A stretch of DNA of 36,678 bases from assembly GCA_011391865.1 (NCBI GenBank), contig JAABPV010000027.1, forward strand, positions 1-36,678. The letters are read 5' to 3'. The notes beneath the pieces were generated by a model. That model made no database searches. It saw only the letters and a list, made by a program, of their open reading frames with translations, and was not told the DNA's origin. The stretch is from Desulfobulbaceae bacterium (lineage in GTDB: Bacteria > Desulfobacterota > Desulfobulbia > Desulfobulbales > Desulfobulbaceae). Below are positions 1-36,678 of the stretch, piece by piece. Position 1 is the first letter of the stretch. Every line of letters begins with the position of its first letter. The position numbers and the translations under genes are program-made.

Positions 1-160
1 GAATTGAGCCATCATGTTACCATAACTCACTCTTTTCTCAACTCAGCAAAAGTTGCACTTACAACTTGAATCCACGCTCTGAAAAAGAGGGTATAGTTGC
101 GCTCTGTTCATAGCGGCGCGAGGTCTGTGGCAGTAGCAGAAAATTCAACAGGATGACAGC

Positions 161-1348
161 ATGAAAAGAACATCTTTTTCCAATGAATCTGAAAAAAAAG
201 TTGAGATTGAATTTAACGATGAAAGTCTTCCTCTTGATGGTGCTGACGATGCGGAAGGAATGCTTATCGCAGAAGATGTCCTTATGGAACGACCTTTCGA
301 TCCAACTTTTATAAATATTATTCAGAAACAAGATACCTTAAGAAATATTATTGAGCGGTTGAAAAATAATGAGATAGACATGAACACTGATTTCCAGCGG
401 GAAGGAGAACTTTGGGATGCAGGAAAGATGTCCAGACTTATCGAATCAATACTTATCCGCTTCCCTCTGCCTGCATTTTACTTTGATGCCACAAATGATG
501 ACAGCTGGCTTGTGGTTGACGGATTGCAGCGTTTATCTTCGATAAGAAAGTTTGTTATCGAAAAAAATCAGTCGGAGAAACTACGTCTCAGGGGATTAGA
601 ATATTTAGGTGTTCTTACCGGTAAGACGTATGATGATCTTCCTCGACCGCACCAGCGTCGTATTGACGAATGTTCAGTTACTTTGTTTTTAATTCAGCCT
701 GGAACTCCTGACGAAGTCAAATTTTCAATCTTTAGAAGGGTCAACACAGGAGGCTTGACGCTTAATTTCCAAGAAATTCGTAATGCTCTGACATCACAGA
801 TATTGCGCGATTATTTAAGGGAGCTGGCAGGAGATACTTATATGAAGAAAACAATTGGTACAAAAACTAAAAGAATGCAGGATCAAGAGCTGGTTCTCAG
901 GTTTTTGGCTTTTTATACGATGGATTACAGTCAGAGCAAGAAAAACATCACTGTGTTCCTCAATGAAATGATGAAAGTTTTGGAAAAGACGAGTTAGGTG
1001 GAATTGGATAATCTTGCAGAAATATTTCGTATCGCTATCAAGAGAAGCTGGGATGTTTTTGGCGAGACTGCTTTTGAAAAAATAACAGACAATGGGAGTG
1101 GAATCAGGAGAAATTTGAAAAATTCAACGCTATTTGAGGTGTGGACAGTGGCTCTCGCCCGCCTTTCTGAAGAAGAAATGAAGATACTCGAAGCAAAGAA
1201 GAATGTCCTACAAGAAAGGCATATCAAACTGATGTCTGAAGATGAGATGTATTTCCAAAGCATCACATTTTCAACACAGAAAAAAAGCTTCTATCGGATT
1301 CGCTGCGATAGAGTGCAGACATTGATTAACGAGGTACTCCATGCTTGA
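161..1348 (+). pseudogene. DUF262 (GmrSD-like, ParB-fold) protein interrupted by an in-frame TAG
   Basis: The frame opened at 161 runs 278 codons to a TAG at 995-997, then continues in the same frame for another 116 residues to the TGA at 1346-1348. The first part carries DUF262 hallmarks: FQRE near residues 78-81, the DGLQR motif at 120-124 (family form DGQQR) and FRRVNTGG near 200. The second part (ELDNLAEIF, then LFEVWTVALARLSEEE) reads as the normal helical C-terminal half of a DUF262 protein of about 395 residues. It is therefore one gene broken by a single nonsense codon, not two genes; GTG at 998 could in principle restart translation. DUF262 proteins are ParB-fold NTP-dependent enzymes, often found in restriction or defence loci. 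The stretch is AT-rich compared with the DNA after 3445, suggesting transfer. The 3' end overlaps the ATPase gene by 8 bp. A sequencing error or amber readthrough cannot be excluded. Confidence 0.8.
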
Positions 1349-2447
1349 GTTCATACGTGTGCAGGGATTTAAAACCCTGCTTGATGCCAGCTTTTCCCTG
1401 ACTTCTCTAAATATTTTTACCGGGTTGAACGGAATGGGGAAGTCCACTCTGATGCAGGTACTCCTGCTGCTGAGGCAGTCGTATGAACGGAACACCCTAC
1501 TTGATAAGGGCTTGCTTCTGAAAGGAGAATATGCAGTTTTGGGTAACGGCAGTGATATTTTTGCGGAACAGGCCGATACTGTGCGTTTCACCTGCACTTG
1601 GTCGCAGGAAAAACCTTTACTGTTCTGCTTCAACTATGCGCCAGACTCTGATATGCAGCCTATCGCAAACCAGATGAGGGAAGAACTGCGCAATGCTGAT
1701 AGCAAAAGTTTGTTCAATAACAATTTTCAATATTTGTCAGCCGACCGAATAGGACCAAAGCCTTCATACGAAGTGTCAAGTTATTGGATTCATGACTTGA
1801 ATTCATTAGGAAATCACGGGGAATACACGGCTCATTTTATTGCGGAAAATGGGCATGAACCCCTCAGCTTGAACGCTCTACGTCATCCAAAGGCTGTTTC
1901 TTCAACTATATTGGAAAATCTCGACCGCTGGATGGCGGATATTTCACCAGGTTTGCGCATACGTGCCGCCATGCAGCCAGCCACCAGTTCTGTTTCTCTT
2001 GGTTACACCTTTGATCAAGGAAAAGAAATAACCGCAGTTTTTAAACCTCAGAATGTCGGTTTCGGTATCACCTACGTTCTACCTGTCCTGACAGCTCTCT
2101 TGCGGGCAAAAGCAGGGGACATGCTCATTATCGAAAACCCTGAGTCGCATCTGCATCCGGCAGGGCAATCTTTAGTTGGGAAATTATGCGCTCTTGCCGC
2201 GCATAACGGTGTTCAGCTTTTCATCGAAACCCATTCAGACCATTTTCTTAACGGAGTGCGAGTTGCGGTCAAAGAAAAAATAATTGCGCCGGAAGAGGTC
2301 AAATTCTTTTTTCTGGAACGAAACAAAGACGCTGACTCCCATGAGTCCACAGTTATTTCCCCGGAAATAGATGACCAAGGACGGATCAACTGTTGGCCAG
2401 CAGGATTTTTCGATGAATGGGACCGCCAGTTGGAGAAGCTGCTGTGA
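1341..2447 (+). CDS. AAA (ABC/SMC-like) ATPase, DUF3696 type
   Basis: A 368-residue ATPase. The N-terminus begins with the beta-strand pattern of AAA_15/OLD-type ATPases, with a Walker A GLNGMGKST at residues 28-36. The Walker B region is at about 260-273 (DMLIIENPESHLHP), followed by an ETHSDHF switch-like motif near 295-301. The C-terminal tail, with INCWPAGFFDEWD, matches the DUF3696 tail. Such ATPases are cytosolic and usually act as sensor or motor with a partner effector. The start overlaps the broken DUF262 gene by 8 bp, and the stop overlaps the next gene's GTG in a GTGA junction, so the three are one translationally coupled operon. Base composition is AT-rich like its neighbours. Function as a defence ATPase is inferred from family and context. 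Confidence 0.82.
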   Translation: MLEFIRVQGFKTLLDASFSLTSLNIFTGLNGMGKSTLMQVLLLLRQSYERNTLLDKGLLLKGEYAVLGNGSDIFAEQADTVRFTCTWSQEKPLLFCFNYAPDSDMQPIANQMREELRNADSKSLFNNNFQYLSADRIGPKPSYEVSSYWIHDLNSLGNHGEYTAHFIAENGHEPLSLNALRHPKAVSSTILENLDRWMADISPGLRIRAAMQPATSSVSLGYTFDQGKEITAVFKPQNVGFGITYVLPVLTALLRAKAGDMLIIENPESHLHPAGQSLVGKLCALAAHNGVQLFIETHSDHFLNGVRVAVKEKIIAPEEVKFFFLERNKDADSHESTVISPEIDDQGRINCWPAGFFDEWDRQLEKLL

Positions 2448-3424
2448 GTCACCCTCTCGTTTTTAATCACCACTCATTACCGTTCATTTCAGCAGATGAT
2501 ATTCATCAGGAGATTGTCAACTTTTTGAGGATATGCCTTGGAGCGCAAGGCATAGGCTTCAGAGTTATCTTAGTGGATGAACGCATTGACAGTGCCTGGT
2601 TCCGTTTAGAACTGGCTCATGGATATTTCTGGCAAAATTGGCATGATCAAAATGTTCGTGATCCGCAATACAGGGATATCATAAGAGCTTTTCTTCGTAT
2701 TGCAACGCAACAGCCATTATTCACGGATAAAGACACAGAGGAACATATTGAGCTATTTGATGTTTGTCTGCCAAATACGCAAGAGAGCTTATCAGCACTC
2801 AGGGCGGCGGCTTGGAATGAATCGCCCTTGTTGAGTTTTCCAACTCGTCCACCTTGGAATGAATCACCGGTAACAGCAATTATTGAACAACTCTCTGAGT
2901 CCGGTGAAGTTGTTAGTTCAACAGAAGAACTGTGCAACCTATATTCTCTTGAACAGTTTGAAAAAGAAAGAGTAGGGTTGCAGGAAAAGCTGTCAAAGCG
3001 AATCAATTCAGGAAAAGAATTACTGGAGCAGGCGCAGCAGTTGTATCCCCGTTTGTGTTTTTGCGGCAAATCGCCGGAACAGCTACGAGCATGGGCATAC
3101 CCGACGGGTTTTCTGGAACAGGTCAAAGAGGCTTTAGCTGTTCTCAATACCTTTGCAGAATATTGGCATGAAGAGCGCATTGCCGGATATAGCCATGACA
3201 ACTTGCGTCAGCTTGGCCTGCGACATGAAGTCAGCGGTGAATCTACCTCGGTGAAGCAAAATCCAGCCCGCCGAAAGGAGAGGGAGTTTTATCTACCAAA
3301 TGGCGAAAAAATGCTTTTTGAGAATCACGTCAAATTCAGCAAAGGACGCAGGCTGCATTTTTTTGTTGATCAGAGTGAACGTGTTGTTTTTATAGGATAT
3401 ATATGGACACATCTTTCTTTATAA
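2444..3424 (+). CDS. Unknown third protein of the DUF262/ATPase module
   Basis: I do not recognise this 326-residue protein. The GTG at 2444 overlaps the ATPase stop (GTGA) and is the best start by coupling, although the frame is open further upstream. Visible parts are an N-terminal mixed region with many aromatic residues (ELAHGYFWQNWHD), a central charged helical region (LEQFEKERVGLQEKLSKR), a CFCGKSPEQLRAWAYPTG segment, and a compact beta-rich tail of about 55 residues (GRRLHFFVDQSERVVFIGYI). The tail resembles the small RelE/ParE-type or related nucleic-acid-binding folds, but that is only pattern impression. No membrane segment or signal peptide is seen. By position it may be the effector or specificity subunit of the module. 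It ends 20 bp before the next gene. Confidence 0.7.
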   Translation: MSHPLVFNHHSLPFISADDIHQEIVNFLRICLGAQGIGFRVILVDERIDSAWFRLELAHGYFWQNWHDQNVRDPQYRDIIRAFLRIATQQPLFTDKDTEEHIELFDVCLPNTQESLSALRAAAWNESPLLSFPTRPPWNESPVTAIIEQLSESGEVVSSTEELCNLYSLEQFEKERVGLQEKLSKRINSGKELLEQAQQLYPRLCFCGKSPEQLRAWAYPTGFLEQVKEALAVLNTFAEYWHEERIAGYSHDNLRQLGLRHEVSGESTSVKQNPARRKEREFYLPNGEKMLFENHVKFSKGRRLHFFVDQSERVVFIGYIWTHLSL

Positions 3425-3444
3425 TTTCTCAAGGTTCTTGTCTT

Positions 3445-6400
3445 ATGCCTTACATCGCCGACCTCCACGTCCACTCCCACTACTCCCGCGCCACCAGCAA
3501 GGCCAGCAATTTGCGCGGCTTGGCGGCGTGGGCGGCGGTCAAAGGCATTGATGTGGTCGCCACCGGCGATTTCACCCACCCGGCCTGGTTCGCGCAGCTT
3601 TGCGACGAACTGGAGCCAGCCGAGCCGGGCTTTTTCAAGCTGAAGAACAACGAGATCAGCGGGCTGGCCGCTGTCCTGCCGCCCGGCGTGCAGCCGGACA
3701 CCTCGCGCATCCGTTTCGTCCTCAGCGCGGAGATCAGCTCGATCTACAAGCGCGGCGGCCAAGTGCGCAAGGTGCATAACTTGCTTTACGCCCGGGATTT
3801 CCAGGCAGCGCGGCGGGTCAGCGGTGTGCTGGCCGGGATCGGCAATTTGGAGGCGGACGGCAGGCCCATCCTCGGCCTTGATTCGCAGACTTTGCTCGCC
3901 ATTTTGCTTGAGCACGCGCCGGACGGTTTCCTCGTGCCCGCGCACATTTGGACACCGTGGTTTTCCCTCTTTGGCTCCAAATCCGGCTTTGACGCGCTGG
4001 AAGACTGCTTCGGCGATTTGAGCGGCGAGGTCTTCGCCCTTGAAACCGGCCTGTCCTCGGATCCGGCCATGAACCGCCGCATTTCCGCCCTTGATCGCTT
4101 CGCCCTGATCTCCAATTCCGACTGCCATTCGCCTGCCAAATTAGGCCGCGAGGCAAACATCTTCGAGGCGGACTTTGATTTCTTCTCCCTGCGCGAGGCC
4201 CTGCGTCAGCCGCGCCATGAGCAGCGGCTGGCCGCGACCATCGAATTCTACCCAGAAGAAGGTAAGTACCACTGCGACGGCTGCCGTAGCTGCGGCGTGT
4301 GTTTTGAGCCGGAGCAGACCCGCGCGGCCAAGGGCATCTGTCCTAGCTGCGGCAAAGCACTGACGGTTGGCGTGCTGTACCGGGTCTTGGAGCTTGCCGA
4401 CCGGGACGAGCCTGTTTGGCAGGAGAACGCGCCCGTAGTCCTCAGCCTCATTCCTTTGCCGGAAATGCTCGGCGAGTTGTTTGGCTGCGGCCCGGCCAGC
4501 AAGCGGGTGGATGAAGCCTATGGCCGCCTGATCAACGCCTTCGGCTCGGAATTCCGTCTCCTTATGGACACGCCGCTGCCTGAGCTTGCGGCGGTTTCGC
4601 CGCTGCTCGCCAAGGCTGTGGAGCGGGTGCGGGAAGGCAAGGTCATCCGCCAGCCCGGTTTTGATGGCGAATTCGGGGTGATCACGGTCTTTGCCGAGGA
4701 CGAGCGGGCCGAGCTGGGCGGTCAGCTCAATCTCTTCGGCCTTGCTCCGGCCAAACCCCGCCAGAAAAAAGAGCGAGAGAAGGCCGTCTTCAGCAAAAAG
4801 GATAAAAAAGAAACCCCGCTGCCGCATCTGAGCAGGCCGCTCAACCCTGAGCAGCAGGCCGCCGTGGACAGCGATGCCGCCCGGATCATCGTTCAAGCCG
4901 GGCCGGGCACCGGCAAGACGCACACGCTGGTGCGGCGGGCTGTCCGCCTGCTGGAGCAGGGCCAAGGGCCACTGGTCATTATCACGTTTACAAACAAGGC
5001 GGCAGAGGAAATCCGCCAGCGGCTGGCTGCCAGCATGGGCGAAAAAGCCGCACTGGTCGAGACCTTCCACGGCTTCTGTCTGCGCTGGCTGCGCCGCCGC
5101 AATCCGCCGCTCACGCTGGCCGGGCCGGAGATGCGGGAGCGCATTGTCCGCCAGCAATATCCGCAGCTTGCCGAGCGCGAGCGGCAGGACATCCGGCGGC
5201 AGGCCGCGCTCTTCCTCGCCAGCCAAACGGAGCTGCCGGAAAGCTATGCCGAAACTGACCCGCTGCGGCCTTATTTCCGCTGCTTCCGCGAGCGCAACCT
5301 GATGGATTTGGACGAAATTGTTCCGGCCTGCGTCAGCCTGCTCCGCCGCGACCAAGAATTTGCCGCTGAAATCCGGGCCAGCGTTGCCCATCTTTTGGTG
5401 GATGAGTTTCAGGACTTAAACGCCGCCCAGTACGAGCTGGTGCGCCTTTTGGCTGAAACTGCGGCGGTTTTCGCCATCGGCGATTCTGATCAGGCCATTT
5501 ACGGCTTCCGGGGCGCGAATCCGGCTTGGTTTCGCAAATTCATGGCCGAGCAGCAGCCGGAGTTTCATGCCCTCACCCGCAATTACCGCAGCGGGGCACG
5601 AATTCTCGCAGCAGCGGCGGCAGTCATTCAGCATAATCACGGGGATGAGGAAACACCCAGCCCGCAGGCGATGTCGGACAAACCGGGCCTTATCTACCGC
5701 CATGCCGCCGTGAACGCCGCTGCTGAAGCCGCCTTCATTGCCGGGCAGATTCAGCACTTAGTCGGCGGCACCTCGCACCGGGAAATTGACCGGCTGAAGA
5801 ACAGCTCAGAACAGACGCTGGCCCTGTCGGACATCGCCATACTCTGCCGCACCTCCCGCCAAATGCCGCTCATCGCCCATGCTTTAGCGGAACGAACGCT
5901 GCCCTGTCAGGTGGTTGATTTGCAGCCGTTCTATCTGAGCGGTGCTGGCCGCCCGCTGTACTACGAGCTGCTCTTGGCTGCCGGGCAAATTGACGCGGCG
6001 GAGCTGCTTTTTCTGCTCGGACAGGAAGAGGGTGTCGGCGCGGTCTCGCTGGCCGCTGCCGAGCAAATTCTGTTAGAAAGCGTCGATACGCCCCTTGCCG
6101 CGCTGCGGGCTTCTGTCCTGCCGGAACGTCTGCAAGCAGGTGTCGACAAACTCGCAGAGCATGCGGCCCGGCTGGCTGAATTATCACCTCTGGCCGCAAT
6201 TGACTTCCTGCTGGAGCAGCACGGCCTGAACCGCGAGGAGCCGGATCTGATCCGTTTTCGCAACATGGCCGCTGCTGCGGTCTCGCTGCCCGCCTTTGCC
6301 GAACATCTGCGCAGGCACGAGGACAGCCTGATTTATGACGAGCGGGCCGAGGCCGTGCTGCTGACCACGCTCCACGCGGCCAAGGGCTTGGAGTTCAAGG

Positions 6401-6705
6401 CGGTCTTTTTGGCTGGCTGCGAGGAGGGCCTGCTGCCGCTCGCGCCGCGTGCTGCTGCGTTGGATGATGACGCAGCAGCAGAGCAGCTCCGTGAAGAGCG
6501 GCGGCTTTTCTTTGTCGGCCTCACCCGCGCCGCCGAGACGCTCTATCTAACGAACGCGCAAGAGCGGCAGGGCTTCGCCGGGACAGTGCGGTCTGCGCCC
6601 TCCCGTTTTCTCAAGGAAATTCCAGTAGAACTGCTCGACGATCCGCCGCTTTCCCAGCTGAAAGCGCGGAAAAAGAGCCTCGGCAGGCAGCTGCGGCTTT
6701 TTTAG
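3445..6705 (+). CDS. PHP-domain (EndoQ-like) nuclease fused to UvrD/Rep-type helicase
   Basis: This 1086-residue protein joins two DNA-repair modules. Residues 1 to about 260 form a PHP metallohydrolase domain beginning with DLHVHSHYSRA (residues 6-16), with NSDCHSP further on, as in endonuclease Q, which nicks DNA at deaminated bases. A cysteine cluster follows (C277, C280, C283, C286, then C299 and C302), probably a zinc ribbon. From about 465 a superfamily 1A helicase begins: Walker A GPGTGKT at 486-492, motif II DEFQD at 653-657, GDSDQAIYGFRGA, LTRNYRS, LHAAKGLEFKAVF and a C-terminal FVGLTRAAE. I chose ATG 3445 because the PHP motif normally lies at the extreme N-terminus; an upstream in-frame ATG at 3403 overlaps the preceding gene. 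An AAGG lies 10 nt before the start. GC-rich, unlike the module upstream. Role inferred: damage nicking coupled to unwinding. Confidence 0.9.
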   Translation: MPYIADLHVHSHYSRATSKASNLRGLAAWAAVKGIDVVATGDFTHPAWFAQLCDELEPAEPGFFKLKNNEISGLAAVLPPGVQPDTSRIRFVLSAEISSIYKRGGQVRKVHNLLYARDFQAARRVSGVLAGIGNLEADGRPILGLDSQTLLAILLEHAPDGFLVPAHIWTPWFSLFGSKSGFDALEDCFGDLSGEVFALETGLSSDPAMNRRISALDRFALISNSDCHSPAKLGREANIFEADFDFFSLREALRQPRHEQRLAATIEFYPEEGKYHCDGCRSCGVCFEPEQTRAAKGICPSCGKALTVGVLYRVLELADRDEPVWQENAPVVLSLIPLPEMLGELFGCGPASKRVDEAYGRLINAFGSEFRLLMDTPLPELAAVSPLLAKAVERVREGKVIRQPGFDGEFGVITVFAEDERAELGGQLNLFGLAPAKPRQKKEREKAVFSKKDKKETPLPHLSRPLNPEQQAAVDSDAARIIVQAGPGTGKTHTLVRRAVRLLEQGQGPLVIITFTNKAAEEIRQRLAASMGEKAALVETFHGFCLRWLRRRNPPLTLAGPEMRERIVRQQYPQLAERERQDIRRQAALFLASQTELPESYAETDPLRPYFRCFRERNLMDLDEIVPACVSLLRRDQEFAAEIRASVAHLLVDEFQDLNAAQYELVRLLAETAAVFAIGDSDQAIYGFRGANPAWFRKFMAEQQPEFHALTRNYRSGARILAAAAAVIQHNHGDEETPSPQAMSDKPGLIYRHAAVNAAAEAAFIAGQIQHLVGGTSHREIDRLKNSSEQTLALSDIAILCRTSRQMPLIAHALAERTLPCQVVDLQPFYLSGAGRPLYYELLLAAGQIDAAELLFLLGQEEGVGAVSLAAAEQILLESVDTPLAALRASVLPERLQAGVDKLAEHAARLAELSPLAAIDFLLEQHGLNREEPDLIRFRNMAAAAVSLPAFAEHLRRHEDSLIYDERAEAVLLTTLHAAKGLEFKAVFLAGCEEGLLPLAPRAAALDDDAAAEQLREERRLFFVGLTRAAETLYLTNAQERQGFAGTVRSAPSRFLKEIPVELLDDPPLSQLKARKKSLGRQLRLF

Positions 6706-6856
6706 AAGGACGGCAAAGGCCGAAGCTGGACAGTTTTCTGGAATTATGATCTTTTTGTCAGCATTCAAGTTCCACCGTTTTGGCATTGCGAGTTTGCGGC
6801 GGTGCTGGTAAACTGAGTACTGAGGTGGCTTCCGCCTTGCTCACAAACTGTTCAGC

Positions 6857-6881
6857 GGCTCCTGCGGAGCCTTTATTTTAT
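6857..6881 (+). terminator. Intrinsic terminator before mreB
   Basis: GGCTCC (6857-6862), a TGC loop and GGAGCC (6866-6871) form a perfect 6-bp stem, followed by a T-rich tract TTTATTTTATTT. It separates the helicase gene from mreB. A second, weaker hairpin (AGCC ... GGCT plus a T-run, 6676-6703) overlaps the helicase stop codon. Confidence 0.6.
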
Positions 6882-6908
6882 TTGACAGAACGACTTTTTC
6901 TTAGGTGA

Positions 6909-7952
<1,044 letters not shown>

Positions 7953-8017
7953 ACACTGTCCGGCGGCTTGCCATACCGTTCCGTTGTTTTGTTCATTTCG
8001 CCCGCCCTTCCGTTCAG

Positions 8018-8893
8018 ATGTCGAGAAATAGCCGCAACAGGAGGCAGAAGGACGACGGTTCCGGCGGATTCCGCATTGTTCTGCTTGGCGGGACTGCATT
8101 GACATTCCTCCTGATTTTCCTCGTTTTTATTTTTGGCAGCCAAGAGTTCGGCCCGATGTACAAGCTCCTCTTGGATGTCGTTGGCCCGCTTCAGAAAGGT
8201 GCTGTCAAGGCTGTCTCGCCTTTCCATTCATTCAAGGAAAAATATCTTGACCTGCTCACCGTGCGGGAGGAAAAGGAACGCCTGCTCGAAGAGCTGCAAA
8301 AGTGTCGCAATGCCGCTTACGCCAACCGGGGTGCTGTGGCACTCAACGCCAAGCTGCGCAAGCTGTTGGATTTCAAGGAATCATCCGGACTGCCCACGGT
8401 GACAGCCCGGATTGTCGGCAAAGATCCCTCCCTCTGGTTCCGCAGCGTGATCATTGACCGGGGCCTCAGCGACGGGGTGGACAAAGGCATGCCGGTGGTC
8501 AGCGGCGAAGGCATAGTCGGCCAAGTCTACGCCGCCTCAGCCAACTACGCCAAAGTTTTGCTGGCCATCGCTCCGTCCAGTGCCATTGATGTGCTACTTC
8601 AGGACTCGCGGGCGCGCGGCATCCTCAAAGGCACCGGCGGCAGCACCTACCGCCTTGAATATGTGCTGAAAACTGTGGAAGTGGCCAAGGGCGACCACGT
8701 GGTGACGGCAGGCTACGGCGGCATTTTTCCGCCGGGACTGCCTGTGGGCATCGTCTCGGAAGTTACCCGCAACCGGCGCGGCATGTTTTTGGAGATCGAA
8801 GTGACCCCGGCGGCTGACTTCAGCACCTTGGAAAATCTGCTGGTGATCGAGCAGAAAGCAAAGGAGTTCCGCCAGCCAGCCGGAATTCCCTGA
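8018..8893 (+). CDS. mreC: Rod shape-determining protein MreC
   Basis: A 291-residue bitopic inner-membrane protein that links the cytoplasmic MreB filament with the periplasmic wall enzymes. A short basic cytoplasmic leader is followed by one hydrophobic helix (about residues 22-42), a charged coiled-coil stretch (VREEKERLLEELQ, near 75-115) and the beta-barrel MreC domain (DRGLSDGVDKGMPVV ... IVGQVYAAS ... LPVGIVSEV). A 65-bp gap follows mreB and no strong Shine-Dalgarno is visible before ATG 8018, so translation could be modest. Length and order fit the family. Confidence 0.95.
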   Translation: MSRNSRNRRQKDDGSGGFRIVLLGGTALTFLLIFLVFIFGSQEFGPMYKLLLDVVGPLQKGAVKAVSPFHSFKEKYLDLLTVREEKERLLEELQKCRNAAYANRGAVALNAKLRKLLDFKESSGLPTVTARIVGKDPSLWFRSVIIDRGLSDGVDKGMPVVSGEGIVGQVYAASANYAKVLLAIAPSSAIDVLLQDSRARGILKGTGGSTYRLEYVLKTVEVAKGDHVVTAGYGGIFPPGLPVGIVSEVTRNRRGMFLEIEVTPAADFSTLENLLVIEQKAKEFRQPAGIP

Positions 8894-8907
8894 CCGCCCG
8901 CGCCGAG

Positions 8908-9465
8908 ATGCTGACCATAGCCTTCATCCTTGCGGGCCTGCTGCTGGCCGTGGCGCAGACCACCGTCCTCATGCCCGCGCCGGTCTGGATCGCAGCCCCG
9001 GACCTCTATTACGTTCTGGCTGCCTACGCCGCTTATCAGTTCAGCTTCTGCAGGGGCTTTCTCATCATCCTGCCGGTGAGCTGCGTCATGGATGTCTATT
9101 CCGGTGCTGTGGTCGGCATGTATCCGGCCATCTGCGGCTGCGGCTGGCTGCTGCTGAAGTTCATGGCCGTCAAAATGCCGGTGCGCAAATCCTTCTACCA
9201 AATCCCTCTTGCAGGAGCGAGCTATCTTTTTGTCTGCTGGCTGACCGTGTTGCTCCTTGACGCGCTTCACCCTGAGGCGGGCATCAGCTGGTCTTGGCCG
9301 CCGATGCTGTTCCGCGTCGGCCTGCTTTGTCTGGCCGCTGTGCCGCTCTTCCGTTTCTTCCATTTCATTGAGAACCGCCTGCGCGGCAGATTTCTTTTCC
9401 TTCGGGCGAAACAGTCGGTGGCGGACGGCAATCAGTTCCGGCAGGACAGGGGAGGGCTGGAGTGA
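8908..9465 (+). CDS. mreD: Rod shape-determining protein MreD
   Basis: A 185-residue polytopic membrane protein with about five hydrophobic segments, starting MLTIAFILAGLLLAVAQTT. MreD sits in the inner membrane with MreC and PBP2. The primary sequence of this family is poorly conserved; the call rests on size, hydropathy and its place between mreC and mrdA. A shared GTGA couples its stop to the PBP2 start. Confidence 0.88.
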   Translation: MLTIAFILAGLLLAVAQTTVLMPAPVWIAAPDLYYVLAAYAAYQFSFCRGFLIILPVSCVMDVYSGAVVGMYPAICGCGWLLLKFMAVKMPVRKSFYQIPLAGASYLFVCWLTVLLLDALHPEAGISWSWPPMLFRVGLLCLAAVPLFRFFHFIENRLRGRFLFLRAKQSVADGNQFRQDRGGLE

Positions 9466-11426
9466 GGCGGATCAACAAGCGGCGGAGCCGGGCCGCAGAG
9501 GACGCCGAGCTGAAGGATGACGACGGCAAAACAAGAATCAGCCGGGTTAACGAAGGCGAGCTGGACTTCTACCACCGCCGGGCCATGCGCTCATCAGCGG
9601 TGCTGCTCTTCTTTTTCGCCGTCATTGTCGCCCGGCTCTGGCACCTTCAGATTCAGCAGGGCGAGGAGTACGTCAGGCTCGCTCAGAACAATCGGGTGCG
9701 CTCGCTCGACATCGCCGCGCCTAGGGGCAATATTATTGACCGGAAGGGTCGGGAGATCGTCACCAACCGCCCGGCCTTCAACGTGGTCTGGATCCGCGAA
9801 GGCAACCGTATTGACGAGGAGCTGATCAAAAAAGCAGCCGTCATTCTGGAGCTGGACATCACCGAGCTGCTGGGCCGCATCCGCAAGATGGCGGGCACGC
9901 CGGGCCACATCCCTGTCCGGCTGGCGGAGAATCTGACGTGGGACAAGGTCGCCCTGATTGAAAATAACCGCATGGAGCTGCCCGGCATCAAAATTGAGGT
10001 GGTCTCGCAGCGGGTCTATCATTACGGCAACCTAGCTTCCCACATGATTGGATATCTCGGCGAAATCAGCAAGGAGGATCTGAAGGCGGCGGAGCCTGAC
10101 TTCTATCGTCCAAGCGACATGATTGGCAAGATGGGCCTTGAGCGGCTGCGGGAAAGGGATCTGCGCGGCGAGAAGGGACGACAGTACATGGAGGTCAACG
10201 CCCTTGGCTTTGAGCAGCGCAATCTCAAGGGCTTGGAGCCGCTGCCCGGCAACGACCTCCAGCTGACCATCGACGTGGATCTCCAAGAGGTGGCGGAACG
10301 GATGATGATTGAGTCGGGCTACGCCGGAGCGGCGGTGGCGGTGGAGGTCAACACCGGACGGATACTGATGATCGCCAGCGCGCCGGTGCTGGATTTGAGC
10401 AAATTCATCGGCGGCATTTCCACCAAAAACTGGAAGGAGATGCTCGACAATCCCCGGCATCCGCTGATCAACAAAACCGTGCAGGGGCAGTATCCGCCTG
10501 CCTCGACCTACAAGATTGTGACCGCTCTGGCCGCCTTGGCCGAAGGCATCGTCAATCCCGACAGCACGGTCTTCTGCCCCGGCTCCTACCGTTTCGGCAA
10601 CCGGACCTACCGCTGCTGGAAGAAAAACGGCCACGGCACAGTGAATTTAAAAAGTGCATTGGCGGAGTCCTGCGACGTGTATTTTTACCAAGTGGGCCAG
10701 CGGTTAGGCGTGAACCGCATCGCCAGCTACGCCAGCCATCTCGGCTTGGGCATGAAGACCGGGGTTGAGATAGAGCACGAGAAATCGGGATTGATCCCCA
10801 CTTCTGACTGGAAGCTGAAGCGCTACGGCAAGCCTTGGCAGGACGGCGAAACCCTGTCCATCGCCATCGGCCAAGGCTTCAACTTGGTCACGCCGCTACA
10901 GCTGACCATGATGACTGCCGCCGTGGCCAATGGCGGCAAGCTCTACAAGCCCAGCATCATCGAAATGGTGCGCGACTCAGACGGCCATGTCATCGAGCAG
11001 TTTCAAGTCACAGAACGAGATCATTTCACCGGGCAGGAGCGCAATCTGCGGCTGATCAAGGACAGCTTGGTGGAGGTCGTCCATGGCAAACGGGGCACAG
11101 GCCGCAAGGCGCAGGTGCCGGGCTTCACTGTGGCCGGCAAAACCGGCACCGCGCAGGTAGTGCGGCTCAAGCAGTATAAGCATCTGAAGGAAGAAAACAT
11201 TCCTTACAACTACCGTGATCATGCATGGTTCACCGCCTTCGCCCCGGCGGAGAAGCCGGAAATCGCCGTGACTGTGCTGATCGAGCACGGCCTGCACGGC
11301 GGCGGTGCCGCCGCGCCTATCGCTCAGGCGGTGATGCTGAAATATTTCGCCGACCGTCTGCCGAAAACGGACAAAAACGGTGCCGTGCTGCCGATGCCTC
11401 TCTCTGTCCCGGTCATCGGCGACTGA
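9462..11426 (+). CDS. mrdA: Penicillin-binding protein 2 (peptidoglycan transpeptidase)
   Basis: A 654-residue class B PBP that cross-links peptidoglycan during elongation, acting in the periplasm while anchored by one N-terminal helix (SSAVLLFFFAVIVARLW, about 46-62). The dimerisation region begins RSLDIAAPRGNIIDRKG. Catalytic motifs are visible: serine at S348 in STYK (348-351), the SxN-equivalent S403-C-D405, and K560-TGTAQ. The GTG start at 9462 overlaps the mreD stop. Compared with the usual SSD in PBP2, the second motif here reads SCD. Partner of RodA, encoded next. Confidence 0.95.
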   Translation: MRRINKRRSRAAEDAELKDDDGKTRISRVNEGELDFYHRRAMRSSAVLLFFFAVIVARLWHLQIQQGEEYVRLAQNNRVRSLDIAAPRGNIIDRKGREIVTNRPAFNVVWIREGNRIDEELIKKAAVILELDITELLGRIRKMAGTPGHIPVRLAENLTWDKVALIENNRMELPGIKIEVVSQRVYHYGNLASHMIGYLGEISKEDLKAAEPDFYRPSDMIGKMGLERLRERDLRGEKGRQYMEVNALGFEQRNLKGLEPLPGNDLQLTIDVDLQEVAERMMIESGYAGAAVAVEVNTGRILMIASAPVLDLSKFIGGISTKNWKEMLDNPRHPLINKTVQGQYPPASTYKIVTALAALAEGIVNPDSTVFCPGSYRFGNRTYRCWKKNGHGTVNLKSALAESCDVYFYQVGQRLGVNRIASYASHLGLGMKTGVEIEHEKSGLIPTSDWKLKRYGKPWQDGETLSIAIGQGFNLVTPLQLTMMTAAVANGGKLYKPSIIEMVRDSDGHVIEQFQVTERDHFTGQERNLRLIKDSLVEVVHGKRGTGRKAQVPGFTVAGKTGTAQVVRLKQYKHLKEENIPYNYRDHAWFTAFAPAEKPEIAVTVLIEHGLHGGGAAAPIAQAVMLKYFADRLPKTDKNGAVLPMPLSVPVIGD

Positions 11427-11451
11427 CCTCTTTTTCATTTTCCTGCCGATC

Positions 11452-12564
11452 ATGCTTCGTCTTGACCGCCGTCTCCTGTATAATTTTGACTGGGTGAGCG
11501 TGCTGCTGCTGGCCATGCTTTCCGTGATGTCGCTGGCCAGCCTCTTCAGTGCCACGTGGAACGGCGGTCCGGCACCCTCGCCGCTGTTTTTCAAGCAGCT
11601 GTATTTTTTTCTGTTCGGATACGCCCTGATCCTGATGATCCTCAGTGTTGACTACAACAACTTGAAGCTGCTTGCCTATATCGGCTACGGCGTGGTCTGT
11701 CTGCTGCTGGTCTACACCAAGCTCTTTGTCGAAACTGTGGCCGGCACCCAGCGCTGGATTGACCTCGGCTTTTTCAAGCTCCAGCCCTCTGAGCCGGCCA
11801 AGCTGGTGCTGGTGCTAGTGCTGGCCAGCTGCTACGCCCGAAACGAAACACCGGAGAACGGCTATCAGCTACGCGACCTGCTCCGGCCCGCTGCGCTGAC
11901 CGCCCTTCCTTTCCTGCTGATTGTGATTCAGCCGGATTTGGGCACCGCGCTGATGCTGGCCTTCATTTTCATTTCGATGACTTTGTTCGCCCAGCTACGC
12001 TGGTCAACCTTGGCCACGTTGGGCATCACCGGCCTGATCACAACTGTGCTGGGCTGGAAATACGGCCTCAAACCCTACCAGCGCCGCCGTATTGAGACCT
12101 TTCTCAACCCGGAAGGCGATCCCATGAATCATGGCTACCAGATCAATCAGTCGAAAATCGCCGTGGGCAGCGGCCAGCTTTTCGGCCAAGGCTTCATGGA
12201 AGGCAGCCAAGGCCATCTCAACTTTCTGCCGGAGCGGCACACGGACTTCGCCTTCTCGGTCTGGTGCGAGGAGCTGGGCTTTGTCGGCGCATTTTTTTTC
12301 CTGCTCTGCTTTTTCTGCCTACTGCTCTGGGGTATGAACACCGCCGTGGCCGCCCGCGACAAGTTCGGGGTTTTTCTCGCCTTCGGACTGGTTGTGCTCA
12401 TTTTTTGGCAGGCTGTGATCAACCTCTTCATGATCATGGGCATGCTGCCGGTGGTCGGCATTCCGCTGCCCCTGTTCAGCTATGGCGGCTCCTCGCTGCT
12501 GACCACGCTGACCGCCATCGGCATTTTGATGAACATCCGCATGAGGCGGCATCAGAAACGGTAG
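11452..12564 (+). CDS. rodA: Peptidoglycan glycosyltransferase RodA (SEDS family)
   Basis: A 370-residue polytopic inner-membrane polymerase that extends glycan strands with PBP2. Seen: repeated hydrophobic segments, AGTQRWIDLGFFKLQPSEPAKL in the conserved SEDS loop, the motif LPERHTDFAFSVWCEELG, and the C-terminal PLFSYGGSSLL. An in-frame ATG at 11380 lies inside mrdA; ATG 11452 is chosen because MLRLDRRLLYNFDW is the usual kind of RodA N-terminus. No clear Shine-Dalgarno precedes it, consistent with coupling to mrdA, which ends 25 bp upstream. Confidence 0.94.
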   Translation: MLRLDRRLLYNFDWVSVLLLAMLSVMSLASLFSATWNGGPAPSPLFFKQLYFFLFGYALILMILSVDYNNLKLLAYIGYGVVCLLLVYTKLFVETVAGTQRWIDLGFFKLQPSEPAKLVLVLVLASCYARNETPENGYQLRDLLRPAALTALPFLLIVIQPDLGTALMLAFIFISMTLFAQLRWSTLATLGITGLITTVLGWKYGLKPYQRRRIETFLNPEGDPMNHGYQINQSKIAVGSGQLFGQGFMEGSQGHLNFLPERHTDFAFSVWCEELGFVGAFFFLLCFFCLLLWGMNTAVAARDKFGVFLAFGLVVLIFWQAVINLFMIMGMLPVVGIPLPLFSYGGSSLLTTLTAIGILMNIRMRRHQKR

Positions 12565-12622
12565 TCCGCCTCAATCGACAAGAATCATCGAGACAACCGA
12601 CCACTTTTTCAATGAATCTAAT

Positions 12623-15103
12623 ATGCTGACTGCCCGACTGTCCAGCCAGTTGCTTCCAGCTCTGGCCGTTCTGCTGCTGCTCGCCGCGAATCCTGCGCCG
12701 TCTCCAGCCCAGCAGTCTGCCTCCGGGCCGCCTGCGGTGTCCAATGACGTGGTGCTGGAAAAAACCGTCGCTCTGTTCTCCCAGCTGCCTGGTCTGACTC
12801 CGCAGGAACTCGAATACGGCAGAAATACGGTCCGCAGTCTGGATTACAATGCCCAGCGGGCGGTGCGGCGGCTCTGCGCTCTGCCCGGAGCCAGCTTCGC
12901 GCAGATCAGGCCGCTGCTGGCGGAAATGACAGAAAACAAGCTATCCTTTGAGCAGCTGCTGGCCTTTGAGGAGTGGGCCAGTCTGCGCGGCGCGTCCATG
13001 TCTCAAGCTGCCGCCGCACTGACCGGTCTGCGCGGCATGAACCGGGAGACCCTCAAAACCTTCCGCACGTTCATCAGGATGGCAGGCGGCATGGACGCAG
13101 GGCTGGCACTACGGTTGCTGCCGCAGCTTAAATCCATGGACGAGACAGTGAACTTCGCCGCGCGGAGTTTGTTCGCCGTCAAAGGCATAGAAGTGCGGCA
13201 GGGGCTGGAGAGCTTGACTGTCCTGCAAAAATTCAGCAAAAAGCAGGCTTGGGCCTACTCTTCCTTTGTCGGAGCGCAGGGTATGACTCCAAACGCGGCT
13301 CTTCAGGCACTGCCGCTCTTCCGGCAGATACAGGACACTGACGCTTGGAATATGCAGTTTTTTTTCAAGCGGACCAAGCCGGACATGAACACAGCTTGGT
13401 CTTGGCTGACCCGCTACTTCACCCAGCCTGTGTCTGAGCAGGAGGCGCAGCATTACAGCATGAGCGCGCAAAACCGCAGTGCCTTGGTCGACGCGCTTTA
13501 CCATGCGGGCGAGGAGGTTGTCTGGCGGATCAACAACCTGCACGCTGTGACCAACGAGTATGGAGCTGAATATTCGCAGGGACAGCTGCAAAGCATGGGC
13601 GCAGGCCAGCTCCAGAGCCTTTTTGACAAGCTCTCTTCGCCCACCAGAGCGCGGTATGGCGGGCAGTTCGCCGCCGCCCGGCAGGCCGGGCAGGGCAAAA
13701 TGATCAGCGTTCTCCGGCAAGCGACCACCGCTGACCGCAGCCAAGTGGCTGAAGATCTGACTTCAGCCAACATCTACGCCCTGCTGGCTCAAGGCAGCGA
13801 GCTGTATGACTCCTCGTTCCGGGACATTCTGGTGCCAATCCTGAAGAAGCGGGTCGCGGCGGCGCATCGGGACAATCTTTTGGTCTTTCTTCAGGCCACT
13901 GATCCCAGCAACCTGCTGGTCTCAAACTTCATCGTCAGTCTCGCCCAGAAAGGCAAACTGACCACTTTTTTCCCCACTGACGCAGGCGAGCAGCAGCGCA
14001 TTCTGGAGCTGGTGGCCTCATCGGCCTTCAAGGACGAAGACTCCGTCCTGCTTTTCTCAGCCACGTTCCGCTACCTGCTCACTGTGCTGGAGCCGTCGGC
14101 CCGGCATTTTCTCATTCAAAAAATGGTGGCGGCAGACAGCGGGCAGGGCAGCTTCAGCAAGCTGATCACCGTTATTCTTCAATATTATATTCAAGAATAT
14201 CAGGAACTGCTCAGTCCTGAATCAACAGTGCTGATTCAGCAGACCATCGCCCGCAACGGGGCTGTTGACCTGCGCCGCTATTTAGTCACGCCCTTTACGC
14301 AGTGGAAGGCGGACAACCAGCTTGGCTCACTTTCCATTTTCCATCCTGATGACGACGGGCGCAGTTCCTTTGTCTCCAACGCCCAGACACTGAGCCGCAA
14401 CGGCTACCGGCTGGCGTTGTCCGAGCAGTACACCTTCGCTTCCAACGCAGCAGAGCGGCAGCGGTTTGAAGCCTTGATCGCACGGGCTGGCAACGGCGGC
14501 TTCGCTGCCCTTTTTGAGGCCATGCTCAGAGAGCCGTTTACTGCCGCTTTTGTAAAAAATATCAACGGGATCACCATTCGGCATTCTGTTCATGTCTACG
14601 GTGGCAAGGAGCGGCAGGAGCGGGTCATGCTGCGTTTTCTGCAGGGCGGTGACGAGATGCTCGCCCAGCGCGGCCACTCCTACTGGCGTTCCGAGCAGAT
14701 CGTTGATCCCGTCAAGCAGCTGCTGGAGAGCCAGCAGATTTCGGAACGGGACATGGCCGCCCGGCAGCGTTTTCTTAGCCTCGGTTCCTGCGGCGGGGTA
14801 AAGGTCTACACCAAGCTGACCCGGCTGTTTGACAGCCATGTGGACATCCTTGCCACCATCGGCACAGGCATGGCAATGATCAATGACCCCTACAACTTGC
14901 ATTTTTTTGAAATCATCGCCAAAAATCCATCTGGCATGAGCTGGGAGGAGCTCGCCCGCAAAACCGCCTTCATTTTCTCTGCCGGTCGGGGCCAAGATTA
15001 CCTCCAGCCCGGTTGTCTGACTGCCATCTTGCATAAGATTTTGGATGAAGACATGAAGCGGCATGGGATCAAGCCCAAGCAAGATGCCGATGATTTGTGG
15101 TGA
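12623..15103 (+). CDS. Large secreted protein, helical repeats plus possible caspase-like C-terminal domain
   Basis: I do not recognise this 826-residue protein as a named family. The N-terminus is a plausible Sec signal (hydrophobic run LPALAVLLLLAA, cleavage possible after A29 in PSPA-QQ). Residues about 45-260 are helical and show degenerate repeats of roughly 35 residues with a recurring pattern such as LPGAS..QIRPLLAEM, LRGAS..QAAAALTGL and VGAQGMTPNAALQALP. The middle is alpha-rich. Near the C-terminus RGHSY (H685) is followed 38 residues later by LGSCGG (C723), after a hydrophobic strand-like segment each time. This is the order and spacing of the His/Cys pair of caspase-fold peptidases. 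A second conserved-looking part follows (ATIGTGMAMINDP). It sits 58 bp after rodA and 12 bp before ispE, so it may be transcribed with either. Peptidase function is inference only. Confidence 0.75.
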   Translation: MLTARLSSQLLPALAVLLLLAANPAPSPAQQSASGPPAVSNDVVLEKTVALFSQLPGLTPQELEYGRNTVRSLDYNAQRAVRRLCALPGASFAQIRPLLAEMTENKLSFEQLLAFEEWASLRGASMSQAAAALTGLRGMNRETLKTFRTFIRMAGGMDAGLALRLLPQLKSMDETVNFAARSLFAVKGIEVRQGLESLTVLQKFSKKQAWAYSSFVGAQGMTPNAALQALPLFRQIQDTDAWNMQFFFKRTKPDMNTAWSWLTRYFTQPVSEQEAQHYSMSAQNRSALVDALYHAGEEVVWRINNLHAVTNEYGAEYSQGQLQSMGAGQLQSLFDKLSSPTRARYGGQFAAARQAGQGKMISVLRQATTADRSQVAEDLTSANIYALLAQGSELYDSSFRDILVPILKKRVAAAHRDNLLVFLQATDPSNLLVSNFIVSLAQKGKLTTFFPTDAGEQQRILELVASSAFKDEDSVLLFSATFRYLLTVLEPSARHFLIQKMVAADSGQGSFSKLITVILQYYIQEYQELLSPESTVLIQQTIARNGAVDLRRYLVTPFTQWKADNQLGSLSIFHPDDDGRSSFVSNAQTLSRNGYRLALSEQYTFASNAAERQRFEALIARAGNGGFAALFEAMLREPFTAAFVKNINGITIRHSVHVYGGKERQERVMLRFLQGGDEMLAQRGHSYWRSEQIVDPVKQLLESQQISERDMAARQRFLSLGSCGGVKVYTKLTRLFDSHVDILATIGTGMAMINDPYNLHFFEIIAKNPSGMSWEELARKTAFIFSAGRGQDYLQPGCLTAILHKILDEDMKRHGIKPKQDADDLW

Positions 15104-15115
15104 TAAATTAAAAAG

Positions 15116-16012
15116 ATGTCCATTCTCACGCTCCGCGCTCCGGCCAAGATCAATCTGTATCTGAAGATTCTCGGCAGGCGGCCTGACGACTACCATGAGT
15201 TGGACACGCTCATGCAGAAGGTCGCGCTTTATGACGAGCTGGAGCTGTCGCTGATGGATGAGCCAGGCATCCATCTGTCATGTCTATGTGCTGATCTGCC
15301 GGAAGATGAGGGCAACATCGTTTTCCGGGCCGCTTGGCTGTTTTTAGAGCAAACCGGCAGGGTAGGGCAGGGCGTACGGATCGTTCTGCGCAAGCGCATT
15401 CCGCTGGCCGCTGGCTTGGGCGGCGGCTCCAGCGACGCGGCGGTCGCGCTGCGCGGGTTGAATCAGCTCACCGGCGCAGGCCGCACGGCCGAAGAGCTGG
15501 CTGCAATGGGCCTGCTACTCGGCGCGGACGTGCCCTTTTTTGTTTATGATTATCCCGCGGCGTGGGCGGGCGGCATTGGCGAGCAGTTGGAGCCTGCCGC
15601 GCCGCTGCGCCGTTTCACCGTGCTCTTAGTCAATCCGGGCATCGCGGTTTCGACCAAATGGGCCTACGAAACTTTTTCGCAAACCGCCGGGAGAATTGCA
15701 TTGACAGCGGCAGGGAAAAAGTTTAATCTTTCCAATTTTTCAAACGAATCCGGCCTTCCTCTGCGGCAGCGGGCTTTTTTGCCTGCTGATCTGCGGAACG
15801 ATCTTGAGCTGGTCACAGCGGAAAAACACTGCGTGATCGGCGAACTGAAGGCATGGCTTTTAGCCGCAGGCGCGGCAGGGGCGATGATGTCCGGCTCAGG
15901 CTCGACAGTCTTTGGCCTCTTCGCCGCCGGAACAGAAGCGCAGGCGGAATCCTGTCTGCGGGAATTGCGACAAGAATACGGACAGGCTTATTTGGTCGAT
16001 TCGCTGACCTGA
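15116..16012 (+). CDS. ispE: 4-diphosphocytidyl-2-C-methyl-D-erythritol kinase
   Basis: A 298-residue GHMP kinase of the MEP isoprenoid pathway that phosphorylates CDP-methylerythritol at the 2-hydroxyl. Seen: N-terminal RAPAKINLYLKILGRRPDDYHE, the ATP-binding glycine loop PLAAGLGGGSSDAA near residue 100, and a C-terminal MSGSGSTVFGLF. Length is slightly longer than usual, partly from a tail. ATG 15116 is preceded by AT-rich sequence without a strong Shine-Dalgarno. It is followed by a tRNA-Gln and prs, an order seen in many delta-proteobacterial genomes. Confidence 0.95.
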   Translation: MSILTLRAPAKINLYLKILGRRPDDYHELDTLMQKVALYDELELSLMDEPGIHLSCLCADLPEDEGNIVFRAAWLFLEQTGRVGQGVRIVLRKRIPLAAGLGGGSSDAAVALRGLNQLTGAGRTAEELAAMGLLLGADVPFFVYDYPAAWAGGIGEQLEPAAPLRRFTVLLVNPGIAVSTKWAYETFSQTAGRIALTAAGKKFNLSNFSNESGLPLRQRAFLPADLRNDLELVTAEKHCVIGELKAWLLAAGAAGAMMSGSGSTVFGLFAAGTEAQAESCLRELRQEYGQAYLVDSLT

Positions 16013-16061
16013 AAGCTATGTTGTCTGTAGCAAATTTGCTGCGCAGGAATTGATGCAGAAC

Positions 16062-16136
16062 TGGGGTGTCGTCAAGCGGTAAGACACAAGGTTTTGATCC
16101 TTGCATTCGGGGGTTCGAATCCTCCCGCCCCAGCCA
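16062..16136 (+). tRNA. tRNA-Gln (anticodon TTG)
   Basis: The acceptor stem TGGGGTG pairs with CGCCCCA (one T-G pair). The anticodon stem AAGG/CCTT encloses the loop TTTTGAT, giving anticodon TTG. The T arm GGGGG-TTCGAAT-CCTCC is intact. The discriminator G is followed by an encoded CCA (16134-16136). Confidence 0.96.
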
Positions 16137-16167
16137 TTTTCTGCCAGAACCTATATGAGATTCTGAC

Positions 16168-17109
16168 ATGCCCAACGTAATGAAGGTCTTCACCGGCAAC
16201 GCCAACCCGGAAATCGCGCGGGAAATCTGCAACTATCTCGACATTCCGCTTTCCAGCGCGGAGGTGAAGAAGTTCAGCGACGGCGAGATTTCGGTGGAGA
16301 TCGGCGAGAACGTGCGCGGCACTGATGTTTTTGTCATTCAGCCGACCTGCACGCCGGTTAACGACAACCTGATGGAGCTGCTGATCATGGTTGACGCGCT
16401 GCGCCGGGCCTCGGCGCGGCGGATCACGGCGGTCATGCCTTATTACGGCTATGCCCGGCAGGACCGCAAGACCAAGCCGCGTGTGCCGATCACGGCCAAA
16501 GCGGTGGCGGAAATGCTGATGGCGGTGGGCACACGGCGCGCCCTGTGCATGGATCTCCATGCCGGACAGATTCAGGGATTCTTCAACATCCCGGTGGATC
16601 ATCTTTATTCCGCGCCGGTGATGCTGGAGTACATCCGCAAGAACATTGACGACGACGTGGTCATGGTCTCGCCGGACGCAGGCGGCGTGGAGCGCACCCG
16701 CGCCTTTGCCAAACGCCTCAACGCGGATCTGGCCATCATTGACAAGCGGCGCGAGCGGGCTAACGAGTGCGAGGCGATGAATGTCATCGGCAACGTGGAG
16801 GGCAGAACCGCCATCCTGCTTGATGACATGGTGGACACCGCTGGCACCCTCTGCGGCGCGGCGGCCAAGCTGAAGGAGTGCGGGGCGAAAGAAGTCCACG
16901 CCTGCTGTTCGCACGCCGTGCTGTCCGGCCCGGCCATTGACCGGCTTAACGCCTCGGAAATCAAGTCGCTGGTGGTGACGAACTCCATCCCCATGCGCGA
17001 CAAGACCGAACGCTGCGACCGCATCGTGGTACTGTCCGTGGGCGAGCTGCTGGGCGAGGCGATCAGCCGCATCCATTCCGAAGATTCGGTCAGCTACCTT
17101 TTTGTGTGA
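16168..17109 (+). CDS. prs: Ribose-phosphate pyrophosphokinase
   Basis: A 313-residue cytosolic enzyme that makes PRPP from ribose 5-phosphate and ATP, feeding nucleotide, histidine and NAD synthesis. Seen: [18 protein letters not shown] near residue 35, the PP loop and ATP region [28 protein letters not shown] near 130-147, and the PRPP-binding motif [10 protein letters not shown] near 220. Length is exactly in family range. The start ATG lies 31 bp after the tRNA-Gln, so the tRNA and prs may share a transcript. A strong terminator follows. Confidence 0.97.
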
Positions 17110-17135
17110 TATTTCTGAATTCTGCTGAAAAACGT

Positions 17136-17171
17136 CGGCAGGAGCTGATTGCCCGCTCTGCCGCCTTTTTT
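17136..17171 (+). terminator. Intrinsic terminator between prs and rplY
   Basis: CGGCAGGAGC (17136-17145) pairs with GCTCTGCCG (17155-17163) with one bulge, followed after CC by six T residues (17166-17171). It lies 33 nt before the rplY start, so it could also act as an attenuator in the rplY leader. Confidence 0.7.
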
Positions 17172-17203
17172 CTTGATACTTTCTGGATGAAAGGGAGAAC
17201 ATT

Positions 17204-17761
17204 ATGCTGCAAGTGAACATGTCAGCCGCCAAACGGACGGCTTCTGGCAAAGGTGAATGTCGGCGGCTGCGGATGGCCAAGAAGACTCCGGCTGTGGTGT
17301 ACGGCAACGGCCAAGCAGCCCTGCCGATAGAGTTTGATGCGGCAGTTTTGCACAAGAATCTGCTTTTCATTCATCGCCGCAATGCTGTGGTTTCCCTGAA
17401 GATCGAGGGCGACGAGAAGGCCGAGCGGTATGTCATGGTGCAGGAAATCCAGAAAGCACCGACCATCGAGCAGGTGCTGCATGTGGATTTTTTGGAGATT
17501 GAGCTGGACAAGCCGGTGAATCGCTTTGTGCCGCTGCGCCTGACCGGCGTGGCCAAAGGCGTGGAGTTCGGCGGCGAGCTGTCCGTGCTGAAACAAAACA
17601 TCGTGCTGCGCGGCTGCCCGCTCGACATTCCCGACGAGATTGTTGCCGACATCACCGCGCTGGAGAAGGGCGGGGCAGGTCTGACCTGCGCTGACCTCAG
17701 CCTGCCTGCCAAGGTGGAGCTGATGGATGCTCCGTCGCAGGTCTGTGCATTGGTGTTGTAA
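17204..17761 (+). CDS. rplY: 50S ribosomal protein L25 (Ctc/TL5 long form)
   Basis: A 185-residue 5S-rRNA-binding ribosomal protein of the two-domain Ctc/TL5 type. The N-terminal L25 domain shows GKGECRRLR and PAVVYGNGQ, and the C-terminal beta domain begins around residue 100 (VNRFVPLRLTGVAKGVEFGGEL). GGGAGAA lies 7 nt before ATG 17204, a strong ribosome binding site. It is preceded by a terminator and followed by a palindrome and a second terminator, so it is probably a single-gene transcript. Confidence 0.95.
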   Translation: MLQVNMSAAKRTASGKGECRRLRMAKKTPAVVYGNGQAALPIEFDAAVLHKNLLFIHRRNAVVSLKIEGDEKAERYVMVQEIQKAPTIEQVLHVDFLEIELDKPVNRFVPLRLTGVAKGVEFGGELSVLKQNIVLRGCPLDIPDEIVADITALEKGGAGLTCADLSLPAKVELMDAPSQVCALVL

Positions 17762-17770
17762 GCCAAGTTC

Positions 17771-17800
17771 TGTAGGGGCGGTTCGCGAACCGCCCCTACA
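17771..17800. repeat. Perfect 30-bp palindrome (GTAGGGGCG family)
   Basis: Every base of 17771-17800 is self-complementary around the centre TTCGCGAA; the ends are TGTAGGGGCGG and its complement. It lies 9 bp after the rplY stop. A related palindrome with the same GTAGGGGCG outer arms occurs inside the sulfite reductase gene at 31033-31062, suggesting a dispersed REP/MITE-like family. Confidence 0.9.
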
Positions 17801-17809
17801 TCGTTATTG

Positions 17810-17840
17810 AACCGGAAGATTTTCTTCCGGTTTTTTATTT
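17810..17840 (+). terminator. Intrinsic terminator downstream of rplY
   Basis: AACCGGAAG (17810-17818), loop ATTTT, and CTTCCGGTT (17824-17832) form a 9-bp stem continuing into TTTTATTT. It ends 9 nt before the pth start. Confidence 0.8.
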
Positions 17841-17848
17841 ATGGACAC

Positions 17849-18457
17849 ATGACAGACGGATATTTGATCGTCGGCTTGGGCAATCCCGGCCCGGAATACG
17901 AGCTGACCCGGCACAATGCGGGCTTTCTCGCGCTTGATTACCTTGCCGATCAGCACGGCTGGCCGCTGACCAGCGAAAAATGGCAGGGCATCTGCGGCAG
18001 CGGGCGGCTGGGCAGCCAAAAGGTCTTTCTCGTCAAGCCGCAGACCTACATGAACCGCTCCGGCGACTGCGCGGCCCGCTTTGCCGAGTTCCACCGCATC
18101 GGGCCGGAAGGCATTCTTGTCCTGCACGATGATCTTGATCTGCCTGCCGGAAGAATCAAGGTCGCGGCCAAAGGTGGCGCAGGCGGCCACAACGGCATCC
18201 GCTCGCTCATGCAACATCTTGGCACCTCGGATTTCGCCCGCCTGAAAATCGGCATAGGCCGTCCGCCGCGCAACGAGCAGGGCCAAGGAATGCCGGTGGA
18301 CCGCTACGTGCTCTCCGCCTTCAGCAGCGAGGAGCTGGAGCTGTTCAACAGCCGCCTGCCGCTGATCCAGGAGGCGGCGGAGCTGTTCGTCAGCCAAGGC
18401 GTGGAACGCTGCATGAGCCAGATCAATGGCCGGACTGCCGAGCAGCAGCGGCCCTGA
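17849..18457 (+). CDS. pth: Peptidyl-tRNA hydrolase
   Basis: A 202-residue cytosolic enzyme that recycles peptidyl-tRNA dropped from ribosomes. Seen: IVGLGNPGPEYELTRHNAGF at the N-terminus (N and H catalytic region), KPQTYMNRSG, and HDDLDLPAGRIKVAAKGG followed by GHNGIRS. I chose ATG 17849; an in-frame ATG at 17807 would place the terminator hairpin inside the gene. No strong Shine-Dalgarno is visible between the hairpin and the start, and the very short space from the terminator is unusual. Confidence 0.95.
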   Translation: MTDGYLIVGLGNPGPEYELTRHNAGFLALDYLADQHGWPLTSEKWQGICGSGRLGSQKVFLVKPQTYMNRSGDCAARFAEFHRIGPEGILVLHDDLDLPAGRIKVAAKGGAGGHNGIRSLMQHLGTSDFARLKIGIGRPPRNEQGQGMPVDRYVLSAFSSEELELFNSRLPLIQEAAELFVSQGVERCMSQINGRTAEQQRP

Positions 18458-18480
18458 TGCACATCTTCAAATTCCTTGAT

Positions 18481-18509
18481 TTGCCAGAAGTGAAAAAATA
18501 TGTTACTGT
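18481..18509 (+). promoter_or_regulatory. Possible sigma-70 promoter for carD
   Basis: TTGCCA (18481-18486), a 17-nt spacer and TACTGT (18504-18509) lie 53 nt upstream of the carD start, in the short gap after pth. Both boxes are partial matches. Confidence 0.4.
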
Positions 18510-18562
18510 TCTGACCCTGAGCAGTTGAATGTGTCTGCACAATGCGGTCAGCCGGAGGCATC

Positions 18563-19066
18563 ATGAGCGAAGTCAAGGAAAACAAGAGTTTCGCAGCAGG
18601 CGACATGGCCGTTTATCCCTCCCACGGGGTTGGCCAGATTGAAACCATCAGCGTGCAGAAGGTCGGCGGCATAGACCAGACCTTCTACGTCCTCAAGCTG
18701 CTGGAAAGCGGCATGACCATCATGATCCCGACCAGCAGCAGCCGCACTGTCGGGCTGCGGCCGGTGATCACCCAGAACGAGGTCAAGCAGGTCGAGGACA
18801 TTCTCCGCGACCGGGAAGGCAAGATCAGCACCCAAACGTGGAACCGCCGCTACCGCGACTACATGGACAAAATCAAGACCGGCTCCGCCTTTGAAGTGGC
18901 GGTAGTGCTGCGCGACCTGCTGGTGCTCAAGGGCGACAAGGAGCTGTCCTACGGCGAGCGGAAGATGATGGACACGGCCAAGGGGCTACTGATCCGCGAG
19001 CTGTCCGTGGCCCGGCAGATGGACGAGGATGTGGTCGAACAGCAGCTGGAGGAGATGTTCGCCTGA
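18563..19066 (+). CDS. carD: CarD/CdnL-type RNA polymerase-binding transcription factor
   Basis: A 167-residue regulator of the CarD_CdnL_TRCF family. The N-terminal RNA-polymerase-interaction domain begins FAAGDMAVYPSHGVGQIE; the C-terminal half is the helical DNA-binding domain (SAFEVAVVLRDLLVL, YGERKMMDTAKGLL). Such proteins bind the RNA polymerase beta subunit and stabilise open complexes, notably at rRNA promoters. GGAGG lies 5 nt before ATG 18563, which decides this start over the in-frame ATG at 18542. It lies between pth and rluD, the usual delta-proteobacterial context. Confidence 0.92.
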   Translation: MSEVKENKSFAAGDMAVYPSHGVGQIETISVQKVGGIDQTFYVLKLLESGMTIMIPTSSSRTVGLRPVITQNEVKQVEDILRDREGKISTQTWNRRYRDYMDKIKTGSAFEVAVVLRDLLVLKGDKELSYGERKMMDTAKGLLIRELSVARQMDEDVVEQQLEEMFA

Positions 19067-19083
19067 ACGCCGAGTCCTTTCTG

Positions 19084-19995
19084 GTGCAGCCGCCAGAAGC
19101 GGGGCTGCGGCTGGATCATTATTTAGTCCGGCAGCTGCCGGAGCAGAGCCGTTCCTGTCTTGACCGGCTGATCCGCACGGGTTCTGTACTGGTCAACGGC
19201 GAGGCGGTCAAGCCAGGCTGCAAGCTGCGGGCTGGCGACAGCGTCGCTGTTGCAGTGTCCGCAGTCCCTGCCGTCACAAACCGTCTGCAGCCGCAGCAGG
19301 TTGATTTCCATATCATTCATGAAGACGAGCATCTGGCGGTGATCAGCAAGCCGCCGGGTTTGGTCGTTCATCCTGCAGCCGGTCACAGCGACGGCACCTT
19401 AGTCAATGGCCTGCTCCACCGCTACGGCGAGCTGGAACTGCTCGACGGCGAACGGCCTGGTCTTGTCCATCGTCTCGACAAAGACACCTCCGGCATCATG
19501 CTCGCCGCCCGCACTGAGGCCATGCACCGGCTGCTCTCCGCCGCCTTCAAGGAACGGCAAATCCGCAAAACCTACCACGCCCTGCTTTTGCGCAGCCCGG
19601 CAGCAATGACAGGCCGGATTGACGCGCCCATCGGCAGGCATCCAGTCAACCGGCAGAAAATGGCGGTGCGGCAGCACGATGGCCGTCATGCGGTGACGAA
19701 CTGGCGGATATTGGAACGCTTCCGCAACGGTTGCTGCTTCGCGGAAATAGGGATAGAAACCGGACGCACGCACCAAATCCGGGTGCATATGTCCTCCATC
19801 GGCGCACCGGTGCTGGGTGATGTTCTGTACGGCGGCAAAAGCCAGACTGTGCATGCTGACCGCCAGCTCCTCCACGCTTCTCAGCTCCGTTTTGTCCATC
19901 CGGCAAGTGGTCAGGCTTGCCATTTCACCGCCCCGCTTTGGCCGGACATCGAAGCCGCACTTGCCCTCCTGCGCGAGCAGTTCCGCCTTGCCTGA
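19084..19995 (+). CDS. rluD: 23S rRNA pseudouridine synthase, RluD/RluA family
   Basis: A 303-residue enzyme that converts uridines in 23S rRNA to pseudouridine. An S4 RNA-binding domain occupies roughly residues 1-75 (LRLDHYLVRQLP, SVLVNGEAVKPGCKLRAGD). The catalytic domain has PPGLVVHPAAGH and the active-site motif LVHRLDKDTSGIML with its aspartate. The C-terminal part shows ETGRTHQIRVHM and GAPVLGDVLYGG. The start is GTG 19084; no in-frame ATG lies upstream of it after carD. Its stop overlaps the probable TTG start of coaE. Confidence 0.93.
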   Translation: MQPPEAGLRLDHYLVRQLPEQSRSCLDRLIRTGSVLVNGEAVKPGCKLRAGDSVAVAVSAVPAVTNRLQPQQVDFHIIHEDEHLAVISKPPGLVVHPAAGHSDGTLVNGLLHRYGELELLDGERPGLVHRLDKDTSGIMLAARTEAMHRLLSAAFKERQIRKTYHALLLRSPAAMTGRIDAPIGRHPVNRQKMAVRQHDGRHAVTNWRILERFRNGCCFAEIGIETGRTHQIRVHMSSIGAPVLGDVLYGGKSQTVHADRQLLHASQLRFVHPASGQACHFTAPLWPDIEAALALLREQFRLA

Positions 19996-20635
19996 GCTGA
20001 TTGGCATCACTGGCGGCATTGGTTCCGGCAAGAGCCGCGCCTGCCGTTATCTCAGTGAGTTAAGCGGCTGGCCGCTGCTTAATCTTGATCAAATCTGTCG
20101 GGCGTTGCTTCTGCCGGAGATGCCGGGCTGGCTGGCTTTGCGGCAGACACTTGGGCGCGGTTTCTTCACCGCTGCTGGCGAGCTGAACCGGCCTAAGCTG
20201 CGCGAGGCCATCTTTGCTGATGCCGCCTTGCGCCAGCAGGTGGACGGGCTGCTGCATCCCTTGGCCAAGCAGGAAATGGCAGCGCAGGCGGCCCGGCTCA
20301 ATGCGCCGCTGGTGCTGGCGGAAATCCCCTTGCTCTTCGAGGCGGGTTGGCAGGACAGCGTCAGCCAGATCGTGGTTGTTTATGCCGACGAGGCCGTGCG
20401 TCTGCGGCGGATCATGGAGCGCGATCAGGTCAGCGAAGAACAGGCCCGGCGGGCCATTGCCGCGCAGATGCCGCTGGAGGACAAAGCCCGGCTGGCTGAT
20501 CATCTCGTTGACAATTCAGCGGCTTGGGAGAGCACCTGCGCACAGCTAAAGCACGTGGCAGAGAAGGTTTATCCCCCGCCCTGCGGTGCTATTCTGTTTG
20601 AGTACGCAGATGGCGCAGTAACATTAGGAGGGTAG
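19988..20635 (+). CDS. coaE: Dephospho-CoA kinase
   Basis: A 215-residue kinase performing the last step of coenzyme A synthesis. Seen: P-loop GITGGIGSGKS starting at residue 5, LNLDQICRALL, LHPLAKQEM, and PLLFEAGWQ. The frame is open far upstream inside rluD, but the P-loop position requires a start near 19988. TTG 19988 is the only initiation-like codon there, and it overlaps the rluD stop by 8 bp, suggesting translational coupling. A C-terminal extension of about 15 residues runs into the terminator stem. Confidence 0.9.
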   Translation: MPELIGITGGIGSGKSRACRYLSELSGWPLLNLDQICRALLLPEMPGWLALRQTLGRGFFTAAGELNRPKLREAIFADAALRQQVDGLLHPLAKQEMAAQAARLNAPLVLAEIPLLFEAGWQDSVSQIVVVYADEAVRLRRIMERDQVSEEQARRAIAAQMPLEDKARLADHLVDNSAAWESTCAQLKHVAEKVYPPPCGAILFEYADGAVTLGG

Positions 20636-20657
20636 CTCGCTTGAGCTACCCTTTTTT
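20630..20657 (+). terminator. Intrinsic terminator of the coaE operon
   Basis: GGGTAGCTC (20630-20638), loop GCTT, GAGCTACCC (20643-20651), then six T residues. The coaE stop codon TAG at 20633-20635 lies inside the left arm. Confidence 0.9.
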
Positions 20658-20724
20658 CTGATAGCCTACTACCAGCTCATACACAGCCTGTAGGTTGCCG
20701 TAAACCTGAGAATCCAACCTTAGA

Positions 20725-21189
20725 TCAATAGAATCCTGTCACTGTAGCTGACCGCGCAGTGGAAGAATATGGCGCAACAGACAGTGTTACCTTAGCATAT
20801 ACTTCATCTGTTCGTGGCAGTTTAACAGGCGGCAGACCTATGACGGGTGGTTTGACGAGGATGTTACCGCTGTCCTCATCAAGTTTCTCTTTGCTGATCG
20901 TCCGCAGTTCTGTGAACGATTGCGAACCTGCTGCGGCGACCGTGATAGACTTATACAGCGACTTAAAGAAGCTGCCAAACATGAAGGTGTACAGCTCATC
21001 GTCACCAGCGGGATCAGTGTTGGGCAAGTTGTCTCCATCCAAATCTTCACCGAATAGCTTGATCGCCAAACGATAGTTTTTCCCAATATCGCTCTCCTCG
21101 AAGGTCAATGTTCCAGAGACAGCAACAGTTTTTGTCTCTGTGGTTGAACCGTCTGTGATGGATAGGGAAACGTTAGATACAGCAGCCAT
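20725..21189 (-). CDS. Unknown 154-residue protein with an acidic Ca-loop-like motif
   Basis: Not recognised. The start is well supported: GGAGG lies 6 nt before the ATG on the minus strand. The protein is rich in Thr/Ser/Val with alternating hydrophobic pattern, suggesting beta structure. It contains an acidic segment EDLDGDNLPNTDPAGDDE near residues 49-66, resembling DxDGDxxPxxD calcium-binding loops of dockerin/thrombospondin-like repeats. No N-terminal signal peptide or membrane helix is seen. It lies downstream of the DUF4469 gene on the same strand, separated by 206 bp containing an inverted repeat, and converges with coaE. Confidence 0.75.
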   Translation of the reverse strand: MAAVSNVSLSITDGSTTETKTVAVSGTLTFEESDIGKNYRLAIKLFGEDLDGDNLPNTDPAGDDELYTFMFGSFFKSLYKSITVAAAGSQSFTELRTISKEKLDEDSGNILVKPPVIGLPPVKLPRTDEVYAKVTLSVAPYSSTARSATVTGFY

Positions 21190-21334
21190 GATGAACCTCC
21201 AGGTTCTTTTGGATGCTCAGTAAATAGCTTCTCTGTCGTTGCATCCATTAAGCAACAGAGGCTGATAGCGCGAGCAATTCATGACCGGAATCATTGATTG
21301 CTCACTTATCAGCCATATTAAATGATATTCTCAT

Positions 21335-21366
21335 CCGTTTTAAGGCCCTGACGCGTCATAAAACGG
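21335..21366. repeat. Inverted repeat between the two minus-strand unknown genes
   Basis: CCGTTTTA (21335-21342) pairs with TAAAACGG (21359-21366); the interior holds a 10-bp palindrome TGACGCGTCA. It lies in the gap after the DUF4469 gene on the minus strand and may act as a terminator or a binding site, although no T-run follows. Confidence 0.45.
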
Positions 21367-21395
21367 AACTTTCATGTCAGTGACTGCTGGAATTA

Positions 21396-22475
21396 TTAAG
21401 CAGTCTTCACATCCAACACCTCCACCAACCTACCACTGTAGCCGCTGCGGATCATGCTCCAGAGGCCGGCGTAGTCATTGATCGTGATGTTCAGGCTGCT
21501 CACCGGCGAATTGCTGAAGCCGTTCAGGACATACGCCCCGTTCTGAGTTACGCTCACCGTCGTGCCTGCCGCGCCGTCCTCCCGCATGTCGAGCAGCGAG
21601 AACAGCAGCCGGTTTCCCGGCAAATCCTGCACCACCTGAATGCGCAGGCGGGTATCCGCGCTCACTGCGCCGCCCGTGACTTTGACATGCGGCGCAGCAG
21701 CTTTGTCCGTGAGAATACCCACTTCCGGGGGATTGGGCTGACCGAAACTGCTTAGAGTCAGCGGCGTGCGCAGCTTGCGGCGATAGGTGCCGGTGCGCAG
21801 GGTGCCGTGCTCGGTGTAGCGCACGGAAAGGGAGAGGTTGTATTCGTTGTTCCACGGCTCCTCCTGGGCCGGGATGGTCGGAATCAGGGAGATGCCGCTG
21901 CTGGTGATTGTCCCGAACTGCGTCTGCACGGCCCTGCCGCTGCGGGTGCCGCTGATCACGCATTCGCCGGTGCCGAGCTGCGGGTCAAAGTCCAGATTCT
22001 CGCCAGTCAGCTGGAGGATGTCGGTGCTGGCAAGGACATCGTTGAGGCGCAGCGTGGCGTTCTCGGCCTGCGTGATCAAGGGCAGCTTCTCAGTCATGTC
22101 CACCCGTTCCAGCCTGCCTTGTTGGTGAATCTTTTTGACAAAATTCGCGGTCGGATGCACCTGCACATGCAGGCAGTCTGCAATGGGCGGCAGCGGATCG
22201 TCCGGCGCATCCAAGCGGCCTGTGAAGGAGAGGCTGAAGCTGAAGCTGTCGTCCAAGGTGATGTGATCCCCGTTGATCAGCCCCTGCTGAAGCGTCTGCA
22301 TCAACGCGCTGATGGCGGACTTGGCCAAATCCGGGGTCAGGGCCGGGTTGATGGCCGTCATGCCTGCGGCGACCTCGTCCGTGCCAAGGTGATTGTTGGG
22401 GATGAAGCGGAGTTTGTACGATTGCGGGACGGTCAGCGCGTTGGCCTCAATTTTGCAGCGAATGACAACAGACAT
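21396..22475 (-). CDS. DUF4469 protein with N-terminal HU/IHF-like domain
   Basis: A 359-residue protein. Residues 1 to about 125 fit the HU/IHF-like (HU-HIG) fold placed in front of DUF4469: VIRCKIEANALT, then DLAKSAISALMQTLQQGLINGDHITLDDSFSFSLSFTGRL and VQVHPTANFVKKIHQ. About 130-260 matches an Ig/IPT-like DUF4469 region (TDILQLTGENLDFDP, ECVISGTRSGR). The C-terminal 90 residues are beta-rich (RLRIQVVQDLPG, LNITINDYAGLWSMI). DNA binding is possible for such HU-like domains but unproven in this architecture. GGAGAA lies 6 nt before the ATG, and a good promoter sits about 51 nt upstream. It precedes the Ca-loop protein on the same strand, so the two may function together. Confidence 0.8.
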   Translation of the reverse strand: MSVVIRCKIEANALTVPQSYKLRFIPNNHLGTDEVAAGMTAINPALTPDLAKSAISALMQTLQQGLINGDHITLDDSFSFSLSFTGRLDAPDDPLPPIADCLHVQVHPTANFVKKIHQQGRLERVDMTEKLPLITQAENATLRLNDVLASTDILQLTGENLDFDPQLGTGECVISGTRSGRAVQTQFGTITSSGISLIPTIPAQEEPWNNEYNLSLSVRYTEHGTLRTGTYRRKLRTPLTLSSFGQPNPPEVGILTDKAAAPHVKVTGGAVSADTRLRIQVVQDLPGNRLLFSLLDMREDGAAGTTVSVTQNGAYVLNGFSNSPVSSLNITINDYAGLWSMIRSGYSGRLVEVLDVKTA

Positions 22476-22525
22476 GGCGGTTCTCCGTTGCAGAGGGGAA
22501 GGGGATGAAGAAGATCATCAGCCAC

Positions 22526-22553
22526 ATTAAAGAACATGGGGACATGCTGTCAA
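22526..22553 (-). promoter_or_regulatory. Sigma-70-like promoter for the DUF4469 gene
   Basis: On the minus strand TTGACA (22553-22548), a 16-nt spacer and TTTAAT (22531-22526) lie about 51 nt before the start at 22475. This is a perfect -35 and a five-of-six -10. Confidence 0.6.
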
Positions 22554-22597
22554 GCATTTTTCCAATTAGATGGGTTCGCATCGCCCCTGCAAAAGAA

Positions 22598-22716
22598 CGA
22601 GTATCCCTCGGACAAAAGCACGCCCGATGAATGGCCGTGGGGATACTCGATGATTGGTCAGAGGGATACTCGATGAATGGCGGCGGGGATAGGCGATGAT
22701 TTGGAACGGGGATGGG
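22598..22716. repeat. 23-bp tandem repeat, four units, with a flanking inverted copy
   Basis: Four successive 23-bp units start at 22625, 22648, 22671 and 22694, each beginning CGATGA and ending near GGGGATA. A 12-bp segment CGAGTATCCCTC at 22598-22609 is an exact inverted copy of 22661-22672. The gap 22476-22907 has no gene; it holds the DUF4469 promoter, this array and two palindromic repeats. Confidence 0.8.
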
Positions 22717-22732
22717 CGGGGAGCGGATAGGC

Positions 22733-22768
22733 GGGCGGGCAAGCAAGAAAACGTTTGCCTGCCCTACG
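22733..22768. repeat. Dispersed palindromic repeat, copy A (diverged)
   Basis: GGGCGGGCAAGC, a short A-rich loop and GTTTGCCTGCCC, then TACGG, form an imperfect hairpin with the same layout as copies B and C. Confidence 0.65.
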
Positions 22769-22855
22769 GTGCTGTTCTGCGGTCGGAAAGAAAAGGGCGG
22801 CAGTCTGCGCCGCCGGGCGCGTTCAGAAATTGGGAATGCTCATCCCGCGTGGGAA

Positions 22856-22910
22856 AGAAGCCGACCTCATTGGCGGGCAAGCAAAAAGACGCTTGCCCAC
22901 CCTACGACTA
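22856..22910. repeat. Dispersed palindromic repeat, copy B
   Basis: This 55-bp unit differs from 24233-24287 (copy C) at only two positions. It contains the stem GGGCAAGC ... GCTTGCCC around an AAAAAGAC-type loop and ends CCTACG. Its last three bases supply the stop codon of the minus-strand two-CW gene. Confidence 0.85.
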
Positions 22911-23231
22911 CGACTGAACAGGCCGTATCTGGCTTGGACTGATATATCGGAGGATGAAATTGGTATGTTCTTGTTTCCTGACAAGGTTGTAGAAATCACA
23001 ACTGCGGCAGTTGCCAGATTTTTTCACATAGTGCTCTTCCTGCACATCTGTAGCAAGAGAAGCAGTCATAAACCAGCAGCAGCGTCCGCCGTTTTTGCCG
23101 TCATGTATGCCGTCCGCCTGATGCACAATAACAGCGGGACAAATTCCGAACAAGGCTGCATTTCTACCTCCCGGTTCCCTGCCGCATTCGTTGAACTCCC
23201 AGCAATTCAGTTTGTTCTTTTGTTTCTTCAT
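22908..23231 (-). CDS. Two-CW domain cysteine-rich protein
   Basis: A 107-residue protein. The N-terminal LNCWEFNECGREPGG, then CPAV, NGGRCCWF and CRSCDFYNLVR, match the small two-CW proteins common in Desulfobacterota and related anaerobes, with paired Cys-Trp motifs and CxxC spacing that suggest metal or redox binding. The frame opens at 23279, but the ATG at 23231 has GGGAGAAA a few bases upstream and starts the conserved region, so it is preferred. The stop codon lies within repeat copy B, so the element has landed at the very 3' end. Biological role is unknown. Confidence 0.8.
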   Translation of the reverse strand: MKKQKNKLNCWEFNECGREPGGRNAALFGICPAVIVHQADGIHDGKNGGRCCWFMTASLATDVQEEHYVKKSGNCRSCDFYNLVRKQEHTNFILRYISPSQIRPVQS

Positions 23232-23379
23232 GCTTTCTCCCTGATATTTTTCCGCGTTGCATTCGCGTAACGCAGACATCTGTCAGGCCGACATTAGAAA
23301 CCATGAATGTTCAGAAATTATCAGGCGGGGACAAGGAACAGGTTAACAGCGGGAGAGAGCGAAGCACTCCCCAACCTAT

Positions 23380-23748
23380 TCAGGCGGGAATACTCTTCAT
23401 AGCCGCAGCAAGAGGCTTCAGCCGGAAGATGGCCCGCGCTTCAGGGCGGTGCATGGCCTGCCACAAGTCCCAGTCCTGCTGCAAGCCCAGCCAGAAGTCC
23501 GCCGACATGCCCACAACCTGCGACAGCCGCAGGGCAGTGTCCGGCGTGACCGGCGACCGCCCCTTGATGATGCTGCTCAGGCGGGAATAAGGGATGTCCA
23601 GATGTCGGGACAGCTCGGCTCTGCTGATCTCAAGCGGCTTGAGGAACTCCTCCTCCAGCATCTCGCCCGGATGGGTCGGCGGACGATGCGCGGGCAACCG
23701 CCGTCCGCTTCGTTCAGTGATAGTCTGTGATTTCGACTGCGCAGGCAT
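23380..23748 (-). CDS. higA: HigA-type antitoxin (XRE-family HTH)
   Basis: A 122-residue DNA-binding antitoxin. HPGEMLEEEFLKPLEISRAELSRHLDIP followed by SRLSSIIKGRSPVTPDTALRLSQVVG is the classic HigA/VapI helix-turn-helix, and FWLGLQQDWDLW is the usual C-terminal motif. The frame extends upstream to 23910, but GGGAGG lies directly before one ATG (23754) and 6 nt before the next (23748), so 23748 is preferred. The gene overlaps the 3' end of higB, giving translational coupling, and the protein probably represses its own operon and neutralises HigB. Confidence 0.9.
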   Translation of the reverse strand: MPAQSKSQTITERSGRRLPAHRPPTHPGEMLEEEFLKPLEISRAELSRHLDIPYSRLSSIIKGRSPVTPDTALRLSQVVGMSADFWLGLQQDWDLWQAMHRPEARAIFRLKPLAAAMKSIPA

Positions 23749-24007
23749 GGCCATCCTCCCATTGAAAGCAGATGCGGTATTGCTGGTTGATCCGAATGCT
23801 GTATTGCCCCTCACGGTCGCCTTGCAGGAGTTCCAGGCGGTTGCCCGGCGGCACTCTGAGTTCAGCGACTTCCCGCACCCGGTTGAGCTGATCGAGCTTG
23901 CGGCGGGCAACAGGCCAGATTGCCTTGGGGCAGCACTTCAACGCCGCCCGTGATGCCGCGCCGTCAAAGATGTCCTCAGTGCCCGCGCTCTTGAAAGACT
24001 GGATCAT
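23714..24007 (-). CDS. higB: HigB-type toxin (RelE/ParE superfamily)
   Basis: A 97-residue protein of the HigB/RelE fold, an mRNA endonuclease that acts on translating ribosomes. It begins MIQSFKSAGTEDIFDG, has LRVPPGNRLELLQGDREGQYSIRIN in the core and ends RICFQWEDGHACAVEITDYH-type sequence; this matches the toxin-first HigBA layout. A perfect TATAAT lies so close to the ATG that the message may be leaderless. Length is typical (about 92-100). Confidence 0.92.
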   Translation of the reverse strand: MIQSFKSAGTEDIFDGAASRAALKCCPKAIWPVARRKLDQLNRVREVAELRVPPGNRLELLQGDREGQYSIRINQQYRICFQWEDGHACAVEITDYH

Positions 24008-24012
24008 GCGTC

Positions 24013-24042
24013 ATTATAGAATGTGGCAGGGCAGATGCGCAA
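24013..24042 (-). promoter_or_regulatory. Promoter of higBA
   Basis: On the minus strand TTGCGC (24042-24037), an 18-nt spacer and a consensus TATAAT (24018-24013). The -10 ends 5 nt before the higB ATG. HigA autoregulation here is expected from the family, not seen directly. Confidence 0.6.
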
Positions 24043-24201
24043 CTATAGCAGAAGCCGCTCAAAGGCCCGCACCGCCTCTGAACCTGACACCACCGGCTTC
24101 TCCTGTTCATCAGCAGCGTGGATTGGTGAGAGCGAAGCTGTCTCCAACAACTGCATCAGCCAGCATACGCGCCGGAACTACCTCTGTCAACAGCAAGTAG
24201 T

Positions 24202-24230
24202 GTGGGTAAATGGCTTTATCGTTTACCCAC
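24202..24230. repeat. Inverted repeat next to repeat copy C
   Basis: GTGGGTAAA (24202-24210) and TTTACCCAC (24222-24230) are perfect 9-bp arms around an 11-nt loop. It abuts copy C, so the two may be one composite element. The gap 24008-24416 holds no gene, only the higBA promoter, these repeats and a possible hemB promoter. Confidence 0.7.
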
Positions 24231-24232
24231 GC

Positions 24233-24287
24233 AGAAGCCGACCTCATTGGTGGGCAAGCAAAAAGACGCTTGCCCACCCTACGGCTA
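24233..24287. repeat. Dispersed palindromic repeat, copy C
   Basis: A 55-bp unit nearly identical to copy B at 22856-22910 (two differences), with the stem GGGCAAGC ... GCTTGCCC and the end CCTACGGCTA. Confidence 0.85.
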
Positions 24288-24329
24288 AGGGCAAAGCAGA
24301 GGCACCCGCTCCTCCCGGCCATGTTCCGC

Positions 24330-24358
24330 TTGCCTTGCCATCAGAAATTGCATACATT
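24330..24358 (+). promoter_or_regulatory. Possible promoter for hemB and the coupled module
   Basis: TTGCCT (24330-24335), a 17-nt spacer and TACATT (24353-24358), each four of six consensus bases, lie 58 nt upstream of the hemB ATG. Confidence 0.4.
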
Positions 24359-24416
24359 GGTGTGCGGCGCACTGTCCTCGTCAAAAAGAACCACTGAACA
24401 ACACAGGAGAAGCGAA

Positions 24417-25397
24417 ATGGTCTTTCCCGAATACCGTCCCCGCCGGATGCGGCGGAATGAGAACTTCCGCGCCATGATCCGTGAAACCCGCTTGGCTGCG
24501 GAGCAGCTTGTTTATCCGCTCTTTGTTATGCCGGGTAAGGGCAAAAAGGAGGAGGTGCCGTCGATGCCGGGCGTGTTCCGCCTGTCCGTGGATCAGCTCA
24601 AGCAGGAGGCCAAAGACTGCCTTGAAGTCGGTGTCCGCTCAGTGATTCTCTTCGGCCTGCCGGAGAAGAAGGACGCGGTCGGCTCCGGTGCTCATGCCAA
24701 GAACGGCATAGTCCAGCAGGCAATCAAGGAGCTGAAGAACACTGCGCCGGATCTCACCGTCATCACCGATGTTTGTCTCTGCGAATACACCGATCACGGG
24801 CACTGCGGCTGCCTTGCGGGCAAAGAGGTGGACAACGACGCGACGCTGGAGCTGCTGGCCAAAACCGCGCTCTCGCACGCTCAGGCCGGGGCGGACATGG
24901 TCGCGCCGTCAGACATGATGGATGGCCGGGTGAGTGAAATCCGCAGCACGCTGGACGAGAACGATTTTCACAATGTGCCGATCATGTCGTATGCGGTCAA
25001 ATACGCCTCGGCCTTCTACGGCCCCTTCCGCGATGCTGCTGATTGTGCGCCGCAGTTTGGCGACCGCCGCAGCTATCAGATGGATCCGGCCAACAGCCGC
25101 GAGGCTCTGCGCGAGGCCACTTTGGATGTGGACGAGGGCGCGGACATCCTGATGGTCAAACCGGCGGTCGCGTATTTGGACATCATCAGCCGCCTGCGCG
25201 ATGAGTTCGACCTGCCCATCGCCGCCTATCACGTCAGTGGGGAATACGCGATGATCAAGGCCGCAGCGGCCAAAGGCTGGATTGACGAACAGCGGGTGAT
25301 GGCCGAGACGCTGCTTTCGATCAGAAGGGCAGGCGCGGACATCATCCTCACCTATTTTGCCAAAGACATGGCAAGACTGCTGCGGGGACAGTCATGA
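24417..25397 (+). CDS. hemB: Delta-aminolevulinic acid dehydratase (porphobilinogen synthase)
   Basis: A 326-residue cytosolic enzyme that condenses two 5-aminolevulinates to porphobilinogen for heme and siroheme. Seen: the cysteine metal-site motif [15 protein letters not shown], the lysine regions [18 protein letters not shown] and DILMVKPA (Schiff-base lysine), and [17 protein letters not shown] 24417 has AGGAGA 8 nt upstream; the longer frame from 24210 runs through repeat copy C and is not coding. The last codons read LLRGQS and the stop overlaps the following ATPase start in ATGA. A decayed second 3' end of hemB lies 4 kb downstream, ending LLRG-stop. Confidence 0.96.
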
Positions 25398-26572
25398 TCC
25401 GCTCGCTGCATTTTGACGGCTTCCGCAGTTTTCCCAGCCGCCGCCAATATGCCCGCAGCCAGAGCCAGCCTTTTCAAGTGCTGGAGCTTGCTCCGCTGAC
25501 TCTGCTGGTCGGGCGGAACAACTCCGGCAAAACCAGCGTCGCTGAATTGCTGTATCGGGTGCTGGCCGGGCTGGCGGGAGCAGGCAAGGAAGCGTTGCCG
25601 CTAAGTGTGAGCGGCCTGCCAGCTGCGGCCAGCTTTCAGGATTTGCTTCCTGCACGGGATGCCAACGCATTTCTTGAGCTGAATATTAAATTTCAGGTAA
25701 AAGACTGTCAGCATCGGCTGGAAGAAATTCTTTACCTGCCGAGCCTGATGCAGGACGATCTCAGGCCGTGGGCCAGAAGCATTCAATGGGATGGTCAAGA
25801 CAGCCTTGTTCCTGAAGGGCCGCTTGAACAAGGTCTTCTGCCGCCTGAAATTCCAGATAGAGCGGCGGTTCAGGAGGCATTCTCCAAGCTGCTCCGCTCC
25901 AGCGTCTGGCTGGGGCCGCTGCGGGAGCCTGTCCCAGAAATCCCGCAACGCAAGGCGCGGCAGCAAAATCAGATTGGCCCGGCAGGACAAAATGCGATTG
26001 AACTGCTGTCTGAAGATGACGAACTGTTTAAGACGGTATCCGATTGGCTGCGTGAACATGCCGGGTTTTCATTGCGCTGGGAGAAAAATTTGGATTTATG
26101 GCGGATGAACACCGTCCGAGGCACAGCGCGAAATATTTCCATCACGCAGGCCGGAGCGGGAATTCATCAGCTTCTCCCAATATTGACCTTGGCGAAATGG
26201 CGGCAGCTTCGCTGCGGTGATGTTCAATTCATTGATGTTGTGCAGCAGCCGGAACTGCATCTGCATGATGCCCTTCAGTCTGCGCTCGGCGATATGTTTA
26301 TTGATGCAGCTCTTGCCGCCGGGCAAGGCGTGACGGTCGTTGAGACGCACGCTGAGGGCTTGCTGCTGCGGGTGCGCAGGCGCATTGCGGAAGGGAAGAT
26401 CAAACCGGGGCAGGTCGGCCTTTACTATGTGGACGACAACCATTCCGGCAGCAGCCTCCGGCGCATTGATCTACGGGAAGACGGTGAAGTTGACTGGTGG
26501 CCTGAAGGAGTTTTTCTCGAATCATTTGAGGAGGTCAAAGCATTGCGCCAAGCGCAGAGGCGGCGGAGCTGA
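25394..26572 (+). CDS. AAA (OLD/AAA_15-like) ATPase, DUF3696 type
   Basis: A 392-residue ATPase. It begins [13 protein letters not shown], and the Walker [10 protein letters not shown] lies near residues 40-48. The C-terminal ATPase half has [12 protein letters not shown] (signature-like), [17 protein letters not shown] (Walker B region) and [17 protein letters not shown], then a DUF3696-like tail with VDWWPEGVF. It is coupled to hemB by an ATGA overlap and precedes the TOPRIM-like gene by 1 nt. Base composition is visibly less GC-rich than hemB. By family it is probably the sensor/motor of a defence module; this is inference. Confidence 0.87.
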
Positions 26573-26573
26573 C

Positions 26574-27539
26574 ATGCGTTTTTCGATAGAACTGCCCAGC
26601 AATGACAGCATCACGCCGGTTTGGAATGATCCTGATGCGCTGGAGACATTGGACCGTCTGGTTTGCCGGGCTGATGATGCGGCGCATGAGATTTTGCTGC
26701 GCGATGCTGACCTTGTTGCTGACAGCCGCTGGATTGTTGAGGCGCGACAGGCAACGCAGACCAAGCTGAAGTCCTTGCTTGAATTGGCCAGAATCTCGGC
26801 TTGGACCGCTGCGGAAGCAAAAACAAAAAAGTGGCAGATTTCAACCGCAGGTGAAGCAAAGCGGGCCTTGCGCATTGCCAACACACCGCTTAAAGTGTTG
26901 GTTGAAAATTCGTTGCGTGATGGTGCCTTATTGGAAGTGGCAGTGCGTCTTTTGGGCAAAGAAACGCTGCGGCAGCTTTGGCTTGAGCCTCCTGTGCCAG
27001 CGGCGATTGAAGTTGCTCATGCCGGAGGAACTGGTGATATGCCTCCTTTCATTACAAGGGAATGTGCCAAAGCTCAGGAAAGGGATTTGCCTGTGCGGAT
27101 GATTGTTGTTGCAGATTCAGACCGTTCGGCTCCTAATCAGCCGCTTTCCGGCAAGCCGAAAGAGATTCAGGACAAGGCGGCGGAATGTGGAGTTTCCTGC
27201 TTCATTCTTAGCAAGCGTGAAGGCGAGAATTATCTTCCTGATTTTCATTGGCAGGCCGAAATAAAGCGCGATCAGAGGAATCCTTCATGGAAAGACAATA
27301 TCAGCAATATTATTGTGATGCCATCCGAAGAAAGAGATTACCGTGATATGGAGGAGATGAAACTGAAGCAAATTCCGAAGCAATACGTTGCAAACCGTCC
27401 CTATCACCTTGAAGAATTTCTGAAACGAGTCAAACAGGCGCAGAGCAGCGAGCTTGACGCTATGGGTGCTGATCTGCGCAGACGTGATCACACTGAAGAT
27501 TTGACTACCATCCTTGAACTGATCGAGCAGGAGCGTTGA
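26574..27539 (+). CDS. TOPRIM/OLD-like nuclease candidate
   Basis: A 321-residue protein. The C-terminal two-thirds show the layout of a TOPRIM fold: a first strand ending in an acidic residue (LKVLVENSLRDG, E111), a glycine-rich HAGGTGDM (149-156), the paired aspartates VVADSDRS (D181, D183), and KREGENYLP (214-222), like the ReiENYL motif of OLD-type and AriB-like proteins. The N-terminal 100 residues are helical. Neither a signal peptide nor a membrane segment is seen. ATG 26574 lies 1 nt after the ATPase stop; the longer open frame upstream overlaps the ATPase gene and is not chosen. With the ATPase it resembles the two-protein PARIS arrangement. Catalytic assignment is by motif reading only. 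Confidence 0.72.
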   Translation: MRFSIELPSNDSITPVWNDPDALETLDRLVCRADDAAHEILLRDADLVADSRWIVEARQATQTKLKSLLELARISAWTAAEAKTKKWQISTAGEAKRALRIANTPLKVLVENSLRDGALLEVAVRLLGKETLRQLWLEPPVPAAIEVAHAGGTGDMPPFITRECAKAQERDLPVRMIVVADSDRSAPNQPLSGKPKEIQDKAAECGVSCFILSKREGENYLPDFHWQAEIKRDQRNPSWKDNISNIIVMPSEERDYRDMEEMKLKQIPKQYVANRPYHLEEFLKRVKQAQSSELDAMGADLRRRDHTEDLTTILELIEQER

Positions 27540-27545
27540 CGATAT

Positions 27546-29315
27546 ATGAATACACAGCAAAAAGAAGACGGACCGGAAATCAGCCCCAGCGTCGTGTTTC
27601 TCTACGACCTCCTGAAATGGGTGCGGCAGGGGCGCATCCGGGTGCCCGCTTTTCAACGCTCTTTTGTCTGGACCAGACAGAACATGCTTGATTTGTTTGA
27701 TTCAGTGCGCTGGAGCTATCCCATAGGAACGCTGCTCTTCTGGCGATCGTCGGTGGCGACTGCCAGTCCCCATGTCCATTTCGGCCCTTTTGACCTGTCT
27801 CAGATCAAGTCAAATGACACATTGCTGCTCTTGGACGGCCAGCAGCGACTCACCACGCTCGCCGGTGTGCTGCTGCAAAAGTCTTCCGATATGACTTTTT
27901 CTGACCATGACGAAGACCCTGGGCGCTGGAACATCTATTTTGATGCCAGCACGGATAAGGGTGGTAGCTTCATGCACATGCCAAATGGAGAGCAGCCGAA
28001 GGTCTGGCAAGTTCCTTTGTATCAATTAAGAGACACCGGAAGTCTCTTTCAAGCAGTTGGAAATATATTCTCAGTCGATGAAAAGAAGTTTGAAGAAGCT
28101 GGGCGTACTAAAGAATTTGTAGCTGAACAACTTCAATCAATTGCGCGGGCTTTGCAATCCTACAAAATTCCAATCGTAGAATTTGTTACCGATGATCTGA
28201 ATTTAGCGGTGGAAAGCTTCACCCGGTTAAACCGGAAAGGAGTGTCCATTGGTGCGGATGAGATGTTTTCAGCCCTCACGTATCAAGCTGGAAACGCGGG
28301 CAAGCGGTTTCATATTGCACGGGAAATTGACCGGACATTAAAAGAAATCAAAGAGATCGGCTTTGGCGAAGTGGAGCGGGTTCTGGTACTGCGGGCTTTT
28401 TTGGTTGCAGTCGGGCTTCATCCATATCGAGCTGACTGGCCGAAGCTCAGTGAAACCGCACAAACGGATGTCGCCAATCAACTCCCGGAAGCGATGGAGC
28501 GGGCGCGGTCAGGACTGATCCGGGCAATAGAATTTCTGCGGGAGGAAAGCGTTTATAACGCCAGAATGCTACCCTACGGCCTGCACCTTGTGGGCTTGAG
28601 CGCATGGCTGGGTGAGGATGAAAAACCATCCTCAGAAGCAAAACGTCTTCTCCGCCGTTGGTTTTGGCTGACCGGCTTTGCAAGCTGGTTCGGACAGGGA
28701 AATCCAGCTAGATATGCCGCCGGGCTGGCGGAGCTGCGTGACACGGCCCGAAAAGTATGCAAAGAAGGGATGCCGGTGCCTGATGAGCTGGAACATCTTC
28801 CTTGGACAACTCCGACAGCACCTTTTCCTGAACGTTATGATTTGCGAAGTGCTCGTGTGCGTACCTTGCTCTGTCTTTTGGCCAAGGACGGCGTGAGCAA
28901 TCTCGACGATTCTCATAAAAATGCGCAGGAGATCGCAGAAGATTTTGTCCGCAACGGGCCGGAAGCAATGCGTATTATCTGGAGCGTGACAAAGGCCGTT
29001 GCGCCGCTTTCCTCCAGCCCTGCCAACCGCATGTTCGATGTGTTCGGGGAGGAACGCGGGCAAGCCCGCAGTTTATTGAGAAATCATAATGTCAGCAGCG
29101 GTTTTCTTGAGTCGCATTTGTTGCCATCACCCATCAATGACGCTCTTCAGGAAAAAGAGTCCATGCAGAAAGCCCTTAAAGATCGTCTTGATCAAATGAT
29201 TGAACGGGAACTGTCATTTATGAATGAACTTAAACTTACGCCCCCTTCAGCTCGGACTGGTTCAATAACGATTGATCAGGAAGATGATGCTCCGCTTCCT
29301 GATGAGGAGGATTGA
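27546..29315 (+). CDS. DUF262 (GmrSD-like) protein, 589 residues
   Basis: The N-terminal DUF262 domain is clear: [22 protein letters not shown] (FQR at 36-38), YPIGTLLFW, and [13 protein letters not shown] with D97-GQQR. The motif [22 protein letters not shown] follows near residue 225-245. The rest is a long helical region ending in an acidic tail (DEED). I do not see a clear HNH/DUF1524 nuclease motif of the GmrD type, so a complete GmrSD enzyme is not supported. It begins 6 nt after the TOPRIM-like gene stop, making the three genes one operon. DUF262 proteins use NTPs and appear in restriction of modified phage DNA (GmrSD) and other defence loci. Confidence 0.85.
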
Positions 29316-29345
29316 GTCACATAATTTGCCAATACACCTTATCCT

Positions 29346-29508
29346 TTCTACGTCCTTTTGCCTGACGCGGACTGTGCGCCGCAGCTATCAAATGGACCCG
29401 GCCAACAGCCGCGAGGCTCTGCGCGAGGCCACCTTGGATGTGGACGAGGGCGCGGATATCATCCTGACTTACTTCGCCAAAGATATGGCGAGGCTGCTGC
29501 GGGGTTAA
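29346..29508 (+). pseudogene. hemB (remnant): Decayed second 3' end of hemB
   Basis: From about 29371 (possibly 29346) to the TAA at 29506-29508 the DNA matches the 3' third of hemB. Two deletions are visible, each between short direct repeats of the intact gene: 17 bp between two CGCCGCAG copies, and 195 bp between two GGCGCGGACATC copies (25137 and 25332), which removes the Schiff-base lysine segment. Over the 42 aligned codons after the first deletion I count 12 differences, all synonymous. It is therefore a once-functional allele rather than a fresh copy, and marks the right edge of the inserted module. The frame ends LLRG-stop. Confidence 0.9.
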
Positions 29509-29541
29509 TGATTGTGATCCGCCCGCGTTGATCTCAGGTGC

Positions 29542-29576
29542 AACGCCCTGAATCCGGCAGAGGATTTCAGGGCGTT
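29542..29576. terminator. Inverted repeat between hemB remnant and reductase gene
   Basis: AACGCCCTGAA (29542-29552) and TTCAGGGCGTT (29566-29576) are perfect 11-bp arms. The hairpin lies just beyond the minus-strand reductase stop and after the hemB remnant, so it may end transcripts from both sides, though the T-tracts are poor. Confidence 0.45.
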
Positions 29577-29589
29577 CGCTTTGCCGCTG

Positions 29590-31938
29590 TTATGCCTTCT
29601 CAATCAGCACGGCCCATTGCGCCCCGCGTTGCTCCTGGCTGAGAATGCGGTGGCCTTCTGAGCGCACTGAGCCGGGCACGTTCTCAATCGGCTCGCCGTC
29701 GTCAAGAATGATCTCCAAGGTTTCGCCGGAATTCATGCAGGAAAGCATGACTTTAGCGCGGGCGAAGTTGAGCGGGCATTTCACTCCACTCAGGTCTTTA
29801 AAGCAGTCAGGCCGACGCTGCGTCTCGGCTGGAGAAGAGGCTGTTGGCGGCTGCGCTGGTTCGGCAGGCGCGACGGTTGCACTCGGAAAACGCATGGTGC
29901 TGTCCATGCTCTGATACAACGCAAGCATGGCCTGGGCGAGAGCGGCAGCTTTGTCCGCGTGCTGGCGCAGCTCGCGGCCCTCCCTGAGCAGATCGACCGG
30001 CAAGCGGTGTTCTGCGCTGACAAGGCCGCTGTCTATGAAATGCTTGGTAAAAAGCTGCGCCACCTCTTCTTCGCTCCGCGCCTCCTCGCCCTGCGTCACC
30101 AAGAGCATCCGCGCCGAGCGGAAGACCAGCTCGCGCAGCACGGCCTCGGCGGTGCTGTTGCTCTCCAGCGTGCGCAGCAACTTCTTGATTTCCTTCTCAT
30201 CCACCTCAATCATGTCGTACATGCCCGCCGAGCACTCAGCCCGGCCTAAGTCCTTGACTGAGAAAAGCTGCTCCGCGCCGTGGTCAAAGTAGTAGTTCTT
30301 GTCCTCCTCAAAGGGCGGAATCTGGTTGTATTTCTCCGCGCAGAGAGTAGCGATAGCCTCCTTGCCGCCGTCGCGCCACCAGCTGTTGAAGCTGTCCACT
30401 GGATGCGCGGCGCAGAGACGCAGCGCGTCAACCACAAAGCGCGGCAGGTCATAGGAATGCACCCAGCCGACCGCCTCGCCCAGCCTGAGCTGGCCTTGGC
30501 TGAGGCCGCCGTTGCCAAGGACGTTGTAGGTCGGCACCGCGCGGCCTTGCACGTGGCGCACCTTGCCGTGAAAGGCGAGGTCGCCCAGCCAGTGGTTGGC
30601 GCAGGAATTGGGGCAGCCGCTGATACGGATCTGCACGTTGTCAGGTAGGCGGAAGTCCACCTTGTCCAAGGCCTTAAAGATGGCCTGCGCTGCCGGGCGT
30701 GGCCGGTTAATGCCGACTTGGCAGGTCTGTGCACCCGTGCAGGGGACAAGGCTGGCGTAAATCACCGGCTTGCCGCTCAGGGTCGTGCAGGCGGCAAGCA
30801 CGCTATGTAGATTCGGCAGGAACTGTTCCGGGATGTTGCGCAGGTAGAGATTCTGATCAGTGCCGCAGCGCAGGGTGTTCTCGCCAAAAGAGCCGAGGAA
30901 ATCGGCCAAGCGCAGGCAGTCGTCCGGCGAGAGATCGCCCAGCAGCAAGGGCAGGCGGACAGCGCAGAGGCCCGCCTGCTTCTGGGCGGTCACATGCCGT
31001 TCGCGCCAGAGGTCGTAGCCTTGGCCAGCTGTAGTAGGGGCGAAAGATTTTTCGCCCCTACTGTCCTCATTGTCTATCGGTATAATCTGCAAGCCCGGCG
31101 CACCTTGGGCCAGCACCTTGGCGAACTCCTCCTCGTAGAGTTTGCGGAAAGCGGCCTCGCCCATGTCCTCATGGATGAGGAACTTGATTCGGCTGCGGTG
31201 TTTGTTCTTGCGGTTGCCGTGGACGTGAAAGAGGTTCTTGATCGCCCTGACCGCGTGATAGACCTGCGGCTCCGGCAGAAATTCTTGCAGAAGCACGGCG
31301 ACCTTTGGCCGCGCACCCAAGCCGCCGCCCGCATAAAGCTGATAGCCGCGCTCGCCCGCCGCGTTCAGGCAGGCGATGAAGCCGATGTCCTGCACGAAAA
31401 TGAAGGCCGCGTCGTCCGGGCGCGAAGTGAAGCCAGCCTTGATCTTGCGCGGCATGTCCCAGCTGTCCGGCTCGGCGCACATGCGGCTGGTCAGGGCCAC
31501 GGCAGCGGGCTGCACGTCAAAGACCTCCGCAGGACTGATGCCGGAGTCCGGGTTGGCGACAATGTTGCGGATGGTGTTGCCGCCGCCGCCAAGGCTGGAC
31601 AGCCCGGCCTCGCGCAGCAGCCGCAGGACAAGGACAAGGTGCTCCTCCGGCACGCCGTGGAGCTGGATTTCCGCCCGCGTGGTGACATGCACCCGGCTGT
31701 CGCCGTATTTGCGGGCCAGCTCGCCTGCGGCGGCCAGCTGCTGCGGCGTGATTATGCCGCCTGCGCAGCGGATGCGGAACATGTAGGTCGTGTAGTTGCG
31801 CTCCAAATAAACGCCCATCTTCACGCGCTTGGCAGTGAAGGCGGTCTCGTGCAGCCGCCCGGCGCGGAACTCAGCCAAGTCCTGCTCAAAGCGGCGGATG
31901 TCGGCCTCCAGCGAGGCGGGTATCTCGTAGTGCAGCAT
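29590..31938 (-). CDS. Siroheme sulfite/nitrite reductase fused to a TusA-like domain
   Basis: A 782-residue protein. Residues about 1-480 are a hemoprotein-type sulfite/nitrite reductase: ferredoxin-like halves (YMFRIRCAGGIITPQQL, SRVHVTTRAEIQLHGV), and the siroheme/4Fe-4S ligands C400-x5-C406 and C442-x3-C446 (SGCPNSCANHW). A long helical linker follows. The last 65 residues are a TusA/SirA-like sulfur-carrier domain with the conserved cysteine C721 in KCPLNFARAK. ATG 31938 has AAAGGAGGAGA just upstream; the frame continues to 32121 but lacks support. Residues 293-302 are encoded by a palindromic repeat. Role inferred: assimilatory or sulfur-transfer-linked reduction in the cytoplasm; nitrite versus sulfite cannot be decided from sequence. 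Confidence 0.9.
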   Translation of the reverse strand: MLHYEIPASLEADIRRFEQDLAEFRAGRLHETAFTAKRVKMGVYLERNYTTYMFRIRCAGGIITPQQLAAAGELARKYGDSRVHVTTRAEIQLHGVPEEHLVLVLRLLREAGLSSLGGGGNTIRNIVANPDSGISPAEVFDVQPAAVALTSRMCAEPDSWDMPRKIKAGFTSRPDDAAFIFVQDIGFIACLNAAGERGYQLYAGGGLGARPKVAVLLQEFLPEPQVYHAVRAIKNLFHVHGNRKNKHRSRIKFLIHEDMGEAAFRKLYEEEFAKVLAQGAPGLQIIPIDNEDSRGEKSFAPTTAGQGYDLWRERHVTAQKQAGLCAVRLPLLLGDLSPDDCLRLADFLGSFGENTLRCGTDQNLYLRNIPEQFLPNLHSVLAACTTLSGKPVIYASLVPCTGAQTCQVGINRPRPAAQAIFKALDKVDFRLPDNVQIRISGCPNSCANHWLGDLAFHGKVRHVQGRAVPTYNVLGNGGLSQGQLRLGEAVGWVHSYDLPRFVVDALRLCAAHPVDSFNSWWRDGGKEAIATLCAEKYNQIPPFEEDKNYYFDHGAEQLFSVKDLGRAECSAGMYDMIEVDEKEIKKLLRTLESNSTAEAVLRELVFRSARMLLVTQGEEARSEEEVAQLFTKHFIDSGLVSAEHRLPVDLLREGRELRQHADKAAALAQAMLALYQSMDSTMRFPSATVAPAEPAQPPTASSPAETQRRPDCFKDLSGVKCPLNFARAKVMLSCMNSGETLEIILDDGEPIENVPGSVRSEGHRILSQEQRGAQWAVLIEKA
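31033..31062. repeat. Palindromic repeat inside the reductase coding frame
   Basis: AGTAGGGGCGAAA (31033-31045) and its exact complement (31050-31062) are 13-bp arms around a 4-nt loop. It is 30 bp long, so it keeps the frame and is read as 10 residues around GEKSFAPT. The outer arms match the family at 17771-17800. Confidence 0.88.
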
Positions 31939-31992
31939 CAGGTCTCCTCCTTTGTGGTCAATACGGGCGCGGCAGACCGCGCAGTTTCGGCC

Positions 31993-32001
31993 ATTATAGC
32001 A
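31993..32001 (-). promoter_or_regulatory. Extended -10 promoter of the reductase gene
   Basis: The minus strand reads TGCTATAAT (32001-31993), an extended -10 with consensus TATAAT, 55 nt before the reductase start. No convincing -35 is seen, as is usual for extended -10 promoters. Confidence 0.5.
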
Positions 32002-32164
32002 GAGCGCAGGGGGATTCCCTCCATGCAAACTGCGGCCCTGCGCAGTTGCCGCTTGAAGTTTGTTTGCTTTTCGGATACTTCTTCTGGGGTGCGGCGGGCG
32101 GAGCAGGCCGTCCCGGCGCAACGCAGGCAGGACTTCCCTTTATCTATTCATGCGAGGTATCGCC

Positions 32165-32806
32165 ATGCAGCAGCACCGAAGCAAATCGGTCATCCGCGAG
32201 TACATTGAGGCGATAGTCATTGCCATTGTTCTCGCCCTTTTCATCCGCACCTTCATCGTCCAAGCCTTCAAGATTCCCTCTGGCTCGATGCTGGAGACGC
32301 TGCAAATCGGCGACCACCTGTTGGTGAGCAAGTTCATTTACGGCATTAAAATGCCCTTCACCGGCAAGGTGTTGATCCCGATCAAGGAGCCACAGCGCGG
32401 CGACATCGTCGTGTTCAAATACCCTGAAGATCCCAAGCTGGACTACATCAAGCGGGTGATTGCGGTGGGCGGAGAGACTGTGGAGATTAAAGACAAGAAG
32501 GTCTTCATCAACGGCAAGCCACTGACTGATGATCACGGGCAGATCAAGGATGAACGCGTGATCTCCGCTTCAGAAAGCCCGCGCGACAACTTCGGCCCAG
32601 TGACTGTGCCGGAAGGCAAACTCTTTGTCATGGGCGATAACCGTGACAACTCCTATGACAGCAGATTCTGGGGCTTTGTTGACCTGAACGCGGTGCGCGG
32701 CAAGGCCTTCATTCTTTACTGGTCATGGGACGTGCAGCACAACCTTTTCTCCGTTGACCGCTTGGCCTCAGTCCGCTGGGGAAGAATCGGCAATCTGGTG
32801 AAATAA
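32165..32806 (+). CDS. lepB: Signal peptidase I
   Basis: A 213-residue membrane-anchored serine/lysine peptidase that removes signal peptides on the outer face of the inner membrane. One N-terminal helix (IEAIVIAIVLALFIRTFIV, about 14-32) is followed by the catalytic serine S41 in IPSGSML, the general-base lysine K96 in DYIKRVIAVGGE, and GDNRDNSYDSRFWG. GAGGT lies 7 nt before ATG 32165, which is therefore preferred to the in-frame ATGs at 32060 and 32150. Length is typical. Confidence 0.96.
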   Translation: MQQHRSKSVIREYIEAIVIAIVLALFIRTFIVQAFKIPSGSMLETLQIGDHLLVSKFIYGIKMPFTGKVLIPIKEPQRGDIVVFKYPEDPKLDYIKRVIAVGGETVEIKDKKVFINGKPLTDDHGQIKDERVISASESPRDNFGPVTVPEGKLFVMGDNRDNSYDSRFWGFVDLNAVRGKAFILYWSWDVQHNLFSVDRLASVRWGRIGNLVK

Positions 32807-32824
32807 GCAGGAGCCGGGGAGATT

Positions 32825-34066
32825 GTGAAGGCACCTGTCCCCCCGCTCGAACTCTCCCTTGCCGAGGCTCGCGCCGCCATTGCCGCGCAGCTTGCCCCGC
32901 TGGCGGGGGAGCGCGTCCCGCTGCGTCTGGCACTGGGACGGGTCTGCGCCGCTGATCTCTTCGCTAGCCGCCCCAGCCCTTCCTGCGATCAGTCGGCCAG
33001 AGACGGCTTTGCCGTGGCCGCCGAGCCGCTCTTCACTGATCAAGCCTGCGCCGTCTTTCACATAGCCGGAGAAATAGCCGCTGGCTGCGCGGCAGCGAAC
33101 ACGCTCGCGCCGGGGCAGACGTTCCGCATTATGACTGGCGCGGTGGCACCGTCCGGGACAGCGCGGGTTTTGCCTTTTGAGATCTGTCAGGAAAATGGCG
33201 GCCAAGTGCGTGTGCCGCTGGCGGAGCTGGCGCATGGGCAGCAGCACATCCGCCGCCAAGGCTGCAAAGTGCGGCGCGGCGAGCTACTTGCTGCGGCTGG
33301 AACCCGACTGATGCCGAATCATCTTCGTCTGCTGGCCGAGGACGGCTGCGAAGAGGTCGCGGTGCGCCGACAGCCGAGGGCCGTGATGGTCTGCACCGGC
33401 AGCGAGCTGATGCAGGCCGGGGAGGTGTTGCCGCTTGGCGGAAAAATCTCTGGCAACGGCGTGCTGCTGACAGCCTTGCTGGAGGAGCAGGGCTGCGTCT
33501 GCCTCCGCTGCTGCATTGCCAAGGACGACGCAGACAGCCTTGCCGCGCTGCTGGCCGAGATCGTGGAGCGTGATCAGCCGGATCTGCTCATCACCACCGG
33601 CGGCATGGGGCCGGGCAAGTTTGATCTCACCGAGCAGGTCTTTGCCCGGCTTGGCGGCGAGCCGGTTTATAACCGCCTGCGGCTGCGGCCCGGTCGGGCG
33701 ACGCTCTTCGGCCTGCTGGGCGGCAGGCTGCCGTTCTTCGGCCTGCCCGGCCCGCCGCCTGCGGTGCGCCTGCTCTTTCATGAGCTGATCGTTCCAGCTC
33801 TTGCCCGGCTGCAAGGGGAGGAGATTTTCGGCGGCTTTGTCAGGGCACGGCTGGACGGCCCTGCGCCTGCCTTGCAGCCAGATTGCACGGTGCTGAAAGG
33901 CGCGGTCGCTTGGGTGGACGGGGAAGGGCGGCTGCGGGCGCGTCCGGCGCAAGGGCTGGAGCCGCCCAACGCCATTCTGCACCTGCGCGGCGACGAGGCG
34001 GAGTTAGTCAGTCTCCGGCTGATCGGGCCGCTGGCAGCGGCTGGCAGCGCGGGCAGAAGAAGGTAG
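32825..34066 (+). CDS. moeA: Molybdopterin molybdenumtransferase, MoeA family
   Basis: A 413-residue MoeA-type protein, which inserts molybdenum into adenylylated molybdopterin. Seen: the N-terminal SARDGFAV motif, PGQTFRIMTGAVAP, the MoCF-biosynthesis domain with VMVCTGSEL and ISGNG, the loop TTGGMGPGKFD, and FGLPGPPPAVRLLF. The last two differ from the common TTGGxSxGxxD and GLPGNPVS forms. GTG 32825 has GGGGAG a few bases upstream. It starts 18 bp after lepB and its 3' end overlaps the convergent mutM by 59 bp. Confidence 0.88.
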   Translation: MKAPVPPLELSLAEARAAIAAQLAPLAGERVPLRLALGRVCAADLFASRPSPSCDQSARDGFAVAAEPLFTDQACAVFHIAGEIAAGCAAANTLAPGQTFRIMTGAVAPSGTARVLPFEICQENGGQVRVPLAELAHGQQHIRRQGCKVRRGELLAAAGTRLMPNHLRLLAEDGCEEVAVRRQPRAVMVCTGSELMQAGEVLPLGGKISGNGVLLTALLEEQGCVCLRCCIAKDDADSLAALLAEIVERDQPDLLITTGGMGPGKFDLTEQVFARLGGEPVYNRLRLRPGRATLFGLLGGRLPFFGLPGPPPAVRLLFHELIVPALARLQGEEIFGGFVRARLDGPAPALQPDCTVLKGAVAWVDGEGRLRARPAQGLEPPNAILHLRGDEAELVSLRLIGPLAAAGSAGRRR

Positions 34067-34865
34067 CCCGCCCGCCGATGACCTCTTTGCGGATCAGCTC
34101 TTGGCAGGCGGCGCAGGGCTGACCATGGCGGCCATAAACCGCGAGCTGAAGCTGGAACCAGCCCGGCTGGCCGTTGGAGCTGAGGAAATCGCTGACCGTG
34201 GAACCGCCTGCGGCAATGGCCCGGCGCAGGATGTCAATCGCACAGGCGGCGATGCGCCGCCACTGGGCAAGGCCGAGGCTGCCTGCTGGGGCCTGCGGAT
34301 GGATTTCGGCGGCGAAGAGGGTTTCGTTGGCGTAGATGTTGCCAATCCCGGCGATTAGCTTGGCATCCATGAGGAAGAGCTTCACCGGCTGCCTGCGCCC
34401 TTCCGCCAGCCGGGCCAGCGTTTCGGCGGTGAAATCGGGGCCGAACGGCTCAATCCCTTGGCTGCGACTGAACGCCTCTTCCAGCCGCGCCGCCTCTGCG
34501 CCCGGCCAGACCGCCACGCTACCGAAACGGCGGGCATCGTTGAAGCGCAGCTCCGTGCCATTGTCCAGACTCAAGCAGAGGTGGTCGTGCGTTCTCGGTG
34601 CCGCTGTTTGCGAATAAATACCCAGTTTGCCGGTCATGCCGAGATGCACGACCAGCACGCTGCTGTCAGCCATGCGAATGAGCAGGTATTTCGCTCGCCG
34701 GTCAAGGCTGGCGACTGCGCCGCCGCAAATTGCCTCTTTCAACAGCTTGACCGGCATGGGCTGGCGCAGCCGCTTCCCTGACCAATACACAGCAGTGACC
34801 GTCCGGCCCGGCAGATGCGGCAGCAGGCCCCGGCGGGTCACTTCAACTTCCGGCAGTTCAGGCAT
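34008..34865 (-). CDS. mutM: Formamidopyrimidine-DNA glycosylase (Fpg)
   Basis: A 285-residue DNA repair enzyme that removes 8-oxoguanine and formamidopyrimidines. Seen: N-terminal PELPEVEVTRRGL with the catalytic proline and glutamate, HLGMTGKLGIY with the beta-elimination lysine region, MDAKLIAGIGNIYANETLF, and the C-terminal zinc finger CAACQELIRKEVIGGRATFF-CPRC. About 10 extra residues follow the usual finger end, producing the overlap with moeA on the other strand. The gene lies 12 bp downstream of the BirA-like gene on the same strand. Confidence 0.96.
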   Translation of the reverse strand: MPELPEVEVTRRGLLPHLPGRTVTAVYWSGKRLRQPMPVKLLKEAICGGAVASLDRRAKYLLIRMADSSVLVVHLGMTGKLGIYSQTAAPRTHDHLCLSLDNGTELRFNDARRFGSVAVWPGAEAARLEEAFSRSQGIEPFGPDFTAETLARLAEGRRQPVKLFLMDAKLIAGIGNIYANETLFAAEIHPQAPAGSLGLAQWRRIAACAIDILRRAIAAGGSTVSDFLSSNGQPGWFQLQLAVYGRHGQPCAACQELIRKEVIGGRATFFCPRCQPLPAARSAGD

Positions 34866-34877
34866 GATAGACCGCGC

Positions 34878-35795
34878 TCATAAGTAAACAATTTCCCCGG
34901 AATATTCCGTCACTTTGCCGCCGTCCTCCAGCTCCATGACCAAGCCGCCGCAGGGATCAAGGCCGACAGCCTTCGCCCGGAACAGCGGCTCCTTTTGCAC
35001 ATCAAAACCGTACTCCACCCGGCGGCCTGCGGTGTCGCTCAACTGCCGCCACGCGGAGAGCAGCAGGGACTCCCGCCCATCCTCACAGCTTTGGCCTTCG
35101 CGCAGGGCCAGCTCCTCGTCGTAATGCAGCAGGCCGATAGCCCAGCTTAGTTCTGCTAGCAGCTGGCCTGCCAGCTCGGCCCGGTCAACGTCACCGCCCA
35201 GCAGCGCAGCCAGACTGACTGCGCTGGCTTGCAGATCGGCGGGAAAATCCTGATTGTTGGCATTCAGGCCAATGCCGATGCAATGCCAGCGGTCTTTGTT
35301 GGGCCGATAAACAGTGGAGCAGAGAACGCCTGCTATTTTTCGCCCGCCGACTAGCACATCATTGACCCATTTCAGGCGGGCATCAAGGCCGTAAAGCCTG
35401 ACTGTGCGGCAGCAGGCAAGCCCGGCGGCAAAGGGCAGCAGGCGGCTGAACTCCGGCACAAGGACATCCGGCCAGGCAGCGGTGAGCCAGATGCCGCCGG
35501 GCGGCGCGTGCCAGTGGCGCTCAAAGCGGCCCAGCGACTGACTGAGGCTGTCAGCGAGCACGACTGTGCCTGCGGGCAGCGAGCCGCCGTCAGCCTCTGC
35601 CTCGCTCATGAGCTGCTGGAGACGGCTCATGCAGCGGTCAAGCTGGGCGTGATGCTCCAGCAGCAAGCCCAACGGCGCGCCGTAGCGGCGGATTTTTTCG
35701 GCAGCCTCTGCGGAGAATGGAAAGCTGTCCAGCGCGGCCAAATGCCGCCGCCGTTGATCCAGCACCTCGTCCGCCGCAAGGGATGCTAATCCCAC
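34878..35795 (-). CDS. birA: BirA-like biotin-protein ligase with atypical loop
   Basis: A 305-residue protein of the BirA/LplA fold. The catalytic core shows GTVVLADSLSQS, a glycine-proline segment HWHAPPGGIWLT, LKWVNDVLVGGRKIAGVL and CIGIGLNANN, then a C-terminal SH3-like domain ending GEIVYL. The usual GRGRxGR biotin-adenylate loop reads QSLGRFERHW here and KWPND reads KWVND, so the active site is unusual. No clear N-terminal winged helix is seen; the first 75 residues are helical. The GTG start at 35795 overlaps the stop of the upstream attachment-domain gene, so the pair are co-translated and probably act together. Confidence 0.82.
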   Translation of the reverse strand: MGLASLAADEVLDQRRRHLAALDSFPFSAEAAEKIRRYGAPLGLLLEHHAQLDRCMSRLQQLMSEAEADGGSLPAGTVVLADSLSQSLGRFERHWHAPPGGIWLTAAWPDVLVPEFSRLLPFAAGLACCRTVRLYGLDARLKWVNDVLVGGRKIAGVLCSTVYRPNKDRWHCIGIGLNANNQDFPADLQASAVSLAALLGGDVDRAELAGQLLAELSWAIGLLHYDEELALREGQSCEDGRESLLLSAWRQLSDTAGRRVEYGFDVQKEPLFRAKAVGLDPCGGLVMELEDGGKVTEYSGEIVYL

Positions 35796-36442
35796 TCTGC
35801 CTTCACGCGGGTGATCACCTTCTGCACTGTCGGGAACTTCTCCTCCGGGCAGATGCCGATCAGTGGCGCACCCTGATTGACGCTCTCGCCGGGATTGAAA
35901 TAGACAGAGTGAAGCAGACCTTCTTCGCCGCTGTAATAAACCGGGGTGTCACGCTTCATCAGCGACATGGTAATGATCTCGTCGCCGGGCTTGATGAAAA
36001 TCGAACGCGCCCCTTTTTGATCAATCCGGTTTTGGATGTCCAAGGAGAAATAATAACGCGCCCGCTCCGGTGCCCGGAAGATGAAGAGCACTTCCTGTAG
36101 AATGGCCTCAATGACCTCTTTCTTCTTCAGCGGATGGCGGATGGTCAGAAGCTTCTCGCCCGCCTCGACAAACTGACCGTCCAGCTCTTGGCGCACAGAG
36201 GCAACGGTGCCGACGGTCTTGGCACTGATCACCTTGGTGTTGCGCTCGCGCTCGATCTGATAGAGCGGCGTGCCTAGCTTGTGCTGCCATTCGCCGGAAA
36301 CACCCTCCACCGGGCTGTCCTCCTTGGCGAGGAAGCGCACCGTGCCGGTGTGCACAGCGCAGACATCAATATAATGATAAGGATCGGAACGGTAGCGGCT
36401 GATGATCTCGTCAAAATGAATTTCCTGCTGGGCGGCGGACAT
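35786..36442 (-). CDS. Biotin/lipoyl-attachment-like protein
   Basis: A 218-residue protein with two biotinyl/lipoyl-like halves: around 75-105 (SAKTVGTVASVRQELDGQFV, EAGEKLLTI) and around 145-205 (FIKPGDEIITMSLMKRDTPVYY, GLLHSVYFNPGESVNQGAPLIGI). The second half has the shape of a carrier hairpin, but the classical MKM biotin motif reads MKR, so modification is uncertain. It directly precedes and overlaps the BirA-like ligase gene, which points to a carrier-ligase pair. Such attachment proteins in Desulfobacterota are thought to serve biotin-dependent carboxylases; no carboxylase gene is visible inside the window, but one may lie beyond 36678. A hairpin and a good promoter lie upstream. Confidence 0.75.
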   Translation of the reverse strand: MSAAQQEIHFDEIISRYRSDPYHYIDVCAVHTGTVRFLAKEDSPVEGVSGEWQHKLGTPLYQIERERNTKVISAKTVGTVASVRQELDGQFVEAGEKLLTIRHPLKKKEVIEAILQEVLFIFRAPERARYYFSLDIQNRIDQKGARSIFIKPGDEIITMSLMKRDTPVYYSGEEGLLHSVYFNPGESVNQGAPLIGICPEEKFPTVQKVITRVKAEWD

Positions 36443-36473
36443 GGCGTTCAGGCTCTTGCTTGAGATTTGCGAG

Positions 36474-36506
36474 AAAAAACCGGCGGACGCAGCAGCGCAC
36501 GCCGGT
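36474..36506 (-). terminator. Hairpin with T-run in the attachment-protein leader
   Basis: On the minus strand ACCGGCG (36506-36500) pairs with CGCCGGT (36485-36479), followed by a run of T. It lies between the promoter at 36520-36548 and the start at 36442, so it could be an attenuator, or the terminator of a gene beyond the window. Confidence 0.6.
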
Positions 36507-36519
36507 GTTCTGGAGCTGT

Positions 36520-36548
36520 ATTGTACTCCCCGGCAGAAGAGAGGGCAA
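36520..36548 (-). promoter_or_regulatory. Sigma-70-like promoter at the right end
   Basis: On the minus strand TTGCCC (36548-36543), a 17-nt spacer and TACAAT (36525-36520). It points toward the biotin-attachment protein and birA-mutM genes, about 78 nt before the first start. The 36549-36678 stretch shows no gene I can support. Confidence 0.6.
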
Positions 36549-36678
36549 GGTTGTTTGCAGCTGGCGGCTCAGGGAGTCAGACAGGCGGCGTTGATCAAGC
36601 CAAAAAGGGTAGTGGCAAAACAGCAAGTGATGAGTTAGTATAGGGTGATGATACAAGAAATCATCACTCACCGATGCC

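Follow-up and report, generated by a model that had tools for sequence, protein, structure and literature searches.

A lineage-restricted, exported protein of the Desulfobulbales with a candidate clan CD-like cysteine hydrolase domain

Known clan CD proteins and the layout of the 826-residue protein

Separase and TPR-CHAT proteins share an architecture in which a clan CD domain sits at the C-terminus, behind helical repeats. For PmC11, the sheet is described as having the strand order 4-3-2-1-5-6-7-8-9, with the His and Cys at the C-termini of β5 and β6 (PMC4850288). A Gly adjacent to the catalytic His is given as conserved in clan CD, and gingipain R is described as binding the P1 Arg through an Asp of its first helix (both PMC4357240). 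We compared these systems with an 826-amino-acid protein of a Desulfobulbaceae bacterium (GenBank assembly GCA_011391865.1, contig JAABPV010000027.1, positions 1 to 36,678). This whole stretch of 36,678 nucleotides is called the window below, and the gene and all its features lie on the forward strand. The open reading frame, at 12623..15103, is a real gene with the boundaries assigned to it by a first-pass annotation made from the DNA letters, as judged from its translation, a search for relatives, and an AlphaFold2 model. The product is most likely a lineage-restricted, exported, candidate clan CD-like cysteine hydrolase, with an alpha-solenoid preceding an alpha/beta C-terminal domain.

We found an export-type hydrophobic segment at the N-terminus, with a peak of 2.88 over the 12 residues from residue 10 in a crude hydrophobicity test that 69 of 73 homologues also pass at their N-termini. 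This agrees with the signal peptide proposed in the first-pass annotation, which is predicted at about residues 1 to 30 (12623..12712); the model has a helix at residues 10 to 21 and low pLDDT at 26 to 39. On our reading of the sequence, residues 10 to 21 would form the h-region and cleavage would fall between SPA and QQ. The crude test flagged a 19-residue stretch after residue 70 as well, in 27 of the 73 homologues, and a lipobox-like pattern appeared in 4 of the 73 by a crude test.

When a profile of the family was compared with itself, a repeat period of 32 to 33 residues was detected over about residues 56 to 265 (12788..13417). The best window score was 42.8, against a maximum of 16 among 20 column shuffles, and the degenerate helical repeats that had been proposed are thus present. 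The model places helices here, and the N-terminal part of the protein is predicted to be almost wholly helical. A helical middle domain at about residues 281 to 555 (13463..14287) was delimited from the profile alignment and the model, with the conserved segments SELYDSSFRD and AQKGKL. The protein would leave the cytoplasm by Sec, and its helical solenoid (about residues 40 to 555) may hold a partner or substrate. Helical repeats before a C-terminal domain, here a candidate clan CD domain, are also the layout of separase (C50), TPR-CHAT, and SAVED-CHAT proteins. Those proteins are cytoplasmic, whereas ours is exported, and its sequence does not resemble CHAT; for separase, the comparison covered the fold.

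Invariant residues and predicted strands of the C-terminal domain

The candidate catalytic domain is the C-terminal alpha/beta domain, residues 556 to 826 (14288..15100). AlphaFold2 modeled the whole protein with a pLDDT of 90.7 and a pTM of 0.84, and residues 556 to 826 with a pLDDT of 91.6 and a pTM of 0.90. In the first half of the domain, the model has a strand at 566-573, a helix, a strand at 596-599, two helices, and a hairpin at 641-647/650-658; in the second half, it has a helix, a strand at 679-682 leading to H685, helices, a strand at 716-720 leading to C723, a helix, and a strand at 740-745. The order along the chain, β1, β2, the β3-β4 hairpin, β5-His, β6-Cys, and β7, is the same in both models and agrees with that of PmC11. 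The first-pass annotation had pointed to the motifs RGHSY and LGSCGG, 38 residues apart and each behind a strand-like segment, as a possible His-then-Cys pair of the caspase fold (clan CD). We found H685 in RGHSYW and C723 in LGSCGG at that distance, and in each of the two models H685 comes after strand 5 and C723 after strand 6, so that the two motifs sit after successive predicted strands in the order seen in clan CD.

Both residues proved to be conserved. All fetched loci of the family gave 133 distinct C-terminal sequences, of which 131 cover both sites and 2 are truncated. H685 and C723 are invariant in 131/131, with a constant spacing of 38 residues in 131/131. Each of the six residues of RGHSYW (residues 683-688, 14669..14686), where H685 is the candidate catalytic base, is kept in 131/131. 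In GSCGG (residues 721-725, 14783..14797), where C723 is the candidate nucleophile, the same holds for G721, C723, and G724, while S722 is kept in 121/131 and G725 in 129/131. Strand 7 is followed by a conserved loop, GTGMAMINDPYN (residues 747-758, 14861..14896), with G747 in 131/131 and G749 and N754 in 132/132 each. A further conserved motif, DDDG, comes after strand 1 (14348..14359; D576, 125/125; D577, 124/125; D578, 125/125; G579, 125/126) and is a candidate acidic specificity or metal site. The set of 73 full-length homologues has 39 invariant residues, including RGHSYW 683-688, G721, C723, G724, G747, G749, and N754. The protein holds 13 His and 3 Cys, among which only H307, H685, and C723 are invariant in this set. 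Since C723 is the sole invariant Cys of the three, it is not half of a conserved disulfide.

The near-invariant residues are also clustered in the model. Of the 34 C-terminal positions with a conservation of 98.5% or more, 18 lie within 10 residues after the five strands that we took as parallel, windows that make up 50 of 266 positions. The hypergeometric P value is 1.2e-6 (9e-6 and 3e-5 with window widths of 8 and 12), which is optimistic because neighboring sites are not independent. We read this arrangement in the predicted structure as the pattern expected of an active-site rim.

We put at roughly even chances the reading that this protein is a Sec-exported solenoid joined to a clan CD-like cysteine hydrolase and most probably a peptidase, in which C723 would act as the nucleophile and H685 as the base. 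The two residues would be in contact in the C-terminal domain, and the invariant DDDG behind strand 1 may shape a pocket that receives a basic residue on the N-terminal side of the scissile bond. C723 is a single residue that offers a clean test.

Alternatively, the domain could be a nonpeptidase alpha/beta enzyme of a different type, a hydrolase or transferase that depends on a cysteine or a metal. DDDG, H685, C723, and N754 would then line one site, whose substrate might be, for example, a sugar or an acyl group of the envelope. The invariant acidic triplet of DDDG resembles the metal sites of PIG-L (HPDDE) and SurE (NDDG), and GSCGG suits the small-x-nucleophile-x-small turn. However, profile comparison with sets from related genomes gave a probability of 0.3% for PIG-L and 1.7% for SurE. 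The equivalent of the PIG-L zinc His, H574, is kept in only 91/125 sequences and is Gln in 30, and the succession seen here, His behind one strand and Cys behind the next, is that of clan CD. We regard this alternative as rather unlikely.

Fold and sequence comparisons with described families

We found no match in the PDB at an E value of ≤1e-3 with Foldseek, for either the whole model or the domain model. The best rows for the domain model were P-loop GTPases (FeoB, E value of 1.6e-3, prob 1.00), and no clan CD chain was among the best 50 rows, nor among the rows listed for the whole model. As a second look, we ran VIA-align over Foldseek's own top chains; here rows within a Z score of 1 count as tied, and a Z below 8 can reflect a common arrangement. 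For the whole model, the first rank went to the SAVED-CHAT chain 8tl0_I (Z of 8.7, 164 residues aligned, 3.8 Å), and separase 5fc2_B reached a Z of 7.7 over 173 residues. For the domain model, Gtr1 was top at a Z of 8.6, and the C11 protease 6n9j_A (Z of 7.5) had the longest alignment of the 50 rows, 181 residues. Among the other rows, at Z scores of about 7 to 8, small GTPases predominated, and some were N-terminal domains of glutamate receptors. Thus, clan CD chains (Z of 8.7, 7.7, and 7.5) and GTPases are tied. Caspases proper (C14A), legumain, and C80 domains were not among the fold rows shown, which excludes nothing. A viral fold library returned mostly GTPases with low scores, none at an E value of ≤1e-3. 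The proposal of a caspase fold is partly supported, by the invariance of the two residues and by the His-Cys strand order, but the fold search does not separate clan CD from GTPases. All the tests that we ran are compatible with the caspase-like idea, but none proves it.

The GTPases that top the Foldseek list, fill most VIA-align rows, and recur in the viral library would fit a noncatalytic, GTPase-like alpha/beta scaffold that ends the solenoid, its conserved loops serving as a protein-binding surface. The β hairpin before the helix at 662-674 would suit a Ras-like order too. However, the P-loop pattern [AG]xxxxGK[ST] has no match in the protein, and DDDG occupies the place of the P-loop, which makes a GTPase function unlikely. 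An exported protein would meet no GTP, and a lone invariant Cys and an invariant His at strand ends exceed what a scaffold needs. We therefore consider such a scaffold quite improbable, and a clan CD-like hydrolase remains our preferred reading.

The first-pass annotation had recognized no family, and neither Pfam, NCBIfam, PADLOC, nor PDB sequences assign one. The Pfam families C11 (PF03415), C14 (PF00656), C25 (PF01364), and CHAT (PF12770) match neither the protein itself nor any of 46 homologues scanned at an E value of ≤0.1, and nothing of note came from NCBIfam, PADLOC, or a search of PDB sequences that used one sequence and two profiles as queries. A Pfam match to Baculo_LEF5_C (E value of 7e-4, below the cutoff; 26 residues; 2 of the 46 homologues at an E value of ≤0.1) was put down to chance. 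Profile comparison of the domain with C11, C14, C25, and CHAT sets gave probabilities of 0.2 to 0.5%. The same procedure did find CHAT-C14 (93.7%), CHAT-C25 (95.3%), and C14-C25 (71.7%) as controls, but it misses C11 against the other clan CD sets (0.8 to 3.8%), so the negative result is weak evidence.

We then set the domain beside individual clan CD families. The spacing between His and Cys in families of related genomes is 31 to 36 residues in C25, 46 to 58 in C11, 48 to 62 in C14, and 45 to 72 in CHAT. His is always followed by Gly in C11 (18/18), C14 (29/29), and CHAT (23/23), whereas here it is followed by Ser; the usual HG is absent, and an invariant Gly, G684 (131/131), stands beside H685 on its N-terminal side. 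The resemblance to C11 (clostripain, PmC11) lies in the model, where two additional strands precede the one that leads to the His, and His and Cys come after strands 5 and 6, respectively; C11 enzymes are secreted as well, and 6n9j_A gave the longest VIA-align alignment. Our protein differs from C11 in lacking a Pfam match, in its profile probability of 0.2%, in having HS in place of HG, and in its solenoid N-terminus; an Asp stands two residues before the Cys in the C11 rows shown (DAC/DMC), where our protein has G721. C25 (gingipain-like) domains of related genomes (loci L213-L232) have Ser after the catalytic His in 9/20, which share the GHS form of our protein, and Gly before it in 19/20, and the short C25 spacing is close to the 38 residues found here. 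However, the profile probability for C25 is 0.2%, and no Pfam C25 match was found. The genome that encodes our protein also holds four Peptidase_C14 and two Peptidase_C25 matches (loci L170 and L224), so recognized clan CD enzymes coexist with the 826-residue protein.

Distribution and genomic neighborhood

A search with the single protein found the gene in 60 of 96 related genomes. It matched 53 of 59 genomes of family f1, and the six without a match are 68 to 90% complete. A profile built from 46 homologues found the gene in 136 of the 257 genomes of the class, which all belong to the families labeled f1, f3, and f12, and in 12 of 395 genomes drawn from across the phylum, each of them from the same order. 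A profile of the C-terminal domain matched 14 of these 395 at an E value of ≤0.1; 12 are the full relatives in the same order, and two weak fragments (E values of 0.04 and 0.09) were taken as chance. The profile searches stayed within the phylum, and the scan of genome contigs beyond the relatives used a single sequence query, which reaches close relatives only. That scan gave a 73% match to a record of the cable bacterium "Candidatus Electronema aureum," which belongs to the genus of our genome and which the NCBI taxonomy places in the Desulfobulbaceae, Desulfobulbales. Viral contigs yielded no relative of the protein. Because the gene is present mostly in one copy, or as two contig fragments, and the f1 genomes without it are incomplete, it looks like a core gene of f1, f3, and f12 rather than a mobile one.

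We tentatively propose a broader view, somewhat short of probable, in which the protein represents a new clan CD peptidase family that leaves the cytoplasm and carries its own alpha-solenoid, much like separase or TPR-CHAT but in the periplasm. It would be a single-copy core gene of three Desulfobulbales families, including cable bacteria, and its product would process some protein of the envelope or surface. If so, the Desulfobulbales, the group that includes cable bacteria, would have a core exported protease that has so far gone unnamed, and an extracytoplasmic solenoid in a caspase-like layout would widen the range of clan CD. The envelope biology of cable bacteria is under active study. 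A literature search on caspase-like or clan CD proteins and peptidases in cable bacteria, Desulfobulb- taxa, and Electronema found no paper on the family.

In the window, rodA lies upstream (PF01098, E value of 7e-99; FTSW_RODA_SPOVE match at 11494-12549) and ends at 12564, with the open reading frame starting 58 bases after its end, and an ispE-like GHMP kinase gene lies downstream. An envelope role had been suggested from the position after rodA. We found rodA upstream in only 3 of 132 mapped genomes, all from the genus of our genome, and thus the envelope argument from rodA fails. Export by itself still suggests a location in the envelope or outside. Of the 126 genomes whose downstream flank extends for 900 bases or more, 103 carry a holA-like gene (match to the DNA polymerase III delta C-terminal domain) immediately after it (f1, 51/62; f3, 0/12; f12, 52/52); the 11 f1 genomes that lack this neighbor are the 3 from the genus of our genome and 8 of g14. 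Where flank sufficed, ClpS was within 2.6 kb in 80/95 genomes and ClpA within 4.5 kb in 71/83; the Pfam names of these downstream genes were taken from one example. We see no functional reading of the holA-clpS-clpA order for an exported protein.

The holA-like gene is divergent (9319-10674 of locus L035; also L038 and L044), with clpS-clpA after it, and in L038 it overlaps the homologue gene. In "Candidatus Electronema aureum" (L031:10543-12585), the next gene downstream encodes a Trypsin_2 protein, versus ispE in the window. The search for FTSW_RODA_SPOVE gave one match per genome in 19 genomes, ours and 18 others, although both FtsW and RodA are expected, and may miss one. Two copies of a GmrSD_N (DUF262) and AAA_15/DUF3696 pair flank the housekeeping block of the window (161-997, 1341-2447, 25394-26572, and 27546-29315) and look like a repeated defense-type pair.

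Follow-up and report, generated by a model that had tools for sequence, protein, structure and literature searches.

The gene for a NirA-like nitrite/sulfite reductase in a member of the cable bacteria very probably carries a lineage-only copy of a double-foot REP palindrome, of a type associated with REP-associated tyrosine transposases (RAYTs), that replaced about 12 codons of an interdomain linker in frame. The copy lies on the minus strand at 31033-31062 of the window, i.e. of the whole 36,678-nucleotide stretch of DNA analysed (contig JAABPV010000027.1). It would be one of roughly fifty RAYT-associated double-foot REP copies (5' GTAG, stem, 3' CTAC) in this genome, and would have displaced about 12 linker codons in a register that keeps the TAG of GTAG out of frame. 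RAYT, a HUH/Tyr single-strand nuclease, would have spread the family, as its association with the repeats suggests, and the REP-encoded peptide itself is probably without function. That REPs can occur in frame within genes and within the transposase is already published (PMC3733652, PMC6006769); what is added here is the cable-bacterium host, the comparison of orthologues, and replacement instead of insertion.

The palindrome and its host gene

The palindrome reads AGTAGGGGCGAAA-GATT-TTTCGCCCCTACT, its arms complementary at 13 of 13 positions around a loop of 4 nt, and its 30 bp include a 1-bp outer extension of a core 28-mer (31034-31061). At the base of the stem GTAG is followed by GGGGC, which pairs with GCCCC in consecutive G-C pairs, and the folded RNA has an energy of -22 kcal/mol (z -7.1) that none of 200 shuffled sequences equalled. 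The minus-strand codons AGT AGG GGC GAA AAA TCT TTC GCC CCT ACT specify SRGEKSFAPT, residues 293-302 of a 782-residue protein (29593-31938, minus strand, ATG start, with the stop codon at 29590-29592). The preliminary description of a 30-bp hairpin with perfect 13-bp arms, translated as ten residues with the frame unbroken, is therefore confirmed, and the match that it drew between the outer arms and an intergenic palindrome at 17771-17800 is also correct; this second family copy, TGTAGGGGCGGTTCGCGAACCGCCCCTACA, has the GTTCGCGAAC core subtype. Against an expectation of 0.15, the window has four occurrences of the end motif GTAGGGGCG, all of them at the ends of these two palindromes.

The host protein consists of two NIR_SIR halves and a C-terminal TusA domain, and its nearest models are of the NirA type. 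The alignment with NirA (1zj8) takes in residues 51-279 and 315-473, so that the palindrome falls in the linker between the halves, and residues 293-302 are mostly coil in an AlphaFold model built from 42 sequences (mean pLDDT 87). With a dN/dS of 0.14 against the nearest congener, G002, this siroheme nitrite/sulfite-reductase-like gene is otherwise intact and under purifying selection. The REP residues are probably tolerated, while purifying selection on the gene persists, because the linker is a coil between domains.

A dispersed family of palindromes

The source genome (G000) is a draft of 2.8 Mb in 87 contigs, 95% complete, the C numbers below denoting its contigs; the named congeners found with the reductase belong to Candidatus Electronema, freshwater cable bacteria. 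The core 28-mer of the family has the form GTAGGGGCG-N10-CGCCCCTAC and is present in 16 exact fixed-length copies, which with one 27-mer make 17 perfect palindromes, as against none in the reversed control; when up to three mismatches are allowed (<=3), 65 places are found versus 4 in the control. These counts, together with the excess of end motifs in the window, rule out a chance palindrome. The core 28-mer of the reductase copy recurs unchanged at C12:44051, C22:10101, C43:17807 and C75:72685. A slightly looser pattern gives 27 copies in the source genome and 13, 10, 8 and 2 in its congeners. Over the whole order the palindrome is present in 12 of 116 genomes. Two other families have this 28-mer too, a patchy distribution such as a mobile or transferred repeat would be expected to show. 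A set of 79 related loci (380 kb) had no palindrome outside the known intragenic sites. The sequence flanking the copies extends the pairing by a mean outer match of 1.33 bp, compared with 0.44 in shuffles (maximum 0.98 in 2000); the copies thus tend to the centre of inverted repeats, which implies that the family either favors palindromic sites or arose in them.

Translated copies in other genes

The preliminary description called for a genome-wide map of the palindromes and a count of those within genes. Among 49 distinct copies examined in the source genome, a set that falls about 15 weaker copies short of the whole, five are found within long conserved genes, where each is read in frame as ten residues. 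Besides the reductase copy these are in hrpA (CRGSSRTAPT, between the Pfam domains HA2_C and OB_NTP_bind), mutL (LGAKDFSPLH, between DNA_mis_repair and MutL_C), purL (VGAIHELPLR, between AIRS_C and FGAR-AT_PurM_N) and an RHS-repeat gene (again VGAIHELPLR). Their translation uses only the two registers in which the TAG of GTAG is out of frame. Coding density is usually ~85%; at this assumed density, five intragenic copies out of 49 point to a strong loss of such copies, of which these would be the survivors.

Four of the five, namely those in the reductase, hrpA, mutL and purL, have an interdomain position, and this, with the stability of the hairpin, could be taken to favor a functional element, either an mRNA hairpin that pauses translation between domains or a peptide that adds a binding surface. 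Such a function is improbable: the host genes are unrelated, the element is read in two registers to give differing peptides, and an interdomain position is also expected from selection against harm. Nor is an assembly artefact at the repeat at all probable, although the genome is a draft of many contigs and the family is repeated. Both flanks of the reductase copy belong to one gene in one frame, and in-frame copies stand at the same place in mutL and purL of G000 and G003, which are separate assemblies. The mutL element is present in these two genomes and absent in G004 and G001.

The purL genes of E. aureum (G003 C10; L207, L217) are two copies with 94-97% likeness to the G000 protein, whereas its reductase is only 75% alike. 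The purL linker of G001 (L214, C69) holds another repeat-like peptide, APAWCAHQVSVGVPTKF, that is partly repeated; on this account the purL site seems to be a hotspot.

Replacement of native linker codons

An alignment of the reductase with its relatives had been expected to show an insertion of 10-12 residues at 291-303, and no added length is seen there. The linker from VLAQG to RLPLLL has 48 residues in the source genome against 50 in all four congeners, whose orthologous reductases are 74-80% identical and all without the palindrome; the linkers of Electrothrix aarhusensis and of a Desulfobacterales MAG likewise have 50 residues. It follows that 10 codons now stand in place of about 12 native ones, and the net result in the reductase is a length-neutral replacement (~36 bp out, 30 bp in). 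Pure insertion is rejected as a net description, the linker being 48 residues versus 50 in relatives. The preliminary description would have been undone by palindrome-free homologues both equally long and similar at this place, and only the first half of this is found: the homologues are equally long (in fact two residues longer) but dissimilar in three of the four congeners. The reductase copy is, as far as these sequences indicate, lineage-only, gained after the split from the nearest sequenced congener, and the youngest intragenic copy by the criteria of a perfect palindrome and absence from all congeners, applied with one genome of the species.

The remaining congener, G002, has at this site a native segment, NLGREFSLAPLT, that resembles the element: its DNA alignment scores above 99.9% of 2319 windows of that gene and its peptide above 98.7%. 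It matches the ends of the element (GGGC and GCGCC-CT-ACT) and keeps residues that are common to the other congeners. As the resemblance occurs in one of four relatives and was found after looking, it is a lead and not proof; a like resemblance was sought in the HrpA outgroups and none was seen.

Lengths at the other sites vary. The HrpA stretch that holds the element is 72 residues long, as is its counterpart in four outgroups; in G001 the hrpA site is occupied by a longer GTAG..CTAC element, and HrpA there is 15 residues longer. The purL stretch with the short element, in G000 and in one G003 copy, has 44 and 42 codons versus 40-41 in outgroups; the second G003 purL has a 71-bp inverted REP pair with the same left junction, 53 codons in all and 12 residues more than outgroups.

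The replacement would have come about by one of two routes, template switching to a REP copy elsewhere or insertion with loss of native sequence. In the former, short matches would have let a strand in the course of replication move onto the other REP copy and, once it had copied this, return, so that native sequence was replaced with no net gain. This templated route, to which we give a little less than an even chance, is favored by the length neutrality in the reductase and HrpA and by the G002 segment that is already like the element and matches its ends; against it are the post hoc nature of that resemblance, its restriction to one relative, its absence in the HrpA outgroups, and the fact that template switching is here read from sequence resemblance. 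The second route, in which RAYT inserted the 28-30 bp element and ~36 bp of native linker were then lost by selection or chance, is a plausible possibility that falls somewhat short of probable. RAYTs and REPs are present and linked, and the longer purL and HrpA proteins demonstrate that added length occurs. However, a second event is needed in each length-conserved gene, and a reductase copy that is still perfect and lineage-specific leaves little time for two events. A broader proposal is rather unlikely, namely that the main entry of such REPs into genes is through short templated replacement of host sequence that by chance is like them, and not through transposition, with the effect that proteins acquire REP-encoded peptides at unchanged length.

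REP-associated tyrosine transposases

A six-frame motif scan of loci found the palindrome in frame within Y1/HUH transposase genes of G001, G003, G024 and G092, directly after the HUH motif. All four palindrome-bearing transposases match the NCBIfam family REP_Tyr_transpos (REP-associated tyrosine transposase); three of the four loci were chosen for their palindromes and are therefore not independent. A profile made from these four sequences recovered an intact RAYT of 183 residues in the source genome (C15:13531-14082), which a Pfam Y1_Tnp search of that genome had missed, finding only a gene at C4:19470 (L046). The C15 protein has the motifs HFH (81-83), WQ..E..R and REYI (164), and its W145, Q146 and R155 have the spacing, 1 and 10, of W94, Q95 and R104, described as the GTAG-reading residues in E. 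coli (PMC6006769). Palindromes of the family lie at 14112, 30 bp upstream of the start, and at 14410, within 1 kb of the gene. A nested palindrome, GTAGGGGCC-GTAAGGGCAATTCATGAATTGCCCTTAC-GGCCCCTAC, is read in frame within the gene as residues 92-107, between HFH and REYI. The C15 RAYT would be expected to bind or cut single-stranded GTAGGGGC..GCCCCTAC DNA. Weaker RAYT-like matches occur in C53 and C26 of the source genome, with family members within ~500 bp.

Two further observations concern these loci. At L124 1660-1710 (G000 C15 ~13764), inside the RAYT gene, one palindrome lies at the exact centre of another. The L046 RAYT on C4 is flanked by classical REP pairs, GTAGGGCGCGG..CCGCGCC / GGTGCGC..GCGCACCCTAC, which are of a different REP type.

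Relation to known repeats

The reductase palindrome fits the double-foot REPs of TnpA_Y1 (RAYT) subclass 2.4, an assignment made by sequence features, apart from any tree. The reductase copy and the other exact copies have GTAG...CTAC feet (defined for the subclass as 5' GT[AG]G, 3' C[TC]AC), and the other subclass 2.4 double-foot features that were tested are all found: the G-C stem base, dispersal, a RAYT at <1 kb, an in-frame REP between HUH and Tyr, and the W/Q/R residues. The upstream copy and the nested in-frame copy at the C15 RAYT are a mark of this subclass. Double-foot REPs of this subclass were described by Quentin et al. (2018, PMC6006769), who name loss of the central part of an inverted pair as a possible origin for them. 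As described there they share with the present family the GTAG/CTAC ends, the G-C stem base, the dispersal and a RAYT with adjacent and internal in-frame REPs; the present case differs from that account in its cable-bacterium host, the copies in housekeeping genes, the length-neutral exchange of codons and the nested palindrome in the RAYT. REPINs consist of two REPs in inverted orientation, and spread by RAYTs has been proposed for them; Bertels and Rainey (2011, PMC3116915) report that long single-REP palindromes originate in deletions between the two. Unlike the REPIN pairs of that report, the short palindrome is the commoner form here, and pairs of 71-77 bp were matched only in G003. Direct derivation of the short palindrome from a collapsed REP pair is plausible from these papers and from the same-site pairs in purL and hrpA, and is not claimed since the core sequences differ.

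Both GTAG and CGTC REPs have been reported to be translated inside genes, many of them for DNA repair (Di Nocera et al. 2013, PMC3733652). The GTAG REPs of that report resemble the present family in their GTAG tag, their link to RAYT, and their mostly intergenic location with some copies in frame in repair and RNA-helicase genes, a gene list that the mutL and hrpA copies fit. They differ in having GTAG at a single end and unpaired; the present element is tagged at either end, its two tags pair with each other, and the strict definition of a GTAG REP therefore fails. The same report treats RPE-4 and RPE-6 of Rickettsia as CGTC REPs, and the CGTC superfamily as without association to a transposase gene.

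The preliminary description had likened the palindrome to the Rickettsia palindromic elements (RPEs), which insert peptides into proteins. The likeness holds insofar as both are palindromes in frame within functional proteins, here a dispersed, mobile-type one in several conserved genes, and it fails as to an inserted peptide. RPEs add residues, have another sequence (RPE-4/-6 being of the CGTC type) and have no RAYT association. With GTAG and not CGTC feet, a cognate RAYT, no added length and a host far from Rickettsia, an RPE is a scarcely credible reading, and membership is rejected; the GTAG/CTAC feet and the cognate RAYT in the genome place the palindrome with the GTAG REPs. A literature search by repeat sequence gave no paper recognisably on this repeat, and one combining cable bacteria and REP found no cable-bacterium paper.

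Other features of the window

A single-foot GTAG REP-like hairpin of another subtype, GTAG followed by GGTGGGCAAGC..GCTTGCCCGCC, lies at 22874-22906 on the minus strand. Similar single-foot hairpins lie near 22736-22768 and 24251-24283, two of the three within 55-nt repeats that are 96% alike, and 22610-22701 holds a tandem array of some four 23-bp units (type GGGATACTCGATGATTGG). Three genes at 25394-29315 match A, B and C of the PADLOC candidate defence system PDC-M55 (an AAA ATPase with DUF3696, an unknown protein and GmrSD_N). On one side of them is hemB (24210-25397) and on the other a stretch (29377-29504) that repeats the 3' end of hemB in part, an arrangement which suggests that a defence block was inserted and the end of hemB duplicated in the process.

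Implications

How REPs multiply, and whether RAYT transposition is the route, are still unsettled in the field. The Electronema genomes, with ~2 to 27 exact copies each and intact RAYTs, offer natural before-and-after pictures in which a given gene site is vacant, holds one element or holds a longer pair, and the length-neutral exchange provides a clue to the REP mechanism that can be tested. For annotation, it follows that odd linker residues in enzymes of these genomes can be repeat-encoded.
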